Of a stretch of 64,000 nt of DNA, positions 1 through 64,000 are shown in pieces; positions within the stretch are counted from its first letter, which is position 1, and the number at the start of each line of letters is the position of its first letter. The stretch covers positions 1 through 64,000 of the forward strand of contig CAUJGS010000040.1 in the NCBI GenBank assembly GCA_963170185.1, read 5' to 3'. The DNA comes from Bdellovibrionota bacterium (lineage in GTDB: Bacteria > Bdellovibrionota > Bdellovibrionia > Bdellovibrionales > JAMPXM01). The position numbers were made by a program, and so were the translations under genes. The notes under the pieces are model-generated. The model saw only the letters and a list, made by a program, of their open reading frames with translations, ran no database searches and was not told the DNA's origin.

Positions 1-2198
1 GGCTCACCGTAGGCCAAGAGGTAGTGGAACAACGCGCGCACTTCGTCGTCTTTTTTAAAGCCCGAAGCGTCTTTCAGCAGGCGTTTAAACAAGAAGTAAG
101 CTTTGTCCGCCTCATGCAGAGAAAGCCGACCATCGCGATTCGAGTCCCACCGCGTGTAGAGCGATTCGATGTAGTGATGAACCGAAATCGCACGACTACG
201 CTCGCTGGAGATCAACGGTCCTTTAGGATTGTCGGCTTTTCGAGACGCTTTCTCCATGTTGTCGAAGAAACTGTTCCAAGTTCCGCTGCTGCGATCTTTC
301 ATCTGATCGCGCCATCCAGGAATATCTGCGAAGAAGTTGGGATACCCTTCTTTCACGCGCTTACGCCAGCAAGCCGCATCAATCGTGGGCTTGCCCGCGA
401 TATCATCTGGGCCAAGTTTGCAATTCAAAAGCAGATCGGCTTCGACCGAGTCGCGAATCACGCCGGAGGCAAACGAAATCACGAAGAGATCAACAGCCTC
501 GTGATACCCAATGCGATCGTCGCCGTTGGACGAGAACAAGAAGATGTTGGAAACCGAAAACCCCGTCTTCCAGATATCCTTATCCGAATCATCCAAGAAC
601 TTGAGATCCAAGCCCAGCTGCTGGAAGTCGTTAAAAACGCGCCCAAACTGATCAAGCGTAATGCCCGTCATGCGCAAGCCTTCGGGGTCACTGATATAGC
701 CATAGCCAATGCTGCGAACGATTTGCTGTTTCCAGTTGAGCTCCGCAAACGAATTGCGGTCGTAAACCACTTTCTTGGAGTTTTCAAAAATCAGCGTGCC
801 GTTAGCGCGCGTCGATGGCGGAATCGGCCGATCAAAAATCGACTTCAAGTCGGCCCAAGGCTCTTCGTAAACGGCCGAGAACGACGCCCAGATCGGCCGC
901 ACGACCTTCAGCGGAAGCGGTTGACCAATAGCAAGCGAAGGATCTTGAGCAAATGCCTCGCGCTCCAGCTTTTCCCAAAACTGCTGCGTCTCAACCCAGC
1001 CAAGCAATGTCTCGCGCATGCGTTCGAGATTCACCGCCGTCAGGCCGCCTTGTTCGCGGCGCTCAGCGCGAATCGACATCGGGTCTTTCGGATCAAGAGG
1101 CTTCGCGCCGGCCGTGTTCACGATGATCGGGTTGAATATCTGTTCGAGCAGTGGTTTCAAAAGCCCCACAACAGTGGTCGGCTGCACCGGAAGCTCAAAC
1201 GAACCGGAAGCACCTAGTGCAAGAATGAACTCCGTTAGGACATCGTACGGAATAACGCCAGTGCCTTTGGCCGCAATCGCCTCTTCCAATATTCCCGAGA
1301 TCTCAAGAACTCCGATTTCGATTTGCGCAAGACCATCGCCGTAAAACAGGTCGCGTCCCTGCATGGCGTATCTGAATCGCAAGTAGAGGCTATAGATACG
1401 GCCGATGTGCCCAAACAAGAGCTGCCATTCGCTAGGTAAAATCGTGTGCCCGTCGGCCCGAATCAAAAGCGCCTTCGCCGAAGCGATGAGGTTCATCTGT
1501 TGCGCAAACCATTCGGGTCCTTTCCAATTGGAACGTCCCGAATACAAACCCTGGAACTCATTGAGAAGCGTCTGCAAATTTTCAAGCTTGTACGGTTGCC
1601 GCGAGCGGCCCAACAGAGTGCCGACCGTGTCCATTGTGAACGTGAAGTCCGAAAGCGCTTGCTCAAGAACACTCGGGTCCACCGAAGCACCGTCGATGGG
1701 AAGACGCTGATTCAGAATATCGATGTAAGGACGTAAACGAATCGCCTCGACACGCAAGACGTCGACAACCTCTATCAAACGATCCAGCTCGGCCTTCGTG
1801 AGACGATCCGGAGAGCCACCGAGAATCGCGATCTTGACTCGCATGACTTCGTTCAAAAACGCATCTGTCAGCTTCACATCGCGCAAGAAGTGACGCTCGA
1901 AAAACGCCCGCAGCTCCGAAGAAGAAAACGAGTCACGCTCTGCCGAACCACGACCGTACATCTTGAACATGTCGAGCGCGCCCGACACGCACTTAAATGC
2001 TTCGTCGATCTCTCCGACTTTCGAGACACCTTTGAAATAGGCCTCGAGCGATTTCAAACTTTCCGACATGCAGTTTTCGGTTGGGCCAGAAAGCTTCAAC
2101 GGGGCTTCGCCAGGAACGTTCTCCTGTGTATTTAACTGACAAGCCGACGCAAAAAGCCCCAGGCTTGTGATCAAAGCCAACGTTCGAATTCGACTCAC
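1..2198 (-). CDS. EF-hand lipoprotein, 3' end outside window
   Basis: This gene is absent from the ORF track because it runs off the left edge, but reading the minus strand from a GTG at 2198 gives about 732 codons, and I met no stop in reading it by eye. GGAG lies about 10 nt upstream of the GTG. The protein begins MSRIRTLALITSLGLFASAC, a lipoprotein signal with the acylated Cys at residue 20. Near the visible C-terminus there is a canonical calcium-binding EF loop, DSNRDGRLSLHE (about plus positions 115-150). About 120 residues earlier there is a degenerate loop, SSNGDDRIGYHE, lacking the first Asp and the central Gly. The rest has no domain I recognise. Predicted location is outer-membrane-anchored and periplasm- or surface-facing, with calcium binding inferred. 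The long + strand ORF 24..1217 is its antisense shadow. Confidence 0.8.
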   Translation of the reverse strand, partial: MSRIRTLALITSLGLFASACQLNTQENVPGEAPLKLSGPTENCMSESLKSLEAYFKGVSKVGEIDEAFKCVSGALDMFKMYGRGSAERDSFSSSELRAFFERHFLRDVKLTDAFLNEVMRVKIAILGGSPDRLTKAELDRLIEVVDVLRVEAIRLRPYIDILNQRLPIDGASVDPSVLEQALSDFTFTMDTVGTLLGRSRQPYKLENLQTLLNEFQGLYSGRSNWKGPEWFAQQMNLIASAKALLIRADGHTILPSEWQLLFGHIGRIYSLYLRFRYAMQGRDLFYGDGLAQIEIGVLEISGILEEAIAAKGTGVIPYDVLTEFILALGASGSFELPVQPTTVVGLLKPLLEQIFNPIIVNTAGAKPLDPKDPMSIRAERREQGGLTAVNLERMRETLLGWVETQQFWEKLEREAFAQDPSLAIGQPLPLKVVRPIWASFSAVYEEPWADLKSIFDRPIPPSTRANGTLIFENSKKVVYDRNSFAELNWKQQIVRSIGYGYISDPEGLRMTGITLDQFGRVFNDFQQLGLDLKFLDDSDKDIWKTGFSVSNIFLFSSNGDDRIGYHEAVDLFVISFASGVIRDSVEADLLLNCKLGPDDIAGKPTIDAACWRKRVKEGYPNFFADIPGWRDQMKDRSSGTWNSFFDNMEKASRKADNPKGPLISSERSRAISVHHYIESLYTRWDSNRDGRLSLHEADKAYFLFKRLLKDASGFKKDDEVRALFHYLLAYGE

Positions 2199-2458
2199 GA
2201 TGCGAAGACTCCACTTATTGACGAACACAGGCCCCTCTCGTCAAAATCGCCCCGAAGGAATAATCGGTTCTAGCGACCCTTCACTCCAATGTAAATGCCG
2301 AGAAACTCCACGCGGAATCTGGTTTGAACTGGCGCTAAACCCGCGAGAATTTTGAATAACGCATAGGGTTAGCGTTTCAGCATCCGAGAAAGCTTTCCAG
2401 TCCAGAAAATGACTGAATCTCCGTTGCCGCCCCCTTTTTATGTCGCTATCGTCTCGAT

Positions 2459-3625
2459 ATGACTGCGAATTTGGACACTCCCGAGAGCCCACGAAACCAC
2501 CAGACCCACCGCCATGGCGGCACTCAGGCGACAGCCGCGGAATCGCGGGTTGTTGTCTCGCGACCTCCGCGCATTCCGGTGCTCAGCCCACGTCCTGTTT
2601 CGGAAGGTGGTCCGACACTTTTTGTTCGTGTCGACCGCATCGGCGACCTCGTCCTTAGTCTCCCCTCCGATGGTCAGTTTGGTGAGATCGAAAACGACGG
2701 CGAGCGCGATGTCGATTGGTGGATCTCCGAAGGATTGGGCTTCGTCGTGGATCACGCGGTTCCACGTCGGCGAGCACGCGAAATGAAAGCAAAAATCCGC
2801 TTTCAAGAATTCAAAACCATTCTTCGTGAAGTCAAAGCTCGAAAGTACCAAACAGCTGTCGTGCTTCACGCCCCTTGGTGGATGACCGCACTGCTATGGT
2901 TTGCGCGCATTCCAAATCGCGTCGGTCCTCGCTCGCAATGGCATTCCTTTTTATTCCTCAACAAAGGTGTCCGACAAAAGCGAAGCCTCTCGGAAACAAG
3001 CGAGTTTGAATACAACATGCGCGTGATGGACACGCTCACGGATCGGCCGACGATCCAGCGCGACCCTCTTAAGCTTCGTGTTGATACCGATTGGAAAGCG
3101 CAGACGCTAAAGAAGTACGAACTCGTGGATCAAAAATACGCCGTGGTTCATCCGGGGATGGGCGGCTCCGCACGCAATTGGCCAACGTCGCATTACATCT
3201 CTTGGATCCAGGAAGCATCGAAAGAAGAAACCATCGTGATCACCGGGACGTCGACCGACGAATCGGTGTTAGAGCCAATCCGCCAAGCTCTTGAGGGCGC
3301 ACGTGGAGTCGTGTGGCTCAACGGAAAACTTAGCGGACCACAGCTCTTGCACATTCTCGATGGTGCGCGCTGTGTCTTGGCACCAAGCACGGGAGTCGCG
3401 CATCTGGCGGCCTCGCTCGGGCGTCCCGTCATCGGCCTCTACAGCCCCGTCAAAGTACAACACCCAACACGCTGGGCGCCGCAAGGTGAAGCCGTGCAGG
3501 TTTTGGTGCCGGAAGTCGAATGCCCCGGGAAAAAGGCATGCGTCGGCCAAACTTGTCCACAATATGACTGCATGAACCGAATCAGCCTTGAATCCGTGAG
3601 ATCGCTTTGGTCTGCTCTTCCTTGA
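2459..3625 (+). CDS. Glycosyltransferase family 9 (heptosyltransferase-like)
   Basis: 388 residues with the layout of ADP-heptose:LPS heptosyltransferases (GT-B fold, GT9). After a low-complexity 50-residue N-terminus comes the nucleotide-sugar enzyme opening VRVDRIGDLVLSLP. Mid-protein HPGMGGSARNWP and, near residue 305, PSTGVAHLAASLGRPVIGLY are the donor-binding signature. A Cys cluster (ECPGKKACVGQTC) follows, as in many family members. The likely role is transfer of heptose or a related sugar to the LPS core on the cytoplasmic face of the inner membrane; the exact sugar cannot be read. No good Shine-Dalgarno precedes the ATG and the first 45 residues are poorly conserved in character, so a later start is possible. 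It is followed after 12 bases by a secreted Cys-rich protein, suggesting cotranscription. Confidence 0.85.
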   Translation: MTANLDTPESPRNHQTHRHGGTQATAAESRVVVSRPPRIPVLSPRPVSEGGPTLFVRVDRIGDLVLSLPSDGQFGEIENDGERDVDWWISEGLGFVVDHAVPRRRAREMKAKIRFQEFKTILREVKARKYQTAVVLHAPWWMTALLWFARIPNRVGPRSQWHSFLFLNKGVRQKRSLSETSEFEYNMRVMDTLTDRPTIQRDPLKLRVDTDWKAQTLKKYELVDQKYAVVHPGMGGSARNWPTSHYISWIQEASKEETIVITGTSTDESVLEPIRQALEGARGVVWLNGKLSGPQLLHILDGARCVLAPSTGVAHLAASLGRPVIGLYSPVKVQHPTRWAPQGEAVQVLVPEVECPGKKACVGQTCPQYDCMNRISLESVRSLWSALP

Positions 3626-3637
3626 AGGGAGAGTTAT

Positions 3638-4069
3638 ATGACTCAAAATTTCGTTTCTCGATTCTTGATCACGCTTCTAATGGGTGTCGCGATTGTCACC
3701 GCGGCCGCCCCGGCCCTCGCCGCCGAGAGTTCTTCTTCCGATACACTTTCCGAACAAGAGGACTTCTCGCGAGCAAAGGCGATTTTGAATCTGAATCCCG
3801 GTGACGAGATCACCATTCGCGCCAACACCACAACGACTGTGACGTGCGCAGCGGGTTCAAGTCTTCCAAACTGCAAGAGCGCGATCGCTAGCTACGAGTC
3901 TCGCTTCCAAACCTGCAAGCGCTCGTACCCAGCCTCGACCTGCTTCAACAACGAATGGCCCGCATTCAAAACACGCAATCCGGAATGTATTACAGAGGGC
4001 TTTGATGCCTGCGTCCGGACTTGCGGCGAGAGTTACCCTAGCTCGACTTGTTACAACAATTGCCGCTGA
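3638..4069 (+). CDS. Small secreted cysteine-rich protein
   Basis: 143 residues, preceded by a GGGAGAG ribosome-binding site. The N-terminus MTQNFVSRFLITLLMGVAIV with a following APALA is a Sec signal peptide cleaved near residue 29. The mature part contains nine cysteines. The C-terminal half carries a repeated motif: CKRSYPASTCFNN and then CGESYPSSTCYNN, i.e. C-x2-SYP-x-STC-[FY]-NN twice. Such spacing suggests disulfide cross-linked loops in the periplasm or outside the cell. I do not recognise the family. It sits between a GT9 glycosyltransferase and a small outer-membrane barrel with short gaps, so it may belong to the same envelope-related operon. Confidence 0.8.
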   Translation: MTQNFVSRFLITLLMGVAIVTAAAPALAAESSSSDTLSEQEDFSRAKAILNLNPGDEITIRANTTTTVTCAAGSSLPNCKSAIASYESRFQTCKRSYPASTCFNNEWPAFKTRNPECITEGFDACVRTCGESYPSSTCYNNCR

Positions 4070-4094
4070 CCTAGACTGAGTGGACGAGGTGAAA

Positions 4095-4733
4095 ATGAAA
4101 TCGTCCACTCTACTTACGTCCGTACTTGCTCTGGCCGCTACCACCGCCATCACCGCGATCTCGCTGCCAGCGCAAGCGCTTGTCGAACTCAAAGGCGCCT
4201 ACTCGCTTTTCTCGACAAACCCATCTGGCTTAAACGACAACTTCACTGGTCAGCCTAAAATCTCACAGATGCAGGCGCTCAGCTTTGACGTCATGGGCCG
4301 CGTCCCATTGATGCCCGTGGGGCTAGGAGTTCGTCACGAAATGTTCTCTCGCAAGGAGAGCGACGGCGCACTGAATTCCGAAGTCGACTGGAAACGCACA
4401 TCGATCTTGGTGAACAAACGTCTGATCGACACCGGCATCTATCTTGGTCCGGTCGCGACCGTTAGCTTCGCCAGCGATTTCAAATACCGCTCGGCAAACG
4501 GCACGACACGCGCCGATTACAAAACTGAGAGCACGCTCACTGCGACAGCTGGTGTAGAGGCCGGATTTAAAATGGCGCTTCTCAGTGCCGGTATCGAGGC
4601 AGGCTACCTGCACGCTCCCATGGGGAACTTACGAGACTCGGCGGGTGTCGAAGTCGTCGACGGCGGTGGCTCGAAGGTCAACGTCGACCTCAGCGGCACA
4701 TACCTGCGCGCAACAGTAGGCTTCGGCTTTTAA
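4095..4733 (+). CDS. Small outer-membrane beta-barrel protein
   Basis: The ORF track starts at a GTG at 4080, but ATG 4095 directly follows GAGGTG and begins a clean signal peptide (MKSSTLLTSVLALAATTA..PAQA). The 212-residue product has alternating polar/hydrophobic stretches rich in Gly, Thr and aromatic residues, and ends YLRATVGFGF, with the C-terminal Phe expected for BamA-inserted barrels. It resembles OmpW/OmpX-sized 8-stranded porin-like proteins in size only. It ends 14 bases before the convergent stop of the olsA-like gene. Function is unknown; an outer-membrane structural or adhesion role is inference. Confidence 0.75.
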   Translation: MKSSTLLTSVLALAATTAITAISLPAQALVELKGAYSLFSTNPSGLNDNFTGQPKISQMQALSFDVMGRVPLMPVGLGVRHEMFSRKESDGALNSEVDWKRTSILVNKRLIDTGIYLGPVATVSFASDFKYRSANGTTRADYKTESTLTATAGVEAGFKMALLSAGIEAGYLHAPMGNLRDSAGVEVVDGGGSKVNVDLSGTYLRATVGFGF

Positions 4734-4747
4734 GTCCACGGCTGCGG

Positions 4748-5605
4748 CTATAGCGACATGGTGGCGCGGGGCTCTCCGAATGGGACGGGCCTTCCGCCAA
4801 AATAGGCCGACTGAATCGCGTGCCAGGATTTCTCGGCCAGCTCTGTTCGAATGCGCTCGCCGGGAATTCCTTCCGGCTTCGACGAAATCGGATCCAAAAA
4901 CTGGAGCTGCACCTTCACTTCACGATGCTTCAGCAGGCCCAAGAAATGGTCGGCAAACGTCATATCGCCGTACCAACAAACCTTGTCGGCATTTGCTTTG
5001 CCAAACGGCTCGCCGTCGACCGACATGTACTTCATCGCCACCGGCACGATCTCTCGCTCGGCATCGACAGCACTCATCAGAAGCGACTTCTTAAACGGCA
5101 GAAGCTTCTGCCCATCGGTCGATGTCCCCTCTGGATAGATCACGATGTTGAAACCATTGCGAAGCGTATTGGTCATGTTTGAGAGATCTTGATCCACGCG
5201 ATGGCGACTTCGGCGTTCAACGAAAATACTGCCACCCATCTCCGCCAGCGTGCCAAGGAAAAACACCTGCCCCATATCGACGCTCGTGACAAACACGCTT
5301 GGAACCTTCGCGCTGAAGATCAAGACATCGAGATAGCTCATGTGGTTTGAAACGAAGAGGTAGTTGCGATTTTTGAGATCTAGCTTTTCAAGCCCAAGAA
5401 CTTCGATCTCAAAATTGAGAACCTTCAATGCTTTAGAGCCCCAGCGTGAAATGTTCTCGATGAAGAAACGCAGTCTATCGTGCGGATCGCGAATCAGAGC
5501 TTTTCCCATCGAGGCCTGCGCCATATAAGCCGCAATCAGACCCGCAATTGTTCCGCCTCGTGGCGCCATTGCCAACTTCTCGAGAATCGTCTGTTCTTGG
5601 CCCAC
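4748..5605 (-). CDS. 1-acyl-glycerophosphate-type acyltransferase, OlsA-like
   Basis: 285 residues of the PlsC/AGPAT family. Motif I is NHMSYLD (NHx4D catalytic His/Asp, about residue 87). Motif III is EGTSTDGQKLLPFKKSL (about residue 159), and FVERRSR precedes it as motif II. The enzyme transfers a fatty acyl group from acyl-ACP or acyl-CoA to a lyso-lipid at the inner membrane. It lies 34 bases downstream of an OlsB-type N-acyltransferase in the same orientation, so the likely substrate is lyso-ornithine lipid (OlsA role), though phosphatidic-acid synthesis (PlsC) cannot be excluded from sequence alone. Confidence 0.85.
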   Translation of the reverse strand: MGQEQTILEKLAMAPRGGTIAGLIAAYMAQASMGKALIRDPHDRLRFFIENISRWGSKALKVLNFEIEVLGLEKLDLKNRNYLFVSNHMSYLDVLIFSAKVPSVFVTSVDMGQVFFLGTLAEMGGSIFVERRSRHRVDQDLSNMTNTLRNGFNIVIYPEGTSTDGQKLLPFKKSLLMSAVDAEREIVPVAMKYMSVDGEPFGKANADKVCWYGDMTFADHFLGLLKHREVKVQLQFLDPISSKPEGIPGERIRTELAEKSWHAIQSAYFGGRPVPFGEPRATMSL

Positions 5606-5639
5606 GAAAGCTTCCTCTTCTCAAAATTTTCCGGACGTT

Positions 5640-6680
5640 CTAATCTTCTTCTTGGTTGGGACTGAAGTAGCGACGGCGAAACGCCTCGTCCAGATCCGCG
5701 ACACGCATCATGATAAAAAAGTCGATGCAATGAAAGTCACGATCAAGAGCCGGCTCACCGTACGCCTTAAATCCCATCTTAAAGTAAGACTTCATCAACG
5801 CCGGGATGCGCGCATCGATCTCTTTGGCATCGTATTCAAACGGGTTCTTTTCTAGATAGGTAAGAACCTGAGGCAGCGTTTTTACTTTGTATTTCTTCGT
5901 CGGCTCGATTCCGAGATCGTGCCGCAAGAGCCCTTCGCTTTCGAGGTGGTGACTGTAAAGCCCGATTTCCAGCGGCTCCATGGTTTTGGCGCTCGCGCAA
6001 CCGATCATCGTGTCGGCTTCGACGGCGACTACGTACTGCGCAATTCCTCGCCAAAGAAGCGAGATCACCGCGCCTGTACGAAACTCGCGATCAATCGCCG
6101 CGCGCCCGAGTTCGAGCACTGTGCCCGCATCTTTTAGAATGTGCTCGAATTCAAATTCGGAACTCGAATAATAAACGTCGGAGTAGCGATTCGAGTTCAA
6201 GCGATAGGTTCCGACGATGCGCCCTTCACGGTTGTCACGAATGATCAGGTGATCGCAAACGTAATCCAACTTGTCGACGTCGACACCGGCTCGCGGCTTA
6301 AGGTTTTTATATTCACGCACAAAAACATCGAAACGAAGGCGCAAGACCTCTTCCAACTCTTCGCCAGTCGTGACGGTCTTGACCGTGAAGTGGCCTTTTT
6401 TGAATTCGAACTTCACCTTCGGTTGGAACTCGCGAACCTTAAAACGATGCAGCTTCAGCTGCGCGTCCAACGAGTGAAAGGCTTCTTTTACAGTGCCAAT
6501 TCGCCGCATGACTTTGACGGCGGCGGTCTTCGAAACAGTCTTCAATCGACGAGCTCCGGCTGAGGGTTTCTTCGCCGCGGCAGAGGAGTTCGAGGAAGCC
6601 TTCTCGGTGCGATTTGAGCTCTTGCTCAGTCGACCCCGAATTTTCTTCTTTATCGCATTGCGAATCCGCCCCTTAGCCAC
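5640..6680 (-). CDS. Ornithine-lipid N-acyltransferase, OlsB-like GNAT protein
   Basis: 346 residues. From about residue 95 it matches the OlsB/hemolysin-type acetyltransferase fold: LRLRFDVFVREYKNL near the start of the domain, IVGTYRLNS, then LELGRAAIDREFRTG and LLWRGIAQYV, which are hallmarks of L-ornithine N-alpha-acyltransferase (3-hydroxyacyl-ACP + ornithine to lyso-ornithine lipid). The first 85 residues are an unusual extension rich in Lys, Arg, Ser and Ala, strongly basic, possibly for membrane or nucleic-acid association. The next gene is a PlsC-family enzyme, completing the two-step OlsB/OlsA pathway for phosphate-free membrane lipid. Other FeeM/N-acyl-amino-acid synthase activities remain possible. 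Confidence 0.8.
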   Translation of the reverse strand: MAKGRIRNAIKKKIRGRLSKSSNRTEKASSNSSAAAKKPSAGARRLKTVSKTAAVKVMRRIGTVKEAFHSLDAQLKLHRFKVREFQPKVKFEFKKGHFTVKTVTTGEELEEVLRLRFDVFVREYKNLKPRAGVDVDKLDYVCDHLIIRDNREGRIVGTYRLNSNRYSDVYYSSSEFEFEHILKDAGTVLELGRAAIDREFRTGAVISLLWRGIAQYVVAVEADTMIGCASAKTMEPLEIGLYSHHLESEGLLRHDLGIEPTKKYKVKTLPQVLTYLEKNPFEYDAKEIDARIPALMKSYFKMGFKAYGEPALDRDFHCIDFFIMMRVADLDEAFRRRYFSPNQEED

Positions 6681-6802
6681 GCGTTCCCCCTTTATGCTAG
6701 CTGCCTCGCGGTCCTCACGCGGTCAAGATTCGATTGGGATGCGGCGCGGAATTCTGCAATCTCTCACGTCGATTCCCCCGGTTTTCCCTTATTTTAAGCA
6801 CC

Positions 6803-7315
6803 TTACAGCTTATTGGTAAACACCGAGACATCGGCATAACGGGTGCTGGCCGTGAACAGAGCGTTGGTCAAACTACCCTCGGCATCCCCCGGCTGAGCAT
6901 CGCCGTTGTAGTTGCCGCTGATATTCAGCACCACACAAACCGAATAAGTCCCTTCGGGAATATAAGTCGCAGTTTGCGCGGCCGTGTCGATGAACTGCGA
7001 AACCGTGCCCGTGCAACCGAGCGCATTGCACGAAACCGTCCCAGAGCCGGCCACCTTCTGACCAAATTCAGCCGACGCACAGCTAGGAGACTCCGTGATC
7101 GTCACAAACGCTTGAATGGAACCCGAGGCCGCTCGACAGTTCGTCGACGTACAGCTAATGCGCACATCGGGAATCAGCATCGATCTACCGCTGCCGGCGA
7201 TCTCCGCGCAGCCCGACATCAGGAGACCGACCGCTAGGGCGGCGCCCGACGTCAGTGCGCCAAACCGACGCTTCGTACTCTGTGTTTTATAGGTTTTATT
7301 GCCCGCTACCACCAT
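6803..7315 (-). CDS. Cys-rich lipoprotein of unknown function
   Basis: 170 residues with a long basic n-region (KTQSTKRRFG), a hydrophobic core and a lipobox LMSGC, giving lipidation at about Cys36. The mature part holds two C-x4-C motifs (SCTSTNC and SCNALGC) plus further cysteines. It looks like a small beta-sandwich-like domain with threonine/serine-rich strands, but I do not recognise a family. It stands alone between the ols pair and the redoxin gene. The disulfide-rich character fits the nearby periplasmic thiol-reducing genes, but no functional link is shown. Confidence 0.7.
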   Translation of the reverse strand: MVVAGNKTYKTQSTKRRFGALTSGAALAVGLLMSGCAEIAGSGRSMLIPDVRISCTSTNCRAASGSIQAFVTITESPSCASAEFGQKVAGSGTVSCNALGCTGTVSQFIDTAAQTATYIPEGTYSVCVVLNISGNYNGDAQPGDAEGSLTNALFTASTRYADVSVFTNKL

Positions 7316-7414
7316 GCCTCATCCTATCGAGAGGCCCCGGAGGCCGACAACTGTTTCAACCAACAAGCCCGAGAAAAGGAATCCAATATTGGAACTCCTG
7401 TCTTGGGTTCTGAT

Positions 7415-8041
7415 TTACGGATATTTCACGCCGCAGCCGTAGGGTTTTGTCGAGGCCGTCTTCACCGGTTTACCGGCCGCGATGAGGTCCAGAGCGCCTG
7501 AAACGTAGTTTTCAGCCTTGGCAACATCCTCTTTTTTCGACGACGAGATACTATCGATCGCTCCGTTGTACACCAACGTGCCCTTGGCATCGACGATGTA
7601 CATGTGCGGAGTCGTTTTCGCTACGTAGAGCTTTCCGACTTCGCCCTTTGGATCAAGCAGTGTTGCCGTGCTTGCGATCTTCCAATCCGCTCGAGTCTTG
7701 TTGGCTTCTGCGCCTTCTTCAAAACCCTGCTTGCCTGGTGCCGACGAAATCACCGTCAACCATACAACACCCTTGTCTGTGTACTTCTTCTGCAAGGCTT
7801 GCATGTTCTGTGATTCGTAGTGTTTTTGAACGTATGGGCAGCCTTTGTTGAACCACTCGAGCACGACTGTTTTACCCGCAAACGACGAGAGCTTGTGCGA
7901 CTTGCCGTTGGTGTCGACAAGTTCAAACTCCGGAGCTTTCTCGCCCACTTTTGCCGCTGCAAGAGCTTGAGTCGACGCCATAGTCAGACCCAGAACCAGT
8001 GCTGCCAACGCTGAAAAATACGTTCCTCGAACTAACTTCAT
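7415..8041 (-). CDS. Periplasmic thioredoxin-fold redoxin with one active-site Cys
   Basis: The start is set at the ATG following GGAGG with 6-base spacing, giving 208 residues rather than the 213 of the track. A signal peptide ends at QALAAA. The body is an AhpC/TSA-like redoxin: KVGEKAPEFELVDTNGK, then WFNKGCPYVQKHY at the active site, and TTPHMYIVDAKG containing the cis-Pro. The usual CxxC is CPYV here, so there is only a peroxidatic-type Cys. A further conserved-looking pair, PYGCGVKYP, closes the protein and could provide the resolving thiol. It lies 25 bases downstream of a DsbD/ScsB-type reductase, which could supply electrons. Peroxiredoxin-like activity in the periplasm is the likely role. 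Confidence 0.8.
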   Translation of the reverse strand: MKLVRGTYFSALAALVLGLTMASTQALAAAKVGEKAPEFELVDTNGKSHKLSSFAGKTVVLEWFNKGCPYVQKHYESQNMQALQKKYTDKGVVWLTVISSAPGKQGFEEGAEANKTRADWKIASTATLLDPKGEVGKLYVAKTTPHMYIVDAKGTLVYNGAIDSISSSKKEDVAKAENYVSGALDLIAAGKPVKTASTKPYGCGVKYP

Positions 8042-8066
8042 GATCATCCTCCACAAAAAATAAAAT

Positions 8067-10229
8067 TCATTTACGAAGTGCGTTTTCTAAAATTTCGAAG
8101 GTGAGAATCTCCGGTAAAACTTCCGGAGTGTTATTTCCATTTCGATAAAAAGCATAAACGGGAACACTCTGTCGTCCAAGACGGGAAAGCGAGTTCGAGA
8201 TTTCCGGATCTCTCTTGGTCCAGTCAGCTCGCACGAGACGAACTTTGGCGGCCTCAAACAGCGCTTGTCCACGATCTGTGTCGAGGACGAGCTTCTTATT
8301 GACCTGACAAGTGACACACCAAGAAGCGGTGTAGTCGACAAACACGCTCTCGCCGTTCGCCAAGGCCTCGCGAATTTTCGCATCGCTATAGCTCTCCCAG
8401 CGAGACGTCGTCGCCGCGCCAGACTCCATCGGTTCGTCCAAGACCTTGGCGATCATCGCGAATCCTGCAAGCAAAACGAGAAACGCGACCCATTTGGTTT
8501 TCGTGAGCCCGAAGTGACGAGCCCATATGTAAAAGCCAACGAAGACTGACCACGCCGCAATCATCACCAGAGCAGCAGTCGCCCCGGTCTGTGAAAGCAC
8601 CCAAAGCAGCCACACCGCCGTCAGGAATAGCGGAAACGCCAGCAATTGCTTGAAGCGATCCATCCAAGCACCCGGGCGCGGAAGCTTGTCGACAAGCTTG
8701 GGGAAAAAACCAAGAAGCACATAAGGCGAAGCCAGTCCGAGCCCTAAGAACGTGAACACCAACCCGGCTTCCAGGTAGCCGCTCGCGAGCGCCGCGCCTA
8801 TGGCAACTCCCATGAACGGTGCCGAACACGGAGTCGCAACCAGCGTCGTAAGAAGTCCCGTGAAAAACGAACCCGCACGCCCACGCGCCATCATCAAGTT
8901 CTGCAAACTTCCAGGACCCGAGTAGTTGATCTCAAAGAGCCCGAGAAGGTTGAAACCCAGGAATAAAAACACCGCAAAAAGCCCAAAGAGGAAAATAGGA
9001 TTCTGCAATTGAAAGCCCCAGCCCACCGCCGTGCCCGCCGAGCGAAGCGCCAAGAGCATCGCCAACAAAAGCCAGAGACTGAGCAACACTCCAAGAGCGT
9101 AAAGAAACGCATGCAGCTTTGTTTCGCGCCGATCTCCGCCCGATTCTTTCACGAAGCTTAAGACCTTCAAAGACACGACGGGAAACACGCACGGCATGAG
9201 GTTCAGGATCAATCCACCCAAAAAAGCAAAGCCGAGATAGCGAAGGAGTCCGACCCATTCGAGTCCCGACTTGGACTCTAGCCTCACCCAGGTCGCTTGG
9301 CCCGTTGTGCGATCCACCACGAGACCTTCAAGCGTGGTGCCTCGAGCCGGAGCCGCAAGACTTGGATCAAGTTCAAGCGTCACACCTAAGCTCTCGCCGC
9401 CGGAGCCTCGCTCAATTGCGAAAAGACCACGCGCGCCGTGCTGAGCACTGAAGCTCGCTAAAGGAAAAAACTCGAGCTTCGCAAGGTCCCCACCGTATTT
9501 AAAATTCTTCAGAGAAAAAACGAGGCGTCCGCCTTGATCGAGTTTCCAATTGGAGAACAAGGGTTCATCGCGCGATCCGACGCCTCGCAGAGGCGGGAAA
9601 TCTTCTGCACGGTAGGCGACTTCGACGTTCGCTTCATTTTCTTCGGCGCGAACCGGTACACGCCCTCGAAGTTTCACTTCGGCAGGAATGCACTCTTCTT
9701 TACAAACAAGATACGTGAGGTCCAAAACGACTTCGGCCATTCCCGACTCGCCACCCGGCTTCACTTCCGCAGGAACCCGAATTGCCACCGGGCTATTGGG
9801 AGCCGACTCGTAGCCAAAATTCGTAAATGGGCCAGCGGCAATGCGCTTTGGAATTGGAAACCACGGCCGACCAAACGAAACCCCGCGCGAAGAACGAAAA
9901 TCAAATTTCGGCTCTTCGCCGCTATCGCCCGGATTTTCCCAGTAGATGTGCCAGTCTTTGTCGATCTGAAATTCGACATTGATCGCATCCGTCTTCGTCT
10001 CGTGAAAAACTTCTGGCAAGCGAAGGGCAACTCGCGAATGAGGCCCCTTAGCAAAGAGTTGAACGCTGGAGGCTGTGCCAGGCAATGCCGACTGACCCAA
10101 AGCAGGTTCGGCGGACACACCTACGGTGAGCGCGCCGAACACACCACAAAGAAACACCAATACAAATGAAGATCGCCGAGCCCCCGCTCGCGCTCTATCG
10201 ACAATCGTAGATTCTAAACGTCCGTGCAT
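8067..10229 (-). CDS. Thiol:disulfide interchange reductase, DsbD/ScsB family
   Basis: The start is placed at ATG 10229 because GGGGAAG lies 3 bases upstream; the ORF-track N-terminus (35 more residues) lies inside the upstream gene. The protein has 720 residues. Order: signal sequence; large periplasmic N-terminal domain with HIYWENPGDSGEEP and the redox pair in LVCKEECIP; an eight-or-so-helix membrane domain with NLMPCVFPVVSLK and VATPCSAPFMG carrying the transmembrane Cys pair; C-terminal periplasmic thioredoxin domain with SWCVTC. All three Cys pairs of the DsbD electron relay are present. The N-terminal domain is closer in look to ScsB than to E. coli DsbD. It passes cytosolic thioredoxin electrons to periplasmic partners, plausibly the redoxin encoded next. 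It overlaps the upstream gene by 35 bases. Confidence 0.88.
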   Translation of the reverse strand: MHGRLESTIVDRARAGARRSSFVLVFLCGVFGALTVGVSAEPALGQSALPGTASSVQLFAKGPHSRVALRLPEVFHETKTDAINVEFQIDKDWHIYWENPGDSGEEPKFDFRSSRGVSFGRPWFPIPKRIAAGPFTNFGYESAPNSPVAIRVPAEVKPGGESGMAEVVLDLTYLVCKEECIPAEVKLRGRVPVRAEENEANVEVAYRAEDFPPLRGVGSRDEPLFSNWKLDQGGRLVFSLKNFKYGGDLAKLEFFPLASFSAQHGARGLFAIERGSGGESLGVTLELDPSLAAPARGTTLEGLVVDRTTGQATWVRLESKSGLEWVGLLRYLGFAFLGGLILNLMPCVFPVVSLKVLSFVKESGGDRRETKLHAFLYALGVLLSLWLLLAMLLALRSAGTAVGWGFQLQNPIFLFGLFAVFLFLGFNLLGLFEINYSGPGSLQNLMMARGRAGSFFTGLLTTLVATPCSAPFMGVAIGAALASGYLEAGLVFTFLGLGLASPYVLLGFFPKLVDKLPRPGAWMDRFKQLLAFPLFLTAVWLLWVLSQTGATAALVMIAAWSVFVGFYIWARHFGLTKTKWVAFLVLLAGFAMIAKVLDEPMESGAATTSRWESYSDAKIREALANGESVFVDYTASWCVTCQVNKKLVLDTDRGQALFEAAKVRLVRADWTKRDPEISNSLSRLGRQSVPVYAFYRNGNNTPEVLPEILTFEILENALRK

Positions 10230-11763
10230 ACACTTCCCCACGCTTGAAGACGAACGGCTCGAGTTCGGCGCACATGGAGAAAACGTGATAGTTAGCCACA
10301 TCCCCACGCGGATCGCGCTCGTAGCGGTTATCACTTACAAATAACATGGGTTTGTCGCGAAGGGATTCAATCACTTCGGGAGTTTGCAAATACGTGTAAT
10401 GGTCACGCGTGGGCGAAAGTCGGTACACCGTTTCTTTCGTCGCGAACGCGAGTTGCGAGACAAGTTGATAACGGCTTGAAGCCAAGTAAGGCCTTCCAGT
10501 TCCATTGGCCTCGCGGTCCTGCCGAATCTTTTCCAGATGTTCGGCCAGTTCGGGCCAACCGTAGAGATCGTTGGTTGGATCAAACTTCGGATCCCAGTTC
10601 GCTGCCGGTGCAAAAAACTGAGCCACCTTTGGAATCACCGGATACAGAACCGCGGCATGGAACAAAACAAAAAGCGGGACCACGAAAATCGCAATCGCCC
10701 ATCCCGCAAATCGACGGCGAGCGTTTCGCTGAAACTCTTCGCGACCGCCGAACCCTTCTTCAAGAAGTTTCGCGGTGGCGATTAAGAGCGTGAAGTGAGC
10801 AGGAGCCGGCCAATGCGGCTTGAATTCGGCAAACAAAGCTTGGCCGGCAAACAACATGAATGTCGGAAACGATAGCCAAAACAGATAGCGCCAACGAGCA
10901 TCGCTCGACTTCAAAAGCGCTAAGAACATCGCAAATACGTTGAGAAGAAACACCACCGGCGTGAAGAAGCCGATTTGTGAAATCCAAAACTGAGCCCAGC
11001 GCCCGAAGTTTGCTCCACCGCCGCCGCTTTGTCGATCAGACAAATGAAAAGCAAAGCTCCCCCACTCGTGTTGACCGTTCCAGATCAGAACCGGCATCGC
11101 CCCAACCATGACCACGAGAATGGCCAAACTAAAACCGGGCGAGAACAGCACGCGACGAAGACTCGCGTTGAAAAAGAAATACAGCAGAATCGAGAGCCCT
11201 ACGAGCACCGTGGTGTACTTCGAAAGAAAGCCCAGCGCCAAGGCAAGGCCCATCAAAAACCAAAGACCATTGGACACACGGTCCTCAGCGCCTAGAAATG
11301 TTCCGGCGGAAACCTTCGAAGCGATCTTCCACCCAAGCCAGGCCGAAAACGCCCACAAGAAACCCATCGGCGCATCTGGCACCGCCATCATTCCGCCGAG
11401 AGCGAAAATCGGAACCATCGTGTGCAACGTGGCCGCATAAAGTCCGACTCGGAGGTTGAACATATCAACGGCCAAGAGAAACAAAAACAGCGTCGCAAGC
11501 GTGTTGCAAAGAATGGCAGGCAGACGAACGGCAAACGCCGTGTCGCCAAAAACGGACGTCGAAGCCTTGATCAGCCAAGCGATCATGCCCGGATGGTCGT
11601 AATAAGAAAGCTGAAGCTGACGCGACCAATCCCAGTAGTAGGCCTCGTCGTCACCAAGTCCCGTCATCCCGCCTAAAACCAGTCGCATGATAAATACGGC
11701 GACAAAGAAAAACGGCAGCAAGCGCTCAAGCGGGCTAAGTGGACGATCAAACATACTATTCAT
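10195..11763 (-). CDS. Glycosyltransferase family 39 membrane protein (ArnT/PMT-like)
   Basis: 522 residues, polytopic, with an N-terminal catalytic loop GDDEAYYWDWSRQLQLSYYD followed by HPGMIAW. This is the signature of the ArnT/dolichyl-phosphate-mannose mannosyltransferase superfamily, in which the acidic pair contacts the lipid-linked sugar. Around ten further hydrophobic helices follow, and there is a periplasmic C-terminal tail with SRYQLVSQLAF. It should transfer a sugar from undecaprenyl phosphate to lipid A, LPS or a protein on the periplasmic side. Start choice between ATG 11763 and ATG 11754 is uncertain. Its 3' end overlaps the dsbD-like start by 35 bases, so the two are probably cotranscribed. 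Confidence 0.85.
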   Translation of the reverse strand: MNSMFDRPLSPLERLLPFFFVAVFIMRLVLGGMTGLGDDEAYYWDWSRQLQLSYYDHPGMIAWLIKASTSVFGDTAFAVRLPAILCNTLATLFLFLLAVDMFNLRVGLYAATLHTMVPIFALGGMMAVPDAPMGFLWAFSAWLGWKIASKVSAGTFLGAEDRVSNGLWFLMGLALALGFLSKYTTVLVGLSILLYFFFNASLRRVLFSPGFSLAILVVMVGAMPVLIWNGQHEWGSFAFHLSDRQSGGGGANFGRWAQFWISQIGFFTPVVFLLNVFAMFLALLKSSDARWRYLFWLSFPTFMLFAGQALFAEFKPHWPAPAHFTLLIATAKLLEEGFGGREEFQRNARRRFAGWAIAIFVVPLFVLFHAAVLYPVIPKVAQFFAPAANWDPKFDPTNDLYGWPELAEHLEKIRQDREANGTGRPYLASSRYQLVSQLAFATKETVYRLSPTRDHYTYLQTPEVIESLRDKPMLFVSDNRYERDPRGDVANYHVFSMCAELEPFVFKRGEVYARTFRIYDCR

Positions 11764-11868
11764 TTACACTCGTTTCCTTGCTCTAAGCGCTTCGTCAAAG
11801 CGGTCATCAAAATCGAATCAAGATGCGTTGTCAAAAAGCGACGTGTTGTGGCGCTGCGGGCTTCGCCC

Positions 11869-12723
11869 TTAGCCGGCCGGCGCGGCTGCACGGTCCCGAC
11901 GCTCTTGCAGCAAAGCTGTCAGCGTCGCTCCCATAAGGATAATCCACCATATGACAAAGACCCACATCAGAAACAGCGGCACGCCGGCAAGCGATCCATA
12001 CACCTTCGAAAAGCGAAACAGACTGCGCACGATCCCGGCGTAGAACTCTTGCGCCAAAGCCAAGCCCGCGGTCGCCATCAGCGCCGAGGCAAGCACCGGC
12101 AGGCGATCCACCTTCCGCGAAGGCACCCACTTGTAGATCGCATACAACGCAAAAAACGCGAAGAGCGATGTTAAGCCGGGGCCGGTGAACTTCTTCACCA
12201 AACCCAACTCCTTGCTACCGAGCACGCCCAACGTAGCCGCCAAAACCAAGGGACCGAAGAACATGATAGCCCAGTACACGGCGATGCGTTTCCATAGCGA
12301 GCGACGTTTTTTGAGAAGCCAAACACGATGAATCGCTCTCTCCATGTCGGTAAAGAGTTTCGTCGAGGCGATCAAAACCCCAATCACACCACCAATTCCC
12401 AAGGCGCTGGAATGCGTGCGACGAATGGCGCCCGACAGATAACGGCTAAGCTCCACGCCCGAGCTTTGCGCGAGGTTCTTTAAAATAAACGGCTCGACGT
12501 GCTTCATGAGGTGCTCAAGGCCACCCAGCAATTGAAAAACAGAAAGACTGACCGCGAGCAGCGGAACCAACGAGAGCATCGTGGTGTACGACAAGCTTCC
12601 CGCAATGATCTCGACATCGGCTTGGCGAATCCGATGCCAGGTCGCGACCAGCATGCGCCAACCGGTCTTGAGACTGCGCTGAAACCGATCCAGCCATCGC
12701 AAGGAACTCAAACTGACTCCCAA
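11869..12723 (-). CDS. YihY/BrkB-family inner-membrane protein
   Basis: 284 residues with about six transmembrane helices. The family opening is clear: ADVEIIAGSLSYTTMLSLVP near residue 35, followed by an amphipathic stretch, a charged loop (LLKKRRSLWKR) and WVPSRKVDRLPVLASALMAT. The C-terminal helix VPLFLMWVFVIWWIILMGA ends in an Arg-rich cytoplasmic tail. The family was once called ribonuclease BN; its real role is unknown, with transport or envelope integrity suggested. It stands 105 bases upstream of the GT39 gene in the same direction. Confidence 0.85.
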   Translation of the reverse strand: MGVSLSSLRWLDRFQRSLKTGWRMLVATWHRIRQADVEIIAGSLSYTTMLSLVPLLAVSLSVFQLLGGLEHLMKHVEPFILKNLAQSSGVELSRYLSGAIRRTHSSALGIGGVIGVLIASTKLFTDMERAIHRVWLLKKRRSLWKRIAVYWAIMFFGPLVLAATLGVLGSKELGLVKKFTGPGLTSLFAFFALYAIYKWVPSRKVDRLPVLASALMATAGLALAQEFYAGIVRSLFRFSKVYGSLAGVPLFLMWVFVIWWIILMGATLTALLQERRDRAAAPAG

Positions 12724-12867
12724 ACACCTTCAAAGACTAAGAGCTAGTTGCTGCTACAACGCAGCATCCAGCTTCGGAACACTTCCCCATTGTCTGACGT
12801 CCTGCAGCTCGAGACAAGGATGGACGACGATTCCCCCCATCGACTTTACTTAAAGCCAGGAGGATCT

Positions 12868-13209
12868 ATGTCCACGACTTCGTTTTCGCGCCGGCTTTTA
12901 GCCAACGGGATTTTCACGTACACCGCCCTCGCACTCACTTTCGCTGCTGTCGCGCTCTCTGGCTGCGGTTCGCATCCGATAAAACCTGAGGGTGACAATG
13001 TGAAGATCACACGCGAAGCCATCGACGATGACGACTGCAAAGAGATTGGCCCCGTCGAAGGCCGCGTCTCATCGGCGAAAGGAACTTTCGAACAAGCGTT
13101 GGAAGATCTGAAACTCGACGCCGCTCGCAAGGGCGCCAACAAAGTTAAGATCGAAACCACAAGCGGCACCGGAACGGCCGTTCGCGGGATCGCATACTTC
13201 TGCGACTAA
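12868..13209 (+). CDS. Small lipoprotein, DUF4156-like
   Basis: The ORF in the track begins at 12748, but ATG 12868 follows AGGAGG with 5 bases and opens a lipoprotein signal ending ALSGC (lipid Cys33). The 113-residue product has DDDCKEIGPVEGRVSS, ALEDLKLDAARKGANKVKI and a final YFCD. The pattern of an acidic/Cys stretch, an Ala-Arg-x-x-Gly-Ala-Asn helix and a terminal Cys resembles the DUF4156/RcsF-like lipoproteins, where two cysteines form a disulfide. The function, possibly sensing or envelope stress, is inference. It is divergently transcribed from the YihY gene. Confidence 0.75.
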   Translation: MSTTSFSRRLLANGIFTYTALALTFAAVALSGCGSHPIKPEGDNVKITREAIDDDDCKEIGPVEGRVSSAKGTFEQALEDLKLDAARKGANKVKIETTSGTGTAVRGIAYFCD

Positions 13210-13452
13210 GAACGCCTGTCAGCATAGATTTCAAGCCGTGCGGCTCCCGTTGGTGGCTCCATCGGCGGGCGGCCACCAGTGGCCGATCCGGTGTGCCTTT
13301 TTCCGCGATATACACAGCCTCGGCGACGAAAATCGCCCCAAGAACCTCAGAACTCCGTAAAAGGCTAGGCTCTCGGTACGGCCTCATCCGTGCAAGTCCG
13401 TGCATTATATATGGCGAAGCCGCCCTCTCAAATCTTGAACGGAGTCTTGAAG

Positions 13453-13875
13453 ATGAAACACACGATACGTATTTCGACCCTCATTCTCGGCCTCTCCCTG
13501 TTCGCGTTCTCAGAGTCGAAAGCCGAATTCGATAGCGAGAGCTACACCAGAAAAACAATCGCTGGAATTGAAGTGCTCACCAAAGAGCCGATGAACTCGA
13601 ACGTTAAGACTTTGCGTATCGAACGCTCTTCTCCAGGGCGAACGATCGCACTGCTTTCAGCCGGAGATTATGCGTTGGCTGTGTATCCAAGGCAGTCCAA
13701 TGACAACTTAACCTTTGCGTTCAACAACAAACGGCTTTCGATGACGACACTTTCGCCTCAAGCCGTAAATCTGTTGTTGGAAGTCGGGGCGGAAATTCAA
13801 CGCGGCTGCAAGGCTTCGATCAAAATTCAGATCGAACCCTTGCAGGTGCTTCGAATTGTTCGTTCATGCGATTAG
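13453..13875 (+). CDS. Periplasmic protein of unknown function
   Basis: ATG 13453 is chosen over the track start at 13390 because it begins a standard signal peptide (MKHTIRISTLILGLSLFAFS). GGAG lies just upstream. The 140-residue product is mainly short beta-type segments, with two Cys near the C-terminus (RGCKAS and RSCD) that could form a disulfide. I recognise no domain. It is preceded by a 243-base intergenic region containing a short GGCCAC/GTGGCC palindrome at 13271-13284 with no clear function. Confidence 0.6.
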   Translation: MKHTIRISTLILGLSLFAFSESKAEFDSESYTRKTIAGIEVLTKEPMNSNVKTLRIERSSPGRTIALLSAGDYALAVYPRQSNDNLTFAFNNKRLSMTTLSPQAVNLLLEVGAEIQRGCKASIKIQIEPLQVLRIVRSCD

Positions 13876-13949
13876 TTCCGGCGATTACCGGTCTCACCAT
13901 GCGCAGGCGCGAGTCGCGATCGCCCATCATGAAATCCAGCATCTTGGCG

Positions 13950-14687
13950 CTAGAAGCCTAACGACTTCAGCCAAGACTGCCACTCACGCAGCACGGTCGG
14001 CGGAATCTCGTGCCCGCCACGGAAACCATAGAGCATGCCATCCCAACCTGCTTCACCCAAACCGCGCTCAAGGCGCTCGGCGAGATCAAACGGAAGCATG
14101 AAGTCTTGGGCACCATGACTTTGGAAAAACTTGAGACCACTTTTCTTGGGGCCGAGGGCTTTCAGCCCAGGCTCGTTCACCAATGAACCGGAAAAAATCG
14201 TGACACCCGCAGGAAGCTCCGGCGCACGCAATGCAACTTCAACGGCCATCATCGCACCTTGGCTGAAGCCGCCAAGTACGATTTGATTCCACTGCAAACC
14301 ATGTTTAGCGCGAAGACCTTCGACCGCCTTTAAAACGGAACTCGCCGCGCGATCCATTCCGTCCGGCAACACTTGCGTGAAATCGATCCCTTTTTCCTCG
14401 AGCTCCGCAAGACGTAGCGGAAACCACGCACGACCCGACGTGTGCGGACCAATGGGAACCGAGTGCGGACCATTTGGAAAAAACCAGCTCACCCCTGCTG
14501 ACGAGCCAACGTATTCGGCAAGACTCGCCAAATCCTGATTGTCGGCACCAAAGCCGTGAAGCAGCACAATGGCTTTTTTCACGCTTCCGGACGCGGTTTG
14601 ATCCGCGACTCCGGGTACGACGGTTGGGGTCACTTGAATTGTATCGAAGGAATCTAACTTTGTTTTATTTGTGAAGGCGCGCGACAT
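13950..14687 (-). CDS. Alpha/beta hydrolase, phospholipase/carboxylesterase family
   Basis: 245 residues of the Abhydrolase_2 (YpfH/EstB) type. IVLLHGFGADNQDL is the oxyanion-hole strand, GGFSQGAMMA the nucleophile elbow with catalytic Ser, and SHGAQDFMLPFDLA supplies the Asp. RGGHEIPPTVLREW supplies the His. It is cytoplasmic, with no signal peptide. Likely activity is hydrolysis of short acyl esters or lysophospholipids. It is 12 bases downstream of a small periplasmic protein gene in the same direction. The start ATG abuts GAAGG very closely, so the exact N-terminus is not certain. Confidence 0.85.
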   Translation of the reverse strand: MSRAFTNKTKLDSFDTIQVTPTVVPGVADQTASGSVKKAIVLLHGFGADNQDLASLAEYVGSSAGVSWFFPNGPHSVPIGPHTSGRAWFPLRLAELEEKGIDFTQVLPDGMDRAASSVLKAVEGLRAKHGLQWNQIVLGGFSQGAMMAVEVALRAPELPAGVTIFSGSLVNEPGLKALGPKKSGLKFFQSHGAQDFMLPFDLAERLERGLGEAGWDGMLYGFRGGHEIPPTVLREWQSWLKSLGF

Positions 14688-14699
14688 CCTTCACTGATC

Positions 14700-15266
14700 T
14701 CACTTCTGGCGGCGACAGTCGAGGTCTTGTGTGAGGTCCTCACCATTCTTCTTCAGGTATGTCACAAGCCCCGCATGACGCTTGCGCGGCGTTGAAACCT
14801 GGTCAAAGTCGATGTCGAGATCCACCGTGATCGAGTGCAAAGCGCCAAGCACGGTGCCTCCCACGCGCTCACCCTTACGGCCGGTCAAAGGGTTCTTCAG
14901 ATCGACGAGACCGACGACACGAACGACAGGCGAAGCAGCGCTACCGCCAACTTCCGACGTCAGCTGTCGATCCTGAACGTCAAAGAGCGCAATTTCTTCG
15001 TAGACCGGTGAAACGGTCGGGTCAGACACACGCATTGCGAGCGCATGCGGTTTGGCCTTCGATTTATCCATGAGAATTTCAAAAACCACATCGCCATCTA
15101 AACCCTGGCAAACCACCATTTCCTGCTCAGCAGGCTTGGTCAGCGGCACCAGTGCTCCACTTAGCAACTCGGCCTCGTTCGCCTCGGCGACCGACGCGCC
15201 GTAAAATGCGCCAAGGAACACGCTCAGAACTGAGCACAAAATCGAGATGGATAGGAAACGTGCCAT
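14700..15266 (-). CDS. Periplasmic protein of unknown function
   Basis: The start is set at ATG 15266, just behind AAGGGGGGC, seven codons inside the track ORF. The product is 188 residues with a signal peptide (MARFLSISILCSVLSVFLGA, cleavage after ASVAEA). The mature protein has two cysteines (VVCQGLDGD and the terminal DLDCRRQ) and alternating strands, resembling a compact all-beta domain of unknown type. It is transcribed divergently from the LysR regulator gene with a 134-base gap holding the dyad operator, so it may be under that regulator's control. Confidence 0.65.
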   Translation of the reverse strand: MARFLSISILCSVLSVFLGAFYGASVAEANEAELLSGALVPLTKPAEQEMVVCQGLDGDVVFEILMDKSKAKPHALAMRVSDPTVSPVYEEIALFDVQDRQLTSEVGGSAASPVVRVVGLVDLKNPLTGRKGERVGGTVLGALHSITVDLDIDFDQVSTPRKRHAGLVTYLKKNGEDLTQDLDCRRQK

Positions 15267-15337
15267 TTTGCCCCCCTTGAAAAACACTCAAACTTAGTCA
15301 CGACTCGCCGGACACCAAAAATACATATCGCGCAAAT

Positions 15338-15360
15338 CATTATGCATAGAACACATAATG
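15338..15360. promoter_or_regulatory. Candidate LysR-type operator (dyad with T-N11-A)
   Basis: CATTATG and CATAATG form a perfect 7-base inverted repeat with a 9-base spacer. Its centre carries T15343-N11-A15355, the classical LysR-box arrangement. It lies between the divergently transcribed LysR gene (start 41 bases to the right) and the periplasmic-protein gene (start 72 bases to the left), the usual position for autoregulation and control of the divergent target. Confidence 0.6.
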
Positions 15361-15400
15361 CTGACAGCCCCTGCCTCCTGTGCTAATTCCAGCGCCCAAT

Positions 15401-16219
15401 ATGGATCACCTGCACTGGCCTCTCTCAGTTTTGAGCAAAGCGATTCACCACAAAAACCTGTCCGCTGCGGCGGATCACATCGGCCTTAGCCAGCCTCAGC
15501 TCTCAAGACTAATTGCTCAACTCGAAGACGAACTTGGAATCGTGCTCCTGGACCGGGCCGCACGGCGTAAATCCGGCTGGACGCCCGTCGCCTACAAAGT
15601 CGCCGATGTTTACTTTCGCAATTCGCGACGCCTCGTAGCCTCCCTGCAAGAGCTGCAAGGCGACGATCAGATCCATCACGTCACCTTCGGCACACTCGAG
15701 GGCCTGGTGCCGCTGGCGATGGAAATCACACAGACCATGTTTCGCGAAACGAAGATCCCCGTCATCGAACTCAACGTTTACGACTTAAGCGATCTCGAAG
15801 AACGTTTCGAAAAAGACGAGATCGATTTGATTCTCACTTGTCGTGAACCCGGCCGCTCGAAACGAAAACACGTGCGCGAGTTCGGCTGGCAGGACTTTAA
15901 GACAATCGGCCCCGCCAACTCGGATCTTAAGGTCTTAAGCCCGTTCGAGCACGCTCATCTCATTCAGTCGGGAAAACGCAATGCCTCCAAACGCGAGCGC
16001 GACGAAACGGCAAACTCCAAAATTATCTTGAGCAACTCGCTAGCCGTGCGCCGACTTTATCTCGATGAACACGGCGGCCGTGGCCAAGTTCCAGGGCCTG
16101 TTCAAAAGAAACGGCCTGGAACGTCGACCGAACAACCGGTTTATCTCATCGGCACCGAGATTCTCCCTCCAGTGCTTTGGGAGAAACTCGAAAACGCGCC
16201 GATCAAAATTCCAAACTAA
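15401..16219 (+). CDS. LysR-family transcriptional regulator
   Basis: About 272 residues from ATG 15401; an upstream in-frame GTG at 15380 is the alternative, and neither has a convincing ribosome-binding site. The N-terminal winged helix-turn-helix is clear: KNLSAAADHIGLSQPQLSRL then IAQLEDELGIVLLDRAARR. The effector domain is shorter and more polar than usual (typical LysR proteins are about 300 residues), with a Lys/Arg-rich insertion KRNASKRERDET. The ligand is unknown. The dyad immediately upstream suggests that it regulates itself and the divergent periplasmic-protein gene. Confidence 0.85.
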   Translation: MDHLHWPLSVLSKAIHHKNLSAAADHIGLSQPQLSRLIAQLEDELGIVLLDRAARRKSGWTPVAYKVADVYFRNSRRLVASLQELQGDDQIHHVTFGTLEGLVPLAMEITQTMFRETKIPVIELNVYDLSDLEERFEKDEIDLILTCREPGRSKRKHVREFGWQDFKTIGPANSDLKVLSPFEHAHLIQSGKRNASKRERDETANSKIILSNSLAVRRLYLDEHGGRGQVPGPVQKKRPGTSTEQPVYLIGTEILPPVLWEKLENAPIKIPN

Positions 16220-16246
16220 GAACCGCTTTGCGACCCTTGAGGTTCA

Positions 16247-17530
16247 CTACGACTCCTGAATGAGTCGAGCGCCACGGCGGAACGTGAGATACGCCCATGC
16301 CCATTGGTAAAACACGAAGAAGCGATTTTTGAATCCGATCAAGTAGTAGATGTGGATAAAGAGCCAAGTGATCCACGCGAAATACCCGGCAAACCGAATG
16401 CGCCCGGCTTCAACCACGGCGCGCTTGCGTCCAATAGTGGCCATCTGCCCTTTGTCAAAATACTCAAACTCCGGCGAACCCTCGCTCGGTTGAAGGCGCG
16501 ACTGTTTTTCTAAAAGCGTGGCGACAAAGCGACCCTGTTGCATCGCCACAGGCGCCAAACCAGGAAGAGGCTTTCCATCTTTTGCATCGAAATGCGCGAG
16601 ATCACCCAGCACGTAGACGTCCGGCGAACCGCCCGCGAGGCGAAGCTGCCGATCGACAAAGACCCTGCCTTGCGGATCAAGTCGTCCACCAAATGCTTGC
16701 ACAACTTTGTCCCCAAGCGGAGAAGGCTTCACACCCGCCGCCCAGATCACGGTTTTCGCCTGTACAAACTCTTGTCCAAGCTGCACACCATCTTCAGAGA
16801 CTTTGGAAACACGAGTCGACGTCCAAATCTGCACACCCATTTTTTCCAGGTCGCGAGCCGCTTGCTTGGAAAGAGACTCGTGAAAGCTTGCGAGCAAACG
16901 ACTTCCCGCCTCGATCAAAATGACCCTCGTGCGTGACGGGTCGATACGGCGAAAATCACTTTCCAAAGTGTAACGGCTGATCTCAGCCAATGCTCCGGCG
17001 ATCTCCACACCCGTAGGCCCCCCGCCGACGACGGCAAAGGTGAGAAGGGCTTTTTGCTTCTCGGGGTCCGTCTCCATCTCGGCACGCTCAAAGGCCAAGA
17101 GCACGCGGCGGCGAATATTGGTCGCATTCTCCAAAGTCTTAAGGCCCGGCGCAAACGGCTCCCATTCTGGATGCCCGAAATAGCTATGACCGGCACCGGC
17201 GGCGAGGATCAAGAAATCGAACGGATACTCCGCGGCCCGCCCCACGGCGATGCCTCCACGTTCAAGCTTTTGGAACTCCGTGATTTCATCCAGAACAACG
17301 CGCACATTCGGTTCTTCAGAGAACAAACTGCGAATCGGAACGGCGATTTCCGCTGGGCTTAAGGCGGCCGTTGCGACTTGATACAAGAGCGGCTGAAAGA
17401 GGTGATGATTGCGCCGGTCCACCAACGTGATTTGAAACGGTTGACCGTCGGCCGCTTTGGCCTTCGCCAGATCTCGAGCCGCCGCAAGTCCAGCAAAGCC
17501 CCCACCTATGATCACGACACGTGAGCCCAT
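16247..17530 (-). CDS. ndh: Type II NADH dehydrogenase (NDH-2)
   Basis: 427 residues. VVIIGGGFAGLAAARDLA is the FAD-binding Rossmann motif at the N-terminus, and VVGGGPTGVEIAGALAEIS is the NADH-binding motif mid-protein. PDVYVLGDLAHF and LAPVAMQQGRFVA are the second FAD and quinone-site motifs. The C-terminus (FAWITWLFIHIYYLIGFKNR) is the amphipathic/hydrophobic membrane anchor typical of NDH-2. It oxidises NADH and reduces quinone at the inner membrane without pumping protons. It is divergent to pepN with an 86-base gap containing a 7-base inverted repeat. Confidence 0.9.
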   Translation of the reverse strand: MGSRVVIIGGGFAGLAAARDLAKAKAADGQPFQITLVDRRNHHLFQPLLYQVATAALSPAEIAVPIRSLFSEEPNVRVVLDEITEFQKLERGGIAVGRAAEYPFDFLILAAGAGHSYFGHPEWEPFAPGLKTLENATNIRRRVLLAFERAEMETDPEKQKALLTFAVVGGGPTGVEIAGALAEISRYTLESDFRRIDPSRTRVILIEAGSRLLASFHESLSKQAARDLEKMGVQIWTSTRVSKVSEDGVQLGQEFVQAKTVIWAAGVKPSPLGDKVVQAFGGRLDPQGRVFVDRQLRLAGGSPDVYVLGDLAHFDAKDGKPLPGLAPVAMQQGRFVATLLEKQSRLQPSEGSPEFEYFDKGQMATIGRKRAVVEAGRIRFAGYFAWITWLFIHIYYLIGFKNRFFVFYQWAWAYLTFRRGARLIQES

Positions 17531-17537
17531 GTCGAGG

Positions 17538-17565
17538 GACTTTGCAGGATATTTTCAACAAAGTC
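17538..17565. promoter_or_regulatory. Inverted repeat in ndh/pepN divergent region
   Basis: GACTTTG and CAAAGTC form a perfect 7-base inverted repeat with a 14-base spacer, 8 bases outside the ndh start. A second short dyad, TAGCTC/GAGCTA, lies at 17590-17606 just before the pepN start codon. These could be operator sites for the divergent promoters or chance; no regulator is identified. Confidence 0.3.
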
Positions 17566-17616
17566 AGCTCCGAATTCGCACTTGCGTGATAGCTCCAGCC
17601 GAGCTACTCCAGACCC

Positions 17617-20286
17617 ATGGTTCACCTAAAAGACTACAAAGCCCCATCCTTTTGGATTCGCGAAACCTTTCTGCATTTTGATCTCCACGAAGATCACGCG
17701 CGAGTCCGCTCGAAGCTCAAACTCGAACGCCGCAAAAACAGCGACGGAAGCTTAGTTCAAGAAAACTTCGTTCAACTTGACGGCGAAAATCTGAACTTGA
17801 AATCCGTAAAACTCAATGGCGATGCCTGCACACCGGCCCCTGCGGCGACGCCCGCGCTTTCGCCAGAGTCTGCGGCGGCCACGCCGCTTGCTCAAGGCCA
17901 GTACCGCTTGGTTGGCGAAAAGCTTCAGGTCGGAGTCGGCGCGCTTTCTGATTTCACATTGGAAATCGACGTGACCAATGAACCGCAAAAGAACTTGGCT
18001 TGCGAAGGCCTCTATCGCTCTAGCGGCATGTTCTGCACGCAGTGTGAGGCCGAAAGCTTCCGCCGCATCACATACTATATCGATCGCCCCGACGTGATGT
18101 CGGTGTTCACCGTCACTATGGAAGCGGACAAAGCGAAATATCCGATTTTGCTTTCCAACGGGAATCGCACGGCGACGCGCGAGATGAACAACGGCCGTCA
18201 CGAAGCGACCTGGCACGATCCTCACAAAAAACCATGTTACCTGTTTGCGCTTGTCGCAGGTGACATCGGATGTCTTAGAGACACCTTCACCACGGCCTCT
18301 GGTCGGGAAGTCGCCCTCGAGATCTACTGCCGCAAAGGCCTGGAAGCGCGCTGCGTGCACGCCATGGACTCTCTCAAAAAGTCGATGCGCTGGGATGAAG
18401 AGCGCTACGGACTCGAATATGATCTCGATGTGTTCATGATCGTCGTCGCCGATGATTTCAACATGGGCGCGATGGAAAACAAAGGTCTCAATATTTTCAA
18501 TGCCAACTACATTCTTGCAGACCGACAAACGGCGACCGACAAGGATTACGACAATATCCTCGCGGTCGTCGGACACGAGTACTTCCACAACTGGACAGGA
18601 AACCGCATCACCTGCCGCGACTGGTTCCAGCTTTCCCTGAAAGAAGGCCTCACAGTTTATCGCGATCAGGAGTTTTCGGCCGACATGGGATCACGTGCCG
18701 TGAAGCGCATCGAAGACGTGATTCGTCTTCGCACGCACCAATTTGCCGAAGACGCTGGCCCCATGGCGCACCCGGTGCGTCCGCAGTCCTACGAAGCCAT
18801 CGACAACTTCTACACGCTGACCGTTTACGAAAAGGGAGCCGAGGTCATTCGCATGATCGAAACTCTCATCGGACGAGACGGGTTCCGCAAAGGCATGGAT
18901 CGTTACTTCGAGCTTTTTGACGGACAGGCCGTCACGACCGACGACTTCGTGCACGCGATGTCTCTGGGCGCAAAGGACGTGGGGCGCCCCCGCGATTTCA
19001 CGCAGTTTAAAAACTGGTACGACCAGGCCGGCACCCCACTTATCAAGGTCCGCTCGAACTACGATGCCGCCGCCAAAAAGTTCTCGATCACGATTGCGCA
19101 GTCGTGCGCGCCGTCTCCAGGCCAAGCGACCAAAAAGCCTTACTTGATCCCGATCTCCGTCGGTCTCGTAGGGAATCAGGGCGACTTAATTCCGACAAAA
19201 GTTCTCGAACTCACAGAACCTGAACAAACATTCACGTTCGACGGGATCTCGGAAAAACCCGTTCTTTCGCTTCTTCGCGGTTTCAGCGCTCCAGTTAAAG
19301 CGGAGTGTGAATACTCGATCGAAGACCTAAGCTTCTTGATCGCCCGCGACTCCGATGCCGTCGCCCGCTGGGAGGCGACTCAGCAACTTATGTTGCGCAC
19401 GATGCTGGCATCAGCCAAAGGTGACGCAGCCGCCGAAACCCTGCGAAACGCTTTGGTCACCGCACTCGGCCCGGTGCTCGAAGACGCCGCTACCGGCGGA
19501 AAACTTGACGATGCGTTTGTCAGTTTCCTCCTACAGCCTCCTTCGGAAAACTATGTCGCTCAGTACATAAACCCCGTGGACGTAAAGAAAGTCTTCTGGG
19601 CCCACGATGGCCTCTTGCGCGCGATCGCGCAAAAGCACCGCGCCCACTTCGAAAAAGTTTATGCGCGTCTCGAGGGAAAAACCCAAACGACATCCGGCGA
19701 ACGCGCGCTTCGCAACACCGCACTCAGCTATCTCTGCATGAGTGACGACGTCCCAGATATGAATCGCGCGCTCAAACAACGCCGAGCCGCTACGGATATG
19801 ACGACCGAGTTAGGCGCCCTCGAGGCACTTAACCGATCGCACCTTCCGGCACGCACAAGCGCGCTCACGGAGTTCCGCGACAAGTGGAAAAATGAATCGC
19901 TCGTGATGAACAAGTGGCTCATGATTCGCGCGGTCTCTCCTGGTCCGCACACCTTAAATGAGGTGCAAGAGCTGATGAATGATTCTGTGTTCGACAAGAA
20001 CAACCCGAATAAGATCTATTCCCTGCTCTTGGCGTTTGCGAAGTTCAATACGCTGGCGTTCCATCGTGAAGACGGTTCAGGTTACAAATTTATCGCGGAC
20101 CAAGTTCTCGAGATCGACGGACGAAACCCGCAGGTCGCAAGCCGTCTCGTATCGGCATTTAATCAGTGGAAGACGTTCACTCCCGAAGCGTCCGCGAAAA
20201 TGAAGACCGAACTACAGCGTATCTCGGCACATACCGGGCTATCCAACAACGTTCGTGAGATTGTGACACGGGCTCTGGAATCTTAA
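17617..20286 (+). CDS. pepN: Aminopeptidase N (M1 metallopeptidase)
   Basis: 889 residues, close to the 870 of E. coli PepN. GAMENKGLNIFN is the substrate-binding signature near residue 285. The zinc site is HEYFH (H320, E321, H324) with the third ligand E343 in LSLKEGLTVYRDQEF. The C-terminal helical-repeat domain of the PepN subfamily follows (RALKQRRAATDMTTELGALE and similar). It is cytoplasmic and removes N-terminal residues in peptide turnover, which suits growth on protein such as host or prey material. No signal peptide is present. It is transcribed divergently from ndh. Confidence 0.95.
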   Translation: MVHLKDYKAPSFWIRETFLHFDLHEDHARVRSKLKLERRKNSDGSLVQENFVQLDGENLNLKSVKLNGDACTPAPAATPALSPESAAATPLAQGQYRLVGEKLQVGVGALSDFTLEIDVTNEPQKNLACEGLYRSSGMFCTQCEAESFRRITYYIDRPDVMSVFTVTMEADKAKYPILLSNGNRTATREMNNGRHEATWHDPHKKPCYLFALVAGDIGCLRDTFTTASGREVALEIYCRKGLEARCVHAMDSLKKSMRWDEERYGLEYDLDVFMIVVADDFNMGAMENKGLNIFNANYILADRQTATDKDYDNILAVVGHEYFHNWTGNRITCRDWFQLSLKEGLTVYRDQEFSADMGSRAVKRIEDVIRLRTHQFAEDAGPMAHPVRPQSYEAIDNFYTLTVYEKGAEVIRMIETLIGRDGFRKGMDRYFELFDGQAVTTDDFVHAMSLGAKDVGRPRDFTQFKNWYDQAGTPLIKVRSNYDAAAKKFSITIAQSCAPSPGQATKKPYLIPISVGLVGNQGDLIPTKVLELTEPEQTFTFDGISEKPVLSLLRGFSAPVKAECEYSIEDLSFLIARDSDAVARWEATQQLMLRTMLASAKGDAAAETLRNALVTALGPVLEDAATGGKLDDAFVSFLLQPPSENYVAQYINPVDVKKVFWAHDGLLRAIAQKHRAHFEKVYARLEGKTQTTSGERALRNTALSYLCMSDDVPDMNRALKQRRAATDMTTELGALEALNRSHLPARTSALTEFRDKWKNESLVMNKWLMIRAVSPGPHTLNEVQELMNDSVFDKNNPNKIYSLLLAFAKFNTLAFHREDGSGYKFIADQVLEIDGRNPQVASRLVSAFNQWKTFTPEASAKMKTELQRISAHTGLSNNVREIVTRALES

Positions 20287-20295
20287 TTTCAGAGC

Positions 20296-20745
20296 CTACT
20301 TCATGAGGCTCGCTTTCAGGGTTCGACTCAGGTCGAACTCTGACACTTTCGAAAAACGACAGCTGACGACACCGACCTTGTCTCGAGCCACGAGGGTGCC
20401 CTCGCCGCTCGATTTCGTTAAGAAGTCGAGATCCGCTTCAAACAGCGCATCCCAAACGCCGATCAGTTTGCAGTCGCGAAGTGCTCCCATAATTTTCATC
20501 TTCGAAACAGCTCCCCTGCGCGTATCAAACACTTTGAGATCCTGCACAGCACAGCTCTGTTTCAGAAGGTGATCCTCTAAAGTAGCCGATCCTGAATAAG
20601 CAATACGAAACGAGGCCTCTTTGCCTTTGCAGTCGAGAACCGATTTGCCGGCCGCTATAGCAGGGTCGATCGGCAGGCCAAACGCCAGCGAGAAATATCC
20701 TGCAAACAAAAAAAACCTCACTGTCTTTGCCAAACGTGATCTCAC
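20296..20745 (-). CDS. Small periplasmic protein coupled to the deiminase gene
   Basis: 149 residues starting at GTG 20745, which overlaps the stop codon of the upstream deiminase gene as GTGA; translation is therefore probably coupled. The N-terminus MRSRLAKTVRFFLFAGYFSL is a signal peptide with likely cleavage after AIAA. The mature protein has four cysteines (LDCKG, QSCAV, RDCKL, VSCRF), enough for two disulfides. I recognise no domain. The coupling suggests a partner, inhibitor or chaperone of the arginine deiminase (inference). Confidence 0.7.
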   Translation of the reverse strand: MRSRLAKTVRFFLFAGYFSLAFGLPIDPAIAAGKSVLDCKGKEASFRIAYSGSATLEDHLLKQSCAVQDLKVFDTRRGAVSKMKIMGALRDCKLIGVWDALFEADLDFLTKSSGEGTLVARDKVGVVSCRFSKVSEFDLSRTLKASLMK

Positions 20746-22418
20746 TTAGCGCCCCTTGGTCGACAGTAGCGCGCAACATTCGTCGCGCAATGGAGATTGC
20801 CATAGGCGCGATGCAGACTATAGGTGTCGACAAACTCCAGCTCTAAGCCGAGCTTTTCAAAAACCTTCCGATTGTATTCACGCATGGATTCGTTCATCGG
20901 GTCCGGCATGAAGTACCGATTTCCAATTAAAACTCCGTTTGTCGGCGGCGGGTTTAAAGCCGAGCCTGATCTCGGCACCGAAAAGGGGCTGCCGGAAACA
21001 GGCAATGTCTTGCCTTGAAAAATCTGAGGAACTGCAATGATCTCGGGATTGCAGCCAGGTATCTGCTTTTGAATTGCCTCACGCAGAACTTGGACATTGC
21101 CCATCTGAGCCGCTTCAACCGTCATGTTAAAATCCCAGGCCGGATACCGACGCCCCTCATCGACAGACATCGTGTTCAACACGTCTGCGTTAGTCATTTC
21201 CGCGCAGTCTTTTCGAAAGTAATTCCGCGGAAGGCTTTCGTCGAATTTCTGGTCTATCATCAACTCACGGCCGATTCGCTTCCTCAGCTCGCTTAGCAAA
21301 GCCGCGCGGCGCTTTTCAAGCCCCTCGCTGTCGGAAGCCGGGGAACGCCTCGAACTCCCCAACGAAGAAACCGTCTTATCGTTCGCGCGCTTTCTCTTTT
21401 CTGGCGATCGGCTCTTTTGGATTTGATGGTGAAGCGAACAAACCTTCGTCCATCCACCATGGGCCTCGATGCGATTTTCGAGTTCGGCGGTCGACGCCCC
21501 TTTGACATGAAAGGCCCGCTTCTCTGGCTCCGCCTGAAGCACGTCCACGGCTTTCAAGGGACTCGCCACCAAAATCGCGAAGGCACAAGAGCCTTCCTTT
21601 TTGCGATTGGGCACGACGGCCACGAACTCGTCCACATGACCAGGAGACAGATAGCCAGTGTCGATCTCTACGATCTTCGACTTTTCGCCGCATGCCAGAG
21701 GGAAATACTCGCTAACGGCCTTTCTTGAAAGATCACTTGAACCCACGACACAAAGCCCGCCGGGAAAGCCCTCAATATTGCCACCAGCAAATCCCGACTG
21801 CGGTGGCGCAGAATAATGAATGCTCGGCGCGGGCTTTAGACCGCACTGCTGCTGCATGCGTGCGATGGTTGTCCGCGCGATGCGCTTGGTGCCTCTTCCA
21901 AAATATGGCGTGATCTCACGCATGATGGGACGCCCGGACGCCGCATCGAAGCTTTCTTGAAACATGTCCTGTTGCCATGTCCAAGGATGCGTTCGAACCA
22001 TATCGGGATTCAGAGTGATCCCCTTGGCAATCGCATCGCTTTTAGCGAGACCACGGCGAGCGAGCTCTTTGATCAGCCATTCACGTGTCGCCGGTGAACC
22101 GTTGAGAAAAACCTGAGGCGGCTTTCCCGGCTGTGCCTTCCAGAATTTTTCAACAGTATCGGCAAGTAGCTGCTTTCTATCGGTTCCAAAAGCTCGTTCG
22201 GCCTCTGGCGACCATAGCGAAAAATCTTCGGCAATCGTGATGGCAGCGGCCGGGTACCAAGGCGGAAGAATATCTCCCGACTCAGGACAAAGAGGAACAC
22301 CAAGATCTTGGGGGTCATGAGCCGAACAGTTGTTCACTTCGGGCTTCGCCAGTGGCTCGCCAACGACATCGACCGAAACCACAAGCAGGACAAGAAAGAG
22401 AGAGAAAAATCTAGCCAC
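20742..22418 (-). CDS. Secreted protein-arginine deiminase (PAD-family)
   Basis: 558 residues, GTG start behind AAGGAG with 6-base spacing, N-terminal signal peptide ending near VVGEP. Four motifs match the catalytic residues of eukaryotic-type peptidylarginine deiminase: WQQDMFQE (Asp151), SPGHVDEFV (His261 and Asp263) and GNLHCATN near the C-terminus (Cys544). FAGGNIEGFP matches the substrate/calcium loop. The immunoglobulin-like N-terminal domains of animal PADs are absent. The distance between His261 and Cys544 is longer than in PAD4 (about 283 against 174), owing to a Ser/Arg/Lys-rich insertion around residues 320-350. The predicted reaction is calcium-dependent conversion of protein arginine to citrulline, here outside the cytoplasm. 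Activity is inferred from conserved residues. Confidence 0.8.
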   Translation of the reverse strand: MARFFSLFLVLLVVSVDVVGEPLAKPEVNNCSAHDPQDLGVPLCPESGDILPPWYPAAAITIAEDFSLWSPEAERAFGTDRKQLLADTVEKFWKAQPGKPPQVFLNGSPATREWLIKELARRGLAKSDAIAKGITLNPDMVRTHPWTWQQDMFQESFDAASGRPIMREITPYFGRGTKRIARTTIARMQQQCGLKPAPSIHYSAPPQSGFAGGNIEGFPGGLCVVGSSDLSRKAVSEYFPLACGEKSKIVEIDTGYLSPGHVDEFVAVVPNRKKEGSCAFAILVASPLKAVDVLQAEPEKRAFHVKGASTAELENRIEAHGGWTKVCSLHHQIQKSRSPEKRKRANDKTVSSLGSSRRSPASDSEGLEKRRAALLSELRKRIGRELMIDQKFDESLPRNYFRKDCAEMTNADVLNTMSVDEGRRYPAWDFNMTVEAAQMGNVQVLREAIQKQIPGCNPEIIAVPQIFQGKTLPVSGSPFSVPRSGSALNPPPTNGVLIGNRYFMPDPMNESMREYNRKVFEKLGLELEFVDTYSLHRAYGNLHCATNVARYCRPRGAK

Positions 22419-22469
22419 GAGGGGCTCCTTTTCATCTACCTCTCTATCTTACCGCGCTCTCCACCCGTC

Positions 22470-23087
22470 CTAGGTAACCGTTTTACGAAAAAACTGGACC
22501 GCGAGCCCAGATGTAACCTGCATCACGACCGAATAAAACACCGCAGGAAGTGCCATCTCCACGCTTTTAAAGAGGAGCGGACTCATTGCGATCGTGATCG
22601 CCATGATACAATTGTGAACGCCGACCTCGAAGGTGATCGCAATCGCCTGTTTCTTGGCGAGGTTGCACATTCTGGACGCACCATAGGCAAAGACCAGATT
22701 CAAAATGTTAAAAAGAAGCACCGCAAATAGAATCGTGAACCCCGACTCCGTCAGGAGTTTCCACTCGTTCCGTACGCCGATCACGGCAAGCAAGATGATA
22801 AAAAACACCGCAATTCGCTGCACCCAGGGTTCGATTTTTTTCGCGGCTTCGGGTTTTCGCTTTCGGAATAACATGCCCAAAGCGACCGGCAAGAGCACGA
22901 TCAAAATCGTCTGCGCAATTTTGGCCGCGGGAACCGGAACGCTGCGCGAGCTTTCCAAAATCAACTCGCTGGCAAACATCAAAAATAGCGGAACGTACGC
23001 CACTCCCAAGGCCGAGTTGATGGCCGTTAAGGAAACATTCAGCGCGACATCACCCGCATCGCCTTTTCCGAGGCATTTTAGTTTGAA
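22470..23087 (-). pseudogene. 5'-deleted bile acid:sodium symporter (BASS) remnant
   Basis: The reading frame encodes the C-terminal two thirds of a BASS-family transporter. It reads GDVALNVSLTAINSALGVAY, then LPVALGMLFRKRKPEAAKK and EVGVHNCIMAITIAMSPL, ending after the last helix. Family members have about 300 residues and 10 helices; here roughly the first 110 residues are missing. The frame is closed upstream by the TGA at 23088-23090, which is also the stop codon of the transhydrogenase gene in the same frame, so the remnant is fused in frame directly after that stop. The track start (TTG 23009) is internal to a conserved motif and is unlikely to be a genuine start. Either a deletion removed the 5' half, or the fragment is expressed by re-initiation. 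Confidence 0.7.
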
Positions 23088-24476
23088 TCAGAGCTGATTC
23101 TTCGCGTTGTAAGCCGCGACTTTGTAGGCTTCCGCAAGTGTCGGATAGTTAAATACGTTGTCGACAAAGAAATCCACGGTGGCGCCAAAGGCCATCGCCA
23201 CCTGTCCGATATGCACAAGCTCTGTCGCCCCTGTGCCGATCACGTGAACCCCGATCAGGCGTTTGGTCGCCGCATGCACGATGAGTTTCAAGAACCCGAA
23301 CTCATCTTCCACCATCTTGCCTCGAGCGAGTTCCGAGTAGGTGGCCTTGCCCACGACGTAGCGAATCCCTTTTGCTTTGGCCTCTTCTTCTTGCATGCCG
23401 ACCGTCGAAATTTCCGGAATGGTATAAATCCCGTAGGGAAACGTATCCGGAAACTTCGCTTCTTTGCCGCTAAATGCATGTAGCGCCGCAAGTCGTCCCT
23501 GTTCGGCGGAAGATGCCGCCAAGGCCGGAGCCCCGATGATATCTCCCACAGCGTAGATATGTTTGACGTCGGTTTGATAGTTCTTGTTCACCTTCAGAGA
23601 GCCGCGCTCGTCGACCTTCAGACCGGCTTTCTCGACTTTCAATTTCTCGTAGTTTCCGGTGCGGCCTTGGCAAACAAGAACAGCGTCGAATTTCTCGGTG
23701 AGAACTTCGTCATCATAGGTGTACGTGGCATCCGCACGCCACGCACGTCCGGTCTCGCCGGGAACAGTTTCGACCGAGTGCAGTTTCCAGCCGAGACGAA
23801 GCTGCACGCCGTTTTTTTTCATCTGCTTCACGAGCGCCGCTACGATCTCTTGATCGATGGACTTCAAAAGATCTGGTCGCGCATCATAGAGCGTTACGCG
23901 ACAGCCCGTGCGCGCGAAAATGGACGCGTATTCCGCTCCGATTACGCCCGCTCCCACCACAAGCAGCGTGCGCGGCTGAAACTTCATCTCCAAAACCGTG
24001 TCGCTATCGAAAATCGTGAAGCCGTCGAAATCGAATTCAGACGGTCGACGAGGGCGCGTGCCGGTCGCGATCACAATGTACGGCGCTGAATACTTTGTGA
24101 CGGCGCCGTCGTTTTCGACAACGACCGTGTGACTGTCGAGAAACGAGCCGGTGCCGGTGATCATCGTGACATCGTTTCGATCAAGGCTGTTGTGGATGAC
24201 AGTTCGTTCTTCGGCGATGATTCGCTTTGTCCGCTCCATCACCCCGAGCAGCGAAAGCTCTCCGGGGTTTACCATCAAGGCCGATTCACGCAGAGCTTTC
24301 GACGGAATCGTGCCCAGCTGAAGACACGAGCCACCCAGCTTGTCCTTTTCCACGACCAAAACTTTTTTCCCAAGTTTTGCCGCCTGCACCGCCGCCCGCT
24401 GTCCGCCTGGGCCGGAACCAATCACGATGAGGTCAAAATCATACTGAGGCTTCGCGGAATCGGTCACAGCTGTCAT
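23088..24476 (-). CDS. sthA: Soluble pyridine nucleotide transhydrogenase (Si-specific)
   Basis: 462 residues of the flavoprotein disulfide-reductase fold. FAD motif DLIVIGSGPGGQRAAVQAAK; then GGSCLQLGTIPSKALRE, where the second redox Cys is Thr, as in SthA rather than lipoamide dehydrogenase. NAD motif VVGAGVIGAEYASIFA; second FAD motif HIYAVGDIIG; and the C-terminal FFVDNVFNYPTLAEAYKVAA, which is SthA-like. It equilibrates NADPH and NADH in the cytoplasm. It follows the AI-2E-family gene by 9 bases and is followed in frame by a transporter remnant. Confidence 0.9.
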   Translation of the reverse strand: MTAVTDSAKPQYDFDLIVIGSGPGGQRAAVQAAKLGKKVLVVEKDKLGGSCLQLGTIPSKALRESALMVNPGELSLLGVMERTKRIIAEERTVIHNSLDRNDVTMITGTGSFLDSHTVVVENDGAVTKYSAPYIVIATGTRPRRPSEFDFDGFTIFDSDTVLEMKFQPRTLLVVGAGVIGAEYASIFARTGCRVTLYDARPDLLKSIDQEIVAALVKQMKKNGVQLRLGWKLHSVETVPGETGRAWRADATYTYDDEVLTEKFDAVLVCQGRTGNYEKLKVEKAGLKVDERGSLKVNKNYQTDVKHIYAVGDIIGAPALAASSAEQGRLAALHAFSGKEAKFPDTFPYGIYTIPEISTVGMQEEEAKAKGIRYVVGKATYSELARGKMVEDEFGFLKLIVHAATKRLIGVHVIGTGATELVHIGQVAMAFGATVDFFVDNVFNYPTLAEAYKVAAYNAKNQL

Positions 24477-24485
24477 GAAACTATC

Positions 24486-25565
24486 TTACGCTTTCTGTTC
24501 ATCGAGTACCAACTCGACAATCGTGAACACGGCCCCAGCCACGACGGGACCTAAGAAGAGTCCGTAGAATCCGATGGTCTCAAGCGCTCCAAAGGCCGCG
24601 ATGAACCCGATCAACGGATGCAGTTTCGAGGAGCCGCTTAGGACATAGGGCCTGACAAAATTGTCGCTAACTCCCACTACCCCAGAAGTGATGGCGAAGG
24701 CAATCGCGTGTGGCCAATTCCCCGCCACGACTGCAGATCCTATAAGGTACAACGACACCGGAAGCGTGCCCACGACAGGCACAAAAGAGAGAACAAATGC
24801 CGTCATCGTAATCAAAAGCGTGCCGGGCACCCCTAGCACCAGGAGTACGATTCCGAAGATCAGAGACTGAACAAAGCCAGAGGCCACAGCCGCAAGCACC
24901 ACCGACGAGCAAAGCCCAGCGATGCTTCTAAAAAGAGTCTGAGTCTTCGCCTTGGAAAGCGGCGAGAAACGACGAAGCCACGCCATCACCGCATGTGACT
25001 CGAGCAAAAACACATAAATCCCAAGCATGATGACGATGTTGTCGATCGTGAGTTTGGGAAGATCCGCAACCAGCCCCTGAAGCATGGAAAGCACGGCTTT
25101 TCCCACCGTCGCCGCACCCTGCTCGAGCACGTTCACCAAATCGTTGCGCTCAACGGGAAGCGGCAGATAAGACTCGATCTTTTCGATCGTCGCCGACAAG
25201 TTCAGCTGCTGAAACCAGTTCTCTGGCATGTCTCGCACTCGCCGAAGGCCCGCGTCCGCCGCCAGAAATGCGACGATCCCAATTGGCAGCAGAAACGTAA
25301 TTGCAAAACCGACCGTCAACAGGGCCGCTCGCCAAGCTACCGACTTAATCCGCGTCGCCAACTTTTCCGAAAATGGATAAAGCGTCGCCGCAAACAGGGC
25401 CGCCATCGCCAGAGGCTTAATGAATCCACGGTTCATCCATAGCAACGCGACAACAGTCACCAGAACTGTCAAACGCAACATCCAAGACGAATCGTCGGAG
25501 CCACCGGAGCTTCGCTCCCCGCACATCGCCCGCTCGCGCAGAGGTTTCGTGATCCAATCACCCAT
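24486..25565 (-). CDS. AI-2E family (PerM-like) membrane transporter
   Basis: 359 residues with about eight transmembrane helices in the order of the TqsA/PerM family. KPLAMAALFAATLYPFSEKL comes near the N-terminus, then a long cytoplasmic/periplasmic helical region (residues 105-165). GIVLLVLGVPGTLL and FVLSFVPVVGTLPVSLYLIG come before the final GFYGLFLGPVVAGAVF. The family exports or gates small signals or ions; the substrate is not predictable. The gene starts 2 bases after the HAD phosphatase gene and precedes sthA, indicating an operon HAD-permease-sthA. Confidence 0.88.
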   Translation of the reverse strand: MGDWITKPLRERAMCGERSSGGSDDSSWMLRLTVLVTVVALLWMNRGFIKPLAMAALFAATLYPFSEKLATRIKSVAWRAALLTVGFAITFLLPIGIVAFLAADAGLRRVRDMPENWFQQLNLSATIEKIESYLPLPVERNDLVNVLEQGAATVGKAVLSMLQGLVADLPKLTIDNIVIMLGIYVFLLESHAVMAWLRRFSPLSKAKTQTLFRSIAGLCSSVVLAAVASGFVQSLIFGIVLLVLGVPGTLLITMTAFVLSFVPVVGTLPVSLYLIGSAVVAGNWPHAIAFAITSGVVGVSDNFVRPYVLSGSSKLHPLIGFIAAFGALETIGFYGLFLGPVVAGAVFTIVELVLDEQKA

Positions 25566-25567
25566 TT

Positions 25568-26206
25568 CTAGTCTCCTCTCAATACACCAAGCTCGTGGAG
25601 CCGAGTTCGCAGGCCAGCCGCTTTTACAAAGTGATGCGTTTGAAAACCCAGTTTTGTCGCCGCTTCGATATTCTTATCGACGTCATCTATAAAAATCGCA
25701 CGCTCGGGAACAACTCCGTGTCGCTCCATCAGAAGGCGAAAAAACCGTGGATCTGGCTTGATCATCTTCTCTTCTCCCGAAATCAATCTCGCATCGAAAT
25801 TCTCGAGAAACGGAAAGCGCGCTCGAGCGATTTTAAAAGTATTTGCTTCCCAATTGCTGAGAGCCAAAACGCCCTTGAGGCGGCCTTGCCGGCGCTGAGC
25901 AACCACTTCTTCGAAAACCTGAACCGTTTCCGAGATCGGCCCGTGAAGCATTGTCGGCCAATGATCACGCCATGCCTGAAGCCATTCTTTCCATTCAGGA
26001 AACTCGCGAGCACGCTCATCGATGGCAGCTTGAAAAAGCTCGCCGGCATCCATTCGTGAGTTCCACTCGCCTGTCGCCACGTTTTTTAGGAAATATTCTA
26101 TGCGCGTCTCATCACTGGTAAAACGTCGGTAGACATACCTCGGGTTCCAGTCGATGAGCACGGCGCCGAGATCGAACACGACCCAATCTAAAGTCTGGCT
26201 CTGCAT
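25568..26206 (-). CDS. HAD-superfamily phosphatase (YihX-like)
   Basis: 212 residues, HAD subfamily IA. Motif I VVFDLGAVLIDWNPRYVY has the nucleophilic Asp12, with Gly in place of the usual second Asp spacing, as seen in YihX-type members. Motif II is VLALSNWEANTF. Motif III Lys is in EEKMIKPDPRFF, and motif IV is IFIDDVDKNIEAA. A helical cap lies between motifs I and II. It is cytoplasmic and likely dephosphorylates a sugar phosphate or nucleotide; the substrate is unknown. First gene of the HAD-permease-sthA operon. Confidence 0.85.
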   Translation of the reverse strand: MQSQTLDWVVFDLGAVLIDWNPRYVYRRFTSDETRIEYFLKNVATGEWNSRMDAGELFQAAIDERAREFPEWKEWLQAWRDHWPTMLHGPISETVQVFEEVVAQRRQGRLKGVLALSNWEANTFKIARARFPFLENFDARLISGEEKMIKPDPRFFRLLMERHGVVPERAIFIDDVDKNIEAATKLGFQTHHFVKAAGLRTRLHELGVLRGD

Positions 26207-26260
26207 GATTTTCTGACCTCGGGTTCAATGCTCACATGTTTTGTTCCGATACAGCAAGTG

Positions 26261-28267
26261 ATGTCCACTGTCTATTTTCGACTCATTCTCATGGGAGTCC
26301 TGTTGGTTTCGCCAAATCTTTGGGCGACAACCCGAGGCGCGCTGACGCCCGACGGGATTTTTAAGAGATACAAAGACGCCGTGGTGAGAATCGAAGTGCT
26401 TTTGCACGGCGCCTCGCTTGGCGTTGGGAGTGGCTTTTTCATCTCGAAAACCGGCGAAGTGGCAACCAGTCTTCACGTCGTCCGTCCTTGGCTAACGCAT
26501 CCGGAGGCCGAAATCCGGGTGCGCACGGCAAGCGGTCAATTGCACCGACAAGTTCAAGTCGGAAACTGCGGTGACTCGCGCGGAATCGATCTCTGTCTTT
26601 TAAAGATCGCGACGACGCCGACAGCCGTGCTCCCCCCTGGCGCCAGCAAGGTTACCCCAGGCGAATCAATCGTCACGATCGGCCATCCTCGAGGTTTGGA
26701 CTTTTCAATTTCCACCGGAATCGTTTCCGCCGTTCGCGAAAACCCCTCCGGCTGGAACGAAGTGCAGGTCGACGCCGCCATCAGCCCCGGCAACAGCGGC
26801 GGCCCGATTATCAACTCTGCCGGGCAAGCCGTCGGTGTCGTCTACCAATTTGAACGCGACGGACAAAATTTGAACTTCGGCATCACATCCGACGAGCTAA
26901 AAAAACTCCTCTCGTCAGGCGAAGACAACTCGCGCAACACCTATTTGAAAATCACAGATGCCCGTCGCGCATTTCTCGATCGAGGTCGTCGGATTTCCAA
27001 ACGCGCTATTGATAAACTCATCCGACCGGCCATTCAGAGTATGAACACCGCGGCCGGCGATGCCCGTCCCGCAGGCTTCAAGTGGATGAGGGCTTCGCTC
27101 GACGACAAGTCCTTTCTCATGCTGGTTCCCGAAGTGATCCAGAGCTGCGAGCGCGCAGACGAAGGCACCGGAGTTTCGGCGACGTCATGCGCCTCCAACG
27201 GTGGCGATCTCATTCTCACGGTACAAAGACGTCCTCGAACATTAGAAGGCTCGATGGTCACCTATCGCGGACGACGTCTCGTCGTTGCACGCCATCTTGC
27301 CGTCGTCGACCGCCTTGAGTCCGAAGGTCAGTGGGAAAAGCTAAAACCGTACGAACGCGCGTTTCTTTCACGGCCCAGCCAGGCAAAGTGCCAGAACTTC
27401 AGCAAAGCCAACGGCCAAACGGGCGTCGTCGCGGCCGACGAAGGTTCCAACCTCCGTCTAAGAAATAAAGGCTTCTTCCAAAATGCCACGGCCGTCTGTC
27501 GTTTCGAAACCGAAAATGACTCTGAACCCGGCGCGACTTCTTTTAGTCAATGGATCGAATACGGAAACGAGTTTTACGGTATCAACGTTTGGACCGCCGA
27601 TCCGTCACGCCTTCCGTTTGCGCAAAGTCTTGCCGATCTTGTCTTAGTCTCCGCGGGTGCGCAGGCCGACGAGGCCACCGTGAAACCGTATCGACTCTCG
27701 CTGCGTCCAGGCCTAAGAAAAAGAGAAACCGGAGTTCGCGGACGCTGGATTCCAGCCGCCGAACACTACGACTATTTCCAAGACGACATCTCTTCGATCG
27801 CGATCGCAAAAACCGCGGCCGTTATGCCTTCACAAATGAATCGCAGCTTTACCGATTGGGTGATTGCGATCGCAAAGGCCAACGGGCTCCGCTTGACCGT
27901 CACCGGTTCGGCCGGTCTCGAATCGACGATGTCACACTCCGAGGTGGCCGGTCACAACGGTCGTATCGGAAGCTGGGTCGCAACCTCGGCGACGGATCGT
28001 TCGAAATCGTTCATGATACATCTCGCCGCGAGCTACGGATCGGACTCGACTTGGGTCATCGCCGAAGTCGAACGCCTTGGAACAGCGGTCAGCGACGAAC
28101 GTTACGGAACGGCCGAGGGATCGGCCAGCCGAGCAGCCGGCCGTTCAACGGCTTCTTCTCGTCAAGTCGCCACCGCTTCGTCACCAGACGTGATCAAAAG
28201 TCTTCAAAATTTCCGCAAGTGGGTACAAGAGTTCGAGCCCCTAAGCCCTTCGGCTTCGAACAGATAA
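26261..28267 (+). CDS. HtrA-like secreted serine protease with unknown C-terminal region
   Basis: The start at ATG 26261 gives a signal peptide (MSTVYFRLILMGVLLVSPNLWA); ATG 26228 in frame is the alternative. The product has 668 residues. Residues 35-220 form a trypsin-like S1C domain: SGFFISKTGEVATSLHVV with His72, GIDLCLLKI with Asp110, and ISPGNSGGPI with Ser179. No PDZ domain follows. Instead there are about 440 residues of unassigned sequence, with Cys pairs around residues 300-420, a segment MNRSFTDWVIAIAKANG, and a Ser/Ala-rich tail. It should act in the periplasm or outside the cell as a protease. It is divergent to the HAD operon with a short 54-base gap. Confidence 0.8.
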   Translation: MSTVYFRLILMGVLLVSPNLWATTRGALTPDGIFKRYKDAVVRIEVLLHGASLGVGSGFFISKTGEVATSLHVVRPWLTHPEAEIRVRTASGQLHRQVQVGNCGDSRGIDLCLLKIATTPTAVLPPGASKVTPGESIVTIGHPRGLDFSISTGIVSAVRENPSGWNEVQVDAAISPGNSGGPIINSAGQAVGVVYQFERDGQNLNFGITSDELKKLLSSGEDNSRNTYLKITDARRAFLDRGRRISKRAIDKLIRPAIQSMNTAAGDARPAGFKWMRASLDDKSFLMLVPEVIQSCERADEGTGVSATSCASNGGDLILTVQRRPRTLEGSMVTYRGRRLVVARHLAVVDRLESEGQWEKLKPYERAFLSRPSQAKCQNFSKANGQTGVVAADEGSNLRLRNKGFFQNATAVCRFETENDSEPGATSFSQWIEYGNEFYGINVWTADPSRLPFAQSLADLVLVSAGAQADEATVKPYRLSLRPGLRKRETGVRGRWIPAAEHYDYFQDDISSIAIAKTAAVMPSQMNRSFTDWVIAIAKANGLRLTVTGSAGLESTMSHSEVAGHNGRIGSWVATSATDRSKSFMIHLAASYGSDSTWVIAEVERLGTAVSDERYGTAEGSASRAAGRSTASSRQVATASSPDVIKSLQNFRKWVQEFEPLSPSASNR

Positions 28268-28272
28268 GACCC

Positions 28273-28713
28273 TCACTCGGGTCGCGCAAGAATCTTCGTC
28301 CAAACTTCTTTGGCTAAAGCAGTGCCCGAAGCATACAAACCCAGAACATCGATGGGCCGTTCACCCTTTAACGTCTTAAAAAAAGGATCCGCTCCTTCGG
28401 CGACCAAAGCACGAGCCGTTTGCTCCAGCCCACGAGACGCGCAGTGATGAAGCGCCGTCCACCCCAGCCGATCGCGATCCAAAAGCTCCGCTCCGTGATC
28501 CAACAAGATTGGCAACCACTGCACAGCTTCAGCATCGCGAAGCGCTTTGCACAGTAGAACCAACGTGCCATCGCCGCTCTCGGTAGGCGCGTTGATCATC
28601 GCTCCCTGCTCAAGCAACACACGAGCCCGCTCGAGATCATGAGCCAAGATCGCATGATGAAGCGGCCGATAGCCGTCGCAGTCGAAATGATTGATCGCCT
28701 CGTCATTTGCCAT
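28273..28713 (-). CDS. Ankyrin-repeat protein
   Basis: 146 residues, cytoplasmic, composed of about four ankyrin repeats. The repeat cores are visible as GYRPLHHAILAHDLERARVL, GDGTLVLLCKALRDAEAV, GWTALHHCASRGLEQTARAL and the LVAEGADPFFKTL turn. Such domains bind partner proteins; no enzymatic part is present. It overlaps the preceding pseudouridine-synthase gene by 11 bases, so it is probably translated from the same message. Confidence 0.85.
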   Translation of the reverse strand: MANDEAINHFDCDGYRPLHHAILAHDLERARVLLEQGAMINAPTESGDGTLVLLCKALRDAEAVQWLPILLDHGAELLDRDRLGWTALHHCASRGLEQTARALVAEGADPFFKTLKGERPIDVLGLYASGTALAKEVWTKILARPE

Positions 28714-29464
28714 CTTGCAATCTCCTTGGCTGCATTATCTCCGGCGAAAAACCCAGCTGTCCACACGCATTCTGCCAGCGTTGGGTAAAGGGCGCGGCAA
28801 AGCGGTAAGGTTCGCCATCAAACTCAAAACTAAGCTCCGATGCGCGCAGCCAGAGCCCGCCCAGTCCAAGACTCTCGCGAAAGTAACGGCTGTGATGCGA
28901 ATCGCCATGTTCCCGGTCGCCAATAATCGGATGCGAGCTTCGCGCGAAATGTCGACGAATTTGGTGCCAACGCCCCGTTAGCGGCCGAGCCTCCACCAGC
29001 GAATACCGCGCCGTCGGATATCGTTTTCCTACCGGAAACGGACATTCGACTTTCGCCAATGTTCGAAACTTCGTCGAGGCATCGGCAAGCGTCCCATTGG
29101 AGTCGCGCTCCAGCGGCATGTCGATCAACCCTTCGTCTTCCATCCAGCCGCGACAAATCGCATGGTAGACCTTTTTCACCTGCCCCGCCTGAAGCGCGGC
29201 TTGCAAACGTCCCGCGACCTCCGACTGCAACGCCATGATCAACACACCTTCGGTCGCGACATCCAGCCGATGAACAGGGTACAGAAATTTCTCCACCTGA
29301 CGGCGCAAAGTCCAAAGCACCGTCAACTCACGCGGCACGCGGCGCCGGGCCATCTCGGGCTGGTGAACATGCATGCCGGGAGGCTTGTGAATCGCGATCA
29401 ACGATTCATTTTGGAAAAGCACGTGGAGATCCGCGATCGATCCCTGGCGTACATCCGAAGTCAT
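28703..29464 (-). CDS. RluA-family pseudouridine synthase, TruC-like
   Basis: 253 residues. LIAIHKPPGMHVHQ is motif I, and YPVHRLDVATEGVLIMAL carries the catalytic Asp in HRLD. KVYHAICRG and GRWHQIRRHFARSSHPIIGD are the remaining RluA motifs. The compact length without an S4 domain and the HRLD..EGVL pattern resemble TruC (tRNA U65). The track start at ATG 29464 lies 59 bases inside selO. GTG 29422 is a plausible shorter start, but still overlaps. The ankyrin gene follows with an 11-base overlap. Confidence 0.85.
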   Translation of the reverse strand: MTSDVRQGSIADLHVLFQNESLIAIHKPPGMHVHQPEMARRRVPRELTVLWTLRRQVEKFLYPVHRLDVATEGVLIMALQSEVAGRLQAALQAGQVKKVYHAICRGWMEDEGLIDMPLERDSNGTLADASTKFRTLAKVECPFPVGKRYPTARYSLVEARPLTGRWHQIRRHFARSSHPIIGDREHGDSHHSRYFRESLGLGGLWLRASELSFEFDGEPYRFAAPFTQRWQNACGQLGFSPEIMQPRRLQDGK

Positions 29465-30896
29465 AAATCAAACCCATTGTTCGTAAACGTTCTATCTTCT
29501 TCTCAAACAGCGACCAATCATCGCGCAGGTCTATCGCTTCCCAAATTTTTTCAACCTCATCAATCAGCATCATCTCCGGCAGATCTTTCGAAAAATAATC
29601 CGCGTGCTGAAGCAGTCGCAAATCGGCGAGACTTGAAACTTCCCACTCACCCTCTTCAAGGCTTTTTCGCCACTTCACGCCTTCTGGACCGGCATATTTC
29701 CCCGCATCGCGATCGCGCCTCAGACCGCCACCATAAAAATCAAAGAAGAAACTCTCAAACGGAACCTTGGATTCCTCCAAGGCCGCTATTCCTAGCGAAA
29801 ACAAGGCCTCTTCCGCCTCCATCTGTTCCGGTTTGTCCGTCGGAATCAGACCAAGACGACCAAAAAATCTCACCACAAGTTCCCGTCGATACACATTCGG
29901 AAAGCCCGATAGCGACTCACTCAACGACTTGTGCCACAAGTTTTCCGCCCCTTCCGGTGCCAACGCGAATAGCGCTCTCGCAAGCTGATCGAGATTCCAA
30001 TACACGGCCTCGGCTTGCCGCCCGTAGCAGTAAAGTCCTTCGTGGTCGAAGTAGGCCGCGGTGAAGCTCGGATCATAGAACGGCAAAAAGCGCCATGGAC
30101 CATAGTCAAAACTCTCGCCGGTGATGTTCATATTGTCCGTGTTCAAAACACCGTGGACAAAACCAGCCATCATCCAGCTTGCGGCAAGTCGCGCGGCACG
30201 CATGCTTACCTCACGCAAGAACGCGCAGACAAGTTCCTCCAAAGGCTCGTTCAAAATCTCAGGGAAGTACGACTGACAAGAGTACACCAAAAGTCGCTTG
30301 AGATTTTCAGTTTCTCCCAAAGCCTGAAAGCGCTGAAACATGCCGTAGCGAATATGCCCATGCGAGAGTCTCGTCAGCACCGCCGAACGCGTCGGCGAGG
30401 GCTCGTCGCCGCGAAAAAGCGATTCACCGGTCTCAAAAAAACAAAACGTCTTTGATGTCGGAACTCCCAAGGCTTCCAGCATCTCGGTCGCTAGCGCTTC
30501 GCGCACGGCGCCCTTTAGCGTCAGACGACCGTCTCCCGCACGCGAGTATGGCGTCGTGCCGCTGCCCTTGGTTCCAAAGTCCAAAAGCTTTCCATCGACG
30601 GGGTCTTCGATCTGAGCAAAGAGAAACCCACGCCCGTCGCCCAGCTGCGGGTTGTAGTGGCGAAACTGGTGCCCGTGGTATCGCATCGCCAACGGTTCGG
30701 GCTGACAACCAGGCAGAGGATGAAATCGACCAAAGTGTTTTACACGGCGGTCCGCGCCGAGGTCTCCCATCCCGATACGGTTTGCCCAAGGTTGGTTCCA
30801 GAATCTTGGCTCGAGACGAGGAAAATCGGCCGGGCGAACCGGATCAGAAAAGCCCGAAGGAAGCTGGGAGTAGTCGAGACGTGGCTTAAACGACAT
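29406..30896 (-). CDS. selO: Protein adenylyltransferase SelO
   Basis: 496 residues of the SelO/YdiU pseudokinase family. PLAMRYHGHQFRHYNPQLGDGRG (split: YHGHQF and LGDGRG) opens the domain, followed by FGTKGSGTTPYSRAGDGRLT with the nucleotide-binding Lys. GVLNTDNMNITGESFDYGPW provides the metal/catalytic Asn and Asp residues. The family transfers AMP to Ser/Thr/Tyr of target proteins in redox homeostasis. Cys residues sit in GLYCYGRQ and near the C-terminus in FGCTPG, possible partners for the regulatory disulfide known in E. coli SelO; no selenocysteine is visible. The start codon lies within a perfect 11-base hairpin, and the 3' end overlaps the truC-like gene. Confidence 0.92.
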   Translation of the reverse strand: MSFKPRLDYSQLPSGFSDPVRPADFPRLEPRFWNQPWANRIGMGDLGADRRVKHFGRFHPLPGCQPEPLAMRYHGHQFRHYNPQLGDGRGFLFAQIEDPVDGKLLDFGTKGSGTTPYSRAGDGRLTLKGAVREALATEMLEALGVPTSKTFCFFETGESLFRGDEPSPTRSAVLTRLSHGHIRYGMFQRFQALGETENLKRLLVYSCQSYFPEILNEPLEELVCAFLREVSMRAARLAASWMMAGFVHGVLNTDNMNITGESFDYGPWRFLPFYDPSFTAAYFDHEGLYCYGRQAEAVYWNLDQLARALFALAPEGAENLWHKSLSESLSGFPNVYRRELVVRFFGRLGLIPTDKPEQMEAEEALFSLGIAALEESKVPFESFFFDFYGGGLRRDRDAGKYAGPEGVKWRKSLEEGEWEVSSLADLRLLQHADYFSKDLPEMMLIDEVEKIWEAIDLRDDWSLFEKKIERLRTMGLIYDFGCTPGIDRGSPRAFPK

Positions 30897-30920
30897 GAGG
30901 CGACGTTGTGTCGCCTCATG
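30894..30920 (-). promoter_or_regulatory. Perfect hairpin enclosing the selO start codon
   Basis: CATGAGGCGAC and GTCGCCTCATG are an exact 11-base inverted repeat with a 5-base loop. On the minus strand the 3' arm ends with the ATG of selO, so the start codon would be base-paired. There is no good Shine-Dalgarno between the hairpin and the ATG, and the only GAGG is in the 5' arm. It could limit SelO translation or terminate the upstream motor operon; a strong U-tract is missing. Confidence 0.55.
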
Positions 30921-30945
30921 TATTCTGTGTCAAGCTGGCATCGGT

Positions 30946-32442
30946 TTAATCGAGAGCTTTGAACAAGAAGGGGTAACTCACGCGAACTTGTGTTCCGCCT
31001 TTTGGTAAAGGGAACTTCCATCCCGCCATGCGACGAAGAACACAACCCTCAACCAAGCTGCTCTTCAAAGTCGACGTGTCGATCTTCGGCTCCATGACGC
31101 CACCACCGGCATCGATCGTGAAACGCACCAAGAGCTTTCCGTAAAGATCGGGATTCGAACTCAACTGACGCTCGTAGCAGTAACGGATCTGACCCAAGTT
31201 TCGACGAATCACGTCGGCAATCACATCGCGATCAAGACCGCCTTCGATCACCGTCTCTTCGTCAACCATCGCCACATCGCCCGTACCAACGGTTCCACCG
31301 GCAAGCGCGGTTCCGTCGCGAACACCCGTAGCGCCGCCCCCCTTACCCTTGGTGGCGATTCCACCCAAGCGGAACGTATCACCAGCAACCGCAGCGGCAC
31401 CGCCACCACCTGTCGTCGCCGTACCGTTAGAGAAAAAGGCACGACCAGAACCTTTCACGTCAGGTGCAACACCTTGAGCCGCTACCATCAATCCGTTTTT
31501 ATTGGCGCGCTTGGCGATCTTCCCAACTAGGTTCGAAAGACCAGCGTTACGAATCGAAGTGAGCGCCGCTGTCGCCTTCTCCGATTTTACAGGAGAAACC
31601 GATTGATCGGGCTGAGCGATCGGTTGGTTGTTGGCCGCCGTTGCATTCGAAGTCCCACCCGCACGCAGTTTCGCGGTCTGAGTGACCTTCTGAGATTCTT
31701 GCCGTTTCTTTTTAATCGCTTCGGCATTGAAAATCATATCGATCGACTTTTGATCCAGCGCAAGCTCCGGCTTTTCGACGGGCGCTTTGGGTATGACCAG
31801 AACTCCGCCGATCAAGAGCAAGAAGAGCATGAAAGCCATGAAGAACGGTTTCTTCATGTCATTGTCGACACGCATCCCTTCGGCCGCGGCCGCTTCGCGC
31901 GCCGTGATCAAACGCTGACGAATAACGCGGTTGCCGACCTTTGTCTCGACCCATTCGTGCCCCGTCGGCGCGACAAACGTTCCTTCGAGAGATTTGTACG
32001 ACTCCGTCTTTGCCAGAACCCGAGTTCGGATGACGTGACCATGAGAATCCAAGACCACCACGAGCTGGTGGACGAGGAGATGAGCCTGAGGCCCCGTCTC
32101 ACCTTCCGCCTGACGGAAAAGCCCTTCCGATCTTTCCGGTGAGAATAGGCGGATGCGGTGAGTACCTATTTGAACATCCGATTCCGCCGTCAGTTTCGCT
32201 TCGACGACGGGTTCGTTATTCAAACGAAGTTCCGGACCATCTACCGTCACATTACGAATATACCAGTTTGAATCACGATACTGGAGCACCGCTTGGCAAC
32301 CCGCGATCGACTGATCGAGGATACGAAGATCGGCGTCCTTCGAGGAACCAATGACATACAGCGGAGTTCGCGAAGTCACACGACGTCGCCGAACGTTCTT
32401 TCCTTGGCCTCGATGTTCGAGAAAGATTTCAGGATGCCCCAT
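30946..32442 (-). CDS. FHA-transmembrane-TonB/AgmX protein, GltG-like
   Basis: 498 residues with modular order. Residues 1-110 are a degenerate FHA domain (VIGSSKDADLRILDQSIAG, WYIRNVTVDG). A linker leads to a single transmembrane helix KPFFMAFMLFLLLIGGVLVI near residue 205. A long Ala/Gly/Lys-rich periplasmic stretch with GGGGAAAVAG and similar glycine runs follows. Residues 400-498 form a TonB-like AgmX/PglI C-terminal domain (VIRRNLGQIRYCYERQL and VEGCVLRRMAGWKFPLPKGG). The architecture matches GltG of the Myxococcus gliding machinery, in which cytoplasmic FHA and periplasmic TonB-like domains link motor to envelope. It is the last gene of a five-gene operon with ExbB/TolQ and ExbD/TolR subunits. 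Role as force-transmitting inner-membrane component is inferred. Confidence 0.8.
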   Translation of the reverse strand: MGHPEIFLEHRGQGKNVRRRRVTSRTPLYVIGSSKDADLRILDQSIAGCQAVLQYRDSNWYIRNVTVDGPELRLNNEPVVEAKLTAESDVQIGTHRIRLFSPERSEGLFRQAEGETGPQAHLLVHQLVVVLDSHGHVIRTRVLAKTESYKSLEGTFVAPTGHEWVETKVGNRVIRQRLITAREAAAAEGMRVDNDMKKPFFMAFMLFLLLIGGVLVIPKAPVEKPELALDQKSIDMIFNAEAIKKKRQESQKVTQTAKLRAGGTSNATAANNQPIAQPDQSVSPVKSEKATAALTSIRNAGLSNLVGKIAKRANKNGLMVAAQGVAPDVKGSGRAFFSNGTATTGGGGAAAVAGDTFRLGGIATKGKGGGATGVRDGTALAGGTVGTGDVAMVDEETVIEGGLDRDVIADVIRRNLGQIRYCYERQLSSNPDLYGKLLVRFTIDAGGGVMEPKIDTSTLKSSLVEGCVLRRMAGWKFPLPKGGTQVRVSYPFLFKALD

Positions 32443-32446
32443 CCAG

Positions 32447-32971
32447 TTACTCCTTCAACATGACAGCGATCTTGACGTCCGAGTATCCGGCCATCATCGA
32501 CGTGTACATGACCTTGCGGAGGAGATCGTAAGGGAGACTACGCTCCGCTTGCATCACAACCTTACCGTCAAACTCGAGTTCCGAGTTTTGGCTCGCGATT
32601 GTACGAGTCTTCTTCGCCTGCTCATCCAGCTCTGTGTACAAAGCACGAATGAACTGCGTGTCGTTCTCGTCAACCGCCGCATTTGCCAAAACACCGTCTT
32701 TCATCTCAACAATGCGTTTGTCTTCCACGAAAATTCCGTTGGAAGAGACCACTAGCTTCAGAGCCTCGACAGGATTTTTTGTCGAACTCGAAACCGGCAG
32801 TTTCAGATCATCGCTGGGCGTGATGTTCACCGGGCTTGTCGAATAGCTCTTAAGCAAGAAGACAAGCAGGATGACGAACATGTCGACCATCGAGGTGATC
32901 TGAATTTTGAACGTGGAAGCCACTCGGCGATCCATGTAGCGGCCCATGCCGCGACGACGTCCCATTCCCAT
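32447..32971 (-). CDS. ExbD/TolR-family proton channel subunit (second copy)
   Basis: 174 residues. An Arg/Gly-rich cytoplasmic N-terminus (MGRRRGMGRYMDRR) precedes a single helix ITSMVDMFVILLVFLLKSYS. The Asp in SMVD is the expected proton-binding residue. A periplasmic domain of about 120 residues follows, ending YSDVKIAVMLKE, with the typical TolR beta-strand. It lies 2 bases after the first ExbD gene and 4 bases before the GltG-like gene. In AglRQS-type motors two different TolR homologues (AglQ, AglS) pair with one AglR, as here. Confidence 0.87.
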   Translation of the reverse strand: MGMGRRRGMGRYMDRRVASTFKIQITSMVDMFVILLVFLLKSYSTSPVNITPSDDLKLPVSSSTKNPVEALKLVVSSNGIFVEDKRIVEMKDGVLANAAVDENDTQFIRALYTELDEQAKKTRTIASQNSELEFDGKVVMQAERSLPYDLLRKVMYTSMMAGYSDVKIAVMLKE

Positions 32972-32973
32972 AA

Positions 32974-33573
32974 TTAACCTCCTGCCACGTTCCCGAATAC
33001 AATGTCGGGAAAGAGCAGATTTGTTTCAACTGGCTTACCGGTGTTGATGTCCGTGAACGTGAGGTTCACTGGTCGACCATCCTTCGAGCGCGTCGTGCGG
33101 ATCGAGTCCATCACGACGATGATATCCGAAAGCGGTACCGTCTCGGCGGGATTGAGTTCCAGACGAAACACGTCAGGGTACTCTTTCTTCAGATTCATGA
33201 CCTGTGAATAAAGCCCATCGACATCTGTTTTCGCTTCGGCACCTTGGCCAACGGCCGGAACGTGGTATTCCTTGGTGTTGCCGCGATCAAGAACCGAAAT
33301 GTGCACCGAACGATCCGCCGCTACAGCCATGCGAACCTGAACAACATCTTTGTTCTTCTCATTGGCTGCCGCCACGGCCTGCGCGACCGCCTGGGGAATA
33401 GGCGTCTCGATGACCGTGATCTGCACGAAAGCAACGCTGAGAAGAAGCATCGGAATAATCGACACGATGATATCCAGCATCGGCGCCAGATTCAGTTCGA
33501 ATGTCGAATCTTCGACTCTTGTTTTTAATGCTCGCATAGGTCCCTCATTGGAAGACTCTGAAACACCAGCCAT
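32974..33573 (-). CDS. ExbD/TolR-family proton channel subunit (first copy)
   Basis: 199 residues with the family's transmembrane segment NLAPMLDIIVSIIPMLLLSV, its Asp being the proton-relay residue. The periplasmic domain has KNKDVVQVRMAVAADRSVHI and the final FTDINTGKP region. ATG 33537 (residue 13) follows GAGGG by 4 bases and is an alternative start giving MRALKTRVED. Both ExbD genes lie between the TolQ-type subunit and the GltG-like gene. The two ExbD proteins differ strongly in sequence, arguing for distinct roles rather than recent duplication. Confidence 0.87.
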   Translation of the reverse strand: MAGVSESSNEGPMRALKTRVEDSTFELNLAPMLDIIVSIIPMLLLSVAFVQITVIETPIPQAVAQAVAAANEKNKDVVQVRMAVAADRSVHISVLDRGNTKEYHVPAVGQGAEAKTDVDGLYSQVMNLKKEYPDVFRLELNPAETVPLSDIIVVMDSIRTTRSKDGRPVNLTFTDINTGKPVETNLLFPDIVFGNVAGG

Positions 33574-33610
33574 CGTAACCCGTTCCTCTAACCTCTACGT
33601 TGCAAATCGC

Positions 33611-34318
33611 TTAGACCGTTTTGATGTTGGCAGATTTCGTTTTCGGCATTTTCTCGACAGCTACTGTCGTCGAATACGCCATACCGAAATGGCCGAAATC
33701 GCGTGCTTTTAAAAGCTCGATCAGTTTGTTGGAGTGTTGATCGATCTCGTTAAAAATCTTCCCCTGTTTTGCGTGGAAGAACGAGTACACGACCATCACC
33801 GGAATCGCGACCAAGAGACCCGCCGCCGTCGCATGCATCGCAAGCGAGATACCGTCAGCAAGAAGACTTTGTTTCTGCGAAGGGTCGGCAAAACTCACGG
33901 CTTTAAACGACATGATCAGACCGACGACCGTACCGAACAGACCGACAAGCGTTACGACGTTTGAAACCATCGAAAGATAGCTCAAATTCTTTGTCAGCTT
34001 TGGCGCTACTTCAGACGCCGCGATATCAAGCGAATGTTCGATCGCCGAATCGTCGCGATCCGCGCGTTCAAGAACTCGCTTCACGACCGCCGCCAAAGGT
34101 TTTTTCTCATTGGCCGCGCAGTATGTAATCGCATCTTCGATTTTATCTTCTTCGACCCACTTCATGACTTTCGCCATGAACTCGTCGGCTTTGATCGAGT
34201 AGTCGAAGTAAAGCGCCTTAAAGCGCTCGAACATCAATGCCAGTGCAAACACACCGAACAATCCAATTACCGCGTCGATAAGATAATAATCGACTGCGAG
34301 TTTCATCAATCCGTCCAT
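33611..34318 (-). CDS. MotA/TolQ/ExbB-family proton channel subunit (AglR-like)
   Basis: 235 residues, start behind AGGGGGAAAG. One N-terminal helix (VDYYLIDAVIGLFGVFALAL) is followed by a large cytoplasmic loop with FERFKALYFDYSIKADEFM. Then come the paired helices VSNVVTLVGLFGTVVGLIMSF and ATAAGLLVAIPVMVVYSFFH that line the channel, with the characteristic Thr residues. With the two ExbD proteins it should form a proton-powered inner-membrane stator of the Tol/Exb/Agl class. Closest in context to AglR, since a GltG-like gene lies in the operon and no tolA, tolB or pal is present. Confidence 0.9.
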   Translation of the reverse strand: MDGLMKLAVDYYLIDAVIGLFGVFALALMFERFKALYFDYSIKADEFMAKVMKWVEEDKIEDAITYCAANEKKPLAAVVKRVLERADRDDSAIEHSLDIAASEVAPKLTKNLSYLSMVSNVVTLVGLFGTVVGLIMSFKAVSFADPSQKQSLLADGISLAMHATAAGLLVAIPVMVVYSFFHAKQGKIFNEIDQHSNKLIELLKARDFGHFGMAYSTTVAVEKMPKTKSANIKTV

Positions 34319-34334
34319 CTTTCCCCCTAGTTCC

Positions 34335-35177
34335 TTAGGCCGCAGCGCGACCTGTTTTTTCTTTTAAAAATTCACGCACGCGCTCGGACACCTTCTGATC
34401 CATCTTCACGAAACGAATTCCGTAGTGAATCGGGGCGCGACGATCGCGTGTTCCTTTTGCATATTTTTTTGAAACCACTTCTCCGATGGCGTTGAAGGCC
34501 GGAAGCCCCTCAAGCGAGGAGTAATGCACATTGACCATCTGTCCTGGAATCAATGTCGAGTTGCGAACCACAAGGCCCGAGCCACCTTCGCTCGCTTCCA
34601 CCATACGCCCCGGGCTCACGCTGTTGTTGTCATGAACAAGAACATCGTTCTCCAGCAGAATACGGGTGTGCTTGCGTTTAGCGAAGATCGCGGCGCCCTC
34701 GGCCGTCTTCATCAATTCACGAATCGTTTCCGAACCAAATCGTTCGTGTTCCGCAATGCGAACCCACGACTCCATCCCGTTCGTCCATATATAGTCGAAT
34801 TCGTAAACCGCTTTATCCTGAAGAGCCTTGATCACACCAAAGTAGGTGAAAGGACCAAACTTCTGCTGACCACGGCTGACGTACCATTCCGGTCGCTCTT
34901 CCGTGCCGACGGCTTTCGCCTCCGAAACGTCGCCCGCTTGGATTTTAGTGACCGTCGACTCGATTGTCTTTTCGATGGTTTTCGTCTGCGGACGACCAGG
35001 CTTCAACGATTGCAGATGAGCCTTCAACGGCGCAAAGTCCATGAGCGGCGTCCAGTCGTCGCTAGCGTCATCCCATGCGAAATCCGTCACAGAGAGCTCT
35101 GTCGCTGCGAGCTTACGTGCGATCTCCTCGATCGCCCATGGGCCCATGGTTTCACCATTGCGCGAGACTGTGTACAT
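34335..35177 (-). CDS. GYF-GYF-PilZ cytoplasmic protein
   Basis: The start is set at the second ATG (35177), 7 bases behind GGAGG; the first ATG (35183) is only 1 base from it. The product has 280 residues. Residues 1-55 are a GYF_2 domain (VSRNGETMGPWAIEEIARKL, DDWTPL), and residues 95-150 a second one (WYVSRGQQKFGPFTYFGVI, SWVRI). Residues 170-275 are a PilZ domain with RKHTR (RxxxR motif) and VEASEGGSG, in which the usual D/N of the D/NxSxxG motif is Glu. It heads the motor operon. GYF domains occur in the cytoplasmic part of Myxococcus GltJ, so this protein may bring c-di-GMP control to the motor (inference). Confidence 0.82.
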   Translation of the reverse strand: MYTVSRNGETMGPWAIEEIARKLAATELSVTDFAWDDASDDWTPLMDFAPLKAHLQSLKPGRPQTKTIEKTIESTVTKIQAGDVSEAKAVGTEERPEWYVSRGQQKFGPFTYFGVIKALQDKAVYEFDYIWTNGMESWVRIAEHERFGSETIRELMKTAEGAAIFAKRKHTRILLENDVLVHDNNSVSPGRMVEASEGGSGLVVRNSTLIPGQMVNVHYSSLEGLPAFNAIGEVVSKKYAKGTRDRRAPIHYGIRFVKMDQKVSERVREFLKEKTGRAAA

Positions 35178-35382
35178 GGTCATTCCTCCAGCAGGCCTAT
35201 CGAGCCGCCGGAGGCTCCTCTAAAGAGCCATGCTTTGAGAATTCGGAGTTCGATTCGAAATGAGGCGTTTCACGCCGCAATTGTTTGAAATCCTAGAGGA
35301 ATCGTCACGATTCAAAATCCTGCTTCAGAAATTCTGTCGAACTTCCTTACAGCTCTTTTTTAAGAAGGTTTTGGAAAATACT

Positions 35383-35399
35383 CGCCTCATACTGAGGCG
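35383..35399 (-). terminator. Hairpin downstream of the PBP gene
   Basis: CGCCTCA-TAC-TGAGGCG is a perfect 7-base stem with a 3-base loop, 24 bases past the stop of the minus-strand penicillin-binding-protein gene. On that strand it is followed by a short AGTATTTTCC stretch. This is a weak intrinsic-terminator candidate. The rest of the 245-base gap up to the GYF-PilZ gene holds further small dyads (GAGCC/GGCTC near 35200, GAATCG/CGATTC near 35300) but no clear promoter or riboswitch. Confidence 0.35.
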
Positions 35400-35422
35400 T
35401 TTCAGGACTCAGCCCTACAGGA

Positions 35423-36712
35423 CTAGCGATCTGCCGCTTCTTGAAAGCGAATGTATTCCGTGAGGAACATCTGCGCGAGCGTCGAAGACTTCACTCGCCA
35501 TTTCTCTTCGTTGACCGTGAGCGCCGCTACCGCGATTCGGTTGTCGCCAAACAAAGCGTAACCCACAAACCAGTCACACTTGCCACGCGGGTTAAGCCCC
35601 GTCAGCGAGCCCGTTTTACCGCCAAACTCCACACTCTCAAATCGACGCTTGCGAACCGCCGTGCGAAAGGATTTGCGGGATGTCCCGGAAAGCACGGTCT
35701 GTTCAAAGAGTTCCCGAAGCTGACGAGCCGTTTCTGGCCCCACCACGATCGCCGTACGGCGAGGTGCCGCCTTGTACATCGACTGCCCGGCTTGATCGAC
35801 AACGGACTCCACCACGTATGGCTCCATCATCACGCCATCGTTTGCAACCGTCGCCGCGATCATCGCGCCATGAACCGGCGACATCGTGTTGTCTTGTGTG
35901 AAGCCCGATGCCGCCGAGACGACGCTCCAGGGATCATCGGCCGTGAATCGCGAATAACCCGTCTGCACAGGAATGTCGGAGCGAATCGGATGATTGAAGT
36001 GAAAGCGTTCGGCGTAGGTGCGAAGCATCTCGGGTCCCGCATAGAAAAGGCCAAGCTTTCCAAACACCGTATTGACGGAACTGCCAAAGGCCTCGCGCAG
36101 CGTGATTCGCCTTGTCCAACGATTCTCTTTGGTGTCGACCACGTTTCGTTTGTAGAGAGTGTGGTTCGCACCGTTGTAAGCGATGCGAGTGTCCGGACGA
36201 ACTTTCTCCGTATCAAGCACCGCGCCCGCCGTTACGACTTTGAAAATCGACGCCGCCGGAAACGTTGCACGCAGCGCCAGATTCTCACCTTGAACAACAG
36301 GGTTCTGCGATCGATTGGCGAGTGCAATAATACGCCCCGTGCGTGCATCCATCGCGACAAATACGCCGTAGTCGGGACGGTACTGCGACAGCACCTTCTC
36401 AATGTACTCTTGAGCCGCCGGATCAAATCCGTACTCGACCTTGCCGACAACCGGAATCGCTCCGACCTCAAACTTGGCATGATCCGGATAACGATTGGCC
36501 GCGATCTCGGGACCAACCGAGCCTGCGATATCTTCCTTGGTCAGAAGAGAAACCGGAATCCCGCCGTAATCACCGCTTTCACTTGCGGGCGAGCGCTCAC
36601 CAGAAGCCAGACTCCGATTGGATGACTCGCATTGAGCGATTCCCAGCGATACCAAGCCGGCAACCAAGGAAAGCGATGCAACGAGGGACGTCCTGCCCCA
36701 GAAATAACTCAT
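35423..36712 (-). CDS. Penicillin-binding protein transpeptidase
   Basis: 429 residues with an N-terminal signal/anchor helix (TSLVASLSLVAGLVSLGIA). The transpeptidase motifs are complete: SxxK as S155-IFK-158 in FPAASIFKVV, SxN as S212VN, and KTG in EFGGKTGSLTG. PYVVESVVDQAGQ is the family's post-SxN segment. The N-terminal dimerisation/pedestal domain is short (about 110 residues), so this is a small PbpA/class-B-type enzyme or a D,D-transpeptidase of the FtsI/MrdA superfamily rather than a full PBP2. It acts on peptidoglycan in the periplasm. It lies upstream of the motor operon, separated by 245 bases. Confidence 0.87.
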   Translation of the reverse strand: MSYFWGRTSLVASLSLVAGLVSLGIAQCESSNRSLASGERSPASESGDYGGIPVSLLTKEDIAGSVGPEIAANRYPDHAKFEVGAIPVVGKVEYGFDPAAQEYIEKVLSQYRPDYGVFVAMDARTGRIIALANRSQNPVVQGENLALRATFPAASIFKVVTAGAVLDTEKVRPDTRIAYNGANHTLYKRNVVDTKENRWTRRITLREAFGSSVNTVFGKLGLFYAGPEMLRTYAERFHFNHPIRSDIPVQTGYSRFTADDPWSVVSAASGFTQDNTMSPVHGAMIAATVANDGVMMEPYVVESVVDQAGQSMYKAAPRRTAIVVGPETARQLRELFEQTVLSGTSRKSFRTAVRKRRFESVEFGGKTGSLTGLNPRGKCDWFVGYALFGDNRIAVAALTVNEEKWRVKSSTLAQMFLTEYIRFQEAADR

Positions 36713-36753
36713 ACTAAAATTGTAGGCTGTTTCCGGAATACGTCAAATTCTAT

Positions 36754-36852
36754 TATGTCGCTGCGGCCTCTGGCCTACGCTGCTTTCGATGCAGGGGCAT
36801 CGAAAGATTTGACCATGTCGCCTATGTCGCTGCGGCCTCTGGCCTACGCTGC
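36754..36852. repeat. Pair of 30-bp direct repeats flanking a hairpin
   Basis: Two identical 30-base copies lie at 36754-36783 and 36823-36852, each built around CTGCGGCCTCTGGCCTACGC. Starting at the last base of the first copy there is a perfect 10-base stem with an AGGG loop, CTTTCGATGC/GCATCGAAAG, at 36783-36806. The remaining spacer is 16 bases. The arrangement resembles a small intergenic repetitive or MITE-like element. It lies in the 144-base gap between the 523-residue protein gene and the PBP gene. I find no other exact copy in the window by eye. Confidence 0.75.
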
Positions 36853-36856
36853 GAGC

Positions 36857-38428
36857 TCAATCTAATACGGTATGGAGCCGTAGCTTGAGGTCGGTGAAAT
36901 CCAGTGTGCGAGCGTCTTTCAGCGAGCGATTGCGTAGGTAAAACTGATTCTTCGATTCTCCCAGCTGAATTTCGAGAAACTCATTAACCGGAAGCTCGCG
37001 CGCGGTCGCGGGACCACGTTCGCTATTTGACGAAAAACACTGATTTCCGCAAGGCAAAGAGTCCGCGAACTCCGGAGTCGCGTAGCGCACACCGACCACG
37101 CGCAGACCGATTCCCACAAGCGGCTCCGCCGACTCACGATACTTCGTCATCAAACTCTTGCGACGCTTCTTCGTTTTGTTCGGAGTCGATTCCGGCGTCG
37201 GTTCCACGCTCAGCGCCGGCACGGGAAACTCAGAGGCCGTGACAAGATTCCACGTGCCGAGGAACGTCCAAGTTTTGGCCGTTCGCGCGCGATCCGTGAA
37301 AACCTTCGCGGCAACCGTCCCGTCACCGCGAAAGCGAAACTGCCAGATCTCGCTGTTCTTGCTGGTCTTGCGTCCACGAACCGTCTCCGTTCGCAGTTCT
37401 CGATCTAGAATTTCGTCAAACCCACGCGCTTTAAATTCTTCGAACCGAAGCCTCGCCGCAAGACTGGTGGTTTCGCCTTCCGTCGAGGCGTCCACAACGC
37501 CAGGAACCCAAACCGTGCCGCCGGCCAAAAGCTGAACTTCCGACAAAGTTTTTGCGGTCGAAGACATGGAGCCGATCGGAGGGAAATTTTCGCGAACTTC
37601 CATTTTCAAACCGCGCGCCGTCGCGGGTTGCGGCCATTCGAACTTCTGAAAACCGCGACGATCCTCCAGATTCCATTTCTGCTTCTCGCCGCGCTCTTTA
37701 CCTTTTTCGTCGAGCACAGAGACTTCCAAGACACGCGCGCGCGGCGCTTCGAGATAGCGATCACCGGCGGCTTGATTGCCATTCCAAACACGCAGACCAT
37801 CGACAATGAGGTTGCGCTCCCACCGAAGGTCCGAGCGCGGAGTTCGCGGCATGGCTAACCCATCGAAATCGATACGCCCATCGCCAAGCTCCGTCCAACC
37901 CTTCGCATCCAAAACCTCTGGCACAATCAGGTCCGTCGGTTTTCCGTCGGTGAAAAACGCGATCGATTTCAAACAAAGGCCCTGTGACTCCAAAAAACCA
38001 AGAGTCAACGCGCGCACTTCGTTACGAGATCGCGAACGCGGAATCGAAAACTTGATCAAAGACCGCCCGCCCTCGGCAAACAGCCTCGTGTCATCGAGTC
38101 CCAAAAACAGCTCGACACCGTCTTCGAAACTCTTTTTCGGGTCACATGTCTCGACCCGCACTTCGTCAATGCGAACCGGGGACTCAAACAAGACCGACCA
38201 TTTGGAATAGCGCTGCGATTCAAAAAACTGCATCGGACGCGAACCCGCCAGCACCAGTAGCGGATGTCCGGAACTCAAAGTCGTGCTCATGGCCGTCAAC
38301 ACACGGTTTTGCGACGCCTTAGGTTTTGCGGCTTCACTAGCTGGTTGCTGTGCCAGCACGTGCTCCACGCCCGTCAAAACACCAAGTACTCCGAATAAAG
38401 AAAGCGCACGCTTAAGTTTCAAGGACAC
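36857..38428 (-). CDS. Secreted protein with two discoidin-like (NADase-type) domains
   Basis: 523 residues with a signal peptide (FGVLGVLTGVEHVLAQ). Residues 75-165 (SKWSVLFESPVRIDEVRVET, VELFLGLDD) and 205-310 (NLIVDGLRVWNGNQ, ATARGLKMEVREN) both look like the beta-sandwich glycan-binding domain found with bacterial NAD glycohydrolases. The C-terminal part has a WQFRFRGDGTVAAKVFTD segment and a Lys-rich loop (KTKKRRKSLMTK). No catalytic motif is visible. Surface or carbohydrate binding is inferred, low certainty. Its start overlaps the 3' end of the preceding propeller-type protein gene by 10 bases. Confidence 0.6.
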   Translation of the reverse strand: MSLKLKRALSLFGVLGVLTGVEHVLAQQPASEAAKPKASQNRVLTAMSTTLSSGHPLLVLAGSRPMQFFESQRYSKWSVLFESPVRIDEVRVETCDPKKSFEDGVELFLGLDDTRLFAEGGRSLIKFSIPRSRSRNEVRALTLGFLESQGLCLKSIAFFTDGKPTDLIVPEVLDAKGWTELGDGRIDFDGLAMPRTPRSDLRWERNLIVDGLRVWNGNQAAGDRYLEAPRARVLEVSVLDEKGKERGEKQKWNLEDRRGFQKFEWPQPATARGLKMEVRENFPPIGSMSSTAKTLSEVQLLAGGTVWVPGVVDASTEGETTSLAARLRFEEFKARGFDEILDRELRTETVRGRKTSKNSEIWQFRFRGDGTVAAKVFTDRARTAKTWTFLGTWNLVTASEFPVPALSVEPTPESTPNKTKKRRKSLMTKYRESAEPLVGIGLRVVGVRYATPEFADSLPCGNQCFSSNSERGPATARELPVNEFLEIQLGESKNQFYLRNRSLKDARTLDFTDLKLRLHTVLD

Positions 38429-39444
38429 TTCACCTTTTCAACCATTCGGATCGGCGCATACTTGGCGCCGAAAACTTTCATCGGAACTTCCGTCGTATAG
38501 AAAAACCGTCCTTGATCATCATAAGCCACGGCCTCCTGCTGTTCCAAATAGTCGAGGTCCAATACACGGCGCGCACGCACTTTCCACTCTTCGCGCTCGA
38601 CCTTTGTCTTGGCATTTCGCCCGCTCTCCGAAAGCACCTCGAGCTCAATCGCATATTGATAGGTCAAAAGCAGCATCTTCCGAGGAAACCCTCGAGCTCC
38701 CGGAACAACCGACATTCCTGTCACCAACCCGCCAAAGCCTTTGTTGGTCACCCACGTCGGCACGTCAAACTCGGCCACTTTTTGCATCGTCGCCTTGGCG
38801 AGATCCACATGAAAAACCGAAGCCGCTTGAGCTTCCCGAGTTTTGCGATCTTGGCTCTTGGTCACGATCACCGCACGGTCTTGTTCCAACATCGCAAAAG
38901 CTTCCGCATTCGACGCCCGCTCTGGATACTTTAGACGCACCACTTTTTCGATCTTCACTTTTTTTGGCGGAGTTTCGGCGCGCAAGGTCTGCATCGGTAC
39001 AAACCCGATCTCGACATGCTTTCGACGATCGCGATTGTCTCCGATATCCGCCAGTGCCAAACAATCTCCGGTCAAAGGCGAAGGACAGGGGCCTATCGAG
39101 AGCTCCTCAAGATCAAAGGCTTTCCACTTTTCAAATCGGATTTCATGAATCTCAGAAACTTTGTCGCGCGCAAGGGCGGCATGCTTCACCCGAAAAAACC
39201 GCGGCAAATCGCCAGAGTCGTTGATCAGAAAAAAACTCTTCGAGGCTGGATCCCAAACCATGCCGCTGGCTTCGTCGATCGGATCAACCGGTAGCTGCCC
39301 CACCTGCTCACTCACCGCACGATACCGGCAGTTCTCGCCGAATGCCGGTGCCGAACTCTGCGCCCAGCCCGTCTCGACACCCATCGGCAAAGCCTGCGCG
39401 ATGACTCCTTGCGCTAATAAGATTTTCAAGCCAGCTCTCTTCAA
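38419..39444 (-). CDS. Secreted beta-propeller-like protein
   Basis: 341 residues with a signal peptide ending at GWAQ. Repeating short segments suggest a beta-propeller: EASGMVWDPASKSFFLINDS, DLEELSIGPC, LALADIGDNRDRRK, NAEAFAMLEQDRAVIVTKS, and QEAVAYDDQGRFFYTTE. Similar ordered motifs occur in periplasmic proteins of the SMP-30/esterase-like-phytase type and uncharacterised integral propellers. No enzyme activity can be assigned. Its stop overlaps the next gene's start, so the two secreted proteins are probably made together. Confidence 0.6.
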   Translation of the reverse strand: MKRAGLKILLAQGVIAQALPMGVETGWAQSSAPAFGENCRYRAVSEQVGQLPVDPIDEASGMVWDPASKSFFLINDSGDLPRFFRVKHAALARDKVSEIHEIRFEKWKAFDLEELSIGPCPSPLTGDCLALADIGDNRDRRKHVEIGFVPMQTLRAETPPKKVKIEKVVRLKYPERASNAEAFAMLEQDRAVIVTKSQDRKTREAQAASVFHVDLAKATMQKVAEFDVPTWVTNKGFGGLVTGMSVVPGARGFPRKMLLLTYQYAIELEVLSESGRNAKTKVEREEWKVRARRVLDLDYLEQQEAVAYDDQGRFFYTTEVPMKVFGAKYAPIRMVEKVKCP

Positions 39445-39571
39445 CGGCGCCCCTCCGGCACTTTCTGCAATCTGAAGCCAAAAGGTTTCAGGGCATTTGG
39501 CAGGAAGGCAAGAAACCTCTACAACGCGCGTGAGGGAAATTCAAAAGCATCATCGTCGCCAAGGGGGGAAT

Positions 39572-41851
39572 ATGGAGTCGATGGGTCGCATTTCTAAAGC
39601 CGTGACGGTTCTCGTACTGAGTCTTGTCACTGGGCTGGCACTATCACTGGCATATGGACTTTTCACAGCGGAAGCAGCCAACGCAGCCGAAATCGCAACG
39701 AGTACGGAAACTCCGGGCTCGTTCGGCGTCGAGTCCGCCGTCTATAAATTCAAACCGAGTGTCGATCCCGACATTCTTCCGCACACGACGACCGAAATCT
39801 GGGCACGTGTGTACTGGCCGGCGAATCTCAAAGATCCGCAAGGCAAAAAGCGTCCTTTGATCTTGTTCCTTCACGGCAACCACGGAACTTGCGGTGCTGG
39901 CACCGCGCCTCGCAACGACTCAAGCTGCCAATATACAAATGAAGGAGCCTGCCCGTCGGGCTTTGTCGTGACTCCGAATCACGAAGGTTACAAATACGCG
40001 GCGGAACACCTGGCGAGCTGGGGTTACGTCGTGGCCTCGATCAACGCCAATCGCGGCATCACGTGTGGCGGCGGCGACAGCGACGACTGGGGTCTCGTGC
40101 TCGCGCGCGGACGTTTGATCTTAAAACACTTGGAGCTTTGGCAGAAATGGTCCACACAAGGTGGAGCACCCGCGGAATTCGGTGACGCCGACCTCTTTAA
40201 AGGGGTCGTCGACATCGGCCAAGTCGGTCTCATGGGTCACTCGCGTGGCGGCGAGGGCGTTCGCGCGGCTCTCAATATCTTCCGCGACAAAGGCAGCATC
40301 TGGCCTGCGAAAATTCCAGGGCTCGACATCCGCGCTCTCTTTGAAATCGGCGCTGTCGATGGCCAAAGCGATCGCGTACTCGACGCTCCATCGGTTGCAT
40401 GGAACCAGCTACTTCCACTTTGTGATGGCGACGTTTCGGATCTCCAAGGAAGAAACCCTTTTGAGCGCATGAGCTCGAAGTACTTCCAACAAAACGAGGC
40501 CGAAGACCGTCCTTCTTCCAAGTCTTTGCAAATGGTCTGGGGAGCCAACCACAACTACTTCAATACAGAGTGGCAAACCAGCGACTCGTGGGGCTGCTCG
40601 GGAGAACCAACCCACAAGCCGATCTTCTCGAAAACGGAAACCGAATCGCCGGAACAAAAGTCGATCGCTATGCAGTCGATGACCGGGTTTTTCCGCGCGC
40701 ATGTCGGTGTCGACGCCGACGGCGCTCACGCTCAACTCTTTGATCCCGCCTTCGATCTACCGACGGCAATGACCAAAGAAGGCATCGTCGATCGCGACTT
40801 CATTCCTTCTCTCGAGCTTCGCAAAACACGTCGAGTCGACGACTTCACCGAAGCCACTGGCAAAAACGTCAATGGACCCTCGAACCTCGCAACAGGCGTG
40901 AATGTTTCGCACAACACCTACGCGGAACCACCGGTTGCACGTGTGACCTGGCAACAAGCCGGCGACGATCGTTTCTTCCAAAGCAATTTCGCGGAAGCCG
41001 GCACCAGCTGGGACGTTCGCGATTTCGATTACCTCGACTTCCGCGTCGGCCGCGTCTTAAACGACGCCGCTCGCGAACTGAATGAGCCTGTTGTTTTCGG
41101 CTTGGCACTGGTCGACAAAAACGAAAAGCTCTCGTCGGTTCTTAGCTTGGCAGACTACACGCGCCTCGTTGGTCCTCCGAACGACAGTACGGATCTCACG
41201 CAGACAGTTCGTATTCCGCTAAAGGATTTCGGAATCGATCTCTCGCAGGTACGCGCTGTTCGTTTCATCTTCAACCAAACCCCGAAAGCGGAAATTCGAC
41301 TCGCGCAGGTACGCTTCGGACTTGGCACCGCAAAAGCTTTGGCGATCGCGGCGGCGAATACCACATCCACAGGAGCTTCGTTCATCGCGAACCTCGCTTC
41401 GCGCGTCGGCGGTTGGATCGATTCGCTCTTGCCTTCTACGAATGTCGAGAAAGTCCGTGCTGGCCACTTGCGACTGGTGAAAAACCTCGCGGCCCGCGCC
41501 ACGGAACTCGCGGGCGCTTCGTCAGAGCCTCAGCCAGTTTCCACAGCGTCGGCTATTTGGCTTCGCAAGGAAACCGTCGCAGGTAGCCGCCAGCTGAAGG
41601 GCGATGCGGCCGTTGAAATCGCTGTTCGCACCACCGAAGGTTTCCCAGTGATGGACGAAGTCCCTGTGCTGCGCCTGGGAGATGAGCTCTTCCCAGTATC
41701 TCGCTACACAAGTAGCGGGCAGACTCACACCCTGATCTTCAGCGTGCCGCAAACATCGTACAACGAGCTGCCAGACGGCACCGCCGCGCGCGTTCAATAC
41801 GGAACGGCAAAACCAAAAAGAGTCTGGGAGCTTCCGGCACTAAGCAAATAA
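39572..41851 (+). CDS. Large secreted alpha/beta hydrolase
   Basis: The start at ATG 39572 follows AAGGGGGGAAT, removing 25 track residues; the product has 759. A signal peptide ends near AEAANAAE. The hydrolase domain covers residues 60-380: PLILFLHGNHGTCGAG (oxyanion strand), QVGLMGHSRGGEGVRAAL with the catalytic Ser, IGAVDGQSDRV with a candidate Asp, and VWGANHNYFN with a candidate His. The arrangement is like cutinase/PET-hydrolase-type and chlorophyllase-like enzymes. The second half (residues 400-759) is a beta-rich region without catalytic motifs, likely carbohydrate- or surface-binding. It would act on esters outside the cytoplasm; the substrate is unknown. Confidence 0.75.
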   Translation: MESMGRISKAVTVLVLSLVTGLALSLAYGLFTAEAANAAEIATSTETPGSFGVESAVYKFKPSVDPDILPHTTTEIWARVYWPANLKDPQGKKRPLILFLHGNHGTCGAGTAPRNDSSCQYTNEGACPSGFVVTPNHEGYKYAAEHLASWGYVVASINANRGITCGGGDSDDWGLVLARGRLILKHLELWQKWSTQGGAPAEFGDADLFKGVVDIGQVGLMGHSRGGEGVRAALNIFRDKGSIWPAKIPGLDIRALFEIGAVDGQSDRVLDAPSVAWNQLLPLCDGDVSDLQGRNPFERMSSKYFQQNEAEDRPSSKSLQMVWGANHNYFNTEWQTSDSWGCSGEPTHKPIFSKTETESPEQKSIAMQSMTGFFRAHVGVDADGAHAQLFDPAFDLPTAMTKEGIVDRDFIPSLELRKTRRVDDFTEATGKNVNGPSNLATGVNVSHNTYAEPPVARVTWQQAGDDRFFQSNFAEAGTSWDVRDFDYLDFRVGRVLNDAARELNEPVVFGLALVDKNEKLSSVLSLADYTRLVGPPNDSTDLTQTVRIPLKDFGIDLSQVRAVRFIFNQTPKAEIRLAQVRFGLGTAKALAIAAANTTSTGASFIANLASRVGGWIDSLLPSTNVEKVRAGHLRLVKNLAARATELAGASSEPQPVSTASAIWLRKETVAGSRQLKGDAAVEIAVRTTEGFPVMDEVPVLRLGDELFPVSRYTSSGQTHTLIFSVPQTSYNELPDGTAARVQYGTAKPKRVWELPALSK

Positions 41852-41881
41852 AAGATGGCAGAGATACGCTGTCGAACTTCT

Positions 41882-41904
41882 AGGCGGGTTTTCACAACCC
41901 GCCT
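41882..41904 (+). terminator. Stem-loop after the hydrolase gene
   Basis: AGGCGGGTT-TTCAC-AACCCGCCT is a perfect 9-base stem with a 5-base loop, 31 bases after the stop codon of the secreted hydrolase. The following CGTTCGTCTC has only a weak T content, so it may act as a terminator or an mRNA-stabilising end structure. Confidence 0.5.
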
Positions 41905-41999
41905 CGTTCGTCTCAAATCGCGACGCTCTCCTAGGAAAAATCTCTGATTTTCAAAAGTCGAAGTCTTGAGGATGTCGAGAAAGCAGCCGAAATGTCCTC

Positions 42000-43007
42000 A
42001 TGCTATCAAGAAACCGCACTCGCAGTCGTCGCAATCTCATCCTTCTTGGCTTGAGTTCCATCGCCATCGTTCTCTCGCAACTGGCATCGGCCTCTCCACT
42101 CATTATCGCGGACTCCGCCGCCACTGATCGCGCCGCTCGCCGAATCCGCACAAACGTGGCGCAAGACGGCTTAAAGCCGATTACGACCAAAGAAGAAACC
42201 GCACAAGAGGCGGGAGCCGAGGTTCTGTTTGTGAAAGGCGCTTCCGGTGGAGAGGGCGAAAGCCTGGTCGTCGAAACAGGTGAAACATTGCCGTCTCAGC
42301 TTCGGCCGGTTGTCACGAAGCAACAAGCCCCCGGGATTCGCGAGCCAGCGGCTGACAGCAAAGCTCCCCTCGTAAAACCGCTGGAACCCAAAGCAAGCCC
42401 GAAACTTCCCAACGCGGATCAGGCACAAAAATTCTTAGAAAATGGAAACCGTCGTTACGTGAATCAAACATTTCGCAAAGACGGACGCCTTCCGGCAGAT
42501 CGCGCAAAGTCGGCGACGGCTGACGCTCCCCACGCGATTGTGCTTTCGTGTTCCGATTCACGTGTGCCGCCAGAGATGGTCTTCGATCAAGGCGTCGGCG
42601 AAATCTCGGTGATTCGCACCATGGGAACGACAATCGATTCCGCCGTGATCGCGAGCCTCGAGCATATCGTTCAAAAAAGCGATACCAGTTTGATCGTCGT
42701 ACTCGGCCACACCAGCTGCAGCGCCGTGGAAACCGCACTCAAGCACGATCCCAATCAATCTGTCGGTAGTCCCGCTCTTGATCAAGCGATCGCGGACATT
42801 CGACCGCGCGTGCTCTCTCGCGTGCCAGCCAACGAGCATGCAGGCCACTCGAAGGGTTTTGAAATCGAAGCTTCGACAAACGCGCAAGCCGTGGCGAGCG
42901 ACCTGCTTAAACAATCCGAGATTCTTCGCGAACGAGTCAAAGCAGGAGCCCTGCGTATCACGCCCGCTCTTTACAATATCGAATCTGGCATCGTGAAATT
43001 CTACTGA
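42000..43007 (+). CDS. Periplasmic beta-carbonic anhydrase
   Basis: 335 residues. The N-terminus is an Arg-rich n-region plus hydrophobic core (LILLGLSSIAIVLSQLASAS), a signal peptide. A 100-residue low-complexity linker follows, and the catalytic domain starts near residue 138. Zinc ligands and the Asp-Arg dyad are present: CSDSRVPPE (Cys184, Asp186, Arg188) and LGHTSCSAV (His237, Cys240). The loop that normally reads RNAGN is VIRTMGTT, a deviation near the active site. It interconverts CO2 and bicarbonate in the periplasm. It ends convergent to, and overlapping by 7 bases, a small periplasmic-protein gene. Confidence 0.87.
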   Translation: MLSRNRTRSRRNLILLGLSSIAIVLSQLASASPLIIADSAATDRAARRIRTNVAQDGLKPITTKEETAQEAGAEVLFVKGASGGEGESLVVETGETLPSQLRPVVTKQQAPGIREPAADSKAPLVKPLEPKASPKLPNADQAQKFLENGNRRYVNQTFRKDGRLPADRAKSATADAPHAIVLSCSDSRVPPEMVFDQGVGEISVIRTMGTTIDSAVIASLEHIVQKSDTSLIVVLGHTSCSAVETALKHDPNQSVGSPALDQAIADIRPRVLSRVPANEHAGHSKGFEIEASTNAQAVASDLLKQSEILRERVKAGALRITPALYNIESGIVKFY

Positions 43008-43453
43008 AGTCGAACTTTGACGACCCGAACACCGAGCTTGGTTTCAACAGCTCGGGCCGCCTTCGCGCCGGAAACTGTTTCCATTTGTGTGTTCGTGATC
43101 ACACCGTAGTCACCCAAACGAACAAGAAGCTTTCCGGACTCTTCGAGTTTTTGACTGCGAATGCGTGTTTCGACTTCCGCCACTTCGGCATCAAGCATGG
43201 TCGCACGCGCTTCGATCACAAATCGTTCGCCACTTGTACCAGCTCGCAAGGCCTTCGTTTGCCCTTCGCCGATCTTCACCCAATTCGGATTTCCCGCCTC
43301 AAGCACGACCCGGCTCTTCACAAACGCACCTGAGTGCGTCACCTGCGACTCCAGCATCAGGCTTTCCTTGGGACCACGCGAAGGAATAGCCGCCGCCGCG
43401 GTGTGCGCTACAAAAAGTCCCGTGATGCCGATCAATGCTGCGATAAAACGCAT
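43001..43453 (-). CDS. Small periplasmic protein of unknown function
   Basis: 150 residues, start behind GGGGGAAG. The signal peptide MRFIAALIGITGLFVAHTAAA is followed by a beta-rich body (LMLESQVTHSGAFVKSRVVL, RFVIEARATMLDAEVAEVET). The body contains no Cys. I recognise no family. Convergent with the carbonic anhydrase gene. Confidence 0.65.
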   Translation of the reverse strand: MRFIAALIGITGLFVAHTAAAAIPSRGPKESLMLESQVTHSGAFVKSRVVLEAGNPNWVKIGEGQTKALRAGTSGERFVIEARATMLDAEVAEVETRIRSQKLEESGKLLVRLGDYGVITNTQMETVSGAKAARAVETKLGVRVVKVRLQ

Positions 43454-43606
43454 GGCTAAGCTTCCCCCGTCTGGCCGATTTGACGGCCATCAGATCAAAG
43501 AGTTTTCCGGCTTTCAAGTCTCGAAACGAGGCGCCGGCGTTTAGGTTTTCCAGACCGGCCAAAAGAATACGTGCAATAAAACGAACGGTCGTGCTAATTT
43601 TAAGGC

Positions 43607-44296
43607 ATGATGACCCTGAGTTACCCCGCAAAAGGGAAACAGACTCGCAAACAGATTCTCGATGCCGCTCTGATCGTGGCCTCCAGAGAGGGCTTGGGCG
43701 GTCTTACCATCGGCGAACTCGCAAAAACCGTGGGTATGTCAAAGAGCGGGCTGTTCGCGCACTTTCGCACCAAAGACGCTTTGGAACTCGCCGTGCTCGA
43801 AGCCGCCGTCGACCGCTTTGTTGCGGCGGTGATTCACCCGGCTTTCCAAAAACCTCGCGGCGAACCGCGCATTCTCGCTCTTGTCGAAAACTGGGTGAAG
43901 TTCCTCGACGGCTCCGATTCGTTGCCCGGAGGCAGCGTTTTGATCTCAGCTTCCGTGGAACTCGATGATCGTCCAGGTCCCGCCCGTGATTTCGTCCAGA
44001 CGGCACAAAGAGATTTGATCACAAATATCGAGAAATCCGCGAGAATAGCCGTGGACGTTGGCCACTTCCGTGAGGACCTCGACTGCGATCAGTTCGCGTG
44101 GTCGCTCTACTCATTCGTCCTTGGATATCATCATTTCTCGCGAATGTTGAACGATCCAAAAGCGGAGTGGCACTTGATGCAATCCGTGCGCGGACTCTTA
44201 AATGTCGCGCGCCGACGCACCGAGGGCGCTGGCGAAAAGTCGAAACGAAATAAGAAAGAAGAAACAAAAACCAAGAACCGTCGCAAGAAGACGTAA
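43607..44296 (+). CDS. TetR/AcrR-family regulator
   Basis: 229 residues. The N-terminal DNA-binding domain is standard: KQTRKQILDAALIVASREGL, then LTIGELAKTVGMSKSGLFAHF. The ligand domain (WVKFLDGSDSLPGGSVLISA, DQFAWSLYSFVLGYHHFSRM) is typical TetR. The C-terminus is a strongly basic tail (RRRTEGAGEKSKRNKKEETK). It ends 18 bases upstream of fadE and is therefore likely a fatty-acid-responsive repressor of it (inference, like FadR/PsrA-type TetR regulators). ATG 43607 and ATG 43610 are both possible starts. Confidence 0.88.
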   Translation: MMTLSYPAKGKQTRKQILDAALIVASREGLGGLTIGELAKTVGMSKSGLFAHFRTKDALELAVLEAAVDRFVAAVIHPAFQKPRGEPRILALVENWVKFLDGSDSLPGGSVLISASVELDDRPGPARDFVQTAQRDLITNIEKSARIAVDVGHFREDLDCDQFAWSLYSFVLGYHHFSRMLNDPKAEWHLMQSVRGLLNVARRRTEGAGEKSKRNKKEETKTKNRRKKT

Positions 44297-44314
44297 GACA
44301 TCAGGGGGATTCAA

Positions 44315-46837
44315 GTGGGTTCTATACATGGACTGTTTATCGATGCTGGTGGAGGTGCCGCGCTCGCGGGCCTCTCGACCGGAATTTGGGCGGCGATTTT
44401 TGCCGCACTAGTGGTTGTGTTCGGCTACGTCGGTGTGCCGTTCTTCGTGTGGACGGTTCTCATCGCACTGGCACTTGTCGGATTCGGAGCGCCGATTCCC
44501 GTGATCGCGGTCGGAGCGGTTTTGCTTCTGATCTTCAACGTCCCTCCCATCCGTCGTGTGGTTGTATCGGGCCTCGTGATGAAGATCTTAAAAGGCATCA
44601 TGCCCGCGATCTCCGACACCGAGCGCATCGCCCTGGAAGCTGGTACAGTTGGCGCCGAAGGTGAGCTCTTCAGCGGAAGCCCGAACTTCAAAAAGCTGAT
44701 GGAAGAGCCGTATCCCGATCTCACGGCAGAAGAAAAAGCCTTCCTCAATGGTCCGGTCGAAAAGCTTTGCGAAGCCATCGACGACTGGGAAATCTGGGAA
44801 GAGCGCGACATTCCTCAAGCCGCATGGGACATCATCAAAAAAGAAAAGTTCCTCGGCATGATCATTCCAAAAGAGTACGGTGGACTCGGCTTCTCCGCGC
44901 TCGCGCACTCTGAAGTCATCAAGAAGGTTTCGTCTCGCTCGGTTCCGGCGTGTATCAGCATCATGGTTCCAAACTCACTTGGACCAGCCGAACTCCTCGT
45001 TCACTACGGAACAGAAGAACAGAAAAAGAAAATGCTCCCTCGCCTCGCAAATGGCGAAGAGATTCCATGTTTCGCTCTCACCGAGCCAGGCGCGGGATCA
45101 GACGCGGGCTCACTAACAGCGGAAGGCGTGCTCTTTAAAGGCGACGACGGCAAGCTGTACATGAAGCTCAACTGGAACAAGCGCTACATCACGCTCGCGG
45201 CGATTTCGACCATCCTCGGTCTCGCGTTCCGCCTGAAAGATCCTCAAAATCTTCTCGGCAAAGGCGAAGACCTCGGCATCACGGCGGCACTCATTCCAAC
45301 AAAAACTCCTGGAGTTGTCGTTGGTCGCAGACACGATCCGCTTGGCACACCGTTTTACAACTGTCCAACTCAAGGCAAGGACGTCGTCGTTTCCGTCGAC
45401 ACCATTGTCGGTGGCATCGAAGGTGCCGGTCGTGGTTGGTTGATGCTGATGGAGTGTTTGGCCGCTGGTCGCGGGATCTCGCTTCCCGCGCAGTCCGCAG
45501 GCGGTACAGCGACCGTCACACGAGTCGTCAGCTCCTACGCCTCGATCCGCAAACAGTTCGGTTTCCCAATCGGCATGATGGAAGGCGTGGAAGAACCCAT
45601 CGCCAGAATCGCCGGCTTCAACTACATGATCGAAGCCATGCGTAAGTACACGCTCGGCGCTCTCGACAAAGGCATCAAGCCAGCCGTTACGACAGCGATG
45701 GCAAAATACAACGCGACCGAAATCGGCCGCAAAGTCATCAATGATGGCATGGACGTGGTCGGTGGTTCGGGGATCTCTCTCGGACCTAAGAACTTGCTCG
45801 GCCATCTCTACATCGCAACTCCAATCGGTATCACGGTTGAAGGTGCGAACATCATGACTCGTACGCTGATCATTTTCGGTCAGGGTGCGATGCGCGCTCA
45901 CCCGTTTGCCTTCAAAGAAGTCGACGCCATCGGACGCGGCGACCTCGTGACATTCGATGCCGCCTTCTGGGGTCACATCGGACACATCACAAAGAACCTC
46001 TTCCGCGCGGTTGTTCTGTCTTGGACACGCGGCCTTGTATCCTTGAGCCCGGTCGGCGGTTCAACAGCTCGCTACTACCGCAAGCTTTCTTGGGCTTCGG
46101 CGACGTTTGCGATCATGTCCGACATCGCGATGGGCTCGCTCGGTGGATCACTAAAGAGTAAGCAGATGATCACTGGTCGTTTCGCCGACATCCTTTCTTG
46201 GATGTACATCGGAACGTCGGTACTCCGTCGTTACGAAGCCGAAGGCCGTCGCAAAGAAGATCTTCCTTTTGTCCACTACACGATGAACCACGCGCTTTAC
46301 GAAATCCAAAAAGCGTTCGACGGAATCTTTGCGAACCTCACGGTTCCCGGGCTTTCGTGGTTCTTCCGCTATGTCGTACGCGTTTGGTCGAACGTGAATG
46401 CACTGGCGGGCGAGGCCGATGACCGTCACGTCCATAAGATCGCTTCGATGATCTTGGCCGACTCCGAGGTACGCATCCGTCACACCGACGGCATCTATAT
46501 TCCGCAAAACTCCGTCGAACAGATGGGGAAACTGGAAGAGACCTTCAAGGTCGTCAAACGTGCGGAAGTCATCGAACGCAAGATGCGCAAAGCCGTACGC
46601 GATCGTCAGATTCCGAAAGCCAAGGGCCGCGCTCTTATCGAGTCGGCGATGGCCAAGGGCATTATCACCAAAGAGGAGTATCAAGACGTGATTCGCGCCG
46701 ACGAGCTTCGCACCGAGGCCATCCAGGTCGATTCGTTCACGCAAGAGGAATACTTGGGCCACGCCTCCAAAGGCACTGCTCGCCTAGCGAAATCCGGCGG
46801 CGGTTCGGCAGGCTTCGCAAGCGCGATCAACAAGTAA
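44315..46837 (+). CDS. fadE: Membrane-anchored acyl-CoA dehydrogenase FadE
   Basis: 840 residues from GTG 44315, preceded by AGGGGG with 7-base spacing; E. coli FadE has 814. Two or three N-terminal hydrophobic segments (IWAAIFAALVVVFGYVGVPF, FVWTVLIALALVGFGAPIPV) anchor it in the membrane. The catalytic domain follows: MIIPKEYGGLGFSALAHSE, CFALTEPGAGSDAGSLTAEG (FAD/substrate region) and GMDVVGGSGISLGPKNLLG. It performs the first oxidation of fatty acid beta-oxidation, forming trans-2-enoyl-CoA. It is paired with the TetR regulator and closed by a strong terminator. Confidence 0.93.
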   Translation: MGSIHGLFIDAGGGAALAGLSTGIWAAIFAALVVVFGYVGVPFFVWTVLIALALVGFGAPIPVIAVGAVLLLIFNVPPIRRVVVSGLVMKILKGIMPAISDTERIALEAGTVGAEGELFSGSPNFKKLMEEPYPDLTAEEKAFLNGPVEKLCEAIDDWEIWEERDIPQAAWDIIKKEKFLGMIIPKEYGGLGFSALAHSEVIKKVSSRSVPACISIMVPNSLGPAELLVHYGTEEQKKKMLPRLANGEEIPCFALTEPGAGSDAGSLTAEGVLFKGDDGKLYMKLNWNKRYITLAAISTILGLAFRLKDPQNLLGKGEDLGITAALIPTKTPGVVVGRRHDPLGTPFYNCPTQGKDVVVSVDTIVGGIEGAGRGWLMLMECLAAGRGISLPAQSAGGTATVTRVVSSYASIRKQFGFPIGMMEGVEEPIARIAGFNYMIEAMRKYTLGALDKGIKPAVTTAMAKYNATEIGRKVINDGMDVVGGSGISLGPKNLLGHLYIATPIGITVEGANIMTRTLIIFGQGAMRAHPFAFKEVDAIGRGDLVTFDAAFWGHIGHITKNLFRAVVLSWTRGLVSLSPVGGSTARYYRKLSWASATFAIMSDIAMGSLGGSLKSKQMITGRFADILSWMYIGTSVLRRYEAEGRRKEDLPFVHYTMNHALYEIQKAFDGIFANLTVPGLSWFFRYVVRVWSNVNALAGEADDRHVHKIASMILADSEVRIRHTDGIYIPQNSVEQMGKLEETFKVVKRAEVIERKMRKAVRDRQIPKAKGRALIESAMAKGIITKEEYQDVIRADELRTEAIQVDSFTQEEYLGHASKGTARLAKSGGGSAGFASAINK

Positions 46838-46883
46838 CCCTGTGGCAAGAGCCCTTTCCAGGCTCGGGCCGATCTGAAAAAGC

Positions 46884-46914
46884 AAAAGCCCAGGACCTAA
46901 AATCCTGGGCTTTT
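46884..46914 (+). terminator. Intrinsic terminator after fadE
   Basis: AAAAGCCCAGGA and TCCTGGGCTTTT pair perfectly over 12 bases around a 7-base loop, with the T-run forming the descending arm. The A-run on the left makes it bidirectional, so it can also serve the convergent SH3-like protein gene. Confidence 0.9.
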
Positions 46915-46958
46915 TCATGCCCGCATTACGCGGTGCAAATCAGAAAACAAGGAGGTAC

Positions 46959-47816
46959 CTAGAAGCAGCTGCGGGAGAGATAGGCGGCTTGGCCTGATTT
47001 GCTGTAGACCTTCCAGTAGCTATTGTCGCCGGCATCTTCAACCCAAAGTTTTCGACTAGCCTTGGTTTGCCCAATGGAGTCACCGGCACCAGGCGCCGAC
47101 TCCATCGCGCAATCACGAGACGTCGTGACATACTGGCCACCAGCGTATTTGATGCTCGCGACTTTGCGGGACTTCTTACCGGCCTTGTCCGCCGACTTCT
47201 TTTTCGAAGACTTCTTCGCGTCGCCAACTTTTTTGCCTTTGGATTTTTCAGACTTAGAAGCCGTCTTCGTCGCCTTGGCGGATTTATTCTTAGCCGTCTT
47301 TTTGTCCGACTTAACAGCTTTCGAAGTTTTCGCCGCCTTCGCCGCGACAGACTTTTTCGCAGCCTTTTCCACTTTCTTCACCGGCTTTTCAGGAACAGCC
47401 TGAGTTTCCGCAACCGGAACTACAGGCGCATCCTGCATCGTCGATTCAACCTGTGGTGCCGTCGTGTCGATCACATTCGGAGTTCCCGCGTCGGCTGTAC
47501 CAGATTTACCGGCGTTGAAATCCGCGTCGAAATCCAGGCCCACACCCGAATCCGATCCCACCGATGGCTCGGAGCTTGTCGCTCCAAAAGCCGCGCCGTC
47601 CGCAGGTGTTTCCACTGGCGTTGGTTTTTCGAAATCACCTTCACCCTCGTCGATAAACACATCGGCCGCGAAAACATTGTTCGACGTCCAAGCATTGAAC
47701 ACCGTCGCCACGGTAAGTGCCGCAATCGCCGCCAGTAGCCAACGAACAAAAAGATGTCGCAAGGACTTCTCTAGGTTGGGTGTCGATCCAGGTGCCGATC
47801 CATGGGATTCACTCAT
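46959..47816 (-). CDS. Lys/Ala-rich envelope protein with C-terminal SH3-like domain
   Basis: The start at ATG 47816 follows AGGAG with 6 bases, 12 codons inside the track ORF; 285 residues. One transmembrane helix near residue 30 (LFVRWLLAAIAALTVATVF) leaves a short cytoplasmic N-terminus. An acidic Asp/Glu/Pro linker follows, then about 85 residues of histone-H1-like Lys/Ala/Ser/Thr repeats (KKVEKAAKKSVAAKAAKTSK). The final 60 residues (QYVTTSRDCAMES, LWVEDAGDNSYWKVYSKSG, YLSRSCF) look like a bacterial SH3-type fold with a Cys pair. The basic region could bind peptidoglycan, LPS or DNA in the periplasm; function is unknown. Confidence 0.75.
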   Translation of the reverse strand: MSESHGSAPGSTPNLEKSLRHLFVRWLLAAIAALTVATVFNAWTSNNVFAADVFIDEGEGDFEKPTPVETPADGAAFGATSSEPSVGSDSGVGLDFDADFNAGKSGTADAGTPNVIDTTAPQVESTMQDAPVVPVAETQAVPEKPVKKVEKAAKKSVAAKAAKTSKAVKSDKKTAKNKSAKATKTASKSEKSKGKKVGDAKKSSKKKSADKAGKKSRKVASIKYAGGQYVTTSRDCAMESAPGAGDSIGQTKASRKLWVEDAGDNSYWKVYSKSGQAAYLSRSCF

Positions 47817-47933
47817 GTTTACTCCTCGGAAACTCATCTCTCCAAAAAACATTCCCTAGGAGTTATCGGCTTGAATTTGCTTCGAAATGAGAGCCCTCGG
47901 CCTCAGTCGAGAAAGGACTCGGCTTCGGTCTGG

Positions 47934-48644
47934 TCAGTTTGGAATTTCGGCAAACCACGCTCGTCTTTGAATCGCCGATTGGCGGTAACGAACATAATGT
48001 GAGGGTTTATCGATTCTCAGTTTTCGCGGGTTCGGCAAAACCGCGATGATCAACGCCGCCTCACTCGAAGTGAGCTTGCTTGCGGGTTTTTTAAAGAACT
48101 TCTGGGCAGCCGCCTCGACGCCATAGACACCATTCCCGAACTCGATGACGTTGAGATAGACCTCAAGAATTCGCTTCTTCGACCAAAACATCTCGATCCA
48201 AACCGTGAACCAAGCCTCAAGCCCTTTTCGAAGCCAGTTTCTGCTGGGCCATAAAAACACATTCTTCGCGGTCTGTTGCGTGATCGTGCTTGCGCCACGA
48301 ATACGGCCTTTTCCTCGCTTCTCAACACGACGGTTGGCCTCCATGGCCTTCTGAATCGCATCGAAATCAAACCCGCTATGCTCAGCGAAGCGAAAATCTT
48401 CCGAGGCGATCGCCGACCTCACCACGTGCGGCGAAATCTGGTCGAGGCTCACCCAGGTTTTATCAAAGCGCGGACGTTCACCTGAAAGCACAGCTTGCGT
48501 GGCGCGGATTCCCGCCAAAGGCGTGATCAACACCGGCAGGACCGAGAACAGCAATACCGAAACAATCGAGGCCAATGCTCCAAAACAAGCCACTCGAAGA
48601 GCCCGGCGAAGCATATTCTTAAAAAGAGACCCAAACGACCGCAT
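47934..48644 (-). CDS. mtgA: Monofunctional peptidoglycan transglycosylase MtgA
   Basis: 236 residues: one N-terminal helix (VSVLLFSVLPVLITPL) and a GT51 domain. The catalytic Glu is in AIASEDFRFAEHSGFD, and further GT51 motifs are RGASTITQQTAKNVFLW, KRILEVYLNVIEFGNGVYG and SSEAALIIAVLPNPR. No transpeptidase domain follows, so it is the monofunctional type. It polymerises lipid II into glycan strands on the periplasmic side of the inner membrane. It is divergent to the 610-residue membrane-protein gene. Confidence 0.92.
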   Translation of the reverse strand: MRSFGSLFKNMLRRALRVACFGALASIVSVLLFSVLPVLITPLAGIRATQAVLSGERPRFDKTWVSLDQISPHVVRSAIASEDFRFAEHSGFDFDAIQKAMEANRRVEKRGKGRIRGASTITQQTAKNVFLWPSRNWLRKGLEAWFTVWIEMFWSKKRILEVYLNVIEFGNGVYGVEAAAQKFFKKPASKLTSSEAALIIAVLPNPRKLRIDKPSHYVRYRQSAIQRRAWFAEIPN

Positions 48645-48720
48645 AAGCAGCCGATTTTAAAGGCATGGCTCATTGCGCGCCAGTACGCCGTCTTCCCTTG
48701 GTTTTCGCTACTAGAGCGGC

Positions 48721-48748
48721 TTCCCTGTCTCGCAGGTTTTACAGGGAA
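48721..48748 (+). promoter_or_regulatory. Competing hairpins upstream of the 610-residue protein gene
   Basis: TTCCCTGT/ACAGGGAA is a perfect 8-base stem with a 12-base loop. Its right arm can instead pair with TTCCCT near 48756-48761 (AGGGAA/TTCCCT). The two structures are mutually exclusive, an arrangement seen in attenuators, and they lie in the 160-base divergent gap with mtgA. No leader peptide or T-run is evident, so a regulatory role is only a possibility. Confidence 0.3.
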
Positions 48749-48804
48749 ACTGAGAATTCCCTTGGAAGCCCACCCATTCAATCTTACCCTGATAGAATTC
48801 TGGC

Positions 48805-50637
48805 TTGACGCCAGGAGAGTCTAGCAAAGGAAAGAAACGCGAGACCGTGAAACTAACGCTCCGACCAGGCCCATCTGTCATAGCGATCCTGACCAAGTCC
48901 GCCGAGGCGCTCAACCCTCGTCGTCTCTTTCGTCAAACCGCTGTGGGAACCGGTTCAGCCGCCAAAACGGTCATGCAGGTTTCGCGACACGATCACCACA
49001 ATCTCGAGATAAAATCGGTCGTCGAGTTCGCGCGTGAGCCGCAGAAAATCACCACCGAAGTTTTTCTTTATTTCCCCAAGAGCTTTGAAATCGGCCTTGT
49101 TGGCAAAAACGAAATGGCCAAGGACTTTCGCACAAGACTAAGACTTTCGATGCCGACTCAGCACGGTTTCGAAGATGAAAACTTCATGACAGCGCTGTCT
49201 TATCTCAAACAAGCCAACTCTCGATTTGAACTCGAGACCTTGGCCAGCACGGCAATGGGAGTCGAAGTCCCTTCCGATCTGCGAGAAGGGGTGCTCGAAG
49301 CTTCAAAAGATCTGGCGGCCATCGTCGCCGAACGGCTAAAACGCTTTTCTCACGAACATGGCCGCGAATTTTTCGTCTCACAAAGCCTGCTCTCAACGCC
49401 GACGAGTCGCTCAAACGGCTTCGATCTGCTCGCGAAGAACCTGCAAGCCGTTCGTCGCAAAGTCGAACTCATGCGAGACGCGATGCGATCTCGCAGCGAA
49501 GAAGGTCGACAGCTCAATAGCCTGCTCGACGAGTACACGAGTCAGCTCTACGTGCAGTACCTCGGCGCCGTTCACGTCGAACTCCAGCGCTTCGAAAGCG
49601 AGCTTCGCACCCAGTCCGATGACCCTGATCTTGAACTCAACACAGAAAACGGCTCGACCGTCGACGGCCACGCCGGTTGCGAAGCGTCCAGGCTGCGTGT
49701 TCGACAACTGCTTCTCGCCCTTCAAGAAGATGAAGCCGTGTATCGCAAAACCAAGTGTTGGTCTTTTGATTCCGAAACCGAGCTCGAGCGTGAGCGACAT
49801 CTCATGCGGCTTAGCCAGCTAAAAAAGTTTTTCCAAAGCAAAACCTTTGTCGACGTCGCAAAAACTCAAGCGGCCCAAAGACTCAGTGAATCCACCGCAC
49901 TTGTCGGAACGGCAATTGCCGCCATCACGGCGGCAACACTCGAACAGTTTGGACGAAAAAACGTCGCTACACTGGCGTCGCAAGGTCTGATGGTCGTTGG
50001 ACTCGGTGTCATTCTCTATGTTCTTCGCGACCGCATGAAAGACTGGGCGCGCCACAAGCTGCAAGAAAAAGCGATGGTTCTGATTCCCGATTTCGAAACC
50101 ATACTCGTCGCGGGAAAAAAACGTTTCGGTTTAAGTCGAGAATGGCTGCACATTCTCCCTTCCAAATCTGTGGAGGCTGAAGTCACCGAGGCACGACACA
50201 CGGATGCGGTCGTCGAACGCAGTCTTCGTCTGCCCGAGGACGTTCTTTACCTAAGACGTGTCTTCTTCTTGGATGCGGGCTTCGACGCCGCCGATCAGAC
50301 TCGCTCACTCCACGAAAATGTGCGCCTCAATCTTGATCGCCATTTAAAGTTTATGGACGATCCGTTTAAAGACCTCACGGATCTGGAAGCCGACGGGCGC
50401 TTCGTGCTTTCACGCTCGCATCGGGTTTATCACTTTCACATGGTCACACGCACGACCTTGCTGACCGGCCCCTACGCGCGCCCTTCACGCCTTCGTGTTT
50501 GGAAACACGCCGTGATGGCCATTCTCGGAATGAAGCCCAAGCTTCCACCACCCGATCGCACGGAAATCGGCACCCATCGTGTGGTGCTCGACAAGTCTGG
50601 CATCGTGCGCGTCGAATCATGTTCGAATATGCCGTAG
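48805..50637 (+). CDS. Membrane protein of unknown function (610 residues)
   Basis: The frame opens at TTG 48805; GTG 48847 is an alternative, and neither has a strong ribosome-binding site. There is no signal peptide. Residues 1-350 are mostly helical and charged, with KVELMRDAMRSRSEEGRQLN and LDEYTSQLYVQYLGAVHVEL suggesting long or coiled helices. About residue 365-415 lies a hydrophobic pair (TALVGTAIAAITAATLEQFG, LASQGLMVVGLGVILYVL) that could form a membrane hairpin. The remaining 190 residues are soluble, with beta-type segments. I recognise no family. It ends 5 bases before the convergent phosphatase gene. Confidence 0.7.
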   Translation: MTPGESSKGKKRETVKLTLRPGPSVIAILTKSAEALNPRRLFRQTAVGTGSAAKTVMQVSRHDHHNLEIKSVVEFAREPQKITTEVFLYFPKSFEIGLVGKNEMAKDFRTRLRLSMPTQHGFEDENFMTALSYLKQANSRFELETLASTAMGVEVPSDLREGVLEASKDLAAIVAERLKRFSHEHGREFFVSQSLLSTPTSRSNGFDLLAKNLQAVRRKVELMRDAMRSRSEEGRQLNSLLDEYTSQLYVQYLGAVHVELQRFESELRTQSDDPDLELNTENGSTVDGHAGCEASRLRVRQLLLALQEDEAVYRKTKCWSFDSETELERERHLMRLSQLKKFFQSKTFVDVAKTQAAQRLSESTALVGTAIAAITAATLEQFGRKNVATLASQGLMVVGLGVILYVLRDRMKDWARHKLQEKAMVLIPDFETILVAGKKRFGLSREWLHILPSKSVEAEVTEARHTDAVVERSLRLPEDVLYLRRVFFLDAGFDAADQTRSLHENVRLNLDRHLKFMDDPFKDLTDLEADGRFVLSRSHRVYHFHMVTRTTLLTGPYARPSRLRVWKHAVMAILGMKPKLPPPDRTEIGTHRVVLDKSGIVRVESCSNMP

Positions 50638-50642
50638 GTCTG

Positions 50643-51326
50643 CTATGGGGTGAAGATGGGAGCGCGGTCGGCGGTAAGAACTCCATTTTCCAACGTAAAG
50701 AGAAAAACTGAGCCGTTGACGACGTCAATCGGCGTTTTCTCTTCCGGTAAAAGCGAATGCAGAAGTCGCCTCACAAGCCCCCCGTGCGTGGCAACCGCGA
50801 TCCGGCGAAGCCCCGAGCCGTCGGAAACTTGAGATCCCATCGTCGAATGCTGCTCACGTGCGAGATCCAAAATGGCCGCGGTCGCGCGATCGCGCACATC
50901 CGCCTTCGACTCACCTTCCGGGAACCTCGCATCCCAGGTCGACTCTCCAAGCCCGATCCACTGATTCCAAATCTCTTCACCAAACTGCGTGACCAACTCT
51001 TCGCGATTGAGACCCTCTGCTTTTCCAAGATGCGTTTCGCGAAAACGCGGGTCACGACGAATCAAAGCGTGGTCTTTCAGACGAAACGCAATCGCCGCCG
51101 TCTGCAACGCTCGCGTGAGATCGGACGAAACAAGATCTCGCTGCAAAAAGAACTCTCCGGCGCCGGCGCCTTCCCCTCCTTTTACGAAGGAGTCAAAGAA
51201 CTCACGCAGAGCTTCGGCCTGTTTCAGGCCGGTGGGATTTAAAGGGATATCCGCGCTACCTTGCATCTTCCCTTGTTTATTCCAGTCGGTCTCTCCGTGC
51301 CGAAAAAGATAGAACTCGTGCTTCAT
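50643..51326 (-). CDS. Histidine phosphatase / phosphoglycerate-mutase-like
   Basis: 227 residues of histidine phosphatase branch 1. LFRHGETDWNKQG carries the phospho-accepting His, RFRETHLGKAEG the acid Glu, and IAVATHGGLVRRLL the second catalytic His. The size and RHGETDWN motif match GpmB/CobC-type phosphatases rather than glycolytic GpmA. It is cytoplasmic and the substrate is unknown. It lies 21 bases after the LEA-type lipoprotein gene in the same direction. GGGGATG upstream of the ATG serves as a ribosome-binding site. Confidence 0.88.
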   Translation of the reverse strand: MKHEFYLFRHGETDWNKQGKMQGSADIPLNPTGLKQAEALREFFDSFVKGGEGAGAGEFFLQRDLVSSDLTRALQTAAIAFRLKDHALIRRDPRFRETHLGKAEGLNREELVTQFGEEIWNQWIGLGESTWDARFPEGESKADVRDRATAAILDLAREQHSTMGSQVSDGSGLRRIAVATHGGLVRRLLHSLLPEEKTPIDVVNGSVFLFTLENGVLTADRAPIFTP

Positions 51327-51347
51327 GACAACATCCCCAAAAACCGA

Positions 51348-51797
51348 CTACCGAAGCTTAAGATCGCCGCCGTGATCAAACGGCAATGTGAAAAGACCGA
51401 CACGCGCCTCACCGCGAACTTTATAGGCGGCCGTACCCTTGGTGATAAGATCCATCACCGACGAGAACACTTGCGAATATTGAAATGGCACCGGAATCTC
51501 CACTCGCGATGTCGATCGCGCCTGAAGCTTGGCGATCTCTTTGACCTCGGCTTTGGCGACTTCGCGCCCGCCGATCTCAAGAGCGTAGTTGAGTTCATCC
51601 ACCGTCAAAGTCACACCGTTGGGATTCGTGACATCAATGGCGATCACGGCCGTGGCGCCATCCTTTGTGGCATCTCGAACCGCTACCGAATGAAACTGCA
51701 CCTGCGGTTTCTCCAACACCGATTCCACGAGACTCTGGCAACCCAAGAGACCGATGAGGCCGAAACTCAACGCCACCACGGCTAACAGCTTTCCCAT
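51348..51797 (-). CDS. LEA14/WHy-domain lipoprotein
   Basis: The start at ATG 51797 follows AGAGGAAA; the track adds 25 spurious residues. The product has 149 residues with lipobox LLGC (Cys20). The mature part matches the LEA type-2/WHy beta-sandwich: KPQVQFHSVAVRDATKDGA, IAIDVTNPNGVTLTVDELNY and STSRVEIPVPFQYSQVF. In plants and bacteria the domain is linked with desiccation or stress tolerance; here its role at the outer membrane is unknown. Confidence 0.8.
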   Translation of the reverse strand: MGKLLAVVALSFGLIGLLGCQSLVESVLEKPQVQFHSVAVRDATKDGATAVIAIDVTNPNGVTLTVDELNYALEIGGREVAKAEVKEIAKLQARSTSRVEIPVPFQYSQVFSSVMDLITKGTAAYKVRGEARVGLFTLPFDHGGDLKLR

Positions 51798-51982
51798 TTT
51801 CCTCTTCTCCAAATGCCATTTTTGGCCAATTTGGGGCGCTCGCCTGACAGAACACGGCACCCTCGCCCTCACAATCTACCGCCGTCGACCATAAATCCCA
51901 ATGGATTTCGCCTCAAATAGGGGTCTCCGTCTTGCACCTTAGTGCCGGGTCGAAACTCGATTTTGATTTTTGGAGGATTACT

Positions 51983-52597
51983 ATGAAGCACATGCGAATG
52001 GCTCTCTTCACTGCTCTCTTAAGTCTCACGACCATGCAGGTCGGTTGTACGGATCGCGAAGTCGCAGCTGGTGCGGCCGGCGCGGTTATCGGCGCAATCA
52101 TTGTGGATTCTGCTCATCGCAGCCCACCACCAACACGCTCCGTTCATCGCTGTGAAGTTCGCCAACGCGAACATTGCGGTTACTACCCTGTATATGGCGG
52201 TGGCACTGTTCGCCGTTGTTCGTACCAAACAATCGACACATGCGGCGGACGTTATCGCAAAATGGGTGATAACTCGGCAGAGGCGTTGGATATCACGGAT
52301 ATCGCACAAATGTACCAACTCCAGCCAGAATCGGCTTCGAAGCTGATCATCGCTCTTGATCAAGCTCAGAAAGCACAAGACGACGCATCGGCAGCAGCTG
52401 CTTGGGCACAAATCGGCGTTGACCTTCAAGAAGCACGCAGCCTTGGAAACTCTGGCTCGCTCTCTTCGGCATCGATCGATCGTATCGCTCGCACACTCGA
52501 TCAAGACGTGAACGCGACGAACACAATGGTTAACGGAATCTTGGCGACAGCTCGTCAGCTGCAAGCCGAAAAGAACCAGAACCAAAACATGAACTGA
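51983..52597 (+). CDS. Lipoprotein with glycine-zipper segment
   Basis: ATG 51983 is preceded by GGAGG at 6 bases, so the first 17 track residues are dropped; 204 residues remain. The signal peptide ends VGC (Cys22). Next comes AAGAAGAVIGAIIVD, a glycine-zipper-like segment that may insert in or associate with a membrane. A Cys/Tyr/Arg-rich section follows (HRCEVRQREHCGYYPVYGGG, RRCSYQTIDTCGG), and then a helical C-terminus ending QAEKNQNQNMN. No family is recognised. It is followed by a strong terminator. Confidence 0.72.
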   Translation: MKHMRMALFTALLSLTTMQVGCTDREVAAGAAGAVIGAIIVDSAHRSPPPTRSVHRCEVRQREHCGYYPVYGGGTVRRCSYQTIDTCGGRYRKMGDNSAEALDITDIAQMYQLQPESASKLIIALDQAQKAQDDASAAAAWAQIGVDLQEARSLGNSGSLSSASIDRIARTLDQDVNATNTMVNGILATARQLQAEKNQNQNMN

Positions 52598-52626
52598 TCT
52601 TAGATAAGGACCGCTACATGCTGTCC

Positions 52627-52656
52627 ACGCCCGCCGTCTTCGGCGGGCGTTTTTTT
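52627..52656 (+). terminator. Intrinsic terminator after glycine-zipper lipoprotein
   Basis: ACGCCCGCCG-TCTT-CGGCGGGCGT is a perfect 10-base GC-rich stem with a 4-base loop, followed by TTTTTT. The end of the T-run overlaps the stop codon of the convergent response-regulator gene. Confidence 0.95.
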
Positions 52657-53041
52657 ATGGCGAGACCTGCCTTGTCACCTCAAGCACACGCGCCCGAAGT
52701 TTTTTTAAGCTAAACGGCTTAGGGATCAATTCTTCAAAGCGCAACGTCTTAGCATCTCCCTGATGCAATTCCGCATATCCAGAGAGCAGGAACACGTATG
52801 GAGGCGCCTTCGGATAGCGCTGACGAATTCGCGCAAGCAGAGAAACGCCGTCGCCTCCAGACATGCGCACATCGCTTAAAACAACTGTCGGTTGAAATTC
52901 CTCGAAGACCTCAAAGCCTTCGTCACCGCCACTGGCCGTTCGCACAGCGGCACCCATCGCCAGAAACTCCTCCGCGAGAATTTCTCGGAGTTCGGACTCG
53001 TCATCGACGATCAAGATCGAAACACCCTTAAGGCTCTGCAC
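52655..53041 (-). CDS. Single-domain response regulator (CheY-like)
   Basis: 128 residues, receiver domain only. ILIVDDESELREILAEEF has the acidic pair, VVLSDVRMSGGDGVSLLARI the phospho-accepting Asp, VFLLSGYAE the switch Ser, and LIPKPFSLKKLRARV the conserved Lys. No output domain exists, so it acts by protein contact or in a phosphorelay. It lies 21 bases behind the ABC-importer binding-protein gene; no kinase is nearby. Confidence 0.9.
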   Translation of the reverse strand: MQSLKGVSILIVDDESELREILAEEFLAMGAAVRTASGGDEGFEVFEEFQPTVVLSDVRMSGGDGVSLLARIRQRYPKAPPYVFLLSGYAELHQGDAKTLRFEELIPKPFSLKKLRARVLEVTRQVSP

Positions 53042-53062
53042 CCATTCCCCTTTTTATATCCG

Positions 53063-54061
53063 CTAAATATCCGCCGGGAAATACCCGTCCGCGGAAGGGC
53101 GTTTTTCGATAACCTTCATCGAGCGCAGCTGCTCCTCGAGCTCTTGCCAGCGGGCCGCTGTCATTTTCCCGAGATCCGCCTTGTCGGCCTTTGCCGGTTC
53201 GATCAGAAGTCTTTGCGCAATCGCCATCTCCTTCATCGTCGCAAGATCGATGGAAGGATTTAGCTCATTCATTTTGGCATTGGTAAGGTCCAGAGCTTTT
53301 GGGTCGTCCAAATACAGACGCCAGCCCTGGCGAACGGTTTCCAACACGCTCTTCACCAAAGCGGGCTTCTCTTTTAAAAGCGCCCGCCGCGTGACTAAAA
53401 CCGTCGTGTAAGGGTTGAACCCGCTATCAGCCACCAAGAACGTCTTCACCTTCGCACCCTGTTTTGCCGCAAGCAAAGGCTCGGAGGTGATGAAGCATTG
53501 CTGAGAGTGGTCTTTGCGTCCCAAAAAGTTAGACACTCCACCCAAGTAAGGAACAATGGAAGCTCTCATCCCCGCCGAATAGCGAGTTTGCAGATAACGC
53601 GCATAAGGCAGTCCCTTTTGCATCGCAATCGTGCCCGGGCTCTTAAAAACATCCGCCAGCGACTCAAAACCGCGATCCGAATGAGTCATCACACCCTGGG
53701 GATTCGTTTGATACGTCGCAAACAAGGCGACGAGATCAATTCCACGCACACGAGAGACCACGATCTCATCGCCGCTGGCGAGGCCGAAATCGAACTGCCC
53801 TGAAGCGATCATCTGCACAACTGGCGTGCCCGCCCCGCCGGGTGCGATCTCAAGCTCGATACCATGTCCCTTGTCGATCTCCATGAGCGACGCCGTATAA
53901 AATCCGCCAAACTGCGGTTCCGGTTTCCAGTTGAGCGCCAGCTTCACTTTTTCCGGTGCCTTCGTCTTCGCCTGTGCGAAACATCCCATTGAGACCGCGA
54001 GAATCGACGCGATAGTCAGAGATGATAAAAACGAACGACGCAAAACAGAACACGAAATCAT
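53063..54061 (-). CDS. ABC importer substrate-binding protein, ThiY/NMT1-like
   Basis: The start at ATG 54061 overlaps the permease stop as ATGA and has GAGGG upstream, so 6 track residues are dropped; 332 remain. A signal sequence (FLSSLTIASILAVSMGCFAQA) contains a Cys that is not a perfect lipobox. The family N-terminus VKLALNWKPEPQFGGFYTAS and IASGQFDFGLASGDEIVVSR are typical of NMT1/THI5-like binding proteins for thiamine pyrimidine (HMP) precursors. FITSEPLLAAKQG and GFNPYTTVLVTRRALL follow. Riboflavin, nitrate or sulfonate analogues remain possible substrates. Confidence 0.85.
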   Translation of the reverse strand: MISCSVLRRSFLSSLTIASILAVSMGCFAQAKTKAPEKVKLALNWKPEPQFGGFYTASLMEIDKGHGIELEIAPGGAGTPVVQMIASGQFDFGLASGDEIVVSRVRGIDLVALFATYQTNPQGVMTHSDRGFESLADVFKSPGTIAMQKGLPYARYLQTRYSAGMRASIVPYLGGVSNFLGRKDHSQQCFITSEPLLAAKQGAKVKTFLVADSGFNPYTTVLVTRRALLKEKPALVKSVLETVRQGWRLYLDDPKALDLTNAKMNELNPSIDLATMKEMAIAQRLLIEPAKADKADLGKMTAARWQELEEQLRSMKVIEKRPSADGYFPADI

Positions 54062-54801
54062 TTCGGAACCCTCATCCATGAACGCAAGAAGAGCTTAGAC
54101 ACTAGATCAATCAATCCCACGAGAGCCAATCCTAAAAAGGATGACAGAAGCACCGCTGCAAAGACTTTATCGAGCCTCTGCTGCGTTCTCGCGGCATCTA
54201 CAACCTCGCCCAGACCTCCACCGGCAACAAATTCGCCAACGACCGCACCGATCACAGCCAAACCAGCCGCGATTTTTAGCCCCGTAAAAATCGACGGCAT
54301 CGCCGTCGGTAGACGTAGTTTCCACAATGTTTGAAACCGAGAGGCTTTGTGCAATCGAAAGAGATCCAAAAGCATCGGGTCTGGCGCCAAGAGGCCGGCG
54401 ATCGAATTGGCGATCATTGGAAAAACTGAAACGATAAACGCACTTGCCATCACCGTCGGTCGACCAAATCCGAACCAAATCACCAACACCGGCGCCAGCG
54501 CAATAATCGGCACCGTCTGAAAGAAAACCGCGTAAGGCAAAAACGCATGACGAAGTCTCTCCGAGAGAGAAAGCACGACGGCCGCGAAAAGACCAAGCGT
54601 TAAACTCAAAAGAAGTCCAAGCACCGCCGCGATCGTTGTCGACTCAAGACCACCCAAAAGTTCTTTGTGATCGCGAACCAGCGAAACCAACACATCGGAA
54701 GTCGCCGGTAAGAGATAAGACGGCACAATCTCCGTTCTCACCAAAACTTCGACAACGAGACCCAGCGCTAGAAATGGAATCCAGGGTAAAAGGAAATTCA
54801 A
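54058..54801 (-). CDS. ABC importer permease, ThiX/SsuC-like
   Basis: 247 residues with about six helices. The EAA-type cytoplasmic loop is visible as LFRLHKASRFQTLWKLRLPTAMPSIFTG. KIAAGLAVIGAVVGEFV and LLSSFLGLALVGLIDLVSKL follow. It belongs to the BPD_transp_1 superfamily of SsuC/TauC/ThiX permeases and forms the membrane channel of the importer. It overlaps the ATPase gene by 4 bases and the binding-protein gene by 4 bases, so the three are translationally coupled. Confidence 0.88.
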   Translation of the reverse strand: MNFLLPWIPFLALGLVVEVLVRTEIVPSYLLPATSDVLVSLVRDHKELLGGLESTTIAAVLGLLLSLTLGLFAAVVLSLSERLRHAFLPYAVFFQTVPIIALAPVLVIWFGFGRPTVMASAFIVSVFPMIANSIAGLLAPDPMLLDLFRLHKASRFQTLWKLRLPTAMPSIFTGLKIAAGLAVIGAVVGEFVAGGGLGEVVDAARTQQRLDKVFAAVLLSSFLGLALVGLIDLVSKLFLRSWMRVPK

Positions 54802-55547
54802 TTCATCTCCTCGTCCGAACGGAACAAACCTTGAAGCTCTTGTACTTCGCTTGCGTGCTCCTTTGCGAACTCGAGAGAAAATCTCTGCTTAAAGCTTCGC
54901 TCGCCAACAAGCTTCGTTGTACGGTCTGCGATGACATTTGCGGGTCGTTTCGAAAACACGATCTGGCGCTGCCCAAGATACGCCGCTTCCGACATCGAGT
55001 GAGTAACAAAGACCACCGTCATCTGAAACCCGCGCCAGTAGCTAAGAAGATCATCTTGCAGATGAAATCTTGTCACTTCATCAAGCGCCGCAAAGGGCTC
55101 ATCCAGCAAAAGCAAATCCGGCTTCGTCACCAAGGCCCGAGCCAAGCTTGCGCGCATCTTCATGCCGCCAGAAAGCTCATGCGGCACTTTGTCGAGCGAC
55201 TCGCCCAAGCCCACAGAAACCAACGCCAACCGCGCTCGCTCTCGCAATTCTGAACCGCTTAAACCACCTTCTAGCTCGAGAGGCAGCATGACATTTTCAA
55301 GCGTCGTCCGCCACGGCAGCAGCTGTGGTTCCTGAAAAACATAAGAAACCCGAGCATCCGATGTTCGTACGCTACCTGTGTCGGGGGTCTCAAGACCCGC
55401 GATCATTCGCAAGAGGGTGGACTTGCCGCAGCCACTTGGTCCCAGCAAACACAGAAATTGCCCCTTGGGAATTCTCAAGTCCAACGACCGGACAACAACC
55501 CCGGTCTTGGGAAACGACTTCTGCGCGCGCTCGATCTCTACGAGCAC
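54798..55547 (-). CDS. ABC importer ATPase, ThiZ/SsuB-like
   Basis: 249 residues. Walker A LLGPSGCGKSTLLRMIAG, Q-loop in YVFQEPQLLPWRT, signature ELSGGMKMRASLARALV, Walker B LLLLDEPFAALDE and the switch His in VTHSMSEA are all intact. It powers the adjacent permease. Its start overlaps the glutathione-peroxidase stop by 10 bases, linking the importer to that gene in one transcript. Confidence 0.92.
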   Translation of the reverse strand: MLVEIERAQKSFPKTGVVVRSLDLRIPKGQFLCLLGPSGCGKSTLLRMIAGLETPDTGSVRTSDARVSYVFQEPQLLPWRTTLENVMLPLELEGGLSGSELRERARLALVSVGLGESLDKVPHELSGGMKMRASLARALVTKPDLLLLDEPFAALDEVTRFHLQDDLLSYWRGFQMTVVFVTHSMSEAAYLGQRQIVFSKRPANVIADRTTKLVGERSFKQRFSLEFAKEHASEVQELQGLFRSDEEMN

Positions 55548-56188
55548 GTCGCCGAATCCTTGCCCTTTTCGGGGGTCTTTTCTTGTAGGCGCGATTCAAT
55601 CAACTTCGTCACTTCGGCCGCCGACGGCTTCACCCGTGACTTAAACCGTCCCACCAGTTGTCCGTTGCGATCGATGACGAACTTTTCGAAATTCCAAGAA
55701 ACCGATCCCGTCATCTTCGGATTGGCATCCGTCGTAAGATAACGAAACACCGGCTGAATCGCGTCGCCCTTCACCGGGCCCTTTTCGAAAAGCGGGAACT
55801 TGGTGTTGAAGTTCGTTTCGCAAAAATCCTTGATGTCCTTGTTGCTGCCCGGCTCTTGCCCCAGGAAATCGTTCGACGGAAAGGCTAGAACCATGAACCC
55901 CTTGTCTTGATATTTCGCGTAAATGTCCTGCAGGTCTTTGTACTGCGAGGTGAAACCACAGCGAGACGCCGTGTTGACCACCATCAAAACCTTGCCCTTG
56001 TAATCCGCCAGTTTTACCGGAGAACCATCGATGCTCTTCACTTCGAAGTCGTAAAGTGACTTCTGTTTTTCCGTGCTCGCACCTTTGATCAGATCAGCAC
56101 CACAGGTCGCATCGCCAGCGGCTTGCGCTGTCGCGCTAAACAATGTTGCGGAAAGCATTAGAACCGAAATCTTTAAAAGACTCATCAT
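55538..56188 (-). CDS. Secreted glutathione-peroxidase-family enzyme
   Basis: 216 residues with a signal peptide (MMSLLKISVLMLSATLFSAT). The GPx motifs are VVNTASRCGFTSQY with Cys77 as the peroxidatic residue, VLAFPSNDFLGQEPGSN with the conserved Gln, and VSWNFEKFVIDRNGQLVGR with the Trp and Asn. Cysteine replaces selenocysteine, as in bacterial BtuE-type and thioredoxin-dependent forms. It should reduce peroxides in the periplasm. It lies 46 bases downstream of the giant lipoprotein gene and overlaps the importer ATPase gene. Confidence 0.9.
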   Translation of the reverse strand: MMSLLKISVLMLSATLFSATAQAAGDATCGADLIKGASTEKQKSLYDFEVKSIDGSPVKLADYKGKVLMVVNTASRCGFTSQYKDLQDIYAKYQDKGFMVLAFPSNDFLGQEPGSNKDIKDFCETNFNTKFPLFEKGPVKGDAIQPVFRYLTTDANPKMTGSVSWNFEKFVIDRNGQLVGRFKSRVKPSAAEVTKLIESRLQEKTPEKGKDSATCS

Positions 56189-56234
56189 AGACCCCTTGTG
56201 TGGAGATCTATGAGTTTAGCAAAGCCAGATGGGA

Positions 56235-59042
56235 TTAAGGAAGTCTCTCGGCAGCATCGCGCAGGGCGCCGATCCACGGTTTAGAAAGTTTCGACCACTG
56301 GACCTGACGCTGGCTGGGCAGATGCGGTTTTAACGTTTCTCCAGCAACCAGCATCGCCACCAAGGCCTCCAGATTAGGAGCCTTCGTCGAACCCGGCTGG
56401 TCCGCATAGAATGCCAATTCCGGCTTAAAGAAGTTCACATTGGTCGCAGAGAAGATGTCTTGCGCCTCATGGCGATAAATCGCAGCCGAAATTGCTTCCG
56501 ATGCATCCAACAGAGCCCGGATCACCAAAGCTTGTTCGATCAAACGTGGTTCTCCGCGTGGCCCAACAGCGACGCCGCCCTGTGTGCGCACGTAGGTAGG
56601 TCGAACCAGACCATCAAGGCCACGCGCCTCTTTGGAAAGGAAGTTGGCGATTGCCATCACCAATAGTTTGATATCTTGGCGACCACCGGTGAATTGATCC
56701 AACGGCGAGACGCCGTCGGCATCACGCTCCAACAAGACACTTGATCTCGTGTTTTCGATATCGTCGACCGCCTTCAAAAACACCGTCAAAGCCGATAGGA
56801 ATCTCGCGACATCCGCGATTTTTGCTTCCGTCGCTCGCTCGCCGTTGACGATATCAAATACGACGGCCATCGTTTCTTGCTCCGCTGGCGCCACGGCCGA
56901 GGGCGTAGGAACTCGAGGCGCTTCACCGGAAATCGCTCCCGACAGCTCGACCTGGGGCGAAAGCGACTCGTTGGCCCAGCGAATGCGTTTCTGCGGACTG
57001 ATTAGGCCGATACTAGAAGACTTCTTCGTCGCGTTCTGCAAAATAATCGCGGCATTGCCGATCGCCGCGGCGAAGAAGAGATCTTTCGGGAAAAGCTTTT
57101 GGTCGACTGCCTCGCGCGGGAGATCGGGAACGAAGTCGGCCAGTACGATGGAACCAAGCGTCTCGTCAAACTTGGTCGACTTCCAGTCCTTCAGCTGAAT
57201 AGCAAGCCGACTTAAACCTCGGATCATGTCCGCCTGCCCACCGACACTGACCGAGAGCTTCGTCGGAATCGTCGACGTCATCACGGCATCTGCGCGCGAG
57301 GTTTTACCAAGCTGAACGCTGTCGGGGACGGCAAACGACACCGGAGATCCCGACATCGTGCGAAGATTAAACCGACTGCGCGAAGACATGTCGCGGTCGA
57401 TGGAAACCGACAAGGCGTCAAACGACTTCGAGGCCTCCGTTTTAAATCCACCCACGACGAGAACTTTGTTGATCTGCTCAAACAGCGTTCGAGACAGGCT
57501 TTGATGCAGGCGAATCGGGTTTAAGCCCTGATTGGCGAGATACGGCTCAAGATGATTCTCCAACTGATCAACAGCCAGCGAGAGCCCAGCCCCGATCGCT
57601 CCAGCTCCAGTCACAAACCGCGAATTATTGGAAGTCGGCGTCTCAGCCGACGCCGAGATTCCGCTGTCTTCAAAGTCGATGCTCACGCGCAGACGAGTTG
57701 GTTCAACACCGTAAAAGGTCGCCTTTTCACGAATACCAAGCTTCGCGACCGCCATGCGATCCATGGCAACCCGCAAATAAGCACCGTAGTCTTGTGAAAT
57801 CTTCGTGATATTGCTCTTCTGACGACGAAGTTCACCGACGATCATGTTGCCGACTTCTTCGTGAAGTTTTGGCAAAAACGCCGTCGCCTGACTTTCAAGC
57901 TCACCGCGAATCGACGCCTGCGCCGCCTCGACGAGCTTGTTGCGAAGCTTGCGAACGCCATACTCTTCAAGCTGCGGCAGAATAAAAATCTCGCGCTTTA
58001 AAACGGTCAGGATTCCGCAACCTCGCTTCAGGCAATCAAGGTCTTCCACCGATTGGTCTTTAAAGAAATCGTAAAGCTCTTTGGAAACCGGTTTGAATTC
58101 TTGATCCCGTGTTTCGGGCGAAGCAGCTAGCCAGAAATCGATGAGCACCGAAAGCGCACGTTTGGCGGAGTTGATTCGCTCAGCGTCGCGCGGTAGCCGC
58201 TCGGCAAGATCCAACTGCTTGTTCAAGTCCGGACCAAGATCGATGTCCTCGGCCTTCAGGATTTCACGAATGCGCCGAACGAAGTCGTAAACCTTTGGTT
58301 CGTTGTACGCGAGCGCCGCCTGCGCGCGAATTCTCCCAATCTTGGGTCCAAAGTTGATGCGCAACTCATCGACAATTTGTTTTCGCACTTGTGGGTCGGC
58401 GTTGCTGGTTTCGACATCATGAACAAAGTCGACCAAGAACTTTTCAATACGACCGACGAGATCGACCAACGAAACCTGCGCCGTCGGCCACTGCGTCTGC
58501 GCGTTGCGAGACTTTAACAAATCCATGATGATCGGCTCTTGGGCCGTCAACATGTCGACACCTTCTTGAATCGAGGCTTCGGTATCCGAGCGCGTCTCGC
58601 CGATCGCCGCCGACACATACGGCGAACTCGCGATCGTGTGCGACCACGGAGTCGAAGTTTTCATCACGGCTTCGCGCATCTTTAAAGAAACTCGTGCGAT
58701 CTCAGGAGCGCGAACTTGGCGTGCAAGCCAGCTTAAGTCTTCCGCCGCGCGATACCACGTCGCAGTTTCAACCGCTCCTCGCCATTTGAAGCTGGAAGCC
58801 GAAGGCATCTGGTTAATCGAGATTTCGTCGACCGCGATATCACCGTCAGTTCGCGTCGGACCGAAGTCCATCTTCGCCTGTTTAAACTCGCGCGCCACCG
58901 GTTCGGGCGAACACCCAACCAATCCCACCAACACCAAAAGCACCGCGGTACATGAGATCGGTCGAGCCAAGGGCGAGACCAAGCTTCTGAAGCGCTTGCG
59001 CGAAGAAGCGATACTAAAAGAATAGCTGAAGCCAGAGTTCAT
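56235..59042 (-). CDS. Giant lipoprotein of unknown function
   Basis: The start at ATG 59042 follows AAGGATGG with 6 bases; the longer track ORF lies inside the upstream gene. The product has 935 residues. An Arg-rich n-region (SSRKRFRSLVSPLARP) and core end in lipobox LVGC (Cys44). The mature part is mostly helical to about residue 480, with a Cys pair in LDCLKRGCG. Then comes a region with beta character (RLRVSIDFEDSGISASAE) and a final helical part containing a Pro/Ala linker (APRVPTPSAVAPAEQ). No domain is recognised. The start overlaps the barrel-protein gene by 29 bases, so the two may form one outer-membrane complex. Confidence 0.75.
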   Translation of the reverse strand: MNSGFSYSFSIASSRKRFRSLVSPLARPISCTAVLLVLVGLVGCSPEPVAREFKQAKMDFGPTRTDGDIAVDEISINQMPSASSFKWRGAVETATWYRAAEDLSWLARQVRAPEIARVSLKMREAVMKTSTPWSHTIASSPYVSAAIGETRSDTEASIQEGVDMLTAQEPIIMDLLKSRNAQTQWPTAQVSLVDLVGRIEKFLVDFVHDVETSNADPQVRKQIVDELRINFGPKIGRIRAQAALAYNEPKVYDFVRRIREILKAEDIDLGPDLNKQLDLAERLPRDAERINSAKRALSVLIDFWLAASPETRDQEFKPVSKELYDFFKDQSVEDLDCLKRGCGILTVLKREIFILPQLEEYGVRKLRNKLVEAAQASIRGELESQATAFLPKLHEEVGNMIVGELRRQKSNITKISQDYGAYLRVAMDRMAVAKLGIREKATFYGVEPTRLRVSIDFEDSGISASAETPTSNNSRFVTGAGAIGAGLSLAVDQLENHLEPYLANQGLNPIRLHQSLSRTLFEQINKVLVVGGFKTEASKSFDALSVSIDRDMSSRSRFNLRTMSGSPVSFAVPDSVQLGKTSRADAVMTSTIPTKLSVSVGGQADMIRGLSRLAIQLKDWKSTKFDETLGSIVLADFVPDLPREAVDQKLFPKDLFFAAAIGNAAIILQNATKKSSSIGLISPQKRIRWANESLSPQVELSGAISGEAPRVPTPSAVAPAEQETMAVVFDIVNGERATEAKIADVARFLSALTVFLKAVDDIENTRSSVLLERDADGVSPLDQFTGGRQDIKLLVMAIANFLSKEARGLDGLVRPTYVRTQGGVAVGPRGEPRLIEQALVIRALLDASEAISAAIYRHEAQDIFSATNVNFFKPELAFYADQPGSTKAPNLEALVAMLVAGETLKPHLPSQRQVQWSKLSKPWIGALRDAAERLP

Positions 59043-60267
59043 GCACCGCCATCCTTTCTGTGTTGCGACCGCTGAAGTTATCCGAGAACTCGTAAGCAAT
59101 GATCGACGGGAGCATCGCTTGGCCCGCGAAGAAAGATTCGATCGTCGAATACGAAATACCAAACCGTGCGCGATCCGATGAGCTTTCCAGTTGATTGGAA
59201 ATCAAATCGTACCGCACGGGCGCCGAGCCCGAATAAGAGTCCGCGCCCTTGCGCGTGAACTCCCAGCCGATACCGATGTCGAGTCCGCGACTCACGCTAT
59301 AGGTCACGCTACCACCGCCGAAGATCGCGTCGCCGGGACGACGATTGACTGTCATCTTGGTCTCTGGTCCCGGAAGCGTGTCGTCTTCGCGAGTTGGAAT
59401 ACGACGAGAAACTCGGTCCGGCAAGACGTAGCGGTAACCGACTTTCGCCGCCAGTTGCCACTTTCTTAGAGGGATATAATTTCCCAGCAGCTGATTCTCA
59501 ATCGCCGTATATCCAAACGCACCGAGATCCGCCAAATCATCCGGGTCGTCGCCCTCTCCCGTCGGAACCGAGAGCAAGGTTTTAAGCTGGGTCGAAAACT
59601 TCTCTTCCTTGTTCATCTGCACGAGGCTCACGATCTGAAGGTCGCCAAGCAAAGTCTCGTCGCGATCCACCAAGGGCTTATACCCCTTCTTCACAAGCGT
59701 CTCTTGCGCCACTATCGCGAGGTTCACGTTGAGCTGATCAAATGCCTCGTTCAGATCGGCGGACGCGTTTCCAACTTGAGCACGAACCGCGGCAAGGTTG
59801 GAACCGTGTTGCGACAGGTTCAAACGGTTTCGGTAGTTCACGATCGGAAGACCAAAACCCACCGTCCACTGCCGAGTGATTCCGCGCGCGTAAACCGGAG
59901 CCAAGTAACGAACCTCCGGAGTTGTATCGACCTTGAGAACTCCCAGCGAAAGCTGATCGCCAAGTCGTTGACTGCCGAATTGATTCAACACCGCCACCAG
60001 CTCGTTCACTCGCGGCTCAAATTGACGAAGCGTCGAAATATCGAACTCAACCGAGTTGATATCTCCAAGAGTCATGAGATCGCCGTTGGAGAGAAACTTC
60101 ATCCCAATGCCCGACACAACTCCCATACGCACCGATGGTGAGTTGATCGCCTCAGGAAGCACTTCGGTCGAGTCGATTGCCCGAGCTATTGAACTCGATA
60201 AGAGCGCGCAGCCAAAGACCGCCAGCGCAAACCGATTCGATGTGTTTTTAAACAATTCGAAGATCAT
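59014..60267 (-). CDS. Outer-membrane beta-barrel protein, paired with giant lipoprotein
   Basis: 417 residues with a signal peptide (FALAVFGCALLSSSIARA). The body alternates strands and turns: ITRQWTVGFGLPIVNYRNRL, WQLAAKVGYRYVLPDRVSRR, AIFGGGSVTYSVSRGLDIGI and ARFGISYSTIESFF. It ends MAVHELWLQLFF with an aromatic last residue, the barrel-insertion signal. A periplasmic helical stretch (VRAQVGNASADLNEAFDQLN) lies between early strands. The predicted barrel is similar to FadL/transport-type or uncharacterised proteins; its substrate is unknown. It overlaps and probably cooperates with the giant lipoprotein encoded next. Confidence 0.72.
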   Translation of the reverse strand: MIFELFKNTSNRFALAVFGCALLSSSIARAIDSTEVLPEAINSPSVRMGVVSGIGMKFLSNGDLMTLGDINSVEFDISTLRQFEPRVNELVAVLNQFGSQRLGDQLSLGVLKVDTTPEVRYLAPVYARGITRQWTVGFGLPIVNYRNRLNLSQHGSNLAAVRAQVGNASADLNEAFDQLNVNLAIVAQETLVKKGYKPLVDRDETLLGDLQIVSLVQMNKEEKFSTQLKTLLSVPTGEGDDPDDLADLGAFGYTAIENQLLGNYIPLRKWQLAAKVGYRYVLPDRVSRRIPTREDDTLPGPETKMTVNRRPGDAIFGGGSVTYSVSRGLDIGIGWEFTRKGADSYSGSAPVRYDLISNQLESSSDRARFGISYSTIESFFAGQAMLPSIIAYEFSDNFSGRNTERMAVHELWLQLFF

Positions 60268-60536
60268 TTCTTCTTTGTTCCCCAGATCCGTTATTTCCGT
60301 CCGCCGGAGTTTGGACTATCGAGAAACGGGCCAAGCCGAGTGTTTCAAATCCGCCGGACACCGTATACCACCGATCGCTAAAAATCCCCAGTCATTCCAA
60401 GGGATTTCGCCCATATTTTTGAGTTCGTAGACTCGTCCCTTTGAATCTCTTGCCAAGTGTTTCATACCCGCCGCGGAACCGGGATGAGGCTTTCAAAGTC
60501 GGTGACACAGAAGGGCACTTCGCCGATGGTGTGCCA

Positions 60537-61742
60537 ATGTCGCTCTCATGTTCCTACAGTCATCTATGCTCTGGCTGCGACTTGCTGTCTCTCTCGCGCA
60601 CCCAAGTCGAAGCAAGGCGCAGTAAAGCGCTCGCCGATCTCGGGCTTGCGCCTTCTCATATCAAAACTGTTTGGATCGGCGATGGCGGCCTCCGCAATCA
60701 TCTCGAGTTTACCTACGAACCGGGACACGAACAGAACCCAGCTCGCCTGGGGCTCCAAACCTCAGCCCGCCTGGGGCTCTACGAAAAATCCGGGCTCGTG
60801 CGATGGCGTAAAACATTGGACCTCGCCGGCTGTCCGCAACTGACGCCGGAACTTGAAGCTTGGCTGCAGGTGTTTCGTCGCGACCTTCCTCCTTTGACAA
60901 AAAAGGCCGGCATTCGCCTACGCGTCTCGCCCGAAGGACGCCGCGGGGTCTGGATCGACACGGCCAATGAGGAAATTCGAGATCTCTTGAACGAGGAAAA
61001 CTGGCTCGTGCGCCAACTCGCGCAAGGCACCGTCGTCGAAATTGGCCAGCGAAGAAAACGCGTCGTCGATGAAAAGTCCGAGGCTTCTACCGGCACACGA
61101 CGTCTTCGCCTGGCGGACCCGGTGCTTGAGCCTTGGTTCCAAACTTTGGACGGTCAGAAAATCTACGGCACCGTCGCAAGCTTCACGCAACCCGGCTGGA
61201 AAGCCGCTGCTGCTTTGACAAAAACCGTCCTACAAAAACTTCCTGACGTGGCGAGCACCGTTCTTGAGTTCGGCGCCGGAAGCGGCGGCTTCACGCTGCC
61301 CCTTCTCAAACGAAAGCATCGTGTTTTCGCTTTCGAATTCGACCGCTTGGCCGTGGCCGCTTTAAAAACGGGGCTCGAACAGCTCCCCCCCGAAGAGCGC
61401 GATCGACTGCAGGTGTTTGAAGGAGACTTCATCCAGTCCGATCGAGCCTGGAAAGCGGCACGTGAAAATCTCGGTCTTGCACCGACAGAATTTTCGGCGG
61501 CGACAGTCCTCGTGGATCCGCCGCGCAGTGGACTCGGAAAATTTCTTGAAACTCTGCTTGGGGACGAGGCGAATCTTCCCAAACACTGGATCTATGTCTC
61601 TTGTTATCCAGAGAGCTTTGCGCGCGATCTTAAGCGCCTAACCGAGCGCGGTTTTCTGCTCGAGGACCTCACTGTCGTCGAGCAGTTTCCCTATACGAAT
61701 CATTTCGAACTCGTCGCCTCAATTATTAAGAAACCAAACTGA
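60537..61742 (+). CDS. TrmA/RlmD-family RNA (uracil-5) methyltransferase
   Basis: The track start is TTG 60441, but ATG 60537 begins directly before the Fe-S cysteines and yields 401 residues; no strong ribosome-binding site decides. CSYSHLCSGCDLL holds the cluster cysteines. SAM fold: TVLEFGAGSGGFTLPLL. VLVDPPRSGLG is motif IV, WIYVSCYPESFARDL carries the catalytic Cys, and VEQFPYTNHFELVA is the C-terminal signature. Target base and RNA (tRNA U54 or 23S rRNA) cannot be told. No TRAM domain is visible. The 173-base upstream region contains an AAATCCC/GGGATTT dyad at 60382-60407. Confidence 0.85.
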   Translation: MSLSCSYSHLCSGCDLLSLSRTQVEARRSKALADLGLAPSHIKTVWIGDGGLRNHLEFTYEPGHEQNPARLGLQTSARLGLYEKSGLVRWRKTLDLAGCPQLTPELEAWLQVFRRDLPPLTKKAGIRLRVSPEGRRGVWIDTANEEIRDLLNEENWLVRQLAQGTVVEIGQRRKRVVDEKSEASTGTRRLRLADPVLEPWFQTLDGQKIYGTVASFTQPGWKAAAALTKTVLQKLPDVASTVLEFGAGSGGFTLPLLKRKHRVFAFEFDRLAVAALKTGLEQLPPEERDRLQVFEGDFIQSDRAWKAARENLGLAPTEFSAATVLVDPPRSGLGKFLETLLGDEANLPKHWIYVSCYPESFARDLKRLTERGFLLEDLTVVEQFPYTNHFELVASIIKKPN

Positions 61743-62606
61743 GAGCCCTTCGCACACGCGGCGCAGATGGTTTTCAACATTCTCCAAACGCTTGAGCACC
61801 GGAGCCGACACGCCAGCCACGCGCGGATCGCGGCTTAGCCGTGGCGAAGCCGCATCCGGGCAATACTCGCCAGGAACAAAGAGGCGCTCCAGGCGTTGTT
61901 CGGTTTCAATTTCCGCGAAAACTTTCGCTAGGGCGCGCTCGGAAAGACGCCCGTTTGCAAACTGCACGACCGCGATGTCCGCCGCCGAATCAAACGCAAA
62001 CGTTTCACCCGCGTTAACGGCCTGACCACTGACACGACGAATGAAGACCTGCGTGTTCATCTTGCGAAGGTCGGCGACATTTTTCTTTGCAAACATATAA
62101 GCGGCGTGGTCGTGTTCGGTGTCGTCGCCGATCATCAAAATGTCCGCCTCGTCCAAAGACTGTTGATCAAGAAGCTTTGCGATCTCGTCCGATTTAAAAT
62201 CGTAGGTTTCTTTACCGATCGGGCGCGTAGCCAAAAAACCTGGATCCGGAAAACGAAACTCCGACAGAAAATTCCAGACCGAAAAACCGAGAATAAATGG
62301 TGTTCCCGAAACCACGGCAAACCCATGATCACGACCTTGTTGATTCGCTTGATCGAGTAGCGAATGATAAAGCGTCGACATTCCAGCAAACGCGACGGGG
62401 TCTTGGAAAAAGCGAATGACTTTTCCGATCGGGTCTAAGATGTGCGAAACCTTGATGGTGTCATCGACATCCGTCACGATCACAAACGCCGACTTTGTCG
62501 ACGGCGCCTGAGGCTCCGACAAAGCCAAGGCATTTGGCGTGGCGCAGCCCAAGCCAACAACCAAATGCAGCTGCACAACGAATAGAATGCGAAGCGAGTA
62601 TTTCAT
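61719..62606 (-). CDS. App1-like (DUF2183) phosphatase, secreted
   Basis: 295 residues. An N-terminal hydrophobic segment with Cys21 (LHLVVGLGC) is a signal peptide, possibly lipoprotein though the lipobox is imperfect. The catalytic core has VTDVDDTIKVSHI (Asp46, Asp48) as HAD-like motif I, VVSGTPFILGFSVWNFLSEF as motif II, and MIGDDTEHDHAAYMFAKKN as motif IV. The family includes yeast App1 phosphatidate phosphatase. Membrane-lipid or other phosphate ester hydrolysis in the periplasm is inferred. Its 3' end overlaps the convergent methyltransferase gene by 24 bases. Confidence 0.82.
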   Translation of the reverse strand: MKYSLRILFVVQLHLVVGLGCATPNALALSEPQAPSTKSAFVIVTDVDDTIKVSHILDPIGKVIRFFQDPVAFAGMSTLYHSLLDQANQQGRDHGFAVVSGTPFILGFSVWNFLSEFRFPDPGFLATRPIGKETYDFKSDEIAKLLDQQSLDEADILMIGDDTEHDHAAYMFAKKNVADLRKMNTQVFIRRVSGQAVNAGETFAFDSAADIAVVQFANGRLSERALAKVFAEIETEQRLERLFVPGEYCPDAASPRLSRDPRVAGVSAPVLKRLENVENHLRRVCEGLSVWFLNN

Positions 62607-62660
62607 GAATCCCCCCTTCCCATTTTCTAACGTTGCCTTTCTCAGCGAGCCTATCGCAAA

Positions 62661-62689
62661 CTGACGCTCTCCTTGGGACCCGGTAGAAT
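62661..62689 (+). promoter_or_regulatory. Candidate promoter upstream of the YheT-like gene
   Basis: CTGACG, 17 bases, TAGAAT: four and five of six consensus bases for -35 and -10 boxes at the ideal spacing. The expected transcription start would lie very near the GGAGG that serves the GTG at 62710, giving a very short leader, which lowers confidence. Confidence 0.3.
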
Positions 62690-62709
62690 ATTCTTGGAGG
62701 TTTGTTCTC

Positions 62710-63870
62710 GTGGAGCCGATGCCTGCTTTGGTCGTGCAGACACTTCAAAAAGAGATCGCCGCCGCTCCGCAGTTCAGATCGCTTTTTGCGAATCTCGGTG
62801 GACATCAACACACTCTAGGTGGCTACTTTCTGCCGCAACCAAGATCTTTGCGGGCTCTAGGAAACAGCGCTCCCAAACCCGAAGACGTCGTTCACTTGAA
62901 AACTCACGACGGCGATCTGCTTGTGGGAGTGCGACACACGCCGGTCGGTGAACCCCAAGGTGTGCTGCACGTGTTCCACGGACTGGCCGGTTCATCGAAT
63001 TCGACATACATGCCTAGAATTGCGGAAACCGCGACACGGCTTGGACTCATCACCATCTTATGGAATCACCGCGGCTGCGGCCCTGGGCGCAAACTCGCCA
63101 AACGCCCCTATCACTCGGGACGAAGCGACGACCTCGGCCGCGCCGTCGAGTACGGCCGCGAACATCACCCGCATCTCAAGCAGATTTTGTTGGGCTACAG
63201 CCTAAGCGCCAATGCCGCTGTTTTGTTGGCCGCGGGTGTGATTCCCGCACAAAGCGAAAGCCCCCTCTCTGCAAGCGAATGGAAACGCCTTGCAAACGCG
63301 TCTCAGCCCGACCTCTGCATCGCCATCAATCCGCCCCTTGATCTCAAACAAAGCGCTCTTCGCCTTAGCCACGGCCCAGCCAAACTATATGGACAGCGCT
63401 TTATCGTGGATCTCCTAGAGTGCTTGCATGATCGCGCAGGCGAACCTGAGGCCGATCAGGCCTTGCGCCAACTCGACAAACATTTTGCGACCTTCCGTTT
63501 TTCCGTTATCGACTTCGATGCCGCCTACACCGGTTTTGCCGGAGGCTTTAAGGACCATCTCGACTACTACAATCGCGCATCATGTGGGCGCTATCTCACG
63601 CGATCAGAAATACCTCTTGTGGTTTTGACCAGCGAGGACGACCCTATTACACGCGGGCTTTCCGATCTCGAAACACCTCTTTCGTCAGGTCCGACGCCGA
63701 ACCTGCTTGCACTGGACTTGCAAACGGCGGGCGGTCACATGGGGTACATCGATCTCAGTTCCGTGCGCGCGACTTGGGACGACAAGCAAGACCGCTGGAT
63801 GGAAGAGCGCATTGCTCTTTATTTGAAGTCGTACTTGAAACTACTGGCGGCTTCGCCGGAAAGGACGTGA
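62710..63870 (+). CDS. Alpha/beta hydrolase, YheT-like (AB hydrolase 4 family)
   Basis: 386 residues from GTG 62710, ten bases behind GGAGG. LHVFHGLAGSSNSTYMPRIA and TILWNHRGCGPGRKLAKRPY are the signature strands of YheT (UPF0017). QILLGYSLSANAAVLLAAG gives the nucleophile Ser, VVLTSEDDPITRGL the Asp, and AGGHMGYIDLSS the His. In the family the elbow reads GxSxGG; here it is GYSLSAN. It is cytoplasmic, likely a carboxylesterase or lipase of unknown substrate. Its stop lies 4 bases before a partial lipoprotein gene. Confidence 0.87.
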   Translation: MEPMPALVVQTLQKEIAAAPQFRSLFANLGGHQHTLGGYFLPQPRSLRALGNSAPKPEDVVHLKTHDGDLLVGVRHTPVGEPQGVLHVFHGLAGSSNSTYMPRIAETATRLGLITILWNHRGCGPGRKLAKRPYHSGRSDDLGRAVEYGREHHPHLKQILLGYSLSANAAVLLAAGVIPAQSESPLSASEWKRLANASQPDLCIAINPPLDLKQSALRLSHGPAKLYGQRFIVDLLECLHDRAGEPEADQALRQLDKHFATFRFSVIDFDAAYTGFAGGFKDHLDYYNRASCGRYLTRSEIPLVVLTSEDDPITRGLSDLETPLSSGPTPNLLALDLQTAGGHMGYIDLSSVRATWDDKQDRWMEERIALYLKSYLKLLAASPERT

Positions 63871-63874
63871 AACT

Positions 63875-64000
63875 TTGGCTTTTCGAACGATTCTACTTCT
63901 CGCGTTCTTGGCATGCTTGGTCTGCACCGGGTGCAAGCCAACCTCCATCTGGCAAACACAGCCTGGGCCCAGTGACGGTCTCTTTTTGGAAGGCCGCCTT
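63875..64000 (+). CDS. Lipoprotein, 5' fragment (runs off the right edge)
   Basis: This gene is absent from the ORF track because it has no stop inside the window. TTG 63875 is preceded by AAAGGA and opens 42 codons: a hydrophobic signal (AFRTILLLAFLACLVC) ending in the lipobox-like CTGC, then KPTSIWQTQPGPSDG. It follows the YheT-like gene by 4 bases and is probably cotranscribed. The rest is outside the window, so no function can be given. The alternative frame from GTG 63867 lacks any signal-peptide character. Confidence 0.6.
   Translation, partial: MAFRTILLLAFLACLVCTGCKPTSIWQTQPGPSDGLFLEGRL

Follow-up and report, generated by a model that had tools for sequence, protein, structure and literature searches.

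A linked outer-membrane barrel and large lipoprotein in Bdellovibrionota as a candidate two-part transport module

The locus and its two overlapping genes

The window considered here, meaning the whole 64,000-nucleotide stretch of DNA that was analyzed, comprises positions 1-64,000 of contig CAUJGS010000040.1 from a Bdellovibrionota bacterium (GCA_963170185.1). At positions 56235-60267 it holds a pair of minus-strand genes, the first for a predicted outer-membrane barrel and the second for a large lipoprotein predicted to reside in the same membrane (Table 1). The barrel reading frame runs from an ATG at 60267 to a TAG ending at 59014, and its product has a signal-peptide-like N-terminus and a C-terminal phenylalanine; the lipoprotein reading frame starts with an ATG at 59042 and extends to 56235. 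A preliminary description of this DNA had reported that the two genes overlap by 29 bases, and both the coordinates and the overlap were confirmed from the open reading frames. These frames are not chance ones, since protein-level conservation of each extends across the order.

An overlap of 29 nt was likewise called in two related genomes (G004 and G012), and in a third (G003) the overlap is 80 nt as called and 29 nt if an internal ATG 17 codons downstream is the start. In most of the remaining genomes there is either an overlap of 1-4 nt or a gap of about 5-20 nt between the two genes; an apparent gap of 605 nt in one of them (G022) was an alignment effect, the reading frames actually overlapping by 4 nt. 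It is probable that the barrel and lipoprotein genes are translationally coupled.

Table 1. Features of the locus, with positions numbered within the window
Feature	Position	Strand	Basis and remarks
Barrel gene	59014..60267	-	417 aa; COG4313/PF13557-like; 12 strands predicted; ORF call, PF13557, AF2, Foldseek
Barrel P235-T236-G237, counterpart of the PTG motif of COG4313 channels	59557..59565	-	Invariant in 27/27 orthologues
Outer-membrane lipoprotein gene	56235..59042	-	935 aa; ORF call, orthologues, AF2
Overlap of barrel and lipoprotein genes	59014..59042	-	29 bases; identical length in G004 and G012
Lipobox L41-V-G-C44	58911..58922	-	Cys invariant in 26 aligned orthologues
Long-helix region, about aa 141-435	57738..58622	-	AF2 secondary structure
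Predicted C-terminal (alpha/alpha) toroid, about aa 480-932	56247..57605	-	AF2 hairpins, Foldseek, profile match
Glutathione peroxidase, next gene in same-strand run	55538..56188	-	PF00255, E 1.9e-38; same place in 5 family genomes
ABC transporter ATPase, putative onward partner	54798..55547	-	PF00005; linked in 6/6 testable family genomes
ABC transporter permease, putative onward partner	54058..54801	-	PF00528; linked in 6/6 testable family genomes
NMT1/THI5-like substrate-binding protein, putative onward partner	53063..54079	-	PF09084, E 2.8e-25; linked in 6/6 testable family genomes

The barrel protein

The barrel passed the curated cutoff of the Pfam model PF13557 (E 1.4e-5; 25.8 bits against a cutoff of 22). 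Only four of 27 orthologues matched this model at E<=1, so the family lies near its edge. In the AF2 model (pLDDT 84.9), 12 strands could be read from the secondary structure, and a Foldseek search with this model returned as its best match 4rl8, the COG4313 channel Pput2725 (E 3.4e-13), with the amyloid exporter FapF second. The barrel thus shares with COG4313/PF13557 channels, which include Pput2725, SphA and TcpY, the Pfam model, the predicted strand number and the best fold match. Membership of the FadL family was rejected, as FadL has 14 strands rather than 12 and FadL structures ranked lower, with a TM score of about 0.33.

According to the available text of the paper on them (PMC4493636), COG4313 channels are 12-stranded with an N-terminal segment inside the lumen, and the family is argued to take up hydrophobic molecules via a lateral opening, with hydrophilic solutes considered an unlikely cargo. 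The side gate is a proposal, and the residues named in its conserved cluster in Pput2725 include Asp92 and Pro119-Thr120-Gly121 (PMC4493636). The barrel has an invariant Asp209 and Pro235-Thr236-Gly237 (27/27 orthologues) at a nearly equal spacing of 26 residues, compared with 27 in Pput2725, a correspondence that was drawn by position rather than by residue alignment to 4rl8. There are also differences. COG4313 channels have a mature length of 270-320 aa (PMC4493636), whereas two long helical loops bring the mature barrel to about 390 aa, and it is therefore filed as a relative or variant of COG4313 rather than a typical member. The channels are presented as single proteins whose cargo is mostly unknown, and the available text mentions no lipoprotein partner (PMC4493636), whereas the barrel has an obligate one. 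From its sequence and predicted fold, the protein is classed here as a COG4313-type channel variant with a putative role in the transport of hydrophobic molecules.

The lipoprotein

Pfam, NCBIfam and PHROGs hold no family for the lipoprotein, and no close sequence relative was found in the PDB. To this extent the preliminary description, which had seen no recognizable domain in the lipoprotein, was right. Remote homology and structure prediction gave a different picture, with a toroid like that of DUF255/DsbH proteins in the lipoprotein and a 4rl8-like fold in the barrel; the accompanying statement that both sequences lack known export-system motifs was partly wrong as well, given the PF13557 match and COG4313 likeness of the barrel.

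In the AF2 model of the lipoprotein (pLDDT 83.3), a hairpin at aa 87-128 is followed by long helices and, in the C-terminal half, by paired helices with short strands. The top Foldseek matches of this model were AGE-type epimerases and (alpha/alpha) glycosidases, although these were modest (best E 4.8e-4), and a DsbH-domain protein stood lower in the list. By sequence profile, aa 793-918 matched DUF255/Thioredox_DsbH proteins from this phylum within their toroid, one of these proteins being confirmed as PF03190. Comparison of the lipoprotein C-terminus with DUF255 toroids by hhalign, in which E-values are pairwise and not database values, gave a probability of 95.5%, against 0.3% for a reversed-sequence control. 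A second register of the C-terminus matched these toroids too, as expected because the hairpins are repeated. Profile matches to Lon, apolipoprotein and helix-bundle structures in the PDB were discounted, being helix matches driven by composition. Fold and sequence profile together indicate that the C-terminal half is an (alpha/alpha) toroid, resembling DUF255/Thioredox_DsbH proteins and six-hairpin (alpha/alpha) toroids. The lipoprotein differs from these in being lipid-anchored, in its long helical part, and in having neither a thioredoxin domain nor a recognized catalytic set. Its conserved residues include W304, D619, F651-P652-K653, N800 and Q837; no catalytic residue set was recognized among them.

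Linkage and co-inheritance within the order

Profiles of both proteins were searched against 141 genomes of the order, and the counts were compiled by hand from the search tables, leaving out weak matches to the lipoprotein C-terminus only, which are of the kind identified as DUF255-type toroids. This gave 49 lipoprotein loci in 48 of the 141 genomes and 47 loci of barrel orthologues. Every barrel orthologue (47/47) lies directly upstream of a lipoprotein gene on the same strand, the opposite of the general lack of linkage between homologues that the preliminary description had named as grounds for abandoning the idea of a pair. A chance overlap of unrelated genes is ruled out by this linkage. 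Two lipoprotein loci have no barrel, one a fragment at a contig edge (G001) and the other a second copy in G090, and in G061 the barrel and lipoprotein genes are separated by an additional gene, for a 320-aa lipoprotein. Pairwise distances among barrels and among lipoproteins were closely correlated (Mantel r 0.94, 25 pairs).

The pair is missing from many genomes of the order, among them complete ones from the genus of B. bacteriovorus, and is therefore not essential in the order. It does occur in B. bacteriovorus; the match, to B. bacteriovorus kdesi (NZ_CP102930.1), came from a scan of named genomes with the barrel alignment, the alignment of the lipoprotein being too divergent to serve in it. 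A viral origin was rejected, a viral-contig scan with the barrel and a comparison with PHROGs both being negative. A literature search, which covered open-access papers only, found no published description of the pair.

Neighboring genes

Two kinds of ABC transporter genes adjoin the pair in different clades. In the family to which the window belongs, genes for an NMT1-type ABC importer follow the lipoprotein gene in all six testable genomes, with the glutathione peroxidase gene between them in five. Among the 13 testable Bdellovibrio genomes with the pair, eight carry genes for a small lipoprotein, MlaE, MlaF and MlaD 0.3 to 6 kb upstream of it, on the same strand. This MCE/Mla adjacency is missing at the locus in the window, in five Bdellovibrio with the pair, and in all other families searched. 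Both ABC systems are also found without the pair: MlaD occurs in each of the 99 relatives searched, with or without it, and in Bdellovibrio the NMT1 protein shows no linkage to the pair. Each neighborhood may reflect a single ancestral event, and each association is therefore a lead on function rather than proof.

Interpretation

Strict linkage, co-inheritance and probable translational coupling make a good inferential case that the barrel and the lipoprotein form a two-part device of the outer membrane. This part of the preliminary description, which had proposed a two-part machine for secretion, transport or surface display, holds up, and among these functions transport is favored, given the COG4313 likeness of the barrel and the ABC transporters encoded beside the pair in two separate clades; secretion and display are less probable. 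The best available explanation, to which we give a probability of about 0.45, is that the pair is one outer-membrane transport module composed of a COG4313-type barrel for hydrophobic molecules and a toroid lipoprotein, and linked to an ABC transporter. The barrel would be a 12-stranded channel passing hydrophobic or amphipathic molecules, and the lipoprotein, through its toroid and long helical part, would dock on the barrel and bind the ligand, gate the channel, or hand the ligand over to the ABC transporter of the inner membrane. In the family of the window this transporter would be the NMT1-type importer, and in many Bdellovibrio it may be the MCE/Mla lipid transporter. The lipoproteins encoded next to most paralogous barrels also speak for this explanation. 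What we infer here is complex formation, the face of the outer membrane that carries the lipoprotein, the direction of transport and the cargo.

In SusC-SusD, MlaA-OmpC and PqiC, too, a lipoprotein of the outer membrane is dedicated to a channel or transport route of that membrane. For the present pair these serve as an analogy of working only, as the barrel type differs and none of these systems was matched, by sequence or by fold, in the searches run. A SusC-SusD type was specifically rejected, since the barrel has 12 strands, no such Pfam match was obtained, and the top fold matches included nothing SusD-like.

It is possible, though unlikely, that the pair serves export or display instead, with the barrel carrying a polypeptide, either the cognate lipoprotein or a different one, to the surface, as in FapF with its amyloid subunits or Slam with surface lipoproteins. 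FapF shares 12 strands and PTG motifs with the barrel in addition to being its second-best fold match, and the tendency of paralogous barrels to have a downstream lipoprotein of their own, often an unrelated one, is as would be seen for a channel with its cognate passenger. However, FapF has an N-terminal periplasmic coiled coil, whereas the barrel has only about 12 residues between its signal peptide and strand 1. FapF also has amyloid subunit genes in its operon, whereas no amyloid-like genes lie near the barrel, whose neighbors are the glutathione peroxidase and ABC importer genes. The lipoprotein copy of G090 argues against this reading as well, as it stands without an adjoining barrel, although the genome does carry another barrel.

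Equally improbable is a place for the pair in the MCE/Mla route, where it would pass phospholipid between the outer membrane and MlaFED, a role held in E. coli by MlaA-OmpC or PqiC. The hydrophobe type of the barrel would suit such a cargo, and the upstream MCE/Mla genes of Bdellovibrio point the same way, but their limited distribution and the universal presence of MlaD do not, and one ancestral event could account for the adjacency. A carbohydrate device, in which the toroid would bind or cut a glycan as (alpha/alpha) glycosidases and epimerases do and the barrel would import the product, is very improbable: the top fold matches of the lipoprotein and the conserved Trp, Asn, Gln and Asp that fall within the toroid are consistent with it, but no catalytic set was recognized, by sequence the toroid is most closely related to DUF255/DsbH proteins, whose function is unknown, and COG4313 channels are judged unlikely carriers of hydrophilic solutes in the available text of PMC4493636.

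On the reading of the pair as a transport module, the occurrence of an obligate lipoprotein partner in B. bacteriovorus offers a tractable two-gene system for the question of how oily molecules and lipids cross the outer membrane of a predator, and it allows one to ask whether COG4313-type channels need periplasmic partners. A predicted fold is also now available for a large lipoprotein family outside the coverage of Pfam and NCBIfam.

Paralogous barrels in the phylum

The barrel profile matched in 141 of 241 genomes of the phylum, orthologues included. From the strong matches, and so not at random, a sample of 20 paralogues was drawn, which became 19 once the entry from G086, an orthologue cut short at the edge of its contig, was removed. 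A lipobox gene lies downstream on the same strand within 150 nt in 14 of the 19, or in 15 if the sequence GLQFLGC of L096_9 is counted, as compared with 31 of 632 other neighboring genes (5%). These partner lipoproteins vary, being either of a 590-aa type (F2) or of types of 300-500 aa (F3). A weak profile link between F2 and the lipoprotein in the window (66%, with 0.3% for a reversed control) is suggestive of a relationship, while homology of F3 was rejected, there being none beyond the signal region.

Taken further, these findings would describe a new class of two-part transporter across Bdellovibrionota, one that joins a COG4313-type barrel obligately to an outer-membrane lipoprotein of its own, allows the type of lipoprotein to be exchanged between paralogous systems, and in predatory Bdellovibrio provides the end of an MCE lipid route at the outer membrane; as a whole this proposal is doubtful. 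In the F3-type systems, a conserved small secreted protein is encoded upstream of the barrel, suggesting a three-gene module.

Variant loci and neighbouring genes

The lipoprotein orthologue of the relative G019 consists of two overlapping open reading frames (253 and 781 aa), a split that may reflect a frameshift or a sequencing error. Paralogous barrels also occur in a second module (loci L096, L097, L099, L100, L141-L145 and L149 in relatives' genomes), in which a small secreted protein of about 260-315 aa accompanies the barrel and a fast-diverging lipoprotein of 300-500 aa, different in kind from that of the window. Those second-module proteins that were compared with Pfam matched no family above cutoff.

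Features around the barrel and lipoprotein genes
Feature	Location	Strand	Pfam
Second lipoprotein copy in G090, no barrel beside it	L087:8359-10938 (G090:C5)		
G019 lipoprotein orthologue, split frame	L079:9592-12671		
Trypsin-family protein gene, G039	L175:15803-16651		PF00089
Glutathione peroxidase gene, inside ABC-importer run	window 55538-56188	-	
APP1-type phosphatidate phosphatase domain gene	window 61719-62606	-	PF09949 (E 5.5e-15)

In several Bdellovibrio, a trypsin-family gene whose product has a lipoprotein-like N-terminus lies just upstream of the barrel (L175, also L069, L098, L185, L186, L189). The glutathione peroxidase gene within the window's ABC-importer run is reminiscent of btuE of the E. 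coli btuCED operon. The APP1-type product has a signal-like N-terminus, and its gene, though close to the pair, is separated from it by an opposite-strand methyltransferase gene; a similar gene occupies the equivalent position in the relative G004.
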